In this document: piece by piece, positions 1-35,741 of the stretch
How positions within the stretch are numbered: position 1 is the stretch's first letter
Layout of the letters: each line of letters opens with the position of its first letter
Virus record (IMG/VR): IMGVR_UViG_3300042923_000268
Coordinates: 1 to 35,741 of that record
Length of the DNA stretch: 35,741 nt
Origin: a virus
Reading direction: 5' to 3' (one strand)
Position numbers and translations under genes: made by a program
The notes under the pieces: generated by a model
Told to the model about the DNA's origin: nothing
Seen by the model: only the letters and a program-made list of their open reading frames with translations
The model's database searches: none

Positions 1-37
1 GTCTCCTAATATAAACTTGGTAGGGATTTGACCTCCC

Positions 38-316
38 CTACCCTTTGTACCAAGACGGCATCACCCGACAATCCTCGTCGCGTGCAGCCACCTTTTTATA
101 ATCGAGACAGCAACGACAATAGAATGTATCCCACTGCTTAAAGTTATCGTTGTATGTCCCACTGATCCTCTCGTAATCCGAATACAAGAACTGGTATTCA
201 TGACGGCATTGAATGGCACTCCCGACACTCGGCGGTTTCCATCCTACAGGAGGTGGTCGTACTGTAGGCTTATCCACGTCCGAACCCTCCATCCTCTGTC
301 GCTGTCTTGATATCAT
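38..316 (-). CDS. Hypothetical phage protein with Cys-rich segment
   Basis: This 92-residue protein is not a family I recognise. Its first 30 residues are rich in Pro, Arg and Lys. Later it carries C37, H39, C67, C69, C70 and C83, which could bind a metal, but the spacing matches no named zinc finger. The start is an ATG with an AGAGG sequence four bases upstream. A second in-frame ATG at 292 lacks a better site. It overlaps the 3' end of the HNH gene by 47 bases, so the two are probably translated from the same late transcript. Its position beside HNH, just ahead of where terminase is expected, suggests a small packaging-region protein, but that is inference from location only. Confidence 0.6.
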   Translation of the reverse strand: MISRQRQRMEGSDVDKPTVRPPPVGWKPPSVGSAIQCRHEYQFLYSDYERISGTYNDNFKQWDTFYCRCCLDYKKVAARDEDCRVMPSWYKG

Positions 317-620
317 GATGCCTCTTACATAGCGGCTGCCAGTTGTTCTTATCCCAGAACAGTACCTTGTTACCCTTGTGGGGTTTGATATGATCGACTA
401 TCGATGCAGCAACTACCCTGCCTATGTCCATGCATTGTATGCATAGCGGGTGTAGTATAAGGAATGACTTACGTTCTCGTCTCCACCTGGCATCATAGCC
501 GCGCTTAGCCGACGAATCGCGGTACTGGTCGTATGCTTGCGCTTCTTGCTTATGTCGCTCGCAGTAACCATCATCTGCATAGCTCTGACATCCTTGCTTC
601 CGGCAAAACTTCTTAAGCAA
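270..620 (-). CDS. HNH endonuclease (terminase-associated type)
   Basis: A 116-residue HNH nuclease of the kind found beside terminase genes in cos-type phages, where the HNH protein helps terminase cut the genome ends. An N-terminal Cys/His knuckle (C6, C11, C20, H23) is followed by C60-x2-C63, the D76-H77 dyad, N93 and C98-x2-H101-H102, giving the full HNH order with a structural zinc site. I chose the TTG at 620 because GGGAG lies eight bases upstream and such proteins usually begin a few residues before the first Cys. A longer GTG start at 674 would place the start inside a stable inverted repeat and has no ribosome binding site. The packaging role is inferred from the family and position. 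Confidence 0.85.
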   Translation of the reverse strand: MLKKFCRKQGCQSYADDGYCERHKQEAQAYDQYRDSSAKRGYDARWRRERKSFLILHPLCIQCMDIGRVVAASIVDHIKPHKGNKVLFWDKNNWQPLCKRHHDIKTATEDGGFGRG

Positions 621-648
621 GTAATCATCTCCCGTAATAAAATTCGGA

Positions 649-709
649 AGCCGCTTCGCATCGTTCCGATACACGATGGGAGAAGGTAGGTTGACCTTGC
701 GAAGCGGCT
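649..709 (-). terminator. Long stem-loop in the late leader (terminator or structured 5' UTR)
   Basis: A perfect 12-bp inverted repeat (AGCCGCTTCGCA at 649-660, complement at 698-709) encloses a second hairpin, CATCGT at 659-664 with ACGATG at 673-678. On the minus strand the outer stem is followed by TTCCGAATTTTATT, a moderately T-rich tail. It could stop the early transcript, act as an attenuator in the late leader, or be a protein or packaging site. The tail is weaker than that of a typical terminator. Confidence 0.45.
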
Positions 710-889
710 GAATAATAACCCTAGATGGGGTTAGGAATAGAGATGACCGACAGCGCTTGTCCCGAAGTTACGCGTTGCCGGTCCTATTTACACCTCCGTG
801 ATGTCGTTTGCAGACTACATACGGCGGGTTATTGGGATATATCGATCAGTCACGAGATACTTAGGCGACTGTAGTCGCACCCGGAGTCG

Positions 890-939
890 ATTATACCCCT
901 CTATATATAAATGCCATTTCGTACGACAGCCGTACGACA
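890..939 (-). promoter_or_regulatory. Candidate activated late promoter
   Basis: On the minus strand there is a perfect TATAAT (plus-strand 890-895) but no recognisable -35 box at the right distance. Instead, two perfect copies of CGTACGACA (920-928 and 931-939), 11 bp apart, sit immediately upstream, so both face the same side of the helix. This is the layout of a promoter that needs an activator. The last early gene, just upstream, encodes a sigma-region-4-like protein that is the obvious candidate. The promoter would drive HNH, terminase and the rest of the late genes. Confidence 0.55.
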
Positions 940-946
940 AGAAAGC

Positions 947-1420
947 TCAGATCGCTTGTCCCACTTTGGCTCTCGCCCTTTTAACATATTCTTGCACACT
1001 CCGCTTAGTTAGCTTTAATTCGTCTGCAATTTCCGCCAAGCTCAACCCATTTGACATATGAAGTAGAAAACACTCCAGTTCTCGATCTGAAAGTTTCATA
1101 AGGATTCCTGCCATTGCCTGCTTCTGGGCTATCGTAATTACGATCTCTACCTCGGGCTCCGGCGCTGGTATCAGATCCATGTCCATCAAGATCGAACGCT
1201 TGTAAGCGTCCTTGATATCGACGCCTCGACGCGTGTTCGGTTGTCTACCGGTCCGCATCCACTCCAAGGAATAGTTCATATCGGTGATCATTCCCTCGAC
1301 GATCGTTAGTTCTTCGGACACTTCTTCGGGATCAGCGGTCAAAAGCTTATCGCGGTATTTCTCTAGTTTGCGTTTGCCTGCTGCGTATTCGCGTTTCCGC
1401 TCCTTGACCCACGTTTTCAT
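947..1420 (-). CDS. Sigma-70 region 4-like late transcription regulator
   Basis: A 157-residue DNA-binding protein. The C-terminal part (about residues 111-152, beginning SDRELECFLLHMSNG) reads as a sigma-70 region 4 helix-turn-helix of the ArpU/Xpf-like phage regulator class, whose members switch on late genes. The N-terminal half is helical and charged, with the phrase EWMRTGRQPNTRRGVD at 53-68 that I associate with such phage proteins. Sigma regions 2 and 3 are absent, so it is more likely an activator than a full sigma factor. It is the last gene of the early operon, its ATG overlaps the upstream stop (ATGA), and it is followed by a candidate late promoter with a direct repeat. Confidence 0.8.
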   Translation of the reverse strand: MKTWVKERKREYAAGKRKLEKYRDKLLTADPEEVSEELTIVEGMITDMNYSLEWMRTGRQPNTRRGVDIKDAYKRSILMDMDLIPAPEPEVEIVITIAQKQAMAGILMKLSDRELECFLLHMSNGLSLAEIADELKLTKRSVQEYVKRARAKVGQAI

Positions 1421-1791
1421 CGATGCTGCCTCCGATCGTGTATGCCGTTGATCTTGAAGAGATAGTCCATCATACCGCGGGGGATATTGTTGTCGATCGC
1501 GATGTCCTTGATCATCTTACCCTTAGCCAGTTCGCTAAGCAGTAGCTCCTTGGTTATGTGCGAATACTTCCCGACGTAGGCACTCGCTTTCGGGTTACCA
1601 AGGAACGTCCTCGGCTGTGCGATCGGTACAGCCTGTATGTCCGCTTCGGTAAGCCCACGTTCCGAAGCTGTTGGAATTCGATGTAGTTCGCCGCCCTCTA
1701 GATAGGCGCGTTCGACGTCCGTTAGTTGATAGATGGTCAGCCCGGATTGATAACTGGGTTCAGGTTTGCGATTTGGAATCGGGTAAGCCAT
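1417..1791 (-). CDS. Hypothetical phage protein with HTH-like C-terminus
   Basis: A 124-residue protein of unknown function. The Pro-rich N-terminus is followed by a segment at residues 77-113 (SHITKELLLSELAKGKMIKD and onward) that resembles a resolvase or transposase-like helix-turn-helix. The start ATG has GGAGGCG at a good distance. It overlaps the preceding DUF4406 gene by 32 bases and the following regulator by ATGA, so it is translated as part of the early operon. Being wedged next to the late regulator it could help control late genes, but that is only a guess from position. Confidence 0.65.
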   Translation of the reverse strand: MAYPIPNRKPEPSYQSGLTIYQLTDVERAYLEGGELHRIPTASERGLTEADIQAVPIAQPRTFLGNPKASAYVGKYSHITKELLLSELAKGKMIKDIAIDNNIPRGMMDYLFKINGIHDRRQHR

Positions 1792-2107
1792 CCGGTGTCG
1801 CCTCCTCGGTGCTTAAATCAAATAGTTCCGAGTCAAGAATGCGCATACCGAGTTGTCCTGCTAGATTGACCTCTATCGTAGCCCCTTTGGATAAGGCCCA
1901 TCCAGGTAAGACAGCAACTGCATCCGCAAGCATTAACTGCTTAATGTCCTCCCGCATACACGCAGACCACTCTTTCACCGGCTGCTCTATCTCCGCGGGA
2001 TTAATAACCGTGTATCCAATATTCCGTAAACGACTAGCGGCAGCCGCAAAGGCTGGAAAATTAAGATCCGGAATACCGGACATTGGTCCTGAGATGTAAA
2101 TGATCAT
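1760..2107 (-). CDS. DUF4406 / nucleoside deoxyribosyltransferase-like protein
   Basis: This 115-residue protein opens with IYISGPMSGIPDLNFPAF, the signature of DUF4406, a Rossmann-like family related to nucleoside 2-deoxyribosyltransferases. A D-A-V-A-V-LPGW segment followed by SKGATIEV-x-LA fits the conserved second half. A role in nucleotide metabolism during phage replication is likely, but the substrate is unknown. A GAGGGG site precedes the ATG. Six bases separate it from the helicase gene. The last 20 residues look poorly conserved, as they share DNA with the next gene. Confidence 0.75.
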   Translation of the reverse strand: MIIYISGPMSGIPDLNFPAFAAAASRLRNIGYTVINPAEIEQPVKEWSACMREDIKQLMLADAVAVLPGWALSKGATIEVNLAGQLGMRILDSELFDLSTEEATPDGLPDSKSQT

Positions 2108-2112
2108 GGTGT

Positions 2113-3492
2113 CTACCCCTCGTGTTGTATTTTGCTAATCCTCGCTTTAACTGCCTGCATGAGTTCCTCTTGCCCGGTCGCCTTGCGCTCCAGTGCTTGG
2201 ATGGCGTCCTCGTCCATCGTCTCCTCGGCCACAAGTCGCATTACGACAATCCGCCGTGTCTGCCCTTGTCGATGCACCCTCGCGTTCGCCTGCTGATCCT
2301 CTTCAAGGCTCCATATCTGGTCATACCATACGACCGTCTGGCAGCTTGACTCCTGCAGGTTCAGTCCGTGGCCGGCTGACTTCGGATGCAGAAGCAATAG
2401 CGGAATCTCGTCGTTATTCCAAGCCCGTATGTCTTCGTTACCGTCTCGTCCTTTTCGCAGGGTCTGCGCTTGCGGAAACCGCTCTTGGATCCGGGACAAG
2501 CTATGCTTGAAGTTGTAGAAGACCATGACGGGCTTCCCTTGCGCGGCCTCGATGATGTCCTCCAGCTTGTCCAGCTTCGCTTCGTGGATTAGCTTGATGC
2601 CGCGTTCCTCGTCGTACACGGCGCCGGATGCCATCTGCAGTAGCTTGTTGGACAGGACGGCGGCCGTCACGGCAACGACATCGGCATCCGTATACTCCAG
2701 AAGCAAATCGCGTTCTAGCTTCTTGTACAGCGCCTTCGCCTCGGCCGACAACTTAACCGGTACTGCCAAGTCAATGCGCTCCGGGAGTTCCAGCCAGTCC
2801 TCGGCTTTCATGCTTACGGCGATGTCGGCAATAGCCCCGTAAATCCGCTCCTCGGATTCTTGCTTCTGCTTCCAGTCATAAACGATATGACCGCTGCGGG
2901 CGCCAGGGGTAAAGTATCGGTCCCGGTATCCCGTGATCGTCTTTCCAAGTCGCTCGCCTTGATCAAGAAGATAAGTCGGCGCCCATAAATCCTCTAATCC
3001 GTTCGGCGCCGGCGTCCCGGTAAGTTCGACGACGCGCTTGATCATCGGCCGGACTCGGCGAAGCGCCTTAAACCGTTTAGATTGTGGATTCTTGAAGCTA
3101 CTAGACTCGTCTATGACAACCATGTCGAACGGCCATTTGCTACCGAACTCCATGACCAACCACTCGACGTTCTCCCGGTTAATCACCCAAACATCGGCTT
3201 CGGCTTTCAACGCCTTACGTCTGGCTATGACGCTGCCCAGAACTTTCGCGATCCGTAGATGTTTCAAGTGGTCCCACTTCTCGACCTCGCGGGCCCATGT
3301 ATCGTCTGCCACTCGAAGCGGCGCGATGACTAGGACCCGGCTTGCGTCGAAGAACTCGTTCAGTAACATGTCTATTGCCGTAAGCGTGGAAACTGTTTTC
3401 CCCAAACCCATCTCAAGCAGCAAGGCGATGTAAGGCGTATCGATGATTCGCGACGTCGCATAATCCTGGTATTGATGTGGTGTATATTTCAT
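2113..3492 (-). CDS. SNF2-family DEAD/DEAH helicase
   Basis: A 459-residue superfamily 2 DNA translocase. Visible motifs are Walker A (EMGLGKT, residues 27-33), motif Ia (VLVIAPLRV), motif II DES at 128-130, motif III (LTGTPAPN, 158-165) and motif VI (ANARVHRQGQ, near 410), all typical of SNF2/SWI2 proteins. Phages of this type usually carry it next to a VRR-NUC nuclease, as here: its ATG overlaps the nuclease stop (ATGA). The pair may process branched or damaged DNA in replication or recombination. The length is normal for the phage subgroup and no motif is missing. Confidence 0.93.
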   Translation of the reverse strand: MKYTPHQYQDYATSRIIDTPYIALLLEMGLGKTVSTLTAIDMLLNEFFDASRVLVIAPLRVADDTWAREVEKWDHLKHLRIAKVLGSVIARRKALKAEADVWVINRENVEWLVMEFGSKWPFDMVVIDESSSFKNPQSKRFKALRRVRPMIKRVVELTGTPAPNGLEDLWAPTYLLDQGERLGKTITGYRDRYFTPGARSGHIVYDWKQKQESEERIYGAIADIAVSMKAEDWLELPERIDLAVPVKLSAEAKALYKKLERDLLLEYTDADVVAVTAAVLSNKLLQMASGAVYDEERGIKLIHEAKLDKLEDIIEAAQGKPVMVFYNFKHSLSRIQERFPQAQTLRKGRDGNEDIRAWNNDEIPLLLLHPKSAGHGLNLQESSCQTVVWYDQIWSLEEDQQANARVHRQGQTRRIVVMRLVAEETMDEDAIQALERKATGQEELMQAVKARISKIQHEG

Positions 3493-3770
3493 CCGCTCGC
3501 CACCTCGGCCATAAACCTATCGATGTCTTCGTGCGAATCTATCTTGTAATGCTTGTGCCCCATACCAAGAAGTTTCCTTGCCCACTTCGCTTGCAAAGGC
3601 GCTAACGGTTTGCCCGGGGCTTTCATCTCGACGTAAAGCGTCTGGCCGTTCGGTAAGATGATGATCCGGTCTGGTACACCGTTGTTCCCGGGGGATACCC
3701 ACTTCGGCGCCTTCCCACCAATCGACTCGACTTCGCGGACCAGTCGTCGTTCCAGTTCTGACTCTCTCAT
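3489..3770 (-). CDS. VRR-NUC domain nuclease
   Basis: A 93-residue stand-alone VRR-NUC domain, a PD-(D/E)xK nuclease found in phages and in FAN1-type enzymes. The catalytic set is visible as GVPDRI (D34), then E48-x-K50 in YVEMKA and Q60. The ATG at 3770 is preferred, with GGGTG five bases upstream, over a GTG at 3806 that has no site. It is translationally coupled to the SNF2 helicase, and the two probably act together on branched DNA. That partnership is known from similar phages, not shown here. Confidence 0.9.
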   Translation of the reverse strand: MRESELERRLVREVESIGGKAPKWVSPGNNGVPDRIIILPNGQTLYVEMKAPGKPLAPLQAKWARKLLGMGHKHYKIDSHEDIDRFMAEVASG

Positions 3771-4028
3771 GTTGTCACCCGATCCTTGATGATGTGATTC
3801 TTTCACACGCGTATAGAGGTGTACGCGTTTAACCTGTATTCCATATCCCCTATACGTGGTTATTTATTAATATCTTATATAGAAGGAATATGTGGCATCA
3901 TTGGAATCAGGAGCCTCCGAAACCTTGGTACGCTTGGGTTTATCCTGATTCCATAGCCACGCTTTTTAACGCATCAATGTGGATCATATGGAATCGGTAA
4001 GTGATGCCACTGATGCTATACCGATTTT
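3771..4028. other. Non-coding gap with nested inverted repeats (possible origin or structured RNA)
   Basis: This is the only sizeable gap inside the replication genes. It contains, from left to right: ACGCGTA/TACGCGT (3807-3813, 3822-3828); an outer pair GTGGCATCA/TGATGCCAC (3892-3900, 4002-4010); an inner perfect 11-bp pair (3902-3912, 3943-3953); and AATCGGTA/TACCGATT (3992-3999, 4019-4026) followed on the plus strand by six T. The base between is AT-rich (3850-3890). No reading frame with a ribosome binding site was found. Its place next to the primase-helicase gene suits a replication origin, but a structured RNA is equally possible. Confidence 0.5.
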
Positions 4029-6371
4029 TTAAGTCATCACCCTATCGAAGGCGATTGTCTGACCATAATCAGGTACACGGACCTTTCCTTCAAGCTCCCG
4101 CCAACCTGGCATGCGGCGCATAATATCGCAGATGGCACGGGCTTCCCATTTCGGAATGTTGCCGACTTTGTTGCCAAAGCATTCCACCCATATCTTAGAT
4201 GCGCATACCCGTTTATGGTGGTACGGCTCGCTCCCGAAATCATCGGTAACAGGCTTCTCAAGCCATTCTTGGATGTGCCCCTCTCGCGGATCAATCTCCA
4301 GATGTGAAGCTTGTAGCAGCTTCGCCGTTTCGGTTGCATCCCGATCCAGTGCCAAGGTCTCCCCCGCCTTGTATAGGTGAAGCGCCTCCGCCCAGATTTG
4401 CCCCACAACGTCATCCGTTAAGTGGTCCCAGTGGCTTAAACGCGCCTTCGCCGGGTCCACGTCAACGGGCCAAAACCGTCTATTCCCCGTCTCGTCCCGC
4501 AGGAAGTCCCTCGTATTGGTTGTACCGAAGAACACGCACTTACGGGGGAACTCGGATACCTGACGGTCATAAGCGACCCGATAACGGTCCTCTGTTTTCG
4601 ATAGAAACGCCTTAACTTCGTCGACCTCTGACTTCTTCAAGGCTGACAGCTCACCGATCTCGAATATCCAACCCGACTGTAGATGCTCGCCGGCTTCCTT
4701 GTTCTCAAACGTCCGAAGTGAATCACTGAACCACTCACGGCCAAGCTTCGCGAGAAGCGAGCTCTTACCCGCACCCTGCGGCCCCACGAGAACTAGCATC
4801 TCGTCAAACTTGCATCCAGGCTGATAGAGTCTAGCAACGGCCGCGATAAACATCTTACGCGTGACCTGACGGACGTAATGTGTATCCTCCGCACCCAAGT
4901 AGTCAATGAAAATCGTATCGATGCGTTGCACACTGTCCCATTTGCTTGACTCGATATACGACTTAATCGGATGAAACTTATTCATATGGACAACCTCGGT
5001 AAACGCGTTCTGAATCGTCGCCTGTCCACGGATCCCGTATACCTTCGAGAACCAATGCTGCAGACGCTTATCGTCGGCACCCAGCCACGGCTCATATCCA
5101 CGATGCGGCCGCTCCCGGTCCCGCCAAGGTAACGCTTTGCGGACAACCTCCGAATTACCGAAAGCGTCGTATGCCAGCACGTTCCGCCACACTTCATGAG
5201 ATAGGATCAACTCCACGTTTCCCGAGGTCGCCAGCGGGAGCCCGGTCTTGTGATGCATGTCGAGCTTATCCTGCCAGTTCTCGTCCTCCGGATCATCGGG
5301 GTCTTCTTCGCTCACGTCCATATCGCCGAAGGTGTCTTGTATCTCGGACATCTTGAGACGCTTAACCTCTGACTGACTAGCCGCGAAGTGTTCCATTGCC
5401 ATGTGACTCGGTTTCTTAGCGTCCGGCGTAAACTCCTTCGCCCGATCGTCCAGGTGACTGAACTTATGAATGCGTACAAGGTCGAACAGGTTATATGTCC
5501 GGCCATCCGACACGGGGTCGGAGTCCTGATGGGAGAACGCAAGGTCCTGATCGGGATAAACCTCGAGCCCGTTACCGCTTGTCCCCGCCGCGTAGGTGTA
5601 CCGATTCGGCATCGAGCCGGGGATATAAACGTCCGAGAGGAATTCGTCGATACCTTCCTCGATCGTATAAGCCCGGCAGAATAGCCCTATTGTGCCGATC
5701 TTCTCCCGCGGGTCCTGTGCCTTCTTCCCGCCAAGCTGTGGACCCGCCTTGTCATCCTCGTGACGCGGCCAAGTCATTACGTCCTGCCAATCGTCGTACT
5801 GATCGAGTACGCTATCGACGGGGAGCGCTTCGCCCTCGGCTACCTCCAGCATCGGCTCCGCGTCCTTAGAACAGCTCGGCAGATACATGAGTCGATGGAC
5901 GTGGAACGTGGTCTTGTCGAAGTAGTGCATACCGATACTCTCCGCAAGCTTACGGGAGACTGCCGCGTATTCGTCCGGGCTCATGGTACGATCCACTGGA
6001 ACGATTAAGCGGTACTTCGGCTTCTCCGGTCGATGGCTGTGCGTCGAGTAGATCGCGTAAGCGGAGCCACCCAGAACAAGCTCCACGGCGAAAAGGAAGT
6101 CATCGTCCCCGTGGTCAATGTCCAAGGTGATCAAGCTGCGCGTATCCACGTTCTCCTTCTTCCGCCGGCCGCCCCGGACAAGCCCGCCGACAAACGCAGG
6201 CCCATCCTTCACCTTGCCGCGTCCGACTGTATGCATGGCGGCATACTGCGCCATCGTCTCCGTCGTCCGCCGGACCTTCCGGAGCTTGTCCACGAATTCG
6301 TCCCAGGTTAAGAATTCAACCTTCCAAGACGTGTCGGCCCTATGCTTGCCAAAGCTGATGTCTAATTCCAT
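4029..6371 (-). CDS. Primase-helicase: PrimPol-like domain plus VapE (virulence-associated E) domain
   Basis: A 780-residue replication protein. The N-terminal 200 residues look like an archaeo-eukaryotic primase-polymerase fold: ITLDIDHGDD gives the metal-binding D84 and D86, then YSTHSH at 109-114 and a later HR pair. The C-terminal half is a VapE-type SF3-like helicase with Walker A GPQGAGKS (530-537), FEIGEL (570-575) as the Walker B region and a TTN-RDFLRD sensor followed by ETGNRRFWPV. An acidic linker lies between. The ATG at 6371 is chosen for GGGGTG five bases upstream. It should prime and unwind phage DNA for the family A polymerase in the same operon. Confidence 0.9.
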   Translation of the reverse strand: MELDISFGKHRADTSWKVEFLTWDEFVDKLRKVRRTTETMAQYAAMHTVGRGKVKDGPAFVGGLVRGGRRKKENVDTRSLITLDIDHGDDDFLFAVELVLGGSAYAIYSTHSHRPEKPKYRLIVPVDRTMSPDEYAAVSRKLAESIGMHYFDKTTFHVHRLMYLPSCSKDAEPMLEVAEGEALPVDSVLDQYDDWQDVMTWPRHEDDKAGPQLGGKKAQDPREKIGTIGLFCRAYTIEEGIDEFLSDVYIPGSMPNRYTYAAGTSGNGLEVYPDQDLAFSHQDSDPVSDGRTYNLFDLVRIHKFSHLDDRAKEFTPDAKKPSHMAMEHFAASQSEVKRLKMSEIQDTFGDMDVSEEDPDDPEDENWQDKLDMHHKTGLPLATSGNVELILSHEVWRNVLAYDAFGNSEVVRKALPWRDRERPHRGYEPWLGADDKRLQHWFSKVYGIRGQATIQNAFTEVVHMNKFHPIKSYIESSKWDSVQRIDTIFIDYLGAEDTHYVRQVTRKMFIAAVARLYQPGCKFDEMLVLVGPQGAGKSSLLAKLGREWFSDSLRTFENKEAGEHLQSGWIFEIGELSALKKSEVDEVKAFLSKTEDRYRVAYDRQVSEFPRKCVFFGTTNTRDFLRDETGNRRFWPVDVDPAKARLSHWDHLTDDVVGQIWAEALHLYKAGETLALDRDATETAKLLQASHLEIDPREGHIQEWLEKPVTDDFGSEPYHHKRVCASKIWVECFGNKVGNIPKWEARAICDIMRRMPGWRELEGKVRVPDYGQTIAFDRVMT

Positions 6372-6375
6372 GGTG

Positions 6376-7362
6376 TCACCCCAGCATTTCCTCGAATGCT
6401 TCATCTACCGCCATTTGTAGATTTTTAGCCGCTAACTTGAAATAACTTTCCTTTAGCTCGATCCCGACATGCCGGCGCCCCATCTTGATCGCTTGATACC
6501 CCTCCGACCCGATGCCGGCGAACGGCGAGAACACGATATCACCCGGGTTACTCCATAGCTCAATGCCGCGGGCGATTACGTCGAGCTGCAGCGGACAGAT
6601 ATGCTTCTCGTCCTTGTCATCGCGTGCCGAGCGGTATTGAAGCGTGTTGCTCTGACGGATATCCATCCAAACCGGAGATGCGTAACGACGCCAGACCTGA
6701 TGAGAGTAAACAGGATCTTCCTTAGTCATCGAAATAGCTTTGTGTTCTCGACTATCTTTCAGCTTCGTTTCGACTTTCGGCGCTTCCGGCTCATTCTCAC
6801 CGAAGAACCTCGTTAGCCCGTCAGGATGTGTAACTGGCTCAGGGTTAACACCTGGCTTTCGCATCGTTATAAGGTAGTCGGGCAAACCTTGGCGACTTAG
6901 ATGTGAATCTTTAACGAGTTGCTTGTGCATCAATCCGATCGCCTTTGTCCGGACTGCTTCTATTAAGGGGTCTTTCCAGATGGTCACCTTGGAATGCCAT
7001 ATGAATCCGACATCTTCGAACGCCTGTCTGAGCTTAGAAGGAAAATCCTTGATTCCGATATAGCCATCTCGACTCTTCATGGCCGGGATATCCATGCAAT
7101 GAAAACTAACGAGTCTACCTGGCATCGTTATGCGATAAAGTTCTTGAATAAGGAAGATGAAATGAGCGTAGAACTCGTCGTCGTTTGCGCTATTTCCCAT
7201 ATCCCGGTCACTGTTCGAGTAGGTATAAAGCGAGCTGAATGGCGGTGAGAAGATTGTGTAGTGGATACTGTTGTCCGGCAGACCGCGAGCGACCTCAACG
7301 CAGTCGCCGTTATAAAGTGCGAAATCCGTTTCGATGACTTGATCTAAGGTGTTAACTTGCAA
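6376..7362 (-). CDS. DNA methyltransferase, N6-adenine/N4-cytosine class (beta order)
   Basis: A 328-residue amino-methyltransferase. The catalytic motif IV SPPF (39-42) comes before the AdoMet-binding FSPFAGIGSE (278-287), the order of beta-class enzymes, followed by RRHVGIELKESYF. SPPF is compatible with N4-cytosine or N6-adenine methylation and I cannot decide between them. The TTG at 7362 fits best because GAGGAG lies seven bases upstream. A GTG at 7371 sits directly on that site. The gene overlaps the helicase upstream by 11 bases. With the C5 methyltransferase nearby it probably protects phage DNA from host restriction. No cognate nuclease is visible. Confidence 0.87.
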   Translation of the reverse strand: MQVNTLDQVIETDFALYNGDCVEVARGLPDNSIHYTIFSPPFSSLYTYSNSDRDMGNSANDDEFYAHFIFLIQELYRITMPGRLVSFHCMDIPAMKSRDGYIGIKDFPSKLRQAFEDVGFIWHSKVTIWKDPLIEAVRTKAIGLMHKQLVKDSHLSRQGLPDYLITMRKPGVNPEPVTHPDGLTRFFGENEPEAPKVETKLKDSREHKAISMTKEDPVYSHQVWRRYASPVWMDIRQSNTLQYRSARDDKDEKHICPLQLDVIARGIELWSNPGDIVFSPFAGIGSEGYQAIKMGRRHVGIELKESYFKLAAKNLQMAVDEAFEEMLG

Positions 7363-8725
7363 ACGTCTCACTCCTCAACCATCCCGGGATAACGATCGGA
7401 CGTTGCGGCTCGTATACCGTTACATCCCGATCGGCGGACCGTATGGACTCTGATGTAATTTCTTTGGTGTAGTGGACCATCTCTGCGACCATCTTCCGGA
7501 AGTCTGCTTCTTTGCGTTTGATGTTCTCGGCCGTCGCCCCTTCGAGCGAAGACGTGATCATCTTCACGTTGACGGGACGCGTCTGGCCAAAACGATAACA
7601 TCGGCGAATTGCCTGGAAGACTTGTTCGAAGCTATCCGATAGTCCGACGAATGCCATGTTCGCGCAATGCTGCCAATTCATCCCAAACCCTGCTATCTTG
7701 GGCTTGGTGATCAGCACGCGGATCTTGCCTGCCGAGAAGTCGAGCATGGCTTTCTCCTTGACCGCGGACTTATCAGAACCAGTTACCTGAACAGCACCCG
7801 GAATCGCAGCTGTCAGCATTTCAGATTCGACATTCAGATCGCACCAGACGATAAACGTCTCATCGGAGTTATTGACGAGCTCCGCACAGGCCGCAACGCG
7901 CTCCTCGACAGTCTGCCGCCGCGCTTTCTGCCTTTGAGATAACGTCTTGGCCGGCTCTCCTTCAACCTCGATGACCAAGTCCTCAACAGTAAGCGGAGGA
8001 AGAATATAAGCACCGTCGTCATAACCGAGATCGGACGGCTTCTCCAGTACGACGCCCCAGGACGCGACCCAACTCCAGAATGCATCTTCCGCATGTCCTT
8101 TGAGCCGCCATTTGCTTGTGTCGCCGCCGTCGTGGACGAAGAACATAGATAGCATCTCTGAACGGCCCATGACACCAAGGAACTCAGCATGGTTGCCAAT
8201 CTCCATGAAATCATTCGGCGCCGGCGTAGCGGTACATGCGAGCCGATATGGCGTAAAGGCAAATGACTCGATCAGATCCGTTCGAATCTTACCTGTGAAG
8301 GATTTAAGGATAGAGCTCTCGTCCAGGACGATGCCTTCTAGTAAGATAGGTTCGAACTTGTGAAGCATCTCGTAATTGGCGATATTGATGCCGGGCTTAA
8401 CGTCGTCATGACTCCGGCATAGCGTGATCTCGTACCCAAGCTCCGCACCTTCGCGGACAGTCTGCGCGGCGACGGCCAGCGGAGCTAGGATAAGGACATC
8501 CCCGCCAGTGAGACGGTGAACGTTCATCGCCCATTCGATCTGCATCCGACTCTTACCTAACCCTGTCCCCGCGAAGATCGCGGAGCGCCCGCGTCGTAAT
8601 GCCCAACGGACGATATCCTTCTGGAAGTCGAACAGGCTGCTATGAAGTGAATCGCGGTCGACGGAGAATCCGGATGGTGGGACGATGGACCGCTTGCTAT
8701 TAATGAAGGAATCGTAAGTTGTCAT
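7352..8725 (-). CDS. SF2 helicase of the methyltransferase-linked type
   Basis: A 457-residue DEAD/DEAH-type helicase distinct from the SNF2 protein further down the operon. It shows Walker A GTGLGKS (53-59), motif II DESS (135-138), motif III TATPAPND (165-172) and motif VI IRRCYRFGQTRPV near residue 395. The ATG at 8725 overlaps the stop of the C5 methyltransferase (ATGA) and has GGGAGG upstream. It lies between two DNA methyltransferases, a grouping often seen in phages. It could couple methylation to DNA translocation, or simply serve replication. The role is inferred from context. Confidence 0.88.
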   Translation of the reverse strand: MTTYDSFINSKRSIVPPSGFSVDRDSLHSSLFDFQKDIVRWALRRGRSAIFAGTGLGKSRMQIEWAMNVHRLTGGDVLILAPLAVAAQTVREGAELGYEITLCRSHDDVKPGINIANYEMLHKFEPILLEGIVLDESSILKSFTGKIRTDLIESFAFTPYRLACTATPAPNDFMEIGNHAEFLGVMGRSEMLSMFFVHDGGDTSKWRLKGHAEDAFWSWVASWGVVLEKPSDLGYDDGAYILPPLTVEDLVIEVEGEPAKTLSQRQKARRQTVEERVAACAELVNNSDETFIVWCDLNVESEMLTAAIPGAVQVTGSDKSAVKEKAMLDFSAGKIRVLITKPKIAGFGMNWQHCANMAFVGLSDSFEQVFQAIRRCYRFGQTRPVNVKMITSSLEGATAENIKRKEADFRKMVAEMVHYTKEITSESIRSADRDVTVYEPQRPIVIPGWLRSETFAS

Positions 8726-9690
8726 GCAAGCATCGCCTCCCACTCTTGAATTTGTAATGCATCGAATATTGCTTCTAATACCTGGACGACGATGCTGTTT
8801 CCGGCGAGCTTGTAGAGAGATGCGTTTCTCTTGCCTTCTTGGGTTGGGAACTCTTTGAGCGCTTGGTTAAAGTCTTCGTCGCTGAACCCCATTAACCGCC
8901 AACACTCGCGCTCCGTAAGATACCGGTACGTTCCACCCTCCTGCCTGATGATGCCGGCATTGGGACAACGATCCTGCCTGGTGCTGATCGTCCAACACCT
9001 ATCGTCAATTACATCTAACGGTCGGTACTTCCATTTCACACCAGGGTTAAACTCTTTGATCCGGTTGACCATTGACGGAATGTTGACCTGATACTGTTCT
9101 CCGGTTACGTCCGGTTCCAAGTACATGTTGATGTGACCGGCAGGTGTTTGTTTCAACCGTGAGAAATCAAAGTGTCGCATTCCCAACAAACTGACCGTGT
9201 ATACCCTCTCGCGCCCCTGTGGAATTCCGAAATCCATCGCGTTCAGAACCTCAAAGCTATTTGTGTATCCAAGTTCGGTCATGCGCTTTAGATACTTGCT
9301 GAAGCTGTGAATCATGTCCCGATCCAGTACGCCTTTAACGTTCTCCCAAACTACAACCTTCGGCTTCCAGGCTCCCATATGCTCGATGATTCGCAGTGTC
9401 TCAAACATGAGTGAGCTGCGCGTCTTGTCCTCGTCTTTCCCGCCCAATCGAATACCGGCCCGCGAGAAGTCTTGGCATGGGCTTCCGTGTACGAGGATGT
9501 CCGGGCATAGATTCCATCCGACTACCGACTGCGGTTTGTGAAGATGGTCGTACATGGCGTTGTAGGCTCGTACTGCTTTCTCGTCGATCTCCACGTAATC
9601 TATTGATTTATGGTCGATACCCAGATTTATTAGAGCTTTCCTCGGTGCACCGATACCCCCAAATAGCTCAAGGATTTTAATCACGTACAT
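8722..9690 (-). CDS. C5-cytosine DNA methyltransferase
   Basis: A 322-residue type II style cytosine-5 methyltransferase. All main motifs are present: FGGIGA (10-15) for AdoMet, SPCQDFS with catalytic C72, ENV (116-118), QGRERVYTV (158-166) and a C-terminal AGNSIVVQVLEAI. The variable target-recognition segment lies between about 175 and 265, and its target cannot be read from sequence. The ATG at 9690 overlaps the polymerase stop (TGATG) and follows AAGGA. No restriction nuclease is nearby, so it is probably an orphan enzyme that masks phage DNA from host restriction systems. Confidence 0.92.
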   Translation of the reverse strand: MYVIKILELFGGIGAPRKALINLGIDHKSIDYVEIDEKAVRAYNAMYDHLHKPQSVVGWNLCPDILVHGSPCQDFSRAGIRLGGKDEDKTRSSLMFETLRIIEHMGAWKPKVVVWENVKGVLDRDMIHSFSKYLKRMTELGYTNSFEVLNAMDFGIPQGRERVYTVSLLGMRHFDFSRLKQTPAGHINMYLEPDVTGEQYQVNIPSMVNRIKEFNPGVKWKYRPLDVIDDRCWTISTRQDRCPNAGIIRQEGGTYRYLTERECWRLMGFSDEDFNQALKEFPTQEGKRNASLYKLAGNSIVVQVLEAIFDALQIQEWEAMLA

Positions 9691-11645
9691 CAATCCTTCA
9701 TATAGAATGTAGTTTCAAAGCCTGCCGCGCTAAGCGGTAGCCCCGGCGCCCAGTCAATCGGCCGGCTCATGATCGATGTCACGTCATCAACAAGCGCATC
9801 ATTATCCCAAGGCACATCAAGAACGACCTCATCGTGTACGTGTAGCGGAATAACGTAGCCGTCTTCATCCAGTCGCATTAGGCTCTCAGCTAAACAATCC
9901 CGGGCGATGGCTTGTACCAAGTTCTCGACAAGTGTTCCGCCCCATGTCCTCTGCTGTGACCATTGATTCCGGTCATCTAGAGCGAAGAAGGTTAGTCCGT
10001 CCTTGTTGAACTTCGTATCGTGCTTAATTGCCGCTTGCGGGTAAGCGAGGCTGTGACCACTTGGTAAGTCCGCGAACAACGTTCCTGCCTCGTAACGATA
10101 CTGCACACCGTGTGCCAGCTTGACGGTCGACTTCATCCTCACCGCTTCCATTGCGGCTTCCTCGGCACGATACCAAAGCTTCCGGATATTCGGATTCGCC
10201 TGCCTCCACTGCTTGACCAAGCCATCGTACTGATCCTCCGGAATCTCCTTGCCCTTATCCATTTTCGCTAGAGCCGCAGCGCCGCCGCCGAATCCGCAGG
10301 CGAGCGTCGCCACTTTACCTGGTGCGCGGAATCGATAATTCTCTTGGCCCTTAGCAATGGTCTCGAATGCGATCCCGAACATACGCGCCGCGGTTGCTTC
10401 GTATATCTTGCCGTGTCCCTTAAATACGTCTAGTACCCAATGCTCGTCCGCAAGCCACGCGATGACGCGAGCCTCAATGGCCGCGAAGTCCGAGACGATG
10501 AAACGGCAACCTTCGGACGGGATAAGCGCGGTACGAACCAGTTGAGACATAACGAACGGCGGAGCGCCGAATAGCATTTCAAGGAAATCAAATTCCCCGT
10601 TAAGCAATGTCTCCCGCGCAAGCTCCAAGTCATTAAGATGGTTCTGCGGAAGGTTATGCATCTGCACGATCCGCCCCGCCCAGCGCCATGTCCGGTTAGC
10701 CCCGCAGAACTGGAGAATCCCCCGGACCCGATCATCCGCGCAGATCGTCCGCGCCATTGCATCGTATTTACTGTTGCTCGTCTTGCCCATCTCCTGCCGG
10801 AGCTCGAGCGCCCTGCGAGTCTCGTCATTCGGCGCGGCATCCAGCAACACGTCCATAAATTCTTTAGCGAGACTGTCAGCTGGCAGACCGTTATCAGTAA
10901 GCCACGCCTTGAGCTGGGCATCGCTGTTCGGGTTATCGAGCCCGGTCAGTTCCTTCGCTTCGTCGATCATGCGTTCCTTGTACTGAGCCCCGCAGGTGAT
11001 CGCGTTTTCCACGAATGCCCGGTTGATCCGGACGCCGCGATCGTTAATCCGCTGATCGAGCGCCCATAGCTTCCACTCCTTCTCCGGGACAGGGAAGCGC
11101 TCCAGCTTCTTACGGACCGCTCGCTCGACGACAACGTCCTGCACGCAGTAGGCTTTGTAATCCTCCCACTTCTCGGGCTCATGATGCGGATAGTTCCGCT
11201 CGCGCTGGCCGTTGACCTTAGTCGGCTTACACGGGACGGAGAAATATTTGATCAAGGCTTTTCCCTTGGTGTCCTTCTGGGCGTCCAGGTTAAGAACCGC
11301 CGCCGTGCTTCCCAAGTTCCCGGGTAAGCCAAGAGCTAGAGAATGGACTGACGTACACCGCCAAGCTACAGGATCGCAGACGATGCCGAAATGCTTCGCG
11401 ATACAGGTCCGCTCGAACGCTGCGTTAAATGCTGTCTTAATAACCTTTGGATTAACCAAGTCGTTCATAACTTTTTCCGGCAGATCCTCGAACGAGGTCA
11501 GATCGACAAGCGTGACCGGCTCGTCATCGTAAGCGTAGGCGAATAGGAGAATCTCGAAGTCCGGCGCTTCGACGTATCGGTAAACGCCGGACTTGAGAAG
11601 GTCGATGCTGCTGTATGTCTCGATGTCGATTTGGAGGACGGTCAT
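9690..11645 (-). CDS. Family A DNA polymerase (phage replicative)
   Basis: A 651-residue DNA polymerase I-like enzyme with proofreading and polymerase domains. Exonuclease motifs are DIE (D7, E9), NAAFERTC near 73-80 and YCVQDVV with D169. Polymerase motif A is SDFAAIEAR (D385), motif B spans about 438-454 (FRAPGKVATLACGFG) and motif C is HDE at 603-605. There is no 5' nuclease domain, as usual for phages. I start at the ATG at 11645 behind AGAGG because this puts the first exonuclease motif at its normal distance. The frame stays open upstream to 11792. It is the likely replicative enzyme, working with the VapE protein and the DUF2815 binding protein. Confidence 0.93.
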   Translation of the reverse strand: MTVLQIDIETYSSIDLLKSGVYRYVEAPDFEILLFAYAYDDEPVTLVDLTSFEDLPEKVMNDLVNPKVIKTAFNAAFERTCIAKHFGIVCDPVAWRCTSVHSLALGLPGNLGSTAAVLNLDAQKDTKGKALIKYFSVPCKPTKVNGQRERNYPHHEPEKWEDYKAYCVQDVVVERAVRKKLERFPVPEKEWKLWALDQRINDRGVRINRAFVENAITCGAQYKERMIDEAKELTGLDNPNSDAQLKAWLTDNGLPADSLAKEFMDVLLDAAPNDETRRALELRQEMGKTSNSKYDAMARTICADDRVRGILQFCGANRTWRWAGRIVQMHNLPQNHLNDLELARETLLNGEFDFLEMLFGAPPFVMSQLVRTALIPSEGCRFIVSDFAAIEARVIAWLADEHWVLDVFKGHGKIYEATAARMFGIAFETIAKGQENYRFRAPGKVATLACGFGGGAAALAKMDKGKEIPEDQYDGLVKQWRQANPNIRKLWYRAEEAAMEAVRMKSTVKLAHGVQYRYEAGTLFADLPSGHSLAYPQAAIKHDTKFNKDGLTFFALDDRNQWSQQRTWGGTLVENLVQAIARDCLAESLMRLDEDGYVIPLHVHDEVVLDVPWDNDALVDDVTSIMSRPIDWAPGLPLSAAGFETTFYMKD

Positions 11646-11792
11646 AGGCTTTTTCCTCTGCTCTGAAATGTATACTTTTTCATGCATATTGGAATTTTTC
11701 TTAAGATACTCGTAAAACTCAGTGGCTTTTCCTTCGATATCAAACACGCCCCAGGGTTTCGGTAGATCTTCAAATCCAACCTTCCAAATCAC
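11646..11792 (-). other. In-frame 49-codon extension upstream of the polymerase
   Basis: The polymerase frame is open for 49 more codons and begins with a GTG that overlaps the stop of the MazG-like gene (GTGA), a common sign of coupled translation. The stretch reads as plausible protein (KVGFEDLPKPWGVFDIEGKA near its start) and has no stop before the polymerase ATG. It could make a longer polymerase, or be the remains of a separate small gene that lost its stop codon. Confidence 0.4.
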
Positions 11793-12121
11793 AGCTTCTT
11801 GCCCCCGTGACGAATTGGTCGAGTCGCATTGTAAGCCATCTTCTCGCGGATCGCCGCCTCGAGATCAATGCCGAGATGACCGCAAGTATCGAATATCCGA
11901 ATAACCGTGTCCGCCAGCTCCGTCGGTATGCCGCAAGGCTTGTCTCCTTCGTACCAAATTTCCGTAAAGCCTTTGCCGTTCCGGTGATCCTCCAGCGCTT
12001 CGGACAGTTCCGAATGCATTAGGGCGATGACTTCGCCGAAGCTTCTCGGCTCCTCGTACCAACCTTTATTGATGGCGTTATGGTGCGCCGCTTGAACATA
12101 CTCTTTAATTGATATAGGCAT
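11789..12121 (-). CDS. MazG-like nucleotide pyrophosphohydrolase
   Basis: A 110-residue all-alpha NTP pyrophosphatase of the phage MazG-like group. The metal-binding helices are recognisable as MHSELSEALED (E38, E41/E44) and GIPTELADTVIRI (E68, D71), followed by the KMAYNATRPIRHGGK ending that marks the subgroup. Such enzymes hydrolyse (d)NTPs or alarmones and may keep the infected cell's nucleotide pool favourable. The ATG has GGGAGG upstream and the stop overlaps a possible GTG start of the polymerase extension. The substrate is not known. Confidence 0.85.
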   Translation of the reverse strand: MPISIKEYVQAAHHNAINKGWYEEPRSFGEVIALMHSELSEALEDHRNGKGFTEIWYEGDKPCGIPTELADTVIRIFDTCGHLGIDLEAAIREKMAYNATRPIRHGGKKL

Positions 12122-12150
12122 TTATATCTTCCTCCCGGATGTTTTGATAG

Positions 12151-12180
12151 AGAAAGGGGACCCTTGCGGAATCCCCTCTC
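12151..12180 (-). terminator. GC-rich hairpin between ssDNA-binding and MazG-like genes
   Basis: On the minus strand GGGGA (complement of 12172-12176) pairs with TCCCC (complement of 12156-12160), extended by GAGA/TCTC, then TTTCTCTATC. The T-run is poor, so this may only attenuate transcription or stabilise the upstream message after a highly expressed binding-protein gene. Confidence 0.35.
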
Positions 12181-12185
12181 GTTGG

Positions 12186-12773
12186 TTAATTCATGTAGTC
12201 GTCATCGTCACCGTCGTCGAACTCTTCGTTCGCGAAGTCGTCATTCACGTTCGAGCGTCCGCCGAGGAAGTCGCCATCTTGCACCTTGACCACGTTGTTC
12301 AGGCCAGCCGCGACGCCGCGGTTACCCTTCGCATCGAACGGATAGAAGTTGAGCGACACTTTTGCGTAGCAGCCGGAGTAGACTTCCGTCGTGTCCGTGA
12401 TCTCCGCAAACTTCGTCTTGCCGTTCGCGTCCTTGCCGATCGGCTTCGCGATTCCCGGCTTGTTCTTGCTGGAAGCATTCAGGAAGTAATGACCCGCGTA
12501 GGCTTCATCGTCCGGACGCTCCTCGTCTCCATCACGGAGAGGGGTCTTGCAGTTCGCCGGGATCTTACCGCCCCATTTGCTCTTGCCCTGTTCCTTGGCT
12601 GCATCGATCGCCGCTTTGATCTTGCGAAGCGTCTCCTTGTCGGACTTCGGAATCAGGATCGCCGTGCTGAACTTCGCGTCGCCGCCGTCCATAGATTGCG
12701 CTTCAAAGATGTGAGTGTAAGAAAGACGTACCTTGCCTGTGATTACTTTCGTTGCTGTGTTGTCGATTGCCAT
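12186..12773 (-). CDS. DUF2815 single-stranded DNA-binding protein
   Basis: A 195-residue DUF2815 protein, the ssDNA-binding protein of many Gram-positive phages. Evidence includes the opening TGKVRLSYTHIFEAQSMDGG, the central GHYFLNASSKNKPGI and SGCYAKVSLNFYPFDAKGN, and a strongly acidic C-terminal tail (NEEFDDGDDDD) like that of SSB proteins. The ATG at 12773 has AAAGGAG upstream. It stands directly after the DUF2800 gene, its usual partner. The reading frame remains open upstream for 62 codons, described separately. It should coat single strands during replication. Confidence 0.87.
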   Translation of the reverse strand: MAIDNTATKVITGKVRLSYTHIFEAQSMDGGDAKFSTAILIPKSDKETLRKIKAAIDAAKEQGKSKWGGKIPANCKTPLRDGDEERPDDEAYAGHYFLNASSKNKPGIAKPIGKDANGKTKFAEITDTTEVYSGCYAKVSLNFYPFDAKGNRGVAAGLNNVVKVQDGDFLGGRSNVNDDFANEEFDDGDDDDYMN

Positions 12774-12959
12774 GATGTGGTTGCTCCTTTGAGTGTGGGT
12801 TTTTTGAGTTGTGACTTTCCGTATTTCAAACCGCCATTTATAGGCGGACTTGCCGATTCTATTGAAAAGCTTGTTCCAAGCCTTTTTCTTAGATGGCTCG
12901 GCGATTCCGAAGCAGAATCGCTTTGACCAAGTGCTGTAAATGCCCCATTGATCCGTCAA
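12774..12959 (-). other. In-frame 62-codon extension upstream of the DUF2815 gene
   Basis: From a TTG overlapping the DUF2800 stop (TTGA) the frame runs without a stop into the DUF2815 gene. The translated stretch looks protein-like, with phrases such as KRFCFGIAEPSKKKAWN and SAYKWRFEIRKV, rather than random. It may be a small separate protein fused by loss of its stop, or an alternative N-terminus. The internal ATG with AAAGGAG is the more probable main start. Confidence 0.4.
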
Positions 12960-14146
12960 TCGAAATCCTCTCCCGCAAAATCTCCGTCAACGCTATTAAG
13001 CTCTAACCGCTTGTCCGTCTCAGGAACGAGAACCGGCTTACCATTCGGCTTAACGATTAGGCCGTCAAGTAGTGCCGCTAGATCCTTCTTGCCGACGTTC
13101 TTCTCCAGATCGCCGATTCCGAATAGCTCCTGCGGCTTGAGATACTTCGACGCGTCCACCTTAGCGGCTTCCAGCGCCTTCTTGGCTGCATCCTTGTCAG
13201 TGATGGTTCGATTGCTCCGACCCTCCACTAGCTTCCAGTGTGGGAATCGTACGCCGTTCTTGGCTTGTTCGAATGCGTAATCCTCGACGTCCTTTGCCCA
13301 GACCTTAAGCTGTTCAGCGACGAACAGTATCGAACCGATCTCGTCCGGGTCAAGCAGCGCCGGATCCTTGAACTCGTGAGCCAGTGCCTTCATGTTCTCG
13401 TCAGCACGGACGCGGCAATTGCCTTTCGCCTTACACCAGCGACAATGGCTACCTGGTTTGTACTCGCCTTCTCCGGCGTATGCCAGCACGGCCGCAGGCT
13501 TAACGATTGTCTCCGCCCACTCTAGTAACTCGTCGACCGGGAGAGTGTCCGTGCTCACGTCATCGAGACGCGGCTGTACGATCGTCATATGAATCTCGCG
13601 AATGTCGTACAGGTAATTCCAGCTCGACCAGGCGCCGAGCCCGTAAAGGCGAATCTGCGGGTTATCGATCGCACTAACCGGAACGCCTTTGCCGTACTTC
13701 AGGTCGATAACCTCCAGTACGCCGTCAGCGATCAGGACGACATCCCCAATCCCTTTGCCTTCCGGTACCCACTCCGAGAAGTCCGCCATTTCCTCTAATA
13801 GAATGACGGCATCGGATGACCGAGACTTAGCGGCCATGAAGCGTTCCTCGACGATCTCGACGTAATCGTTCACGGCGTTCTCCATCTCAGGACCGTACAT
13901 CGGCTTAGCCATTATTACTTCGAGTTCACGATCCAGTGTTTTCCTCCGAACAGAATTGCAAGGAATCAGCCGGCGCCGAAGCTTTACCTCTGACAGCTCA
14001 TGCGCCAGTGTCCCCTCGTCGGCGTACTCGCTCCGCTTATCAGTGATGCCGTCCTGCAGGCGAGCGCTCGGAGTACAGTTAATCCACTGGCTCGCCTTGG
14101 ACGCACCTAGTAAAGCGTGAGCGCGCTCTGCATGGGCTTGGGTCAT
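12956..14146 (-). CDS. DUF2800 protein, RecB/Cas4-like PD-(D/E)xK nuclease
   Basis: A 396-residue DUF2800 protein. The nuclease core reads G134-D135, then E145-V-I-D148-L-K150 and Q164 in PQIRLY. C24 near the N-terminus together with C235-x2-C238-x5-C244 could hold an iron-sulfur cluster as in Cas4 and AddB. The neighbouring DUF2815 binding protein suggests a recombination or replication exonuclease pair. Start and stop are coupled to neighbours (ATGA upstream, TTGA downstream). The catalytic residues appear intact. Function comes from the fold, since family members are little studied. Confidence 0.85.
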   Translation of the reverse strand: MTQAHAERAHALLGASKASQWINCTPSARLQDGITDKRSEYADEGTLAHELSEVKLRRRLIPCNSVRRKTLDRELEVIMAKPMYGPEMENAVNDYVEIVEERFMAAKSRSSDAVILLEEMADFSEWVPEGKGIGDVVLIADGVLEVIDLKYGKGVPVSAIDNPQIRLYGLGAWSSWNYLYDIREIHMTIVQPRLDDVSTDTLPVDELLEWAETIVKPAAVLAYAGEGEYKPGSHCRWCKAKGNCRVRADENMKALAHEFKDPALLDPDEIGSILFVAEQLKVWAKDVEDYAFEQAKNGVRFPHWKLVEGRSNRTITDKDAAKKALEAAKVDASKYLKPQELFGIGDLEKNVGKKDLAALLDGLIVKPNGKPVLVPETDKRLELNSVDGDFAGEDFD

Positions 14147-14574
14147 AGTGCTTGCAGTTCCGCGAGGAACTCGACTCGTTGATCTGCTGGAATGGCCGTA
14201 ATGTTCGCCACGCCGTACTTCGTCAACAGAGGTTTGATCAAGGCTTTCTTATCCGCGCCTTCGTTACCCTTCGCCTGAGCCGCTGCACGCAGATCCACGT
14301 CAGTCGGAATCGGCGCTTCGTCGTCGGACGGATCTTGATCGTCACTCGCATCATCCGGACCGTCGCCATAAGGCTCGAGTTTCTGCTCTTGCTTCGACTC
14401 CTCGGGTTTAACCGCCTCCGGCTTCGTGGTCGAACGGGTACGAGTAGCCTTTGGCGCTTCGGCCGTAGCGGCCGGGGTTACAGCTTGTCCGCGAGATAAG
14501 CCGGCGGAGAAAGAAGTTAATTCGAAAAGTGCGTGTTCGGCGGTATCGCCGTTAATGATGATCTGAATAGCCAT
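14143..14574 (-). CDS. Hypothetical phage protein, low-complexity linker
   Basis: A 143-residue protein that usually accompanies DUF2800 in related phages. A short folded N-terminus (AIQIIINGDTAEHALFEL) is joined by an Ala/Thr/Lys/Glu/Asp-rich linker (about 30-90) to a small helical C-terminal domain (residues 100-143, ending RVEFLAELQAL). It may be an accessory factor for the binding protein or nuclease, inferred from position only. GGAGGC precedes the ATG, and the stop overlaps the DUF2800 start. Confidence 0.65.
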   Translation of the reverse strand: MAIQIIINGDTAEHALFELTSFSAGLSRGQAVTPAATAEAPKATRTRSTTKPEAVKPEESKQEQKLEPYGDGPDDASDDQDPSDDEAPIPTDVDLRAAAQAKGNEGADKKALIKPLLTKYGVANITAIPADQRVEFLAELQAL

Positions 14575-14600
14575 GGTGTTGTTGCCTCCTGGTGTATGAA

Positions 14601-14945
14601 TTAATCGAAGCAGTGGCTTCGGTGCTGCTGTAATTGCTCTTGAAGCATTTCGAGCTCGGTGCGGAGCCGGTCGTTCTCCTTCTCGGCATCCTTGGCGCGG
14701 AGAATTGCATACGGCCAGCCTGTACGAGCAGCGGCGATGAACTCGCAGTCATTCTCGTGTTTAGGGTTGGAGACCTTCCACATTCCACGTAACGAAGCAA
14801 CCGTCAAACCGCCCGTGAAGTCAGGTCTCATTGCGGTAAAGATGGAAAAGGTATCGGTCTCCCACGCTCCCGGTGTCGCCGCCTCGCAGATCGCTAGATC
14901 CGCGTCAAGGTCCCGCGCTTCCGACTTAACGGCTGTACTCGACAT
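14601..14945 (-). CDS. Hypothetical phage protein (Ea22-like pattern)
   Basis: A 114-residue early protein. The pattern CEAATPGAWETD, then EFIAAARTGWPYAI and a C-terminal coiled coil (AKDAEKENDRLRTELEML) is one I associate with small phage proteins described as ead/Ea22-like. Their function is not established. GGAGGTG precedes the ATG, and the start overlaps the end of the upstream zinc-ribbon gene by 20 bases. Confidence 0.6.
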   Translation of the reverse strand: MSSTAVKSEARDLDADLAICEAATPGAWETDTFSIFTAMRPDFTGGLTVASLRGMWKVSNPKHENDCEFIAAARTGWPYAILRAKDAEKENDRLRTELEMLQEQLQQHRSHCFD

Positions 14946-15237
14946 CGGACACCTCCGCGGTTAACTCGGTAATACATGGCCTGCATACGTCCCGATCGTT
15001 CCACTTCTGGAGGAACTTGCTGTCCATGCGATGCCCGCAGACCTTGCAGTCTGGTTGCAGTTGAATGACGTTATAGCTGAGTACGGGACCGGACATCGCG
15101 GCGAGCTCCACGCCTTTCAAATGATCCGATGGAAAGCGAACGAGTACTGCATTGTCTTCGTACATCGATTCGTCTTCAATAAAAGCGCGGCTGGTGCCTT
15201 CACCAGCGTAATGACCGCCCAGTGCTGATCGTTGCAT
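14926..15237 (-). CDS. Small protein with zinc-ribbon Cys pairs
   Basis: A 103-residue protein with two Cys pairs, CKVCG (C64, C67) and VCRPC (C85, C88), that very probably bind one zinc ion. The first part has a short beta-rich segment (NAVLVRFPSDHLKG). I start at the ATG at 15237 because AGGAGG lies six bases upstream. The TTG two codons earlier sits too close. Function is unknown, and it may be a host-takeover protein of the early operon. Confidence 0.65.
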   Translation of the reverse strand: MQRSALGGHYAGEGTSRAFIEDESMYEDNAVLVRFPSDHLKGVELAAMSGPVLSYNVIQLQPDCKVCGHRMDSKFLQKWNDRDVCRPCITELTAEVSDVEYSR

Positions 15238-15251
15238 ACGCAACCTCCTGA

Positions 15252-15280
15252 TTTACAAATAATGAGATACGCGATATAAT
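15252..15280 (+). promoter_or_regulatory. Rightward promoter for a short RNA
   Basis: TTTACA (15252-15257) and a perfect TATAAT (15275-15280) are 17 bases apart, giving a strong sigma-A promoter that points against the surrounding leftward genes. A terminator follows about 50 bases downstream and no rightward gene is present. Confidence 0.65.
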
Positions 15281-15285
15281 GGCGG

Positions 15286-15341
15286 TGAATTGTTTACCAA
15301 GCGACCCTCACACGGATCCTACCCCGTGCTGGGGGTTTTTC
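15286..15341 (+). ncRNA. Predicted ~55-nt antisense/regulatory RNA
   Basis: Transcription from the promoter just upstream would start near 15286 and stop at the hairpin formed by ACCC (15304-15307), CACGG (15311-15315), CCGTG (15324-15328) and GGGT (15333-15336), followed by five T. The RNA would consist of about 18 unpaired bases plus the terminator hairpin. Its 3' end reaches the stop codon of a small leftward gene (15340-15474). It contains no reading frame. It could pair with the early transcript, which runs in the opposite direction. The precise ends are estimates. Confidence 0.5.
15304..15340 (+). terminator. Rho-independent terminator (rightward)
   Basis: A two-part stem, ACCC/GGGT and CACGG/CCGTG with an eight-base loop, ends in five T on the plus strand. 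On the minus strand there is no T-run, so the leftward early operon is not expected to stop here. Confidence 0.65.
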
Positions 15342-15474
15342 ATTTCCGTCTTGCTCTTACATACTCTCCACCGATAGCGATCCACCTTGCGCATCTACTC
15401 GGCTTGTACAGCCTCCACTTGTCACCCTTCGGCGTTGTTTCGCCTGCCAGCTTCCGGCGTCTAGCTTCTCCCAT
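15340..15474 (-). CDS. Small basic phage protein (44 aa)
   Basis: This short gene begins MGEARRRKLAGETT and ends GGEYVRARRK, is strongly basic, and has one Cys. An excellent GGGAGGTGA site lies eight bases before the ATG, which is the main reason to believe it. MGEARRRK is a start I associate with tiny phage proteins. It may bind nucleic acid, judging from charge alone. Its stop codon overlaps the T-run of the rightward terminator, so the mRNA and the short RNA overlap by about two bases. Confidence 0.6.
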   Translation of the reverse strand: MGEARRRKLAGETTPKGDKWRLYKPSRCARWIAIGGEYVRARRK

Positions 15475-15516
15475 GTCTCTTCTCACCTCCCTCTCAGAAT
15501 CTCACCTTACCCTGTT

Positions 15517-15918
15517 TTACTTGTTCGCGGAAGTCTGCAAATCGATGTCCGGAATGAGAGTTTCGGGACGGAATATCAGGCGGTAATGGTACGGATCAAC
15601 GTCAATCGCGTCGGTTTGTTCCACCAGATAGCTCACATTGTCGCTTAATCCGAGGTAATGCTTCTTGTAAGAACCTTCGCCTACCCTGCATGTGACACTC
15701 AACTTACCGGGATCGTCGTTGTTCCCGAGAGAGCATAACCCCTCAATCGTAAGAAGGTATTTATCGGTGATACCGTTGAAGAAGACGACCCGTCTTTGTA
15801 CCTCGAATGAATCCGCAGCCTTTGAAATATTTTCCGAAACGGTATCTGCTTCCGTGGAACATGCCACCAGAAGAAAAGTCATGAAGCTGATAAGTGCAAT
15901 TGTGAGTTTCCTTTTCAT
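15517..15918 (-). CDS. Phage beta-sandwich lipoprotein
   Basis: A 133-residue predicted lipoprotein. KRK is followed by a hydrophobic stretch and the lipobox LVAC with C20 as the lipidated residue. The mature part (SENISKAADSFEVQRRVVFF, then GSYKKHYLGLSDNVSYLV and a final FRPETLIPDI) matches small phage lipoproteins known as beta-sandwich lipoproteins. It should sit on the outer face of the host membrane. A role in superinfection exclusion is plausible for a membrane-anchored early protein but unproven. GGAGG lies upstream of the ATG. Confidence 0.8.
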   Translation of the reverse strand: MKRKLTIALISFMTFLLVACSTEADTVSENISKAADSFEVQRRVVFFNGITDKYLLTIEGLCSLGNNDDPGKLSVTCRVGEGSYKKHYLGLSDNVSYLVEQTDAIDVDPYHYRLIFRPETLIPDIDLQTSANK

Positions 15919-15943
15919 TCCCTCTCAAACCTCCAATATAGAA

Positions 15944-16132
15944 TCAAACCCGCTTATCGATCTGCCCACCAAGGGGCTCGTCCAACATTCGCTCGAGACG
16001 ATCATCTGACTGCTTGTGTATTTCGGCAGCTCGCTTGTCCGCCTTCGCAAAGACGATGGCGAACGACAGGAACGCTAATGTGAAGAAAGCCATGATGACG
16101 ATTCCGATAATAATGAACAGTGCGCTACTCAC
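15944..16132 (-). CDS. Small single-pass membrane protein
   Basis: A 62-residue protein with one long hydrophobic helix (about residues 4-28, ALFIIIGIVIMAFFTLAFLS) and a charged cytoplasmic tail (AKADKRAAEIHKQSDDRLER). I use the GTG at 16132 because it overlaps the stop of the gene upstream (GTGA), typical of coupled translation. A longer frame upstream exists but overlaps the neighbour by 70 bases. Function unknown. It lies beside the lipoprotein gene, so both may act at the membrane. Confidence 0.55.
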   Translation of the reverse strand: MSSALFIIIGIVIMAFFTLAFLSFAIVFAKADKRAAEIHKQSDDRLERMLDEPLGGQIDKRV

Positions 16133-16347
16133 AGCCGCGCCGGAGTCAATATGGCGTGTAAGCTGTACTCGAGTTTCACAGGAAGCGGTTGAGTCCAAAG
16201 GACTGCCACTGGCTCGCCGACATGGTCCTGATCGTGCGGCAGTCGATAGAAACGCTTGCTGTACTGACAGACGCCGTCGTCCTCTTGCATGACGATCATG
16301 TCCGCGTCCTGGCTAATCACCGTTCCGATTAATGGGACTAGTAACAT
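16129..16347 (-). CDS. Hypothetical phage protein
   Basis: A 72-residue protein of unknown function with no clear domain. It begins LLVPLIGTVISQDADMIVMQ, a beta-rich pattern that could be a small barrel, and contains YRLPHDQDHVGEPVAVLW. AAAGGAGG precedes the ATG at a good distance, which supports expression. It ends in a GTGA overlap with the small membrane protein. Confidence 0.6.
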   Translation of the reverse strand: MLLVPLIGTVISQDADMIVMQEDDGVCQYSKRFYRLPHDQDHVGEPVAVLWTQPLPVKLEYSLHAILTPARL

Positions 16348-16362
16348 CCGATTTTCCTCCTT

Positions 16363-16680
16363 TCATGAAAATATCTGAGTGAAATTCCTATCTAGGAACT
16401 CGCACATCTTGTTTGCCTGGAAGCTCCAATTCTGACCCTTGGCCTTGGGGTAAAATACAAACCCGCCGTTTTCGACGTCTAGGATTTTTCGGAGCCGAGG
16501 AGGATAGAGGACATTTTCTTTAATCCACTCGACTTTTCGATTAATCCTTTTTTCTAGGTCACGCATGGACCAGTAAACCCCAGCCAGTTCGTTCTTCTTT
16601 AAGTCCTCTAGTTCCACCCGGCTAATTAAAATAGAATCTGCAGGGATCGGAATAGTTAGTTGAACGGACAGTGTTTGCAC
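16363..16680 (-). CDS. DUF771 family phage protein
   Basis: A 105-residue DUF771 protein. The family pattern is clear: opening IPIPADSILISRVELEDL, then GVYWSMRDLEKRINRKVEWI, ENVLYPPRLRKILDVENGG and a closing WSFQANKMCEFLDRNF. DUF771 proteins occur just behind Cro-like genes in many Gram-positive temperate phages and contain a winged-helix-like, excisionase-type fold, so a regulatory DNA-binding role is likely. The start is GTG with AGGAGGAG seven bases upstream. Two sequences resembling the switch operators lie in and near this region. Confidence 0.85.
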   Translation of the reverse strand: MQTLSVQLTIPIPADSILISRVELEDLKKNELAGVYWSMRDLEKRINRKVEWIKENVLYPPRLRKILDVENGGFVFYPKAKGQNWSFQANKMCEFLDRNFTQIFS

Positions 16681-16707
16681 CGAATCTCCTCCTTTGCAGT
16701 TCGCAGA

Positions 16708-16938
16708 TTAGCTTGTGACTTGAGGTTCGAGTCTAGTTAAAATAGACTCGTCGTCAAAAAAAATTTCATCGAACTCCCGTTTTACGATCCTTGCGAACTG
16801 CTTAGCGGTGCCTACGCTCATTTCCTCGGGATCTTTTTCCCATTTCATATAGGTCTGTACGTGAACACCAAGGATCTCAGCGATTTCAATTTGAGTAAGA
16901 TCGGCCAGTATTCTCGCTTGCTTCATGGTGATTTTCAT
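16708..16938 (-). CDS. Cro-like XRE transcriptional regulator
   Basis: A 76-residue XRE helix-turn-helix protein (KQARILADLTQIEIAEIL, then HVQTYMKWEKDPEEM). It is transcribed leftward, opposite to the repressor, from a promoter whose spacer is occupied by an operator, so it takes the place of Cro in the lysis-lysogeny switch. GAGGAGG lies upstream of the ATG. It shares the EKDPE-M phrase with the small HTH protein at 19364-19597, suggesting the two are paralogues. A fifth operator-like sequence lies inside its 3' end. Confidence 0.85.
   Translation of the reverse strand: MKITMKQARILADLTQIEIAEILGVHVQTYMKWEKDPEEMSVGTAKQFARIVKREFDEIFFDDESILTRLEPQVTS
16732..16746. promoter_or_regulatory. Operator-like site inside the cro-like gene
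   Basis: TCTAGTTAAAATAGA differs at two positions from the switch consensus TCTATTTTAAATAGA. It sits within a longer perfect dyad, GAGTCTA with TAGACTC (16730-16750). It lies near the 3' end of the cro-like coding sequence, about 250 bases inside the leftward transcript. Confidence 0.5.
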
Positions 16939-16973
16939 TTGCTTGCGTACCTCCTCTCTGTCCCGTGAACTAA

Positions 16974-17002
16974 ATACTAGTCCATTTTAAATAGACAGTC
17001 AA
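16974..17002 (-). promoter_or_regulatory. Leftward early promoter with operator in its spacer
   Basis: On the minus strand TTGACT (complement of 16997-17002) and TAGTAT (complement of 16974-16979) are exactly 17 bases apart. The 15-bp operator copy TCCATTTTAAATAGA (16981-16995) fills the spacer, so a bound repressor would directly block RNA polymerase. This promoter would start the whole early operon. Confidence 0.75.
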
Positions 17003-17010
17003 CACAAAAA

Positions 17011-17025
17011 TCTATTTTAAATTCA
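17011..17025. promoter_or_regulatory. Switch operator copy 2
   Basis: TCTATTTTAAATTCA matches 12 of 15 positions of the palindromic consensus. It lies just upstream of the leftward -35 box, 30 bp from the first copy. Confidence 0.6.
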
Positions 17026-17052
17026 TATTTTCGTATATCTACATCTATACAA

Positions 17053-17067
17053 TCTATTTTAATTTCA
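17053..17067. promoter_or_regulatory. Switch operator copy 3
   Basis: TCTATTTTAATTTCA, a weaker copy of the consensus, lies just upstream of the rightward repressor promoter. It could serve for activation or cooperative binding. Confidence 0.55.
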
Positions 17068-17075
17068 CTTTAATG

Positions 17076-17118
17076 TTGAAAAATTTCGACATTACCTATA
17101 TAATCTAATTCAAATAGA
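17076..17118 (+). promoter_or_regulatory. Rightward repressor promoter with operator copy 4
   Basis: TTGAAA (17076-17081) and TATAAT (17099-17104) are 17 bases apart. The operator copy TCTAATTCAAATAGA (17104-17118) overlaps the end of the -10 box and the start site, so the repressor is probably able to shut off its own gene. The message carries a GAGGTG site before the ATG at 17134. Confidence 0.7.
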
Positions 17119-17133
17119 TAACGAGGTGCACTG

Positions 17134-17457
17134 ATGGCTATTAAAGATAACATTAAGCTGCTAAGAGAGAAGTACAACCTCACACAACAAGATCTGGCCG
17201 ACATAGCTCATGTGACTAATAAAGCTGTATCTTCTTGGGAGAGCGGCCTATCCGACCCGCGAATGGGAGCATTGGAGAGAATGGCTCAGCATTTCGGGAT
17301 GAAGAAAAGTAACATCATTGAAGATGGTGGACTGGACTTTTTGGAGGAGCCCGAAACGCTCGCTGCACATTTTGAAGGGGAGGACTACACCGAGGAAGAA
17401 ATGAGAGAAATTTTGAATTACGCTAAGTTTATTAAATCCAAACGTAAAGAGGACTGA
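17134..17457 (+). CDS. CI-like XRE repressor
   Basis: A 107-residue repressor. Residues 1-65 form an XRE helix-turn-helix (IKLLREKYNLTQQDLADIA, then NKAVSSWESGLSDPRMGALE). The C-terminal part is a short acidic helical region (EGEDYTEEEMREILNYAKFI) and there is no LexA-type peptidase domain. Repressors of this form are usually inactivated by a partner ImmA-like protease, which is the next gene, four bases away. It should bind the 15-bp operators between itself and the cro-like gene and hold the lysogenic state. Confidence 0.87.
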   Translation: MAIKDNIKLLREKYNLTQQDLADIAHVTNKAVSSWESGLSDPRMGALERMAQHFGMKKSNIIEDGGLDFLEEPETLAAHFEGEDYTEEEMREILNYAKFIKSKRKED

Positions 17458-17460
17458 TCT

Positions 17461-17928
17461 ATGCCAATCAACAGATTGATGGCCGAGGCAGATTTTGAAG
17501 GGGTTGCCATTGTTGAACATCCTTTCAAAAATCTAAGACTTCGAGGGCTGTACAGTGACCGAGTCATTACAATTAACTCCTCCATCGAGGCGAGCAACAT
17601 AGAAAAGATATGCATTATCGCCGAGGAGCTAGGCCATCATCACACGAGTATCGGGAATATTCTCGATCAGAAAGATATACGCAATCGCAAACAAGAGCTC
17701 CGGGCACGAAGATGGGCACATGAATATCTCGTTCCATTGGAAGGTATTGTTGAGGCATTCATTGCAGGCGTCAAAGGAAGATACGAGATAGCCGAATTCC
17801 TCAGTGTTACAGAGGCGTTCCTGCAGGAAGCGATCGATAGGTACACGGATAGGTTTGGGCTGTGCGTCAAGGTCGACGAATATATCGTTTACTTTGATCC
17901 GCTCTGTGTAGGTGTGATGTTTGAATAA
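17461..17928 (+). CDS. ImmA/IrrE-family metallopeptidase
   Basis: A 155-residue ImmA-like protein. The zinc site reads AEELGHHHT (E55, E56, H59), the form seen in many phage ImmA proteins where the first His of HExxH is not present, and a later WAHEYLVP gives a possible third ligand at E88. In ICEBs1 and related phages ImmA cleaves the repressor after DNA damage. Here it follows the repressor gene by four bases. Whether the variant site is active as a protease cannot be read from sequence. Confidence 0.82.
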   Translation: MPINRLMAEADFEGVAIVEHPFKNLRLRGLYSDRVITINSSIEASNIEKICIIAEELGHHHTSIGNILDQKDIRNRKQELRARRWAHEYLVPLEGIVEAFIAGVKGRYEIAEFLSVTEAFLQEAIDRYTDRFGLCVKVDEYIVYFDPLCVGVMFE

Positions 17929-17999
17929 CTTGCGATACTGGCTGCAAGGCCATTCACTATAGATAAAAATAGAACATACGTTCCCGAGGAGGAATGGTT

Positions 18000-19103
18000 A
18001 TGGCTTCATATCAGAAACGAGGTAAGACCTGGCAATACACTATTAGCCGAATGGTTAACGGAAAACCTGACCCGATCCGTAAAGGCGGATTCGCTACCAA
18101 GGGTGAAGCGAAAGCAGCTGCAGGCGATATCGAACAAGATTTGCGCAAAGGGATCACACCACACCTTAAACCCGAGCCGTTTGACGAATACTTTGAAACG
18201 TGGCTTAAGTTGTACAAGCCGAATGTGGCAGGAAACACAATGGCCCGATATGAGAATACTCTAAAGACGATACAAGAAAATTTCCCCGGTGAAACGATCC
18301 AGAGTTTCACAAAAAGACGCTATCAAGAATTCCTTAATAAGTACGGGTCGACGAGATCGAAAGAAACTACGCGTAAAATCAACACGCACATTAGAGCTTG
18401 CATTAAAGACGCCATCGACGAGGGTATTATCCATTTAGACTTTACGCGCGGAGCCGTTCTCACCGGAACAGTGCCGGCTAAGCGCGGAGAAGATAAACAC
18501 CTCAGCCTATTTGAGAGCAAACGTCTGTTAAAGCATTTCAAGGACCCTGAATATCTATCTCACTACCTCATCCTCTTAGGTCTCACGTCCGGAATGAGGT
18601 ACGCTGAGTTAGTCGGATTGACGAGAAAGGATTTCTTGTTCAAATCAAATGAGATTAATATCGATAAAACATGGGGATATACAAAAAAGATGCACACTGG
18701 ATTTGGTCCAACGAAGAACGATCAATCAATAAGAAAAATTAAAATGGATGGAAAAACCATGAACATCTTCAAAAAACTATTCGAAAGAACGCCAGAGAAT
18801 ATTCACAGTCTTGTTTTCTTTAGCCCTACATCCAAATACAAAGTACTATGTAATACAGCCGTAAATAAAGTTCTTAAATCTACACTGCAGAAGTTGAATA
18901 TTGATCCGATCTCCGCTCACGGCCTTCGCCACACTCACGCCAGTATCCTGCTCTATAAACGCGCCTCGATTTACTACGTATCCGAACGCTTAGGACATAG
19001 TGACATTGAAACAACCAATGGGTATTATGCACACATTATTAAAGAGCTCAGGGAACAGGATGATAAAATTGCAGTTAAGACATTTGAGGAAATGATCGGA
19101 TGA
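18000..19103 (+). CDS. int: Tyrosine recombinase (phage integrase)
   Basis: A 367-residue integrase. The N-terminal 55 residues (YQKRGKTWQYTISRMVNGKP) form the AP2-like arm-binding domain, followed by a SAM-like core-binding domain and the catalytic domain with R200 (SGMRYAEL), H307-x-x-R310 (HGLRHTHAS), H333 (LGHSD) and the Tyr nucleophile at 343 in YYAH. I start at 18000, seven bases after GAGGAGG. An ATG at 17994 is too close. Direct repeats of TTTACAC downstream are probable arm sites. It integrates and, with an excisionase, removes the phage. Confidence 0.94.
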   Translation: MASYQKRGKTWQYTISRMVNGKPDPIRKGGFATKGEAKAAAGDIEQDLRKGITPHLKPEPFDEYFETWLKLYKPNVAGNTMARYENTLKTIQENFPGETIQSFTKRRYQEFLNKYGSTRSKETTRKINTHIRACIKDAIDEGIIHLDFTRGAVLTGTVPAKRGEDKHLSLFESKRLLKHFKDPEYLSHYLILLGLTSGMRYAELVGLTRKDFLFKSNEINIDKTWGYTKKMHTGFGPTKNDQSIRKIKMDGKTMNIFKKLFERTPENIHSLVFFSPTSKYKVLCNTAVNKVLKSTLQKLNIDPISAHGLRHTHASILLYKRASIYYVSERLGHSDIETTNGYYAHIIKELREQDDKIAVKTFEEMIG

Positions 19104-19110
19104 AAATGAT

Positions 19111-19128
19111 TTTACACGTATTTTACAC
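19111..19128 (+). repeat. Candidate integrase arm sites, left pair
   Basis: TTTACAC occurs at 19111-19117 and 19122-19128, eleven bases apart and in the same orientation, immediately after the integrase stop codon. Confidence 0.5.
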
Positions 19129-19174
19129 ACGGGTTATCGGGAACACTGATATGACGCGGTTTTTCACTGGTATT

Positions 19175-19204
19175 TATACGTCCTCCTGGGACGCCATACG
19201 TATA
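19175..19204. repeat. Inverted repeat, candidate integrase core
   Basis: TATACGT (19175-19181) and ACGTATA (19198-19204) enclose 16 bases that themselves contain GTCC/GGAC (19180-19183, 19189-19192). Tyrosine recombinase cores have short inverted binding sites around an overlap of about 7 bp, so this is a candidate, with low certainty. Confidence 0.3.
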
Positions 19205-19231
19205 AGATTAGATAAGTTAAGATAGATATGC

Positions 19232-19274
19232 AAAAACCCCGAACCCCCTATTTATAAGGGCTACGGGGTTTTTT
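19232..19274 (+). terminator. Rho-independent terminator after integrase
   Basis: AAAAACCCCG pairs with CGGGGTTTTT around an inner CCCCTATTTATAAGGG hairpin. Poly-T on one side and poly-A on the other make it able to work in both directions, ending integrase transcripts and any leftward message from the HTH gene at 19364-19597. Confidence 0.8.
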
Positions 19275-19329
19275 GTTGGTTTTCAACCTACTTTAGAAAA
19301 CGGATCAAGACGATAAAAACTATTTTTTA

Positions 19330-19347
19330 TTTACACATTTTTTACAC
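19330..19347 (+). repeat. Candidate integrase arm sites, right pair
   Basis: TTTACAC occurs at 19330-19336 and 19341-19347, again 11 bases apart and in the same orientation as the left pair, 219 bases away. Confidence 0.5.
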
Positions 19348-19363
19348 GTTACATCCTTAATTA

Positions 19364-19597
19364 CTACTCGCCAGATACGAAGCAGATATCGTCTACCTCT
19401 ACGCCGTAGCAATATGCTAGAGCAACAGCGGTTTTTAAGTCCATTTGTTCTGGGTCCTTTTCGTACATATATAATGTAGACTCTGAAATGTTCGTGACGT
19501 TCGAAACGTGTTCCACTGAAAGTCCGCATCCGATCCTAGCGTTCTTGAGACTGATGCCTACTTTATGATTGACCTGATTTGGATCAGCGATATTCAT
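19364..19597 (-). CDS. XRE-family HTH protein, Cro-like paralogue
   Basis: A 77-residue XRE protein (SLKNARIGCGLSVEHVSNV, then SESTLYMYEKDPEQM). The EKDPE-M phrase and overall length resemble the cro-like gene at 16708-16938. GGAGTG lies six bases before the ATG. It diverges from another small HTH gene across 66 bases, so the two could form a second, minor switch next to attP. Possible roles are excision control or regulation of the nearby Agr-like operon. Neither is shown by the sequence. Confidence 0.75.
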   Translation of the reverse strand: MNIADPNQVNHKVGISLKNARIGCGLSVEHVSNVTNISESTLYMYEKDPEQMDLKTAVALAYCYGVEVDDICFVSGE

Positions 19598-19599
19598 GC

Positions 19600-19627
19600 T
19601 TCACACTCCGCTCTTTGGTGTTATAAT
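19600..19627 (+). promoter_or_regulatory. Promoter for the rightward HTH gene
   Basis: TTCACA (19600-19605) and a perfect TATAAT (19622-19627) are 16 bases apart. The promoter overlaps the start of the divergent HTH gene, so occupancy of one start region could affect the other. Confidence 0.55.
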
Positions 19628-19663
19628 TTATTGGTAAAAATTAATTTTGCAATGAGGTGTAAT

Positions 19664-19900
19664 ATGGCTCCCCGAGTTGGGAGGAGCTGTTTGCCTGAAT
19701 TGCTTCTTCGCAGCGGGAAAACACAAGCGAATCTTGCGGACTATTTAGAAGTTAGTGAATCGTTTATTTCGCAAGTCATCGCTGGCAGGGCTAAGTTTTC
19801 AGTAATTAAAACAAAGTTGGCTGCTGATTTTCTCGGATGTATGATGGAAGAAGTTAACGAGTGGATCGATCTCCCAGACCCTGAATCAGGCAAACGGTAG
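19664..19900 (+). CDS. Small HTH (XRE/Cro-type) DNA-binding protein
   Basis: A 78-residue protein with a clear helix-turn-helix (LLLRSGKTQANLADYLEVSE, then SFISQVIAGRAKFSVIKTKL) and an acidic C-terminus (MEEVNEWIDLPDP). I start at the ATG at 19664, four bases after GAGGTG. Longer upstream frames would cross the promoter. The tail resembles regulators that count on a membrane or protein partner, but that is uncertain. It is transcribed toward the Agr-like operon and ends before a strong terminator at 20120. Confidence 0.72.
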   Translation: MAPRVGRSCLPELLLRSGKTQANLADYLEVSESFISQVIAGRAKFSVIKTKLAADFLGCMMEEVNEWIDLPDPESGKR

Positions 19901-20119
19901 TGAGCGTTTTCTGCTCCTCCTTAGGGAGTACTTAATGTATAACTTAAGTCTCGGGTAAAAATAAATGCTAAAGCACACACGCACTTTGCAAGTCAACAGG
20001 AATTGAAAGTTTTGAATTGCTGACATTTACCATTTACTAACAACCAATTAATGTATAAAGTAAGGGTGTACTCCAAAACATGAATACTGAATTCGTACCA
20101 GGGATTCAATATTCGCAGC

Positions 20120-20151
20120 GGCCGTTTGCCTTTTAAGGCGACGGCTTTTTT
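20120..20151 (+). terminator. Rho-independent terminator (rightward)
   Basis: GCCG-T-TTGCC pairs with GGCGA-CGGC around a TTTTAA loop and is followed by six T. It would end transcripts from the HTH gene at 19664. Confidence 0.8.
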
Positions 20152-20336
20152 ATCATCTTTAACCCCTCCTGTCAACAAGAATTAGAAACTTTTAATACCC
20201 TCTTACATAATTCTAGATTATATGGTATTCCATAAACTGTAAAGCAATTTACATCCGGATGGAAATAGTTTGACTTTCCAAATTCAACAAATTTCGACAA
20301 GATTCTCGTTTCAGGTTTAGTGTCGGCTTTTTCCAT

Positions 20337-20363
20337 AAAAAAAGGGAATCCCGAAGGATCCCC
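20337..20363 (-). terminator. Terminator of the Agr-like operon
   Basis: On the minus strand GGGGATCC-TTCG-GGATTCCC forms an eight-pair hairpin with a stable TTCG loop and is followed by seven T. It begins at the base after the LytTR stop codon, so the five-gene operon has a defined end. Confidence 0.88.
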
Positions 20364-20756
20364 TCATCCAAAACAGTATTCATTAGCCGTTCGCGATAAG
20401 TAGGCCGATACGTAATCTAGATTCAAATGAGATATTCGACATTTCTTTGATTCTTTCGTCACTACATCTTCGAAGTACCCCTCATGCTTAAAAGCATTCA
20501 TACTTCTTAACCTCTCGAGATTAACTGCGTTCGTGCGATCGAGCAACGGGAAATCATACCCGGTAGCCTTTAAGCTTTGTTGCCAGTAGATTAACGTACC
20601 AGGGGCGAAATACTGGTTTACCAGAGTGTGGAACACTACCATCTTACAGCAGTTATCGAATTCGAAACAAAGAATGTCCGGTACGTAAACCTTTGCAAGA
20701 GGTTCCAGTATCTCTTTATTCTTAATGACCGGGCTTGTTGAAAAATAGAGATCCAA
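20364..20756 (-). CDS. Receiver-less LytTR DNA-binding regulator
   Basis: This 130-residue protein reads as a lone LytTR domain, the DNA-binding domain of AgrA. VYVPDILCFEFD (23-34), the central HTLVNQYFAPGTL, and FPLLDRTNAVNLERL (69-83) follow the AgrA order, where the last phrase corresponds to FFRCHNSFVVNRHNI, and RISHLNLDYV fits the final strand. The phosphorylation-receiving domain of AgrA is missing. The start is TTG behind AAGGGGGAAGGAAC. It is the last gene of the operon after agrD. Stand-alone LytTR proteins paired with membrane proteins are known in streptococci (HdrRM, BrsRM). I assign the family from pattern, not alignment. Confidence 0.72.
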   Translation of the reverse strand: MDLYFSTSPVIKNKEILEPLAKVYVPDILCFEFDNCCKMVVFHTLVNQYFAPGTLIYWQQSLKATGYDFPLLDRTNAVNLERLRSMNAFKHEGYFEDVVTKESKKCRISHLNLDYVSAYLSRTANEYCFG

Positions 20757-20768
20757 GTTCCTTCCCCC

Positions 20769-20897
20769 TTACTTAAGTAGTTCCTTAGGGGCTTCTGGTT
20801 GGCCGATAAAGAACAAACTAGCTGGTGTAACAAAGATTACAGCTAAACTGGCTAGAGCGGATGCAAGTACGGAAGTTGCGCGAGTTTTGATTGTCAT
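20769..20897 (-). CDS. agrD: AgrD-like autoinducing peptide precursor with Ser ring residue
   Basis: A 42-residue precursor not longer than a typical AgrD. It has a basic N-terminus (MTIKTR), an amphipathic helix rich in Ala, Val and Leu (8-24), the ring segment SLFFI (27-31) and the tail GQPEAPKELLK (32-42). Aligned with S. aureus AgrD-I, S27 takes the place of ring Cys28, and the nine residues after the ring (GQPEAPKEL) match DEVEVPKEL at E, P, K, E and L. Ser instead of Cys predicts a lactone, as in S. intermedius and GBAP. AAGGAGG, overlapping the agrB stop region, precedes the ATG. Confidence 0.88.
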   Translation of the reverse strand: MTIKTRATSVLASALASLAVIFVTPASLFFIGQPEAPKELLK

Positions 20898-20905
20898 GTT
20901 GATAT

Positions 20906-21421
20906 TCACCTCCTTCCATGAATTAGACTGATGCTCTGGATTAAAAACGCCACTGCCACTACTGATGAACTAATTGCCAAATTAGATAAGACGATTAATA
21001 AAGATAAGTATTTAAGTAACGGGTAGTATTTTTCCGATATCCTCGACTGATTTTTTATATCTGTCGGTGCGAATACCAGGACTAGCGCAGCGGCCAGTAA
21101 AGTAACGATCCATGTGACGTCGCTCGAGAATGATATGTAGGAAATCCCTGTTAGCCCAAGCACGCTAATCAATACGCATAGATCAGTCGACGGGAGATGG
21201 TACCCTCCAGATAGCTGTCTCAGTACCGCAAAGGAAATGATCGCCGTTAAGGCCTCCCATTCTCTCCCGGTAAGCACCGACACAAGCATGGTGATAACCA
21301 CAACTCCTGATACGTTCAACAGCGCCGCAATTGAGAAAGAAAGAACTGCTGTACTTGCGGGATGATCAGGGACGACAGTTTTAATTCTTAAAGCTATTCT
21401 TAGAGCCAAACTTTGTATCAT
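20906..21421 (-). CDS. agrB: AgrB-like peptide-processing membrane protease
   Basis: A 171-residue integral membrane cysteine protease. The catalytic pair is H75 and C82 in RQLSGGYHLPSTDLC, with the same seven-residue spacing as H77 and C84 in S. aureus AgrB. The remainder is four or more hydrophobic segments plus a basic loop near 120-135, as in the family. It should cut the AgrD-like precursor encoded 8 bases downstream and close the ring while the peptide crosses the membrane. Its start overlaps the end of the sensor-like gene by 41 bases, showing coupled translation. Confidence 0.93.
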   Translation of the reverse strand: MIQSLALRIALRIKTVVPDHPASTAVLSFSIAALLNVSGVVVITMLVSVLTGREWEALTAIISFAVLRQLSGGYHLPSTDLCVLISVLGLTGISYISFSSDVTWIVTLLAAALVLVFAPTDIKNQSRISEKYYPLLKYLSLLIVLSNLAISSSVVAVAFLIQSISLIHGRR

Positions 21422-22049
21422 TGCTCTCCAATTCCTTTTTCATGGTGTAGGTGAAGAAAAATAGGACTGCGAAGAATAAGGTTAGAAAGATAATGAACAA
21501 AACTTTGTAATAGAGAAGAACTCCGAAGGAAACCGTCATAATGGCTATTAAGCTCATTATCAATATTCTCTCTGCTCTAAACCTAAGTTTTTCCACGAAG
21601 TCATAAGCGAGACCTAAACCGAATCGATAGAGCACAAATGCAAGGGTGAATAACAATACGCCGGTAATGGTCTGTAATAGATATCCCATATACGGGTCGC
21701 TCTCAGCTACCTCTAGCGACAGACTTCCGAATGAAAGAACGGTCACTAGCAACTGTACGATGATCGAAACTGCGTACCCCACAATGCTGATAATAAAGGA
21801 CCATAAAAGCGGTACTTTTACGAATACTGCAACGAAGAAGACAAGGATCAATAAGTTTGCGATTGGGGATAGCATGGCGAGATCTAATTCATCCCTCAAA
21901 ATGAAGCTGATTAAATTCATAACGAATCCGACAGCTAAAGCCGGCCAGACGTGGTCCACCAGTCTATACCTAAAGATGGAAAGCATTATAGCCATAGCTG
22001 CCAGCACTTCAATCATCGAGAATAACATGAACTTCGAAAACTCCAACAT
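21381..22049 (-). CDS. AgrC-like membrane sensor without kinase domain
   Basis: A 222-residue polytopic membrane protein with about six or seven hydrophobic segments (starting LEFSKFMLFSMIEVLAAMAI and ending near FLTLFFAVLFFFTYTM). The layout matches the sensor half of AgrC: transmembrane helices followed by the first residues of the linker (TMKKELESND). It then stops, so no histidine or ATP-binding kinase part exists in this frame or in the following 40 bases. The ATG at 22049 has GGGGGAG eight bases upstream. It may bind the peptide made by the neighbouring genes, or block host AgrC. The family call rests on topology and neighbours. Confidence 0.65.
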   Translation of the reverse strand: MLEFSKFMLFSMIEVLAAMAIMLSIFRYRLVDHVWPALAVGFVMNLISFILRDELDLAMLSPIANLLILVFFVAVFVKVPLLWSFIISIVGYAVSIIVQLLVTVLSFGSLSLEVAESDPYMGYLLQTITGVLLFTLAFVLYRFGLGLAYDFVEKLRFRAERILIMSLIAIMTVSFGVLLYYKVLFIIFLTLFFAVLFFFTYTMKKELESNDTKFGSKNSFKN

Positions 22050-22054
22050 TTGAT

Positions 22055-22360
22055 TTACTCCCCCGATTCTTTTTGCCGATCGCGCCACTCATCAATGTGT
22101 TGCATGTATTCCTCGATATCACTCCGGAGCCATATCGGAAACTTTCCAGCGTACAGTACAGGATCCGGAAAAAAGCTAGTCCTTCTCTTGTGAGTCATAT
22201 TCTTCGGATCTATCCCCAGCAACTCCGCTACGTCCTGATTGCTAAGTAGTTTGATACTCTTCGCTAACTCATACGCTTTGATCAATTCTTTAATTTTAAG
22301 ACCGTCATCCCCGCCTATTCTATCCGCCAGTAAGCGATATTGTTCTAATTCAATATTCAA
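22055..22360 (-). CDS. Helix-turn-helix regulator (MerR/AlpA-excisionase-like)
   Basis: A 101-residue protein. A helical N-terminus (IELEQYRLLADRIGGDDGL) is followed by a winged helix-turn-helix at about 38-90: LSNQDVAELLGIDPKNMTHK, then FPDPV, WLRSDIEEYM, which is the layout of MerR-like AlpA/excisionase domains. The start is TTG eight bases after AGGAGG. It is the first gene after the palindromic promoter, so it may control its own operon. It overlaps nothing but is six bases from the sensor-like gene. It could equally be an excisionase, since attP is 3 kb away. Confidence 0.72.
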   Translation of the reverse strand: MNIELEQYRLLADRIGGDDGLKIKELIKAYELAKSIKLLSNQDVAELLGIDPKNMTHKRRTSFFPDPVLYAGKFPIWLRSDIEEYMQHIDEWRDRQKESGE

Positions 22361-22381
22361 GACATCACCTCCTACAAATTA

Positions 22382-22421
22382 AATATAAGACCTTAACTTA
22401 TATAAGTCAAGGTCTTATATT
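22382..22421 (-). promoter_or_regulatory. Promoter inside a 40-bp palindrome, Agr-like operon
   Basis: Arms at 22382-22394 and 22409-22421 are perfect 13-bp complements. The 14-base centre holds a perfect 12-bp palindrome, ACTTATATAAGT (22396-22407). Only one central base pair breaks symmetry. On the minus strand TTGACT (22405-22410) and TATATT (22382-22387) are exactly 17 bases apart, so the dyad covers the entire core promoter. A dimeric regulator bound here would block transcription. Confidence 0.75.
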
Positions 22422-22439
22422 AATAAGGTGAATATTTAA

Positions 22440-22775
22440 TCAATCAGAATTGCCGTTTCGTTCCAGTTGTCGCTCGAATTCGCCCATCGTCATTCCAAGA
22501 TGTAAGTCGAGATCCGCTTGCGAAATCTCATATCCATTCCCGATTCCGTTCAAGACATAGCGATACCGTCTTTCTCCTAACGGAACTTCCTGCACCCACA
22601 TCTTATTCAACTTCATTTTTGCTTTGGATTTCTCCAGCTCCAATGTAGTCATGCGCCCAAGTCCCTTTAGAGCTAATAGTTGCAACCCCTTCATACGTGG
22701 TAAGTCCTGCTTAGCCGTCTCGATAATCGTCAGCAGGGCGATGTGTCCGTTAAGAGCAATAATGGGGTCAAACAT
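22440..22775 (-). CDS. Hypothetical protein under a LexA-type SOS box
   Basis: A 111-residue protein of unknown family. It is mostly helical, opening FDPIIALNGHIALLTIIETA with a basic middle (ELEKSKAKMKLNKMWVQEV) and a charged C-terminus (MTMGEFERQLERNGNSD). I see no membrane span or catalytic motif. GGAGGAG precedes the ATG. The promoter contains a GAAC-N4-GTTC LexA site, so induction by DNA damage is likely. Its stop codon lies 19 bases before the palindromic promoter of the Agr-like operon, so read-through could raise that operon after damage. An anti-repressor or antitoxin role is possible but not shown. Confidence 0.65.
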   Translation of the reverse strand: MFDPIIALNGHIALLTIIETAKQDLPRMKGLQLLALKGLGRMTTLELEKSKAKMKLNKMWVQEVPLGERRYRYVLNGIGNGYEISQADLDLHLGMTMGEFERQLERNGNSD

Positions 22776-22787
22776 GATATCTCCTCC

Positions 22788-22836
22788 GATAAGAACATTT
22801 GTTCCGATTATAGTTCAAATGTTCTTATCTAGGCAA
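22788..22836 (-). promoter_or_regulatory. SOS-box promoter with 14-bp inverted repeat
   Basis: GAACATTTGTTC (22793-22804) fits the Bacillota LexA box GAAC-N4-GTTC. It lies within one arm of a perfect 14-bp inverted repeat (22788-22801 and 22816-22829). On the minus strand TATAAT (22807-22812) sits in the spacer, with TTGCCT (22831-22836) 18 bases upstream as a poor -35. The LexA site overlaps the start point, so LexA would repress until DNA damage. Confidence 0.68.
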
Positions 22837-22874
22837 ATAAAAATAGCCCTTAGCGGTGCTTCCGCCTTGGACTA
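22836..22874 (-). terminator. Terminator after endolysin
   Basis: On the minus strand TAGTCC-AAG-GCGG pairs with CCGC-TAA-GGGCTA around AAGCA and is followed by TTTTTATTT. It ends the late transcript after the lysis genes and overlaps the -35 side of the SOS promoter. Confidence 0.7.
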
Positions 22875-22937
22875 TCTTTAACCGATGCTTTCGGATTTGT
22901 TTAGATTATATATGCTTGTCCAATAAATGTAAATAAC

Positions 22938-23573
22938 CTATTTACGAGTCAATGCGATCGTATTTAACCAAGTCAGTTCCGATAATGTTAATGTCTTCTT
23001 CTCAGCCTTCTCGACCCACGACTTATCAATTGGCTGCTGCTTAAGTGAATTAACAAGCATCGTCCATTGTGTCTCCGTCAACTTCAAATCGTCGTCCTCC
23101 TCCGTCACATCGTATTTGGTCAGATCGTACGCCTTAATTATCGTCATTAGCTTGCCAGGGTACTGCGGATCGGTAGCGTAGCCGCACTCCTGAAGCGCCA
23201 ACGCCTGCTCGCCCGGAGTCTTTGCAGCTCTCACGCGGGCATAGCGAGACAATTCGAATAGTAAGTCCTGATCCTTGTAAAAGTCGTACAGCGTGTCATA
23301 GGCGCGGAATGCGGCGGTCACATTGTCATCACGCACTCCGTCATAAACTTCCCATGTTCCTTTGTTGACTGCACCGCCGCGCCAATAGGCGTTAGGCTTA
23401 CCACTACCCACTTTGATACCGCCAAGGTTATTCCATGAATGAATTACGCAACCGGTCTCTAGGATGTTCTGAGCGATCCGGACGGACGGGAACATCAAGG
23501 AGCCTTCTTTACGTACCTGGAGGACGTGAGGTAACACGGCGTTAATGAAATCGTTAGATGTTAGTTTTGTCAT
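22938..23573 (-). CDS. Endolysin, GH73 glucosaminidase-type
   Basis: A 211-residue peptidoglycan hydrolase. The FlgJ-like glucosaminidase domain shows FPSVRIAQNILETG with the catalytic Glu at 39 and the NNLGGIK loop (48-54), followed by a Gly/Tyr segment (GKPNAYWRGG) and a YDTLYDFYKDQ helix. The C-terminal 50 residues look helical and may bind cell wall or be a linker. I start at the ATG at 23573, since AAGGAGG lies upstream. The upstream ATG sits on that site. It overlaps the holin gene by 20 bases. It cuts the glycan strands once the holin opens the membrane. Confidence 0.88.
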   Translation of the reverse strand: MTKLTSNDFINAVLPHVLQVRKEGSLMFPSVRIAQNILETGCVIHSWNNLGGIKVGSGKPNAYWRGGAVNKGTWEVYDGVRDDNVTAAFRAYDTLYDFYKDQDLLFELSRYARVRAAKTPGEQALALQECGYATDPQYPGKLMTIIKAYDLTKYDVTEEDDDLKLTETQWTMLVNSLKQQPIDKSWVEKAEKKTLTLSELTWLNTIALTRK

Positions 23574-24027
23574 TAGGCGCGTTACCTCCTTCATTCAACT
23601 GCTCCAGCCAGCTCCGCAAGCGCTCCGGAAGTGGAACGCCGAGCGTCCCAAGGTTTTCGACGACGGATAAGCCCTCGCGGCCAGCATAGAAGAATATAGC
23701 TGCAGTCCGGAATAATGGAGCACCTGGATGAATCCAATCGTCAATGAGAGCGGCTAAGCCGACAACAAAAAGGACGGTTACCTTTCGGATCCCGCCCCAG
23801 TACATGATGTCACTATTTACTTTTTTAAGCTTAATCGCTCCAAGCACTCCGGACACGTAGTCCGCAACCATTAAAACGAGCAGGAGCTGCAAAGGCTTGT
23901 CCCATCCTCCCAGAACAGCCCCAATCGTACCGGTTATTGCTATCCAGCCACCCCATGCTGCTTCTTTGCTTGATGCCCCGACTGCTGCAGTCCACATGTT
24001 CATTAAGAGCTCTTTACCTTGATTCAT
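23554..24027 (-). CDS. Phage holin (Bacillota holin family 4 type)
   Basis: A 157-residue membrane protein of the phage holin family. Three or four hydrophobic segments are visible (PLQLLLVLMVADYVSGVLGA, KVTVLFVVGLAALIDDWI, and RTAAIFFYAGREGLSVVENL). The motif LLVLMVADYVSG and the later GREGLSVVENLG are typical. GGAGGTG precedes the ATG at 24027. It directly precedes and overlaps the endolysin gene, the standard lysis cassette, and sets the time of lysis by forming membrane lesions. Confidence 0.9.
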   Translation of the reverse strand: MNQGKELLMNMWTAAVGASSKEAAWGGWIAITGTIGAVLGGWDKPLQLLLVLMVADYVSGVLGAIKLKKVNSDIMYWGGIRKVTVLFVVGLAALIDDWIHPGAPLFRTAAIFFYAGREGLSVVENLGTLGVPLPERLRSWLEQLNEGGNAPNDKTNI

Positions 24028-24048
24028 CTTGCACCTCCTGCGAATAGT

Positions 24049-24076
24049 AAAGAGCCCCGCATTAGCGGAGCCCTCT
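24049..24076 (-). terminator. Hairpin between glycosyltransferase and holin genes
   Basis: On the minus strand a 12-pair stem with three GU pairs (AGAGGGCTCCGC and GCGGGGCTCTTT) closes on TAAT and is followed by ACTATT. It may separate the glycosyltransferase message from the lysis genes. The T-tract is weak. Confidence 0.4.
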
Positions 24077-24108
24077 GATGCGTATAATCGTCCTAATAGG
24101 CACACATT

Positions 24109-25500
24109 TTAATAATACCTATTATAAATAAGATCCATAGACATTATATTCAGAACAACCATCAATAAGGCAGAAGTGCTATAAACGTAATTCTTATATT
24201 TCTCTGGTACGATATATCGAAACCCAAATAATAAAACTAAGTTTATTGGAACTAGTGAAGTTAGTAAGTACCTTCCCTGTAGCATGAAATTATGGTACTC
24301 CTTGAAATAAGTGATTTCAACTGTGTAGAGAAAGACTAGATTTCCTAGCGCGAATATAAGACTAAATAACGCAATCTTGAAATTCTCTTTCCTTCGTAAT
24401 ATTCCGTAAACAGCTCCCCCTATCCCAACCAACATAATCCATGAAAGAACGCTATATATCGTATCCGAATTAAACCGAGTATCAGACCAGCCGAATTTTG
24501 CCCAATACTCTCGAGTCCACACATTGAAAAATCTTTCTTTACCAGCGTCATTGAATAACGCGTTTTGAAAGTACCAATTCAACCCTTGTGTTGGATCACC
24601 TTGCGGCTGCATTGCAACTCCGCCAGAGATGGAACCATAATGCGAGTAACTAAATATCGCCCATGGTAGATATAAGACGACCATCGGCCCCGCAACAAAT
24701 GCGGCAGATTTTAATGCCTTCACCAATCCGTATTTCTTGATGAAGAATATGAGAGCGAATAACAAGATAAATCCGCAAACATAGAACATTTGTGGTTTAA
24801 TAAGAAGTCCAAAACCCGCAACGAAACCACCAATGATAAGCGTTTTATTAGTGAATGCCTTTGTTATAATGAGCAACCATAGCAAAAGCGCAATTGATAT
24901 AGTATCCATCATAATATCGTTATTCACTGCCGCCCCTACCATAGAGAAGACAGGATGCATTCCGGTTGTGATTGCCAGCGCGCCCGCTAAGAAAATCGAC
25001 TTGGGTTCTATTGATTTGCCAATAAAATACGCCAACGTTACCGCAACTAAACTCAACAAAACAGAGAATATCCTCACCGCATATAGCCGGAACACAATGG
25101 TATCATCGTACCCCAGTTTATAAACGAGAGATGCAGGAAAATAGTATCCTGGGGGATAGCCTGCGGCAAGGCTACTGCCGGTTGATACGCGCATTTCGGG
25201 ACTATTATTTTTAGGATCCGAAAGCAAATGATAGAAATTTTGATGTATAAAATACTTTGATTCCGGTTTAAATACGATATCATTCATCCGTACTGCCATC
25301 GTAAATAAGTTTAATTCATGCGAATACCCAGGCTCGGACGTTTGAACCGGAACTTTATTTTCCTCACCCATATACTGAACATAAGCAAAATGGACATGTT
25401 CATCGGGGTTTTGCAAAGGCGGGATAATATAAACCCAAACAAGTCCTTTAATTAGCATTATGGTTAGTATGATCCATAGAAATAGATACTTTTTTAACAA
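24109..25500 (-). CDS. DUF2142-like GT-C membrane glycosyltransferase
   Basis: A 463-residue integral membrane protein with about 10 to 12 hydrophobic helices. The first outside loop holds the acidic PPLQNPDEHVHFAYVQ motif of GT-C fold enzymes, and later loops contain GYPPGYYFPA and YWAKFGWSDTRFN. The overall plan matches DUF2142, which uses polyprenyl-phosphate sugars. Codon use looks more AT-rich than in the surrounding tail and lysis genes, so it may be a recently gained moron. The TTG at 25500 has GGGGG six bases upstream. It probably modifies the host surface in lysogens, blocking further phages or altering serotype. Confidence 0.78.
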   Translation of the reverse strand: MLKKYLFLWIILTIMLIKGLVWVYIIPPLQNPDEHVHFAYVQYMGEENKVPVQTSEPGYSHELNLFTMAVRMNDIVFKPESKYFIHQNFYHLLSDPKNNSPEMRVSTGSSLAAGYPPGYYFPASLVYKLGYDDTIVFRLYAVRIFSVLLSLVAVTLAYFIGKSIEPKSIFLAGALAITTGMHPVFSMVGAAVNNDIMMDTISIALLLWLLIITKAFTNKTLIIGGFVAGFGLLIKPQMFYVCGFILLFALIFFIKKYGLVKALKSAAFVAGPMVVLYLPWAIFSYSHYGSISGGVAMQPQGDPTQGLNWYFQNALFNDAGKERFFNVWTREYWAKFGWSDTRFNSDTIYSVLSWIMLVGIGGAVYGILRRKENFKIALFSLIFALGNLVFLYTVEITYFKEYHNFMLQGRYLLTSLVPINLVLLFGFRYIVPEKYKNYVYSTSALLMVVLNIMSMDLIYNRYY

Positions 25501-25571
25501 GAGAATCCCCCTTTTCGACACCCCCAAATATTACTCGATTTTCGTAGGATTACACAATCCAGATTGTTACA

Positions 25572-27230
25572 TTATTCTATTAATTCCACGTTAAACCTCA
25601 CAGTTTCCGCAGTTATGGCGACTCCGTCCATTCGCTTGATGTTAAATCGTGCATTTATTGCGGTTGAAGATGCAGAATCATAGGTGTAAAACCCTATAAT
25701 ATACTGGGTTCCATCTGCGGTACACATAAATCCAGCACTCGGTTTAGAAGTGAATATACCTGTTGGTAGAGCGACGTCCACGGTAGTAGCCCCGGCAGAT
25801 AAAACCTTCAATATGGTTGCGATGTATTTATTTTTTTCATAATAATTTCCCGAACCTTGGTCAAGCATGTTCGTGGTGTTTCCGCTTATTCGATTACCTA
25901 GTAATTTGCAATTAGTTGCAGTTGCTTGTAACCAAACGCCTGTAACTCGATCTTCTACTAAGTTGTCATGAATTAAACAATTGGCGCTGTTTGCAATGAC
26001 AATTCCATCAGACGATCCTCCACCGATGTTTACTGAGCATGTGTTCGAGAGTATCTTGGATCGACCACAAAAATTCAAATTTATATCAGAACCACCAGTG
26101 GCAGCCGACTGTTTGTACATCAAGCAATTTTGAACCGTGATTTGCGGATGGTAAAGCGCCACGATCCCAGAGTTGCAATAATTGATATGGCAATTCTGAA
26201 TCGATGCGTATACCCCTGATTGAGATACAGCCCCTTGGTTGATATAGATCCCATAATCTACATTGATAAGCATGCAATTATCGATTACAAGACCTTCGCC
26301 GGCATCGTTCTTCTTAATGCCAATATCTGCTGCGAATATTTTGCATCCTTGGATTAATACATCCACCGTATACCCTTCAAGAAGAATGCCATTTCCGCCA
26401 CTTTCCGAGGTCCCGCTGGCCCCGGCACGAAAGATGTAATCTCGGACAACCGATACCGCAGCGTTTATCAAACGTATGCCATTGACCCAGTTTTGGGCAC
26501 CTGTTTGACTATTGTTGCTTCCATCGTTATAGGCCGCTATGGATGTTGCTCCGGAAACGACCACATTTTCAATAATTGTATTTCTCCACGGGCTTCCTAT
26601 GTTCGATGGGAATGTTATCAAGATACCTGTATATAAGTTGTTGGTTAGGGTGATAACGGATAAGTCATGTATTTGGATGCAGTCAGAAAAAAGGTTCGTG
26701 CTGGTATATGCGATTCCGTTGGACCCGGTGAAGAAGAGTTGTGATAACTGTACTCCTGCGCCCTCGATAACAATATCAATGTTTGCTATCGTGATCGGTG
26801 CATTGAGAACGTATTTACCTGGAGGGAAGTATAGAATGCCACCCCCCGCGTTTGTTAGTGCAGTGACTGCATTTGTAATGAATGCAGAATCAATTGTTAT
26901 GCCGTCGCCTTTTGCTCCGTAACCTTGAACATTAAAAACCTTTCCTACTTCCTTTGCGTAATCAGCCTTATGTGCGATAACCTCGGAATCAGTATGATCT
27001 ACTCGATCCTTCAATGTGGGGAACGTTGTAGCGTATGGTGTACTAACCCGAGCGGCGTTAGCAGCCGCGCCACTGTCTCCCGTCTGGAGAGCATCAATCA
27101 AGACACCCTGCTCCTCTAAGTCCTCGATTGCCTCGTCAATGTCGGCTTGAACTAAATCAAATCCAGTACTGATATTAGGGAAGTCGTCCTTAATCTTAGC
27201 TATCGGATCAAGATTACAATACCTGTTCAT
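25572..27230 (-). CDS. Tail spike / receptor-binding protein with pectate-lyase fold
   Basis: A 552-residue protein. The first 95 residues are helical and probably attach it to the tail. From about 96, VFNVQGYGAKGDGITIDSAF and GGGILYFPPGKYVLNAP mark the Pectate_lyase_3 superfamily, followed by many short beta-helix turns (for example NCHINYCNSGIVALYHPQI and NCMLINVDYGIYINQGAV). The C-terminus is a small beta-domain. Such spikes bind and often cut host surface glycans. No catalytic residues can be assigned. AAAGGAG precedes the ATG. It lies right upstream of the membrane glycosyltransferase gene, which may alter its receptor. Confidence 0.85.
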   Translation of the reverse strand: MNRYCNLDPIAKIKDDFPNISTGFDLVQADIDEAIEDLEEQGVLIDALQTGDSGAAANAARVSTPYATTFPTLKDRVDHTDSEVIAHKADYAKEVGKVFNVQGYGAKGDGITIDSAFITNAVTALTNAGGGILYFPPGKYVLNAPITIANIDIVIEGAGVQLSQLFFTGSNGIAYTSTNLFSDCIQIHDLSVITLTNNLYTGILITFPSNIGSPWRNTIIENVVVSGATSIAAYNDGSNNSQTGAQNWVNGIRLINAAVSVVRDYIFRAGASGTSESGGNGILLEGYTVDVLIQGCKIFAADIGIKKNDAGEGLVIDNCMLINVDYGIYINQGAVSQSGVYASIQNCHINYCNSGIVALYHPQITVQNCLMYKQSAATGGSDINLNFCGRSKILSNTCSVNIGGGSSDGIVIANSANCLIHDNLVEDRVTGVWLQATATNCKLLGNRISGNTTNMLDQGSGNYYEKNKYIATILKVLSAGATTVDVALPTGIFTSKPSAGFMCTADGTQYIIGFYTYDSASSTAINARFNIKRMDGVAITAETVRFNVELIE

Positions 27231-27414
27231 CTTTAGATCCAGCTCCTTTCGTGATATGCTTCATACGGCGCTCGATCGCATCCTGGACACCCCGGAGAAT
27301 GGCTTCTTCCTGTCCCGGATGATACGGCATTACTGCCGCCATCACTGCACATATCTCCTGGACGGGCTCAAGAGGATTAATCTCGGCTTTAATAACCTGT
27401 GTAATGTTTGCCAT
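27214..27414 (-). CDS. Small tail-region hypothetical protein
   Basis: A 66-residue mainly helical protein (INPLEPVQEICAVMAAVM, then HPGQEEAILRGVQDAIERRM). TTGGAGG precedes the ATG. It overlaps the spike start by 17 bases, so it may be a chaperone or partner of the spike, inferred from position. The family is unknown to me. Confidence 0.65.
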   Translation of the reverse strand: MANITQVIKAEINPLEPVQEICAVMAAVMPYHPGQEEAILRGVQDAIERRMKHITKGAGSKDEQVL

Positions 27415-27460
27415 CGTCGTTCCTCCAAATCTAAATGATGTCTATTAAACGTCTCGTGTT

Positions 27461-29494
27461 TTATGAAATTCTAACGCCGTCATTAAATGTAATCGCCTTG
27501 GTGGTCGGACCTCCGGAGGTTGCTGCTACATACACGGTACCACTGAGTCCTGACCCATTGGCTTTAGATGCTAATACGGCACCGAGGTTCTGACCTGCCC
27601 CGTCTATCGATCCGAAGCCGCTTGGAAATCTAACCTGGTACCCGGATGCCGGCGCAAGAGTAATATCTCCTGATGTTACCGTTGAAAGATAGAGTGATTG
27701 GAGCGCATCCAAATGAAGGCCTCCACCTGTAAGCGAATATATCGCCCCATTACGCGTCCCGCCTGCCGTGAAATAAAGCGCAGGGAGCCCAAAGGGGTAT
27801 GCAGGATCGATAGATATATAATTATTGCTGTCTAAGTAAGCTGTTAGAAAAGCGCCGACATTAGATAACTCAATACGCGTACCGGTTGCCGCCGTTCGAA
27901 TTAATGCACCCGTTATCGTGCCACCGATAAACGACCCAGTCACGACTATGTCGCCTGAAAACACACCGCTCGTTGCGTTTATCGTCCCTGTTACTGTCGC
28001 GTCAGTCAACGTAGCCTGTCCGGCCATATTCACCCGAAATGGCGCAGATCCGTAGGATTCATTCCCTAACCAGATGCCAGTGACGTCCGCTTTGAAGATA
28101 TTATCTCCGTTGCCGATTGCGATGTTCCCACCGACGAAACTGGATGCTTCGATTACACCGGTAAATTTATAAATTTCGTTTGGAACGTCAAACCATAGCG
28201 CTTTTTCGCTACCCTTGTAGAATGTCAACTCGTCCGAATTGAATATCGCTTTACTTGCATGATCCTCGCGCTCGATCGTTAACCCTTCGGTTCGGGTAAT
28301 AGTCATGCCGTAATAGGAGCGACCTTGCTTAACGGTATTCTTGATCTGTGTGGTAAGTGTCCCATCCACAGCAAATTCACTCTGCTGTTCGGATATCGAC
28401 GGAGCTTCGACGGTCATCTTAAGCCCGCCCTTAAATGAGACTACGGTATGCAGCATGATTGACTGATATCCGACGATTCCGTTCCATGGGAGTACAGCGT
28501 CGCCCCACGCCATATCAGCATCTAACCACGATAGCGACTCGTCCAAACCGAATCCTATAATGTCACCGTGTTCCAGTTGAGGGAAGCCACGAGAATCCAT
28601 GTTGATCGGTAAGTAGGCGAAACCGTTAAGTGTGGTCAAGAGATCGTCTGTAATCGCCTGCGTTGCGAAGGGATTCTCGATATAAAGCGTATGCGCTTCG
28701 TCGCCCGTGCCTGCTTCATACGTGAGTTCGTCTTCCGTATTGTAGGTAACGACAATCCGTGTGTACTGCTTAATAGGATTCGTCTGCAACGCCCGCACGT
28801 AGTCGGAGGGTCTGTATTCGAATACCGGAGTATCCGCCACATCGAATCGCTTGAATTTCACCTTGCCATCCTTGCCGACAAATACGCTTGCTGAATTAGC
28901 GGAAGCGATGTATCCGAGAACTTGGCGCTTACTATAACCGGCAAGTCCTGCTTGGATCATGTAATTCGGGTCGATTACAACAGAAGCGTCGTAACTGTAA
29001 CCGAGTCCGACACATATCTCGTTCCATACGGCTTGCTGAGGTGCTGGGTAAGTCAGTGAAGAGATATACGGCACGTCGGCCCATACAAGCTTGTCATAAC
29101 AAGTATAGACCCACGTATCATTAACCTTCTCGCGACCATCAACATAGAATTCTCCGAGTGGCATCCACTCTGTTGCCCCTCCTGCCCAGGGGAATATTGC
29201 GTCATCCCACGGCATATCGGCATCTAGCCAAGTCATCCCTGAGAGTGACAATGCCAGGTAAGGCGTAATCCTCGCATTTGCCGGCACGGCGTCCGGCGTA
29301 CGTAGTTTTATAGTTAGCTTAGATAGTATCGTCGTACCGATCTCGAACTCATCGGAGAGCGTTAGGCTATTCTCGATCGTGAAATCGACTATGACGTTGT
29401 TGCCGTATTCCGTCCCCGCGATATCGGCTTTTACGAGGAACTCCCGGTCATGGCGTTTTAAGTATTCTGCGAATGTCTGCGATATAGGGTACAT
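27461..29494 (-). CDS. Tail-associated structural protein (baseplate/tail tip)
   Basis: A 677-residue protein. The N-terminal 370 residues follow the pattern of siphovirus tail-tip proteins (FAEYLKRHDREFLVKADIAG, RQVLGYIASANSASVFVGKD, GFPQLEHGDIIGFG), which join the tail tube to the adhesion device. The C-terminal half is a beta-helix-like array of short repeats (ASSFVGGNIAIGNGDN, GVFSGDIVVTGSFIGGTITG) like phage tail-fibre shafts. Two copies of a 15-residue WLDADM...PW motif occur at 89-103 and 323-337, described as a finding. No peptidase motif is evident. It follows the DUF6711-like gene by three bases. Confidence 0.78.
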   Translation of the reverse strand: MYPISQTFAEYLKRHDREFLVKADIAGTEYGNNVIVDFTIENSLTLSDEFEIGTTILSKLTIKLRTPDAVPANARITPYLALSLSGMTWLDADMPWDDAIFPWAGGATEWMPLGEFYVDGREKVNDTWVYTCYDKLVWADVPYISSLTYPAPQQAVWNEICVGLGYSYDASVVIDPNYMIQAGLAGYSKRQVLGYIASANSASVFVGKDGKVKFKRFDVADTPVFEYRPSDYVRALQTNPIKQYTRIVVTYNTEDELTYEAGTGDEAHTLYIENPFATQAITDDLLTTLNGFAYLPINMDSRGFPQLEHGDIIGFGLDESLSWLDADMAWGDAVLPWNGIVGYQSIMLHTVVSFKGGLKMTVEAPSISEQQSEFAVDGTLTTQIKNTVKQGRSYYGMTITRTEGLTIEREDHASKAIFNSDELTFYKGSEKALWFDVPNEIYKFTGVIEASSFVGGNIAIGNGDNIFKADVTGIWLGNESYGSAPFRVNMAGQATLTDATVTGTINATSGVFSGDIVVTGSFIGGTITGALIRTAATGTRIELSNVGAFLTAYLDSNNYISIDPAYPFGLPALYFTAGGTRNGAIYSLTGGGLHLDALQSLYLSTVTSGDITLAPASGYQVRFPSGFGSIDGAGQNLGAVLASKANGSGLSGTVYVAATSGGPTTKAITFNDGVRIS

Positions 29495-29497
29495 CGC

Positions 29498-29857
29498 TTA
29501 TTGCTCCGTCAAGGTAACCTGGAGACCGTCCCACCAGAGCACCCCGTTCTTATCGATCGCCACTGGCGCCGGTCGATTTCCGACATACATCCGCTTTGTG
29601 ACGTGTTTACCCGCCATCGGGTCCGGATAGTAGAAATCAAAAAACACAGGTTCCATGGATTTTAAGATCGCCGAAATCTTGTCCCACGGAAGCACGCTAA
29701 AGCTCATTTCGATTTGCCGTTTTACAGCTACTCGGTCCCGATTAAGCGTTCCGTCAGCGGCACGAGTCGTTGAATCCGCGTCATCTAAATCGAGTACGGT
29801 TACGGTAAATTCAATCGGATAAGCGGCGATCTCTACATTATTAATTTTAAGCTCCAC
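29498..29857 (-). CDS. DUF6711-like tail protein
   Basis: A 119-residue protein that fits DUF6711 of Gram-positive siphoviruses: opening MELKINNVEIAAYPIEFTV, then LDDADSTTRAADGTLNRDRV, AVKRQIEMSFSVLPWDKISA and a closing DGLQVTLTEQ. It lies between the tape measure and the tail-tip gene, the location of distal tail or baseplate hub components. The precise role is not established. The assignment comes from recall of pattern and position, not from a search. Confidence 0.68.
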   Translation of the reverse strand: MELKINNVEIAAYPIEFTVTVLDLDDADSTTRAADGTLNRDRVAVKRQIEMSFSVLPWDKISAILKSMEPVFFDFYYPDPMAGKHVTKRMYVGNRPAPVAIDKNGVLWWDGLQVTLTEQ

Positions 29858-29869
29858 GTCGCCGCCTCC

Positions 29870-32356
29870 TTATGTCGTTAGTAGATTGCGCCCCGAGCGC
29901 CGAGAAAGATCATTCAGGCCCGTAGCCGCGGCTCGCGCGAGATCTGTCCGGCTAATCGCCTGCTGCCCGTTTCCGCTTGGCTGCTTTACTGCCGCTAGGA
30001 TCGCCTTAAGTACGCCGACAACTTCGCGGTTATCGTCCTTGCCTAGCATCGCCTCAAGCTTAGATAGCGGCGCGATGACCTCCGGATCCGATGCGGCTCC
30101 CTTGTTATCTCCAACCATAGCGAGTGTAGGTCCGAAGGCGAGTCCACCTTTTGCAAGTTTCGGAATTGTCGGGATGCTAAAACCAAATGAACTGTAGCCC
30201 GTTAGATCCTTCACCCATCCAGGTACATCAACTTTCACTTTGTTGAGCCCTTTAATCAATGCATTGATACCGTCAATAATGAGATTAAGAGGGAACTTTA
30301 TAACCGCCCAGAGCCCGTCCATAATCCCCTTAAATATTCCTTTGATACCTTCCCAAGCTTTTTTCCAATCGCCCGTGAACACGCCTGTAATGAAATTCAT
30401 TAAGCCAATAAAGATTTTCTTTACCCCGTCTATGACTCCGCCAATGCTATCGAATGCATTGCTAAACACAGAGACCAATACATCTTTCACGAAGTTCGCT
30501 ACCGGCTTCAATGCGTTTTGCCACAACCAAACAAAGGCATCGGCTAAGGCCTTAAGAACCGGCATAATAACAGATTTGAAAAAATTACCGAGAGGAACGA
30601 AAACATTTTTCCAAAGAAATGTTAGTACAGCAGAGACAGCCTCTATGGCCGGGCCAAGCATTTCTCCCAAAGCCTTACCGAGTGGAACGAGAACCTTCTC
30701 CCAAAAACTCTTTGCAATCTTTGCTACCGTCTCAAAGGCTATGGCAAGAACTTCGCCTAGAACTTTGCCGATCGGAAGTAATACATTCGTCCATAGCCAT
30801 TTCAGGAAATTACCAAAGGGAACGAGAACGTTTTTCCAAAGCCATTCCGCCGCCACCTGAACGCCTTTCCACGCCATTACGAATACGTCACCTAACCATT
30901 GACCTAGTGGAACTAGAACATCTGTCCAAAGCCATTTAGCTGTATTGCCGATCTCCTGAAGGATGCCATCGACAACACCGCGGAACTGTTCATTCGTACG
31001 GTAGAAATAGACGAATGCACCTACTAGCGCGGCGACTGCTGCGACGATTGCAATGACTGGCCAACTGAGCCCCGCTATGAAAGGGAGTACGGCAGCGGCC
31101 GCAATTCGAATCGCAGTTATCGCTTTTGTAACTGCTGCAGAGATCGCCCCCCATTTTGCAATTAGAAATGCCGTTGCGATACCGGCACCAATTGCGGCGA
31201 GTGAGGCGATAATGATGTCGGAGTTATCGCGAATAAAATTGGTCATTGATCCAAATGCCGATTTAATCTGACTAGCCATGTTTTTAAACTTATCCGCCAA
31301 CTCTTTCGCCTTAGTCCCGACTTCCGTTAAGACCCCGGCTTGTCCTATTCCAGCATCGGCTATCGGAACACTTCCACCAACACCTTCTCCTGCATCGCCG
31401 GCGCCACTCGCCGACTTCCCGCCAACGAGATTTACTTGGTCGAAGCCCGCGACGGATTCCTGCGCTTTCTTTCCTGCTTCCTCGTAGGCGTCCCCGAGTC
31501 CGGCGACTGCTGCCGTTTGGGATGCTACGGCGTTCGATTGCTGAGCTTGCTTCACGCCAAATAATGCGTGAGTAAATGCCGCTACGAAATTCATTGCATC
31601 CGCCAGCGCCCCTGCGAGCCGTGTAAGCGCCGGCAGAATCGCGTTGTATATCGGAAGGAATGCCACACCGAGAGCGAGGCGCGCATTCTTGAGTTGAGCA
31701 ACGAACGCGGATTGACGCGATGCCGTATTCGTTGCAAGCTCCAGTCCGTACTTCTTCGCGGCTTGCTCCAGTATCGCGAAATACCGGACAGTCTGCTGCG
31801 TGTTGAAGTTGAGTTGTTGCCACGACTTCCCGTTAGCAAACTGCTTGAACGCATCCGTCGATTCGATTAACGCGACATTTACGTTAAGTCCTAAATCCTC
31901 GATTGCTTCGGTGTTCCCCAGCAACCCGGAACGGATCCGCTCCATGACATCTTCCATCGTCCGACCGGTTGAACTGGCGACGACGGCGGAAGCTTTTAGT
32001 AAATCCTGAGTGCGACGAAAGGTCTCTGCTGTCCCAGATGAAAAGCCGCTTAGGAGGTTCGCATAGGTCGCCCCAAACATCACGGCTTCGGAACGAGCCA
32101 TGCCAAACGCCGAAGCACTTTCATTTGACCAATTCACGAACTCTTGCGCGCTCGATCCTAGTAATCTATTGATCTGACCGATGGCTGCTTCAAACTTAAT
32201 AGCTTCATCGATTGCAGACTTAAACCCTAGACCTACACCAAGACCCGCGAGCGCCGCGCCGATTGTTTTTACCGTGCGCTGCACTTCCCGCTGCGCGTTT
32301 CGTAATCCGGATAGATCCGCGCCAATCCGTACGAGTAGATTCCTTACAACGCTCAT
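29870..32356 (-). CDS. Tail tape measure protein
   Basis: An 828-residue tail tape measure protein that should set tail length. The N-terminus (VRIGADLSGLRNAQREVQ) and the helical stretch to about 350 are typical. Hydrophobic segments lie at about 380-450. Residues 475-622 hold six copies of a W-L-W-x-N-V-L-x-PLG motif, mostly 30 residues apart. The last part is Gly/Lys-rich and ends in RSGRNLLTT. The start ATG overlaps the preceding stop (ATGA). It lies behind the tail assembly chaperone pair, the normal order. Confidence 0.93.
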   Translation of the reverse strand: MSVVRNLLVRIGADLSGLRNAQREVQRTVKTIGAALAGLGVGLGFKSAIDEAIKFEAAIGQINRLLGSSAQEFVNWSNESASAFGMARSEAVMFGATYANLLSGFSSGTAETFRRTQDLLKASAVVASSTGRTMEDVMERIRSGLLGNTEAIEDLGLNVNVALIESTDAFKQFANGKSWQQLNFNTQQTVRYFAILEQAAKKYGLELATNTASRQSAFVAQLKNARLALGVAFLPIYNAILPALTRLAGALADAMNFVAAFTHALFGVKQAQQSNAVASQTAAVAGLGDAYEEAGKKAQESVAGFDQVNLVGGKSASGAGDAGEGVGGSVPIADAGIGQAGVLTEVGTKAKELADKFKNMASQIKSAFGSMTNFIRDNSDIIIASLAAIGAGIATAFLIAKWGAISAAVTKAITAIRIAAAAVLPFIAGLSWPVIAIVAAVAALVGAFVYFYRTNEQFRGVVDGILQEIGNTAKWLWTDVLVPLGQWLGDVFVMAWKGVQVAAEWLWKNVLVPFGNFLKWLWTNVLLPIGKVLGEVLAIAFETVAKIAKSFWEKVLVPLGKALGEMLGPAIEAVSAVLTFLWKNVFVPLGNFFKSVIMPVLKALADAFVWLWQNALKPVANFVKDVLVSVFSNAFDSIGGVIDGVKKIFIGLMNFITGVFTGDWKKAWEGIKGIFKGIMDGLWAVIKFPLNLIIDGINALIKGLNKVKVDVPGWVKDLTGYSSFGFSIPTIPKLAKGGLAFGPTLAMVGDNKGAASDPEVIAPLSKLEAMLGKDDNREVVGVLKAILAAVKQPSGNGQQAISRTDLARAAATGLNDLSRRSGRNLLTT

Positions 32357-32631
32357 TCGGTTCCCTCCTCTCCGCCGAGACTCTTGTGAAGTCGCTTGAT
32401 CATCGCGAGCATTTCGTCGTCGGACTGCGCTTTTTTGGGTTTCGCTTGCTCAATCAATAGCTTTTTGAGGTCCGGCATACGCTTCACTCGTCCCCAATAA
32501 GCCGTAAGATAAGCGTTTTGTCTGCTTTCGTTCAGCTCAGATATCAAGCCTTCGTTATGGACCTCTATATGGAGGTTCAATTCTCTAGGCGTCATGTCGT
32601 CGTAATCACGGATCGATATGCCGACCCGCAA
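32353..32631 (-). CDS. Tail assembly chaperone, frameshifted part (T-like)
   Basis: Alone this frame would give 92 residues from a TTG at 32631 with no ribosome binding site. In truth it is probably read by -1 frameshift from the chaperone upstream. The in-frame sequence before it stays open (PWDWQESLKAALRVGISIRD spans the join to residue 8 here) back to the slippery site. GT-like proteins of this kind link the tape measure to the tail tube during assembly. The end overlaps the tape measure start (ATGA). The full fusion would be 221 residues. Confidence 0.8.
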   Translation of the reverse strand: MRVGISIRDYDDMTPRELNLHIEVHNEGLISELNESRQNAYLTAYWGRVKRMPDLKKLLIEQAKPKKAQSDDEMLAMIKRLHKSLGGEEGTE

Positions 32632-32639
32632 TGCGGCTT

Positions 32640-33017
32640 TTAGCGATTCCTGCCAGTCCCACGGCTTGGGCTCGGCAGATTCCCCGGCTTCCCCGCCGCT
32701 TGTCCGTTTCCCGAGAGACTTCCCATTGATTTCTCCATGGCTTCCGTCACTTTGGAGATCAGATATTCCATGCTTGGAGCCTCGTCGAGAATATCTTCCA
32801 TTTGCTCCATGGTTAACGTTTCGCCGTTAAGACGCGCATCGCGCTGTAGTCCATAGAAATAGATTTCTTCTAGCTGTGAGGAATCAAGGTCGTCGTCACC
32901 AAGCTGCTCCACTCCCTTGCCAGAGACGGCGGCTAGCTTCTTCAAAGCTTTATGTCCAAAACGCAATTCACGTTGTCTGTCGAGGTTTACGATAACTACA
33001 TCGTTGTTGTCTTTCAT
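32640..33017 (-). CDS. Tail assembly chaperone (G-like)
   Basis: A 125-residue protein. The core (VVIVNLDRQRELRFGHKALK, then SQLEEIYFYGLQRDARL) looks like siphovirus tail assembly chaperones of the TAC_12 type. A perfect slippery heptamer, GGGAAAC, lies near its C-terminus, and the frame downstream carries the T-like part. I use the ATG at 33017, nine bases after GGAGG. The ATG at 33023 is only three bases from it. The bases after the heptamer code for a Gly/Pro/Ser-rich tail, typical of out-of-frame dual coding. Confidence 0.82.
   Translation of the reverse strand: MKDNNDVVIVNLDRQRELRFGHKALKKLAAVSGKGVEQLGDDDLDSSQLEEIYFYGLQRDARLNGETLTMEQMEDILDEAPSMEYLISKVTEAMEKSMGSLSGNGQAAGKPGNLPSPSRGTGRNR
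32706..32712 (-). promoter_or_regulatory. -1 ribosomal frameshift slippery heptamer
   Basis: On the minus strand the heptamer is G GGA AAC in the zero frame, the canonical X XXY YYZ form, close to GGGAAAG of lambda G/GT. A -1 shift here joins the 32640-33017 frame to the 32353-32631 frame without a stop. With one base reread, the span 33017 to 32353 equals 222 codons exactly. Confidence 0.85.
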
Positions 33018-33081
33018 GGTCATTTTCCTCCAATCAAAATAGGCTAGAGCCGTTAAGCCCTAGCCGCGTTCATTTTTGGTA

Positions 33082-33795
33082 TTAGGAAGTCTTCAATACG
33101 ACGACTTCATAGACAACAGGTGTCTTGCCTTCTTCTTGTGCGACGATGGTTAGTTTCTTGCCGACGTTGAGCGTCAACGGAATTGCACCGGACGCGACCG
33201 CCGTTGTGAGCTCAGCCGAGAACACGCCGTCAAGGTAAAGCTTAATCGTATGGTCTACAGCCGTAGCCGTAACCGTTACACTCGTGGCGGAAACGCCGCT
33301 GAACGTATACGTGAACTTGTTGTTTGCAAACGTTGGAGCGAGTGCGCCGCCTGTACCCGTAAGCGATAGTGCGGATAGACCGGCGCTCGCCGTTTGGGCT
33401 AACGTCGGTTTGCCGCTGACCTTAATCGTCGCTTCGAATGCGATCAACTCCTCGAGTTCGGAGTTACCGCCGTTGTAGCTCGTCACTACACCGTTAAACG
33501 ACCAAGTAGCGCCGAGAGCTGACGGGAATATGATTTCGAAATCAGTCACATCGCCGGCTTCGAATGCCGTGTCGAGTGCGGCTTGTCCGAGATCCGATGG
33601 GTCGAAGTATCCGGAAATCGATACCTCTCCGCCATCCTTGAACCCGCCGATAAACGTGCGGTATCCGCCGTCGCTATCGAGCGTCGTCGTGTCTAGCGTG
33701 TCGGCCGTCTTCTCCGGCGCGCTGATAGACGTTAATCCGGCGATAAAATTCAGTCCGATTTTAATCTTTGTTCCTACGGAACGTTTTGCTTCCAA
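33082..33795 (-). CDS. Major tail tube protein with C-terminal Ig-like domain
   Basis: A 237-residue tail tube protein. The first 130 residues (GTKIKIGLNFIAGLTSISAP, ADTLDTTTLDSDGGYRTFIG, LIAFEATIKVSGKPT) match siphovirus tube subunits. Residues from about 138 to the end (LSALSLTGTGGALAPTF, TYTFSGVSATSVTVTA) form an Ig-like beta-sandwich of the cadherin-like type that decorates the tail surface. The TTG at 33795 follows GAGGGTG by five bases, so I prefer it over the GTG at 33804, though this remains uncertain. It is made in many copies per tail. Confidence 0.88.
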   Translation of the reverse strand: MEAKRSVGTKIKIGLNFIAGLTSISAPEKTADTLDTTTLDSDGGYRTFIGGFKDGGEVSISGYFDPSDLGQAALDTAFEAGDVTDFEIIFPSALGATWSFNGVVTSYNGGNSELEELIAFEATIKVSGKPTLAQTASAGLSALSLTGTGGALAPTFANNKFTYTFSGVSATSVTVTATAVDHTIKLYLDGVFSAELTTAVASGAIPLTLNVGKKLTIVAQEEGKTPVVYEVVVLKTS

Positions 33796-33810
33796 AATAA
33801 TCACCCTCTC

Positions 33811-34200
33811 TTAGAAATAAACTTCGAACTCGACCATGCAGCGATATAGCTTCGGCTTTTCTTCATAGAACGTTAACGGCTGCCGGTAAACGACCTCTTG
33901 AATGAAAGGTCCCGTTTCCGCTATTGCTCGCCCTTGCATGCTGATTAGCTTGTCGATCGCGATAGTCGTTATGGAATGCGCGTCCAGATACCTCGGCGCG
34001 ATAATATTTAATTCGCCGCGGATTGTCTGTCCCGTTTGGAAAGTGCTGAGATCCTTCGTTCTTAAGCCCGGTGTGGCTAAGTAGATCAAATACGGCTGAG
34101 TTAGGTCGAACTTTTGTTCAGGCGCAACGAGGGGGTACACGCGGTTATTTAGCGCCGCGATGGACTTAAGTTCAATGACAAACGCCGCTTCAAAATCCAT
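33811..34200 (-). CDS. Tail terminator / completion protein
   Basis: A 129-residue protein. Its position right before the tail tube gene and patterns such as LKSIAALNNRVYPLVAPEQ, IRGELNIIAPRYLDAHSI and a closing YRCMVEFEVYF fit the DUF3168/SPP1 gp17-like tail completion family, which caps the tube and connects it to the head. No start conflict is seen and the spacing to the next gene is 15 bases. The assignment is moderately certain. Confidence 0.78.
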   Translation of the reverse strand: MDFEAAFVIELKSIAALNNRVYPLVAPEQKFDLTQPYLIYLATPGLRTKDLSTFQTGQTIRGELNIIAPRYLDAHSITTIAIDKLISMQGRAIAETGPFIQEVVYRQPLTFYEEKPKLYRCMVEFEVYF

Positions 34201-34201
34201 C

Positions 34202-34654
34202 TTATCGCCCCCTACTTCTCGCCCATGCTTGGTCGACTTTCTTCAAAGCCACTTCGACTATCTTCTTCTCGACTTGCCTCGCGTTCTCTTCAACGGAGTT
34301 TCGGAGATACCGGAATCCCGGTACATACCCGCCATCGACCGTTAAGAAGCCATATTCCTGACTCGCGGGATAGTACGAACGCTCGCCTTCGAGTGATATT
34401 TTAACGAACGTGTCGTTCATAGCCGGGTCCATCATGACGTCGTAAACAGCCTTACCCGGCTTCACCTTACGCTCTCGCTTAAGGATGATTCCGCGCTTAA
34501 GCTCTCCGGTATCTTCCGGCGCGTTTTGCTTTGCGGCTTTGCGAACGATCTTCGCCCCTGCCGATGCGCCCTGGGTCGCCGCCGTTTGAGGAACGCGCCC
34601 GAGTCGTTCGATTGCGCGTTGAAGTTCCCGCATACCTTCGATCCGTGGTGCCAT
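34202..34654 (-). CDS. HK97 gp10-like tail-connector protein
   Basis: A 150-residue protein. The opening (IEGMRELQRAIERLGRV) and SAGAKIVRKAAKQNAPEDTG, then LKRGIILKRERKVKPGKAVY are textbook for HK97-gp10_like proteins, and YYPASQEYGFLTVDGGYVPG is the expected central section. The family works at the head-tail joint or tail assembly in siphoviruses. The gene is one base from the next and on the same strand. Confidence 0.9.
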   Translation of the reverse strand: MAPRIEGMRELQRAIERLGRVPQTAATQGASAGAKIVRKAAKQNAPEDTGELKRGIILKRERKVKPGKAVYDVMMDPAMNDTFVKISLEGERSYYPASQEYGFLTVDGGYVPGFRYLRNSVEENARQVEKKIVEVALKKVDQAWARSRGR

Positions 34655-34655
34655 G

Positions 34656-35009
34656 TTATTGTCGCTCCTTACTCATGAGCTGTAATTCGACATTGGCGTA
34701 CTCCGGATTGATGATGTGCAGGATCTCGAACACGATATCGCCATAAACGACTCGCATCGTCCGGTCGACCCCGGGGCGAAAGCGAATGCGGATCCGCGTC
34801 GTGACGTCCGCGTTATCCCGCATAGCCGCGAAATATTCTTGCCCACGCAGAGGTTCAATAGCGGCCCATACCGCAACGACATCCGTCCAGGCTTCAAGGG
34901 ATTGTCCGGAAGCATCCGAGTCGTCTGATAGAGCCTGGATAACAACACGCTTATTGAGCCGTGCCGTAAGCGACTTCCCTTTATCGCCAGTACACCCTTT
35001 GCAACTCAT
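34656..35009 (-). CDS. Head closure / head-tail joining protein
   Basis: A 117-residue protein. ARLNKRVVIQALSDDSDASG and EAWTDVVAVWAAIEPLRGQE are typical of the Phage_H_T_join (SPP1 gp16-like) family, followed by RIRIRFRPGVDRTMRVVYGD. The frame is open further upstream but that part is the antisense of the connector gene. The ATG at 35009 overlaps the connector stop and follows GGGTGG. The short N-terminus has two Cys in a C-x2-C form (MSCKGC). Confidence 0.9.
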   Translation of the reverse strand: MSCKGCTGDKGKSLTARLNKRVVIQALSDDSDASGQSLEAWTDVVAVWAAIEPLRGQEYFAAMRDNADVTTRIRIRFRPGVDRTMRVVYGDIVFEILHIINPEYANVELQLMSKERQ

Positions 35010-35566
35010 ACAGGCACCACCCGATCTTGACTGAGCAAGGATAGGACAGCTGGAGGCGGATCGCACATCCCGTTCTCGAACCAGTGCATGACGAGAAGCG
35101 TAATCGCCTGCTTGATCTTCTGCGGAACAGCTTCGGCCGCGTCCCCGTATCCCGCGACATATGTCACAATGATTCCATTCACACGGGATAGACTCGATGC
35201 CGGCCATGACTCGGATGCAACCAATTGAGCAACGAAGGAATAGTAATCGACTTCGTAATTGCTCGGGTCCCACGTAGTCGACGTGCCTTCTTGGTCGGTA
35301 TAGATGATCGATGTCACGTTTTGAAGATTAGGACGCGGCAACTCGAGTCTAGACTTATGCGGCCAACCATCAAGCGCGAGCTCGAATGTCTGTGAGATGT
35401 AAACGCGGTTTTGATAACCTTCGCACCATTCTCGTGCCGCGATGATTAAGCCGTTAAGTTGATCGTCGTAAGCTTCGTCATCAGCATCGATCCGAAGCTG
35501 GATCTTGACTTCGTCAAGCGTAACCGGCTCGATGGCCGGCGGATCTTTAAGCTTTAAGCCGGCCAT
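35006..35566 (-). CDS. Head-tail connector protein (gp6-like)
   Basis: A 186-residue connector protein. PVTLDEVKIQLRIDADDEAY, DDQLNGLIIAAREWCEGYQN and KIKQAITLLVMHWFENGMCD are diagnostic for the HK97 gp6/phiE125 gp8-like family that binds under the portal. The ATG is preceded by GAGGTGAT. Its neighbour upstream is the repeat-bearing gene at the edge, so the capsid gene probably follows further right. Confidence 0.9.
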   Translation of the reverse strand: MAGLKLKDPPAIEPVTLDEVKIQLRIDADDEAYDDQLNGLIIAAREWCEGYQNRVYISQTFELALDGWPHKSRLELPRPNLQNVTSIIYTDQEGTSTTWDPSNYEVDYYSFVAQLVASESWPASSLSRVNGIIVTYVAGYGDAAEAVPQKIKQAITLLVMHWFENGMCDPPPAVLSLLSQDRVVPV

Positions 35567-35577
35567 GCCGGATCACC

Positions 35578-35741
<164 letters not shown>

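Follow-up and report, generated by a model that had tools for sequence, protein, structure and literature searches.

The window, by which we mean the whole 35,741-nt stretch (positions 1 to 35,741 of IMG/VR virus record IMGVR_UViG_3300042923_000268), carries on its minus strand five genes arranged head to tail in the order HTH, REC, AgrB, AgrD and LytTR, which overlap or are separated by gaps of 5-12 nt. The features of this locus, in the direction of reading, are:

22382..22421, minus strand: candidate promoter TTGACT-17-TATATT inside a 20-nt near-perfect inverted repeat (suggestive only)
22055..22360, minus strand: HTH protein, excisionase/HTH_17-like, 101 aa, first gene of the presumed operon (phrog_4745, E 4.5e-6)
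21381..22049, minus strand: REC, kinase-less membrane protein of 222 aa, presumed signal receptor (conserved upstream neighbour of agrB)
20906..21421, minus strand: agrB, 171 aa, membrane peptidase predicted to cut and cyclise AgrD, with H75 and C82 (PF04647)
20769..20897, minus strand: agrD, predicted signal precursor of 42 aa with ring residue S27 (TIGR04223, Shine-Dalgarno AAGGAGGTGA, aligned homologues)
20805..20819, minus strand: codons of the predicted ring S27-L-F-F-I31 (register of the P-x-E-L tail, Ser/Cys interchange at the column)
20364..20756, minus strand: 130-aa LytTR DNA-binding protein standing alone without a receiver domain, read from a TTG (fold match 4g4k)
20342..20365, minus strand: terminator-like stem-loop where the LytTR gene ends (10 pairs, T-rich tail)

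The original prediction had recognised an AgrD gene here, and the gene is real: the minus-strand frame 20769-20897, translated from the ATG at 20897, gives MTIKTRATSVLASALASLAVIFVTPASLFFIGQPEAPKELLK (42 aa), which exceeds the curated cut-off of the NCBIfam model for AgrD family cyclic lactone autoinducer peptides (TIGR04223; 34.7 bits, E 1.4e-8, cut-off 19), and alignable AgrDs in the same gene order recur in about 95 other loci. The same translation places the serine and isoleucine claimed as S27 and I31 at exactly these positions. The gene starts 8 nt past the end of agrB. The Shine-Dalgarno AAGGAGGTGA touches an upstream GTG at 20909, which would yield a product of 46 aa, but lies at a normal spacing from the ATG at 20897; because of this spacing we rejected the GTG and prefer the 42-aa start. 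Downstream of the predicted ring the precursor continues as GQPEAPKELLK and thus ends in P-E-A-P-K-E-L-L-K, the proline-rich E-L tail found in the AgrD family, with P, E and L invariant across the alignment of homologues. Its partner AgrB scores 65.1 bits against PF04647 (E 6.6e-18, cut-off 23) and retains the catalytic pair H75 and C82; this His and Cys are invariant in the alignment, and the H-x6-C spacing is kept in 103 of 104 AgrB homologues, the exception being phage Harrison (L010) with H-x5-C.

The gene for REC overlaps agrB by 41 nt. The structure model of its product shows about 7 helices (pLDDT 76.7); we found no Pfam domain in the window REC, no PDB match for the model in the fold search, and no detectable homology to the N-terminal sensor half of AgrC (hhalign probability 2%), on which grounds we rejected the idea that REC is an AgrC sensor homologue. 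It is nevertheless the natural candidate for the receptor of the peptide, as the constant partner of AgrB and by its position, size and topology; given that it shows neither AgrC homology nor a PDB match, this assignment leans on position and topology.

The last gene encodes a 130-aa protein that aligns over its whole length with the Pfam LytTR model at 14.2 bits (E 0.051), below the cut-off of 22.6, whereas four of its homologues reach 25-33 bits, above the same cut-off and with no other domain over its cut-off; homologues on three plasmids are annotated by NCBI as LytTR DNA-binding proteins. In a fold search with the AlphaFold2 model (mean pLDDT 84.6) the best PDB match was the LytTR domain of Staphylococcus aureus AgrA (4g4k; E 2.4e-6, probability 1.00, TM 0.81 by target length), and all 13 matches of E < 0.001 were LytTR proteins. 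A sequence-profile search of the PDB returned only weak matches, with an unrelated adhesin ranked over AgrA, and the identification is therefore founded on the fold search and on the homologues above the Pfam cut-off. By model comparison the protein shares the fold of the LytTR family and of the DNA-binding domain of AgrA (PDB 4g4k, 3bs1, 4xqn), but unlike AgrA it is a single domain without a receiver; the canonical AgrA of the Paenibacillaceae locus L152 has both receiver and LytTR domains. As a side observation, L077 (on the reverse strand, behind agrD) and L079 carry LytTR-like genes for 241-244 aa that seemingly encode two LytTR domains in tandem.

At the head of the presumed operon, the same HTH gene also precedes REC in the prophages L087 and L088. 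The inverted repeat at 22382-22421 covers both the -35 and the -10 and is possibly the operator of the HTH protein encoded at 22055-22360; promoter-like matches are not enriched in the cassette region over shuffled sequence. Direct repeats, which LytTR regulatory systems would lead one to expect upstream of the operon promoter, gave no convincing signal: a period of 21 occurs in 4, where 1.0 would be expected (p 0.015, uncorrected for the 37 periods), and there are none at the candidate promoter of the window.

Place of the cassette in the phage

The record runs from replication genes through repressor-like and ImmA-like genes, the integrase (17994-19103) and the cassette to the endolysin and the holin, with an HNH gene at the start of 1-35741 and head-tail genes at its end. 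No terminase, portal or capsid gene was recognised among the open reading frames of the record, which is hence probably an incomplete genome. Prophages of Paenibacillaceae share its replication genes, with PolA up to 92% identical, and several of them also share the repressor or ImmA-like genes; on account of these shared genes the phage very probably has its host in this family. The cassette was seen in none of the eight stretches of related prophages that were read, in most of which the far prophage end lies outside the stretch, and a megablast of window 1-25000 against INPHARED recovered no near-identical phage genome. The cassette lies past the integrase and beside the lysis genes, the usual site of genes for lysogenic conversion, and this position together with the integrase suggests expression from lysogens. 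Between the holin and the tail genes the window also encodes, at 24109-25527, a 472-aa membrane protein (DUF2142, PMT_2) without a match in the phage collection, which possibly modifies cell-surface sugars of the lysogen.

A kinase-less cassette and its relatives

Searches of the whole record, with positive controls, revealed neither a histidine kinase (HATPase_c_5, PF14501; HATPase_c, PF02518) nor a receiver domain (Response_reg), though this record is possibly just a fragment. The original prediction is supported as to the identity of AgrD, its ring serine and the predicted lactone, but did not mention the cassette without a kinase and with a lone LytTR gene, which is the more unusual part of the locus. 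This arrangement, in which the signal would pass from the membrane protein straight to a lone DNA-binding protein, is common in Paenibacillaceae. We collected 95 non-redundant loci built alike, most of them from that family: a LytTR gene follows REC and AgrB in 77 of these loci, and in the remaining 18 none lies within reach. The order REC-AgrB-AgrD-LytTR is also found in the phages Harrison, Abouo, Emery and Davies, on plasmids, and on chromosomes of Paenibacillus and Cohnella. Of 297 genomes in the Paenibacillaceae group, 182 have the REC family as such, with nearly all listed open frames between 193 and 260 aa and with 2-6 copies per genome in eight genomes. None of the relatives inspected has a kinase fused to REC; a 425-aa REC frame in G024 was rejected as a fusion, since it is an ordinary REC whose frame runs on spuriously upstream, and so was a long frame in G116 that reads like the same kind of extension. 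In L054/L091, where agrB and agrD are lacking, REC is followed directly by a LytTR gene.

For the genome scan a narrow AgrB alignment was used, one of the full set being too diverse. AgrB was found in 75 of 100 genomes. Among the best 30 AgrB loci, REC lies directly upstream in 23 and is absent from that place in 7, and the kinase-less cassette is the main form of the AgrB locus in the sampled Paenibacillaceae. Of these 7 loci without REC, the six read in detail (L152-L155, L157, L158) pair AgrB with a kinase, and for L152, L154 and L155 the stretch fetched also includes a response regulator. PF14501 kinases, tried as a source of AgrC, had no AgrB beside those first fetched. In an AgrB tree of 104 rows the 7 canonical AgrBs separate from all others with an SH-aLRT of 99, a value from a quick method on a tree with some long branches.

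The cassette shares with staphylococcal agr and with the canonical Paenibacillaceae loci L152-L156 the His/Cys of AgrB, a LytTR-type output domain, and a short AgrD made of a nucleophile, four residues and a P-rich E-L tail. It differs from both in the following respects: 1) it has no AgrC kinase; 2) the LytTR domain stands alone, without the receiver of AgrA; 3) its AgrD carries Ser rather than Cys; and 4) its AgrB belongs to a separate branch. Hargreaves et al. 2014 described cassettes in the Brevibacillus phages Davies, Emery and Abouo, with putative AgrC homologues lacking the HATPase domain; these are the same unit as the window cassette, unlike the agr locus of phiCDHM1 with its 453-aa kinase, and the accessible part of that paper makes no mention of a LytTR gene in the Brevibacillus cassettes (PMC3901668). 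The AgrDs of these three phages have Lys in place of the Ser of the window. An agr-like cassette in P. polymyxa is mentioned by Voichek et al. 2020 (PMC7425212), and in phage papers the entry reads just 'accessory gene regulator B'. In the open-access literature we found no paper that tests these cassettes or connects them with the single LytTR gene.

Ring residue and closing chemistry

The register proposed earlier, with the ring running from S27 to I31, is backed by the homologues, which align with the precursor through the P-x-E-L tail. Serine thus stands at the ring-closing place of a five-residue ring that ends at I31, and therefore a lactone is predicted; this much of the Ser-for-Cys claim stands, but the serine is no oddity, being the commonest state in the cassette family. 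A script assigned the ring residue in the 95 loci as Ser in 63, Lys-type in 16 and Cys in 10, leaving 6 uncalled, and inspection by eye gave about 65, 19 and 10, respectively, with one locus in which no AgrD was found; nothing other than Ser, Cys or Lys (the last one place later) was seen. The readable AgrDs of canonical agr loci, by comparison, all have Cys (5 of 5). Two observations bear on the role of this column: the window AgrB clusters, with support 98, with those of L066, whose AgrD has Ser, and L073, whose AgrD has Cys; and within a single syntenic locus the Cys of L162 stands against Ser in L163 and L165. Given that Ser and Cys replace each other among close relatives and at a syntenic position, the column appears to hold an exchangeable nucleophile, for which the comparative evidence is strong. 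Maturation and export by AgrB of a Ser-closed pentapeptide lactone from the window AgrD is a strong prediction; the lactone reading is well supported and likely right, but it is not special to this phage and is ordinary for the cassette family. Lactone signals were previously known from S. pseudintermedius and from enterococci, and the AIP of S. pseudintermedius/intermedius and the E. faecalis GBAP are likewise closed by Ser, but both signal via histidine kinases and the ring of GBAP is larger than the one predicted here (PMC3673130). Unlike in those organisms, Ser is the usual state of the whole family to which the window belongs.

The Lys-type AgrDs have neither Ser nor Cys at the ring place; instead a Lys follows one residue later, succeeded by x-x-hydrophobic-[G/H/Y], as in KVFLG (Harrison), KFGLG (Abouo), KVTIG (Emery), KPYIH (L134) and KSFIG (the second copy of L024). 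Such precursors are encoded at L010 4513-4641, L011 4507-4647, L012 4527-4643, L013 and L024 8621-8755, and further ones at L077, L129, L133, L134, L145 and L146; in the AgrB tree they occupy two distinct regions. A scan of viral sequences with the second AgrB of L024 had no match. Counting atoms, a lactam through the Lys side chain across four residues has a ring of 16 (9 + 7), exactly as does a five-residue ring closed by Ser or Cys (12 + 4), and in view of this equal size a Lys lactam is a possible product; a linear peptide would be the plain alternative. The Ser-type and Lys-type Paenibacillus cassettes L024, L077, L017 and L002 have a similar upstream promoter (ATTACC..., ATTGCC-17-TATA) although their presumed receptors share no more than about 20% identity, a hint that one regulator may serve both types.

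How the signal might be read

On balance, and with some reserve, we favour the view that this is a phage-borne agr cassette that works without a two-component system. AgrB would cut the tail off AgrD and join the I31 carboxyl to the S27 side chain, giving a 16-atom lactone with the ring S-L-F-F-I; the N-terminal part of AgrD would be trimmed and the peptide exported. The 222-aa REC would sense the peptide and control the lone AgrA-type LytTR protein directly, without a kinase; as there is no phosphorelay, direct binding between the two is the plainest link. In the simplest form REC would keep the LytTR protein inactive until the signal binds, and the freed protein would activate the cassette along with other phage or host genes. 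Lactone formation, sensing, direct LytTR control and the biological output are all steps that we infer. A precedent for such control lies in the LytTR regulatory systems, in which the activator, a soluble LytTR protein, is inhibited by a protein of the membrane: like the window cassette, HdrRM and BrsRM combine a membrane protein with a soluble LytTR regulator and use no phosphorelay, but their membrane proteins differ from REC, their regulator gene precedes that of the inhibitor where the cassette has the membrane gene first and LytTR last, and the available portion of the source has no mention of an AgrBD pair in known systems of this kind (PMC6193735). In favour of the reading as a whole we count, besides the identities of AgrD, AgrB and LytTR, the lack of kinase and receiver domains and the recurring gene order, the bare REC and LytTR pair of L054/L091, whose content is like that of a LytTR regulatory system, and the separate AgrB branch of the canonical agrBDCA loci with their Cys AgrDs. 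Against it we count the missing AgrC homology and PDB match of REC, the reversed gene order, the unconvincing direct repeats and the GHKL kinases at L162, L163 and L165, as well as the 18 of 95 loci without LytTR, given which REC-AgrB-AgrD may act in other ways too. More tentatively, the cassette may represent a large kinase-free agr-type family, spread over phages, plasmids and chromosomes of Paenibacillaceae and over Brevibacillus phages, with Ser lactones, Cys thiolactones and Lys closures.

Alternatively, the Ser lactone might be read by an AgrC-type kinase encoded elsewhere in the host, with REC as an accessory or immunity protein and LytTR acting independently. Paenibacillaceae are indeed rich in GHKL kinases, with 3 to 22 matches per genome, some have full agrBDCA loci, and divergent GHKL kinases lie beside three cassettes; however, the pairing of REC with agrB holds in 95 loci, with LytTR next in 77 and no kinase in the unit, and the LytTR protein lacks the receiver domain that would accept a phosphate, so that we regard this reading as unlikely. 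The three cassettes in question (L162, L163, L165) adjoin one to three such kinases and a methyltransferase-like gene behind, with synteny conserved in the three genomes, and no response regulator was seen near these kinases. The cassette might also serve interference or competition, its peptide blocking agr-type systems in competing lysogens or hosts while REC and LytTR provided self-protection. The two to six divergent copies per genome and the fast-changing rings on a fixed tail fit specificity classes such as those known for staphylococcal agr; yet interference is usually a by-product of signalling and there is no sign of antagonism here, which makes this proposal quite improbable. We give still less credence to a bacteriocin-like product of AgrBD with REC as its immunity protein and LytTR as the regulator, for which the multi-helix nature of REC and the control of bacteriocin genes by the LytTR regulators HdrR and BrsR could be cited (PMC6193735). 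The AgrD model and the five-residue ring match signal peptides instead, and the unit has no further gene for toxin maturation or transport. Moreover, the AgrB products known to us are signals. That the cassette is a decayed or unused remnant, as the low Pfam score of the window LytTR protein could suggest, is scarcely credible against five intact frames with tight junctions, ribosome sites and preserved catalytic and ring residues.

A Ser-closed peptide by itself would merely be one further lactone signal. In this cassette the two-component parts of agr (kinase and receiver) are missing while both of its ends, the maturation of the peptide and the LytTR output, are kept, and a kinase-free pair of membrane protein and LytTR regulator gains a defined candidate ligand. 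If true, the Lys type would give AgrB a new kind of natural product, a Lys-lactam autoinducer, and the series of Ser, Cys and Lys inside one family offers a natural test of the cyclisation range of AgrB. Given its place between integrase and endolysin, the cassette would be active in lysogens and convey how dense they are, and may provide phages of Paenibacillus with a signal of this density.

What the first reader, a model, noticed from the sequence alone, without database searches (positions are those of the whole stretch)
21381..22049. AgrC-like receptor that ends where the kinase should begin
The polytopic segment stops right after a short linker (TMKKELESND). No kinase sequence is found in any frame downstream, because agrB begins 41 bases earlier. 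It is therefore not a simple frameshift relic of a full kinase gene. It might act as a direct membrane anchor for a DNA-binding partner, or pair with and silence the host AgrC.
Basis: partly seen in the sequence, partly recalled or inferred. Interest (0 to 1): 0.72.

Follow-up and report, generated by a model that had tools for sequence, protein, structure and literature searches.

The report
Kinase-less AgrC receptor with LytTR partner
A bacterial virus carries a small signalling kit whose receptor lacks the enzyme half that such receptors normally use; the same stripped-down kit, mostly with a small DNA-binding protein beside it, proves to be the commonest form of this signalling system in the virus's host family, so the receptor probably controls the DNA-binding protein directly.

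Summary
Window 22049-21381(-) encodes a complete 222-aa, seven-helix membrane protein with no kinase; agrB starts 41 bases before its end, and no HATPase lies anywhere in the window. It is not a relic. The same four-gene order (kinase-less C, AgrB, AgrD, small LytTR protein) occurs in Brevibacillus and Paenibacillus phages and in host chromosomes. The C profile hits 249 of 394 Paenibacillaceae genomes, and no listed open frame there is kinase-sized. Among 73 sampled AgrB loci, 65 have kinase-less C, 47 of these with a LytTR hit; only 5 are plain AgrB plus kinase. C is an AgrC sensor homologue: its family profile hits the N-terminal sensors of AgrB-adjacent GHKL kinases (E to 2.5e-8), with no hits on reversed sequences. 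The LytTR protein matches AgrA's DNA-binding domain (Foldseek 1e-5, Z 12.6) and has no receiver domain. Best reading: the peptide signal passes from receptor to LytTR regulator without phosphorylation, as in LytTR Regulatory Systems; that step is inferred, not shown. Silencing of a host AgrC is unlikely. A 2014 paper noted that the Brevibacillus phage proteins lack HATPase; I found no earlier mention of the LytTR partner, the host distribution or the homology.

The parts
22382..22421 (.). Palindrome of two 20-nt arms (95% complementary) covering a promoter-like site on the minus strand (TTGACT-17-TATATT, 22410-22382); likely promoter/operator of the operon
   Evidence: promoter-like matches in the region are no more frequent than in shuffles; the palindrome is clear
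22055..22360 (-). 101-aa HTH/excisionase-like DNA-binding protein (TTG start), first gene of the operon in this phage; not conserved as a cassette member
   Evidence: phrog_4745 E 4.5e-6; Pfam HTH_17 weak
21381..22049 (-). Kinase-less AgrC-type receptor (C), 222 aa, 7 predicted TM helices, N-out/C-in inferred from the charges
20906..21421 (-). AgrB peptidase, 171 aa; H75 and C82 are invariant in the aligned family (catalytic pair by the spacing known for AgrB)
   Evidence: (PF04647 65 bits, cut-off 23)
20769..20909 (-). AgrD pro-peptide, 46 aa (GTG start); predicted signal core ending SLFFI, ring residue serine, then GQPEAPKELLK
   Evidence: (TIGR04223 34.7 bits, cut-off 19)
20364..20756 (-). 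Stand-alone LytTR DNA-binding protein, 130 aa (TTG start), no receiver domain
   Evidence: (9 of 9 aligned members hit PF04397)
20342..20365 (-). Intrinsic-terminator-like hairpin (10 pairs, T run) at the end of the LytTR gene, closing the operon

Best explanation
The protein is the membrane-embedded peptide-sensing half of an AgrC receptor, complete without a kinase. It belongs to a four-gene quorum-sensing cassette C-AgrB-AgrD-LytTR. AgrB cuts and cyclises AgrD and the peptide leaves the cell (inferred from the families). The peptide binds C from outside (inferred). C has no kinase and the LytTR protein has no receiver domain, so the signal should pass by direct contact: the conserved cytoplasmic face of C holds or releases the LytTR regulator, as the membrane inhibitors of LytTR Regulatory Systems are thought to do, and LytTR then switches promoters, probably including that of the cassette (inferred). 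Shown here: gene content and order, absence of a kinase, homology of C to AgrC sensors, the predicted LytTR fold, conservation across phages and hosts. Not shown: peptide binding, the C-LytTR contact, its sign, and the target genes.
For: C family profile hits AgrB-adjacent kinases at their N-terminal sensor, E 2.5e-8 to 1e-4 for eight of them, and among 817 ORFs nothing but AgrB-adjacent receptors; reversed ORFs give no hit; those tested carry SPOB_a and HATPase. 65 of 73 AgrB loci from 59 Paenibacillaceae genomes have kinase-less C, 47 of them with a LytTR hit. The LytTR model's best PDB matches are AgrA LytTR domains (Foldseek E 1e-5, TM 0.77-0.79; Z 12.6, rmsd 2.8, 100 residues), with no room for a receiver domain. 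Information content of C is highest in the cytoplasmic loops (2.5, 2.5, 1.8) and at the charged end of the last helix, low in the outer loops (1.1, 1.1, 0.7). Distance matrices: C-LytTR rho 0.55, C-AgrB 0.51, AgrB-LytTR 0.43; AgrB-LytTR falls to 0.20 given C. One operon with a terminator after LytTR. Precedent for a LytTR regulator controlled by a membrane protein, distinct from two-component systems: PMC6193735.
Against: 18 of the 65 C loci have no LytTR hit nearby (of these one has a weak Pfam LytTR hit and two look like LytTR by eye). No direct repeats of the LytTR type above chance upstream of most cassettes, and none shared. Four loci have a GHKL kinase nearby, which could act with C. C was not shown to be related to known LRS membrane proteins. 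The mirror-tree correlation is not corrected for species phylogeny. No interaction was tested.
Confidence: 0.62

Rival explanations
1. C is a peptide sink or immunity/insulation protein: it binds the cell's own peptide or helps AgrB in the membrane, and LytTR acts independently or under another signal.
For: Some cassettes have C-AgrB-AgrD without LytTR, even in tandem (L146, L149, L153); Davies and Emery have two C genes.
Against: Conserved parts of C face the cytoplasm, odd for a pure sink; LytTR follows AgrD in most cassettes and C-LytTR distances correlate at least as well as C-AgrB.
Confidence: 0.15
2. C works through a separate GHKL kinase (split AgrC), by forming mixed dimers with a kinase encoded elsewhere in the host.
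For: Loci L136, L140 and L154 have a GHKL kinase of about 450 aa next to the cassette, divergently transcribed, whose own sensor resembles C weakly.
Against: No such kinase is seen next to most other cassettes; the partner LytTR has no receiver domain to accept a phosphate.
Confidence: 0.1
3. C is a dominant-negative decoy that pairs with the host AgrC and silences it.
For: AgrC kinases are dimers (established knowledge); phage genes often interfere with host signalling.
Against: Only 5 of 73 sampled AgrB loci are plain AgrB plus kinase; the kinase-less form is the host's own common form; it travels with its own AgrB, AgrD and LytTR.
Confidence: 0.05
4. C is an unrelated transporter, for example of the peptide, and not a receptor.
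For: Polytopic, next to AgrB; no PDB match to a receptor of this kind.
Against: Profile homology to AgrC sensors with correct register and specificity; no transporter match at E <= 0.001.
Confidence: 0.04

Closest known systems
Phage agr cassettes of Brevibacillus phages Davies, Emery, Abouo and Paenibacillus phages Harrison/Paisley
   Same: Same gene order, protein lengths and kinase-less C; the lack of a HATPase domain was noted in one sentence by Hargreaves et al. 2014 for Davies, Emery and Abouo (PMC3901668)
   Different: The passages read of that paper name no LytTR partner and no host distribution, and say only 'may be homologs of AgrC'. The window's C is nested among chromosomal ones and not with these phages
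Canonical agr (AgrB, AgrD, AgrC kinase, AgrA)
   Same: AgrB, AgrD, an AgrC-type sensor domain and a LytTR output domain
   Different: No histidine kinase, no receiver domain; ring residue usually serine or, in a subset, apparently neither serine nor cysteine
LytTR Regulatory Systems (HdrRM, BrsRM; PMC6193735)
   Same: Receiver-less LytTR regulator encoded with a polytopic membrane protein; no phosphorylation parts
   Different: Membrane gene comes first, its family is the AgrC sensor, and a dedicated peptide signal is encoded in the same operon; the known LRS signals are unidentified
phiCDHM1 agr3 (PMC3901668)
   Same: agr genes in a temperate phage
   Different: phiCDHM1 AgrC keeps its HATPase domain (453 aa) and the phage has no response regulator

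Membership tests
AgrC sensor domain | Sequence homology to the N-terminal membrane domain of AgrB-adjacent kinases | tested here: met
   Family profile, E 2.5e-8 to 1e-4 for eight such kinases, N-terminal in every case, none on reversed ORFs
AgrC (full receptor kinase) | Phospho-acceptor helix and HATPase domain | tested here: not met
   222 aa; no HATPase in the window; no kinase-sized open frame among the listed relatives
AgrC (function) | Binds the cognate cyclic peptide | not testable with these tools
   Needs an experiment
AgrB | PF04647 above cut-off, His and Cys seven residues apart | tested here: met
   65 bits against 23; H75 and C82 invariant
AgrD | TIGR04223 above cut-off | tested here: met
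   34.7 bits against 19
LytTR DNA-binding domain | PF04397 match and LytTR fold | tested here: met
   All 9 aligned members hit, best E 6.1e-7, though the window member alone is below cut-off; top structural matches are AgrA LytTR
LytTR Regulatory System | Receiver-less LytTR regulator encoded with a membrane protein | tested here: met
LytTR Regulatory System | Two-gene order with regulator first, membrane inhibitor second | tested here: not met
   Membrane gene is first and LytTR last in the window and in most cassettes; the LRS paper describes the reversed order only for 'LRS-like' Bacteroides operons
LytTR Regulatory System | Membrane protein inhibits the regulator; autoregulation through direct repeats | tested here: inconclusive
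   No shared direct repeats upstream of the cassettes; inhibition not testable here

The most novel reading that the evidence does not exclude
Phosphorylation-free agr signalling, in which an AgrC-derived receptor controls a stand-alone LytTR regulator by contact, is the ordinary form of agr in Paenibacillaceae, and temperate phages have taken it up several times to sense lysogen or host density; a subset signals with peptides that lack the usual Cys/Ser ring residue.
Probability: 0.4. Interest if true: 0.82.

Novelty: new variant of a known kind. Interest (0 to 1): 0.62.

Why it matters
agr is the textbook Gram-positive quorum-sensing two-component system. Here a whole bacterial family and its phages appear to run it without the kinase, joining agr to the little-known LytTR Regulatory Systems and giving those a candidate dedicated signal. 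That makes a direct test possible: does a peptide-bound membrane receptor control a transcription factor by contact alone? For phages it would be a further peptide communication route beside arbitrium.

Tried and rejected
Single-protein searches for C in IMG/VR and phage records gave nothing; the family was reached through AgrB. Foldseek and VIA-align of C against PDB gave only partial helix-bundle matches (best E 1.1; best Z 5.5 over 68 residues), not interpreted; two uncharacterised phage proteins in BFVD had probability 0.98-0.99 but E 0.3. PDB sequence search of C and of LytTR gave no meaningful hit. hhalign of C against Paenibacillaceae AgrC sensors alone was only suggestive (46% probability, P 2e-4 for the divergent kinases, 16% for canonical ones; AgrB control 0.5%); wider Bacilli kinases gave the clear result. 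DUF3021 genes exist in 15 of 59 genomes, but I did not compare them with C. Direct repeats upstream of C: absent or near the number expected from shuffles in most cassettes, a few loci with unshared repeats above it. A conserved block of about 110 bp precedes C in the P. polymyxa group but gave no clear LytTR site. Frameshift relic rejected: the short form is intact in the relatives. Silencing of host AgrC: judged unlikely.

Full report
What is there. The ORF at 22049-21381 on the minus strand is intact and 222 codons long. It lies in a tight operon: a 101-aa HTH protein (22360-22055), the membrane protein C, AgrB (21421-20906), AgrD (20909-20769) and a 130-aa LytTR protein (20756-20364), closed by a terminator-like hairpin at 20365-20342. 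A 40-bp palindrome covering a promoter-like site precedes it. AgrB scores 65 bits on PF04647 and AgrD 34.7 bits on TIGR04223. The record has no HATPase domain.

It is not a relic. C matches phrog_15604, a family of 222 positions, over its full length. The order C-AgrB-AgrD-LytTR with the same lengths is present in phages Abouo, Davies, Emery and Paisley, in eight further viral contigs, in L022 and in Paenibacillus chromosomes or prophages. Davies and Emery carry two C genes in tandem.

How common. The C profile hits 249 of 394 Paenibacillaceae genomes; in the listed hits the open frame is mostly 200-260 aa and never above 329. A second survey started from AgrB: 59 genomes, from which 73 AgrB loci of about 7 kb were fetched. 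Of these, 65 have kinase-less C; 47 of the 65 have a LytTR hit; 5 have AgrB with a GHKL kinase and no C; 4 of the 65 have a kinase nearby as well; 3 have neither. Some of the 18 without a LytTR hit have a diverged LytTR-like gene (L190 by weak Pfam hit, L135 and L194 by eye only). One C open frame of 425 aa (L188) is only an upstream extension of the frame: the C match lies at its C-terminal end.

Is C an AgrC sensor? A profile from the C sequences found so far (167 hits before removal of duplicates) was run against 817 ORFs from 40 AgrB loci, chosen for high AgrB score in a class-wide sample of Bacilli and thus mostly canonical. The hits were AgrB-adjacent kinases and one degenerate relative, always in their N-terminal part: L247 2.5e-8, L272 6.5e-8, L250 9.5e-8, L255 1.5e-7, L276 3.6e-7, L275 5.5e-7, L284 1.5e-5, L273 1.2e-4; reversed ORFs gave none. 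Those tested carry SPOB_a and HATPase domains. Bias corrections were large, so the specificity and the control carry more weight than the E-values. L283 encodes a 421-aa protein next to AgrB with a C-like sensor (2.1e-15) and no recognisable HATPase, a possible intermediate. In a tree of sensors and C proteins, all C stand apart from 13-14 kinase sensors (split support 0.93-0.94); two divergent C group with the canonical Paenibacillaceae kinases on long branches. The window's C lies among chromosomal ones, and Brevibacillus-phage and Harrison-type C lie elsewhere, which suggests several captures by phages. This tree is a quick one and its deep branches are weak.

Structure. AlphaFold2 (pLDDT 80) gives seven membrane helices, the last running to residue 218; no PDB fold matches well. 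Charges suggest N-out, C-in. Across 94 C proteins the cytoplasmic loops are the best conserved segments and the outer loops among the least, the pattern expected of a receptor with variable ligands and a constant inner partner. The LytTR model (pLDDT 81) has AgrA LytTR structures as best matches (Foldseek E 1e-5, TM 0.77-0.79; Z 12.6, 100 residues, rmsd 2.8) and no receiver domain.

Mechanism. The kit has a signal (AgrD), its maker (AgrB), an AgrC-type sensor and a LytTR output, but neither kinase nor receiver. Direct control of LytTR by C is the simplest route. LytTR Regulatory Systems give the precedent: a receiver-less LytTR regulator held inactive by a membrane protein (PMC6193735). Distances of C and LytTR correlate at least as well as those of C and AgrB, and the AgrB-LytTR correlation falls to 0.20 once C is held constant; this is not corrected for species history. 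I found no shared LytTR-type direct repeats upstream of the cassettes, so targets are unknown. The sign of control (release or activation) is open.

What is known. Hargreaves et al. 2014 wrote that Davies, Emery and Abouo have AgrB, AgrD and one or two membrane proteins that may be AgrC homologues although they lack the HATPase domain (PMC3901668). The kinase-less fact for phages is therefore known. Seven searches of the paper library showed no report of the LytTR partner, the host-wide distribution or the homology; that library misses many subscription papers. As a membership statement: C is an AgrC sensor domain but not an AgrC kinase; the system works like an LRS but differs in gene order and in having its own signal.

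Setting. The window's structural genes are 82-87% identical in parts to a prophage in genome G021. The sampled stretches beside that prophage, and four other loci that carry a related integrase (69-77% identical), show no C, AgrB or LytTR hit, so the cassette looks like optional cargo between the lysis and integration modules.

Noticed in passing
L010 5513-5638, L011 5519-5644, L012 5516-5641, L022 5156-5281, and chromosomal cassettes such as L149, L171, L193: About a quarter of AgrD peptides in these cassettes (21 of 85 tabulated, by a simple motif rule) have no Cys or Ser at the usual ring position (fifth from the cut) but a Lys at the fourth, e.g. AKVSI|GNPVAPKEL. They might form a lysine lactam or stay linear.
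   Followed up: partly
L283 2288-3550: AgrB-adjacent 421-aa protein with a C-like sensor and a C-terminal half with no recognised kinase domain, a possible intermediate between AgrC and kinase-less C.
   Followed up: partly
L012 3604-4260 and 4340-5005; L013 3607-4269 and 4340-5005: Two C genes in tandem before one AgrB-AgrD-LytTR in phages Davies and Emery.
   Followed up: no
L010 5648-6001 (PAISLEY_41): The LytTR gene is annotated 'dipeptidyl aminopeptidase', and the matching phrog_15081 is called peptidase; both are probably misannotations of a LytTR protein.
   Followed up: yes
L136, L140, L154: A GHKL kinase of about 450 aa is divergently encoded next to the C-AgrB-AgrD-LytTR cassette; its sensor aligns in register with C but weakly.
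   Followed up: partly
window 22788-22829: Perfect 14-nt inverted repeat (GATAAGAACATTTG, 14-nt spacer) just upstream of the 111-aa ORF at 22775-22440, a likely operator.
   Followed up: no
window 24109-25527: 472-aa polytopic protein beside the lysis genes, looking by eye like a membrane glycosyltransferase; unusual cargo for a phage.
   Followed up: no
L022 3554-3664; L010 3196-3354: Short hydrophobic ORFs (e.g. MSVYEALMVMFAFGTFIIALIGLFVKMTKK) near the cassette resemble small type I toxin peptides of Bacillus prophages; judged by eye only.
   Followed up: no

Follow-up and report, generated by a model that had tools for sequence, protein, structure and literature searches.

An apparently LexA-controlled 111-residue gene between the lysis genes and an agr-like cassette of a Paenibacillus-type temperate phage

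A gene for a 111-residue protein (22440–22775, minus strand) is preceded by a conserved LexA-type operator in the viral DNA described here, and it probably forms a one-gene unit repressed by LexA in a temperate phage of the Paenibacillus type, its product being a putative accessory of the SOS mutasome and its place a slot between the lysis genes and a self-promoted agr cassette. This reading is built on a LexA (SOS) box, a promoter match, the conservation of the operator, the protein family, and a recurrent gene neighborhood, from which we infer LexA binding and the role in the mutasome. The window, i.e., the whole stretch of DNA that was analyzed, corresponds to one linear virus record with a length of 35,741 bases. 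At the protein level, the best relative of its tape measure protein comes from Paenibacillus phage PG1 (49%), and all eight phage records in which its AgrB finds a match belong to Paenibacillus and Brevibacillus phages; a DNA-level search of phages with positions 11000–35741 gave no near relative. A search of Rfam gave only sub-threshold chance matches.

The minus strand encodes, in order, tail genes, a DUF2142 membrane protein, a holin (23554–24105; PF05105), an endolysin (glucosaminidase; 22938–23594; PF01832), the 111-residue gene, a DNA-binding protein, and then the agr genes, which comprise an AgrC-like membrane protein, AgrB, AgrD, and a LytTR-like protein. Farther on, the plus strand carries an XRE regulator at the end of the module (19664–19900; 46% identical to the XRE protein in the same place of L093), an integrase (17994–19103; PF00589), and a pair consisting of an XRE repressor and an IrrE/ImmA-like metalloprotease (17134–17928; HTH_3, Peptidase_M78). 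The DUF2142 multi-pass membrane protein (24109–25527; PF09913), located between the tail genes and the holin, is possibly a surface-modifying cargo gene. Between the endolysin and the SOS promoter lies a strong minus-strand hairpin followed by a T run (22836–22912; fold −25.5 kcal/mol, z −5.7); it is absent from the list of the consensus terminator scan and likely insulates the SOS promoter from late transcription. In the same region, a near-consensus promoter (TTTACA-17-TATAAT; 22905–22933) runs into two AAGCA-loop hairpins and the T run (22836–22912), possibly representing a small RNA, and the motif CCGAAAGCATCGG of this small-RNA-like region is seen again in L057.

The LexA box occupies 22792–22805 and reads GGAACAAATGTTCT on the minus strand, the letters at 22793–22804 being GAACATTTGTTC. 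It has the top score in the window (17.6) with a LexA matrix derived from 130 sites (74 distinct) upstream of lexA in 25 genomes, all of them from the family to which the Paenibacillus artemisiicola genome belongs; Markov sequences as long as the window would give 0.07 such matches by chance. The lexA promoters of L033, L035, and L040 contain the 14-mer GGAACAAATGTTCT letter by letter, and an operator of the GAACNNNNGTTC type, like the LexA sites of Paenibacillus host relatives, is present at the promoter. The GAAC-N4-GTTC box reported in the first-pass annotation is accordingly real, although it does not overlap the start of the gene as had been supposed, since its end lies 17 bp short of the ATG (22773–22775). 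The promoter itself (TTGCCT-18-TATAAT; 22807–22836, minus strand) matches 10/12 consensus positions, with the −35 at 22836–22831 and the −10 at 22812–22807. The box lies directly downstream of the −10 TATAAT, between this element and the ribosome-binding site, so that a bound repressor would block initiation. In an undamaged lysogen, LexA would occupy the box and keep the promoter silent, and DNA damage would lead to RecA-driven cleavage of LexA and free the promoter.

The promoter region also contains a perfect 14-bp inverted repeat with a 14-nt spacer (22788–22829; arms 22788–22801 and 22816–22829). The box had been placed inside this repeat; the repeat is indeed perfect, but only 9 of the 12 core bases of the box fall in one arm and the remainder extends into the spacer. 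The opposite arm holds a degenerate LexA half-site, AGAACATTTGAACT (22812–22825, minus strand; score 2.2), at the position that the box occupies in most orthologues. A repeat with 14 perfectly matched base pairs per arm, in a promoter whose orthologues mostly have a LexA-type palindrome without a long repeat, might be read as the true operator of a phage-encoded regulator, with the box a coincidence. This is very improbable given the rarity of such a box by chance, its exact match to lexA operators, and the LexA-like sites at 12/14 other close-family loci. The length of the inverted repeat nevertheless speaks to some degree against the LexA reading, as another regulator could bind there.

Conservation of the operator across the family strongly supports LexA control of the 111-residue gene. 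A LexA-like site (score at least 10, within 150 bp upstream) is found at 13 of the 15 close-family loci, the window included, versus 7 of 119 control starts, the controls being the other ORF starts in the same loci. The two exceptions without a site within 150 bp are L050 and L056, the latter with two boxes approximately 200 bp upstream. As a point against the reading, no box within 150 bp was found for the P. rhizovicinus copy (L004, a duplicate of L050), and none is listed in its neighborhood. Among the eight distant members, none has a site within 150 bp upstream, and in seven a box stands before the preceding gene, termed mini. All family counts exclude L060, L065, and L072 (partial or broken matches) and include duplicates once (L010/L011, L008/L049, L009/L066, and L004/L050). 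In the usual arrangement, deduced from ten aligned promoters, the box lies between the −35 and the −10 (GAACnnnnGTTCGyrTATAAT); in the window, the −35/−10 site has decayed and an intact box is found just downstream of the −10, as also in L069, with L057 being intermediate. The operator has therefore shifted and yet been retained, which is good evidence of selection for LexA control. The earlier proposal that damage switches on the gene gains a conserved operator, and the control itself stays a prediction from the DNA.

Searches of Pfam, PHROG, and NCBIfam gave no match to the 111-residue protein, and a search of PDB gave no convincing one; with a pLDDT of 57, its AlphaFold model is too poor to lend support through the fold. 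Single-protein scans of viral contigs, genome contigs, and phages yielded no relatives, and the family was traced from a match on a plasmid. Relatives are present on a P. rhizovicinus plasmid (41%), in P. artemisiicola (45%, two copies), and in two IMG/VR records (61%), and a profile search gave 24 matches in 17 of 394 genomes of the P. artemisiicola family, the profile (A7) containing several of the sequences against which it was afterwards run. The family, which is defined here and occurs in prophages, plasmids, and chromosomes, is unannotated and looks SOS-controlled.

The gene neighborhoods point to SOS mutagenesis. Distant relatives stand in units of box, mini, and distant 111 gene at 7/8 loci, and the order on the P. 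rhizovicinus plasmid is mini-f157-111. Directly upstream of f157, uvrX is found in 29 of the 30 best loci (L129–L158), and UvrX is a Y-family polymerase according to Pfam (PF00817, PF11799; checked on L108). Furthermore, the 111 and f157 profiles give one collinear alignment of 91 columns (P 0.005; 1 of 200 column shuffles equalled the score), although the likeness by eye between the 111-residue protein and the C-terminal half of f157 gave no match with smaller alignments and a weak one with larger ones; homology over the C-terminal 100 residues is therefore suggestive at most. The f157 gene, whose product has no Pfam match (checked on L108), appears as the third member of the uvrX operon among Paenibacillus relatives and is unannotated; a match at E 0.001 or better was found in all 118 genomes searched, many of the matches being weak. 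Membership of the 111-residue protein in the YolD family (PF08863) was rejected (no Pfam match; profile comparison P 0.38), and the mini gene likewise gave no profile match to YolD (P 0.17). No uvrX gene or other polymerase gene is adjacent to the 111-residue gene in the window. On account of the mini, f157, and uvrX neighborhoods and the alignment between the 111 and f157 profiles, the protein is likely an SOS mutasome accessory with a YolD-like role, and it would probably aid a UvrX-type error-prone polymerase of the host, as is thought for YolD.

The accessory slot that the 111-residue gene would fill has the lysis genes on one side and, on the other, a kinase-less agr-like cassette, whose parts are all encoded on the minus strand. 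Membership in the agr group is indicated by AgrB (20906–21421; PF04647, E 6.6e-18) and by an AgrD-like pre-peptide (20769–20897) found as an ORF by script and ending in SLFFIGQPEAPKELLK. At its presumed ring position, the pre-peptide has Ser in place of Cys, as in many of the cassettes compared, which suggests a lactone peptide. The AgrC-like membrane protein (21381–22088) was recognized by alignment with cassette relatives and by a profile that includes the window itself (5e-76); an AgrC-like profile matches 248/394 genomes. The protein comprises 235 residues and has no Pfam domain, the histidine kinase domain of AgrC being absent. The fourth member, a 130-residue LytTR-like protein (20364–20756) conserved in the cassette, has a weak LytTR match below the cut-off (E 0.051) and no AgrA-type receiver domain. 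Upstream of these, the 101-residue DNA-binding protein (22055–22360, minus strand) is excisionase/HTH_17-like (phrog_4745, E 4.5e-6; weak HTH_17) and has no clear kinship to its counterparts in L018 or L123.

The junction between the 111-residue gene and the cassette is short and structured. The gene ends at 22440, and 18 bases separate it from a 40-bp palindrome (22382–22421; arms 95% complementary) containing the agr-side promoter TTGACT-17-TATATT (22410–22382; 10/12 consensus matches). The first-pass annotation had put the gene end 19 bases before this promoter with no strong terminator between; the close spacing stands, the 18 bases being counted to the palindrome and the −35 starting at 22410, and there is no T-rich intrinsic terminator before the promoter, but the promoter itself lies in a terminator-like hairpin. 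As RNA, the palindrome forms an 18-bp hairpin (76-nt fold −23.4 kcal/mol, z −6.0), which the terminator scan lists as terminator-like, its T tail being weak. The palindrome was not found in the viral contigs, and it may act as an operator or an attenuator or else terminate weakly. Since the agr side has its own promoter in the palindrome, read-through is unproven. The stretch from yolD to agrC contains no listed terminator-like site in four other cassettes (L012, L128, L094, and L123), yet promoter-like sites are present between yolD and agr in all four, and common transcription is thus no more than possible. A terminator-like hairpin with a T run is also seen at the agrC start of L012 (4375–4397), L128 (2094–2116), and L094 (2100–2122), which may be a coding coincidence or attenuation.

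LexA-controlled mutagenesis genes recur upstream of agr, with a different gene, yolD, in the slot, and this recurrence raises the idea of coupling between damage and agr above a guess. In all eight viral contigs with AgrB 42–45% identical to that of the window, the agr cassette is preceded by a LexA box and a same-strand yolD (PF08863); L018 and L019 have two insertions, a nuclease gene and a gene for a DNA-binding protein. In addition, 40 genomic agr regions were hand-picked, roughly every fourth among the matches listed and not as a random draw over the 248 genomes, with two regions each from genomes G068 and G225; yolD-linked cassettes were among those used to build the A4 profile, so the top of the list is biased. 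In ten of these 40 (L089, L090, L091, L093, L094, L102, L104, L108, L123, and L128), yolD, mini, f157, or uvrX lies co-directionally upstream within 3.5 kb, whereas 30 have none. A box scoring at least 13 within 1.8 kb upstream is present in seven, and box and yolD form the immediately upstream unit in six (L089, L090, L093, L094, L123, and L128), with a DNA-binding gene between this unit and agr in L123. YolD genes number 57 in 40 genomes, from which the chance of a same-strand yolD within 1 kb is, by our own estimate, approximately 1 in 10,000 cassettes. AgrB identities between groups are about 33–60%, which argues against a single recent copy, though L012–L019, L089, and L090 represent one lineage. 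The prophage order of L094 is like that of the window: holin and amidase come first, then box-yolD and agr, and finally an XRE gene in the opposite orientation. That of L093 is similar, with amidase and XRE. Of three isolated phages, Abouo carries yolD at a distance of 2.3 kb upstream, beyond an integrase, and the search gave no box there; the other two have neither yolD nor a box. A LexA box and a mini gene are located downstream, not upstream, of the agr cassette in L103 (374–606).

The recurrence bears on the possibility that damage switches on the 111-residue gene together with the agr cassette, the latter through read-through or common regulation, in which case the prophage would be steered jointly by damage and population density. 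The shared strand, the short junction, the co-directional SOS genes of all eight viral contigs and ten sampled cassettes, and the four yolD cassettes without a listed terminator speak for such coupling; the agr-side promoter in a palindrome that could stop or gate read-through, the promoter-like sites of the same four cassettes, and the 30 sampled cassettes that have agr independently of an upstream SOS gene speak against it, as does the finding that no agr genes occur in the stretches covered for 14/15 close-family loci, i.e., all except the window. Coupling, as first proposed, has therefore gained recurrence but not read-through; damage and signaling may be linked, and the joint steering of the prophage is considered possible but rather unlikely. 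A wider proposal, which we hold only tentatively and rate as somewhat improbable, is a conserved damage-plus-density module in prophages of Paenibacillus relatives, located between the lysis genes and the lysogeny region, in which LexA-controlled yolD, 111, or mini-uvrX-f157 genes upstream of a kinase-less agr cassette would let damaged lysogens change signaling, mutagenesis, and, via a LexA-controlled integrase, excision. A literature search, with most subscription journals outside its range, gave no relevant paper on YolD together with AgrB and, among the titles listed, none on a LexA-agr prophage module.

A second LexA box is found before the integrase (17971–17984; score 16.3; 0.13 expected by chance). 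The box is at the same place in five of nine related prophage integrase loci (L161–L165; four scoring 17.9–18.9 and one 11.8) and absent from the other four. None of the nine related integrase records has this agr cassette or the 111 gene, and damage may hence act on excision in this integrase group regardless of agr. The box suggests damage-controlled excision, and this conserved site is a better-placed candidate than agr coupling for a damage input to prophage behavior. LexA-controlled induction factors are known in other temperate phages, e.g., Tum of coliphage 186, and together with the integrase box in the window they lend some weight to the idea that the 111-residue protein is itself an SOS-triggered antirepressor helping the prophage to exit lysogeny. 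This idea is quite unlikely, considering that the family is also found on a plasmid and in whole genomes, partly beside mutagenesis genes and not repressors, and that the phage has its own ImmR/ImmA-like pair for induction; a mutasome accessory is the preferred reading.

Regardless of coupling, the analysis provides a new, apparently SOS-controlled protein family, a third gene of the uvrX operon, and a recurrent LexA box before a group of prophage integrases. If coupling is true, a temperate phage would read DNA damage and a population signal at one locus, which is a testable parallel to arbitrium.

The prophage SPbeta of Bacillus subtilis signals through arbitrium and not agr, and its yolD is not known to be adjacent to agr. 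LexA boxes at SPbeta yolD (PMC8270828) and kinase-less agr cassettes of phages (PMC3901668) are already known. The LexA boxes of SPbeta yolD lie beside the −10, and LexA binding to them has been measured in vitro; the likeness to the window thus consists of a prophage gene with LexA boxes near the −10 and a tie to error-prone repair (PMC8270828), whereas YolD belongs to another protein family. YolD has been argued to be the counterpart of UmuD (PMC6511836). The Gram-positive UvrX/YolD mutasome resembles the present case in having operons under SOS control, and members of the 111 family, close and distant, adjoin the mini and f157 genes of such operons; it differs in that the 111-residue protein is unlike YolD and no polymerase is encoded adjacent to it in the window. 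The pair of a kinase-less membrane protein and a receiver-less LytTR-like protein is reminiscent of the LytTR Regulatory Systems (HdrRM and BrsRM), in which a membrane protein and a LytTR regulator act with no phosphorelay (see also PMC6193735), although the pair in the window is joined with AgrB and AgrD and its LytTR match is weak. Phage agr genes were described in phiCDHM1, and AgrC candidates without a kinase domain were noted in 2014 for Davies, Emery, and Abouo (PMC3901668), a paper whose main text does not contain the terms SOS and LexA. Like the window, these temperate phages combine AgrB and AgrD with an AgrC-like membrane protein, and phiCDHM1 differs from the window in having an AgrC with a HATPase domain.
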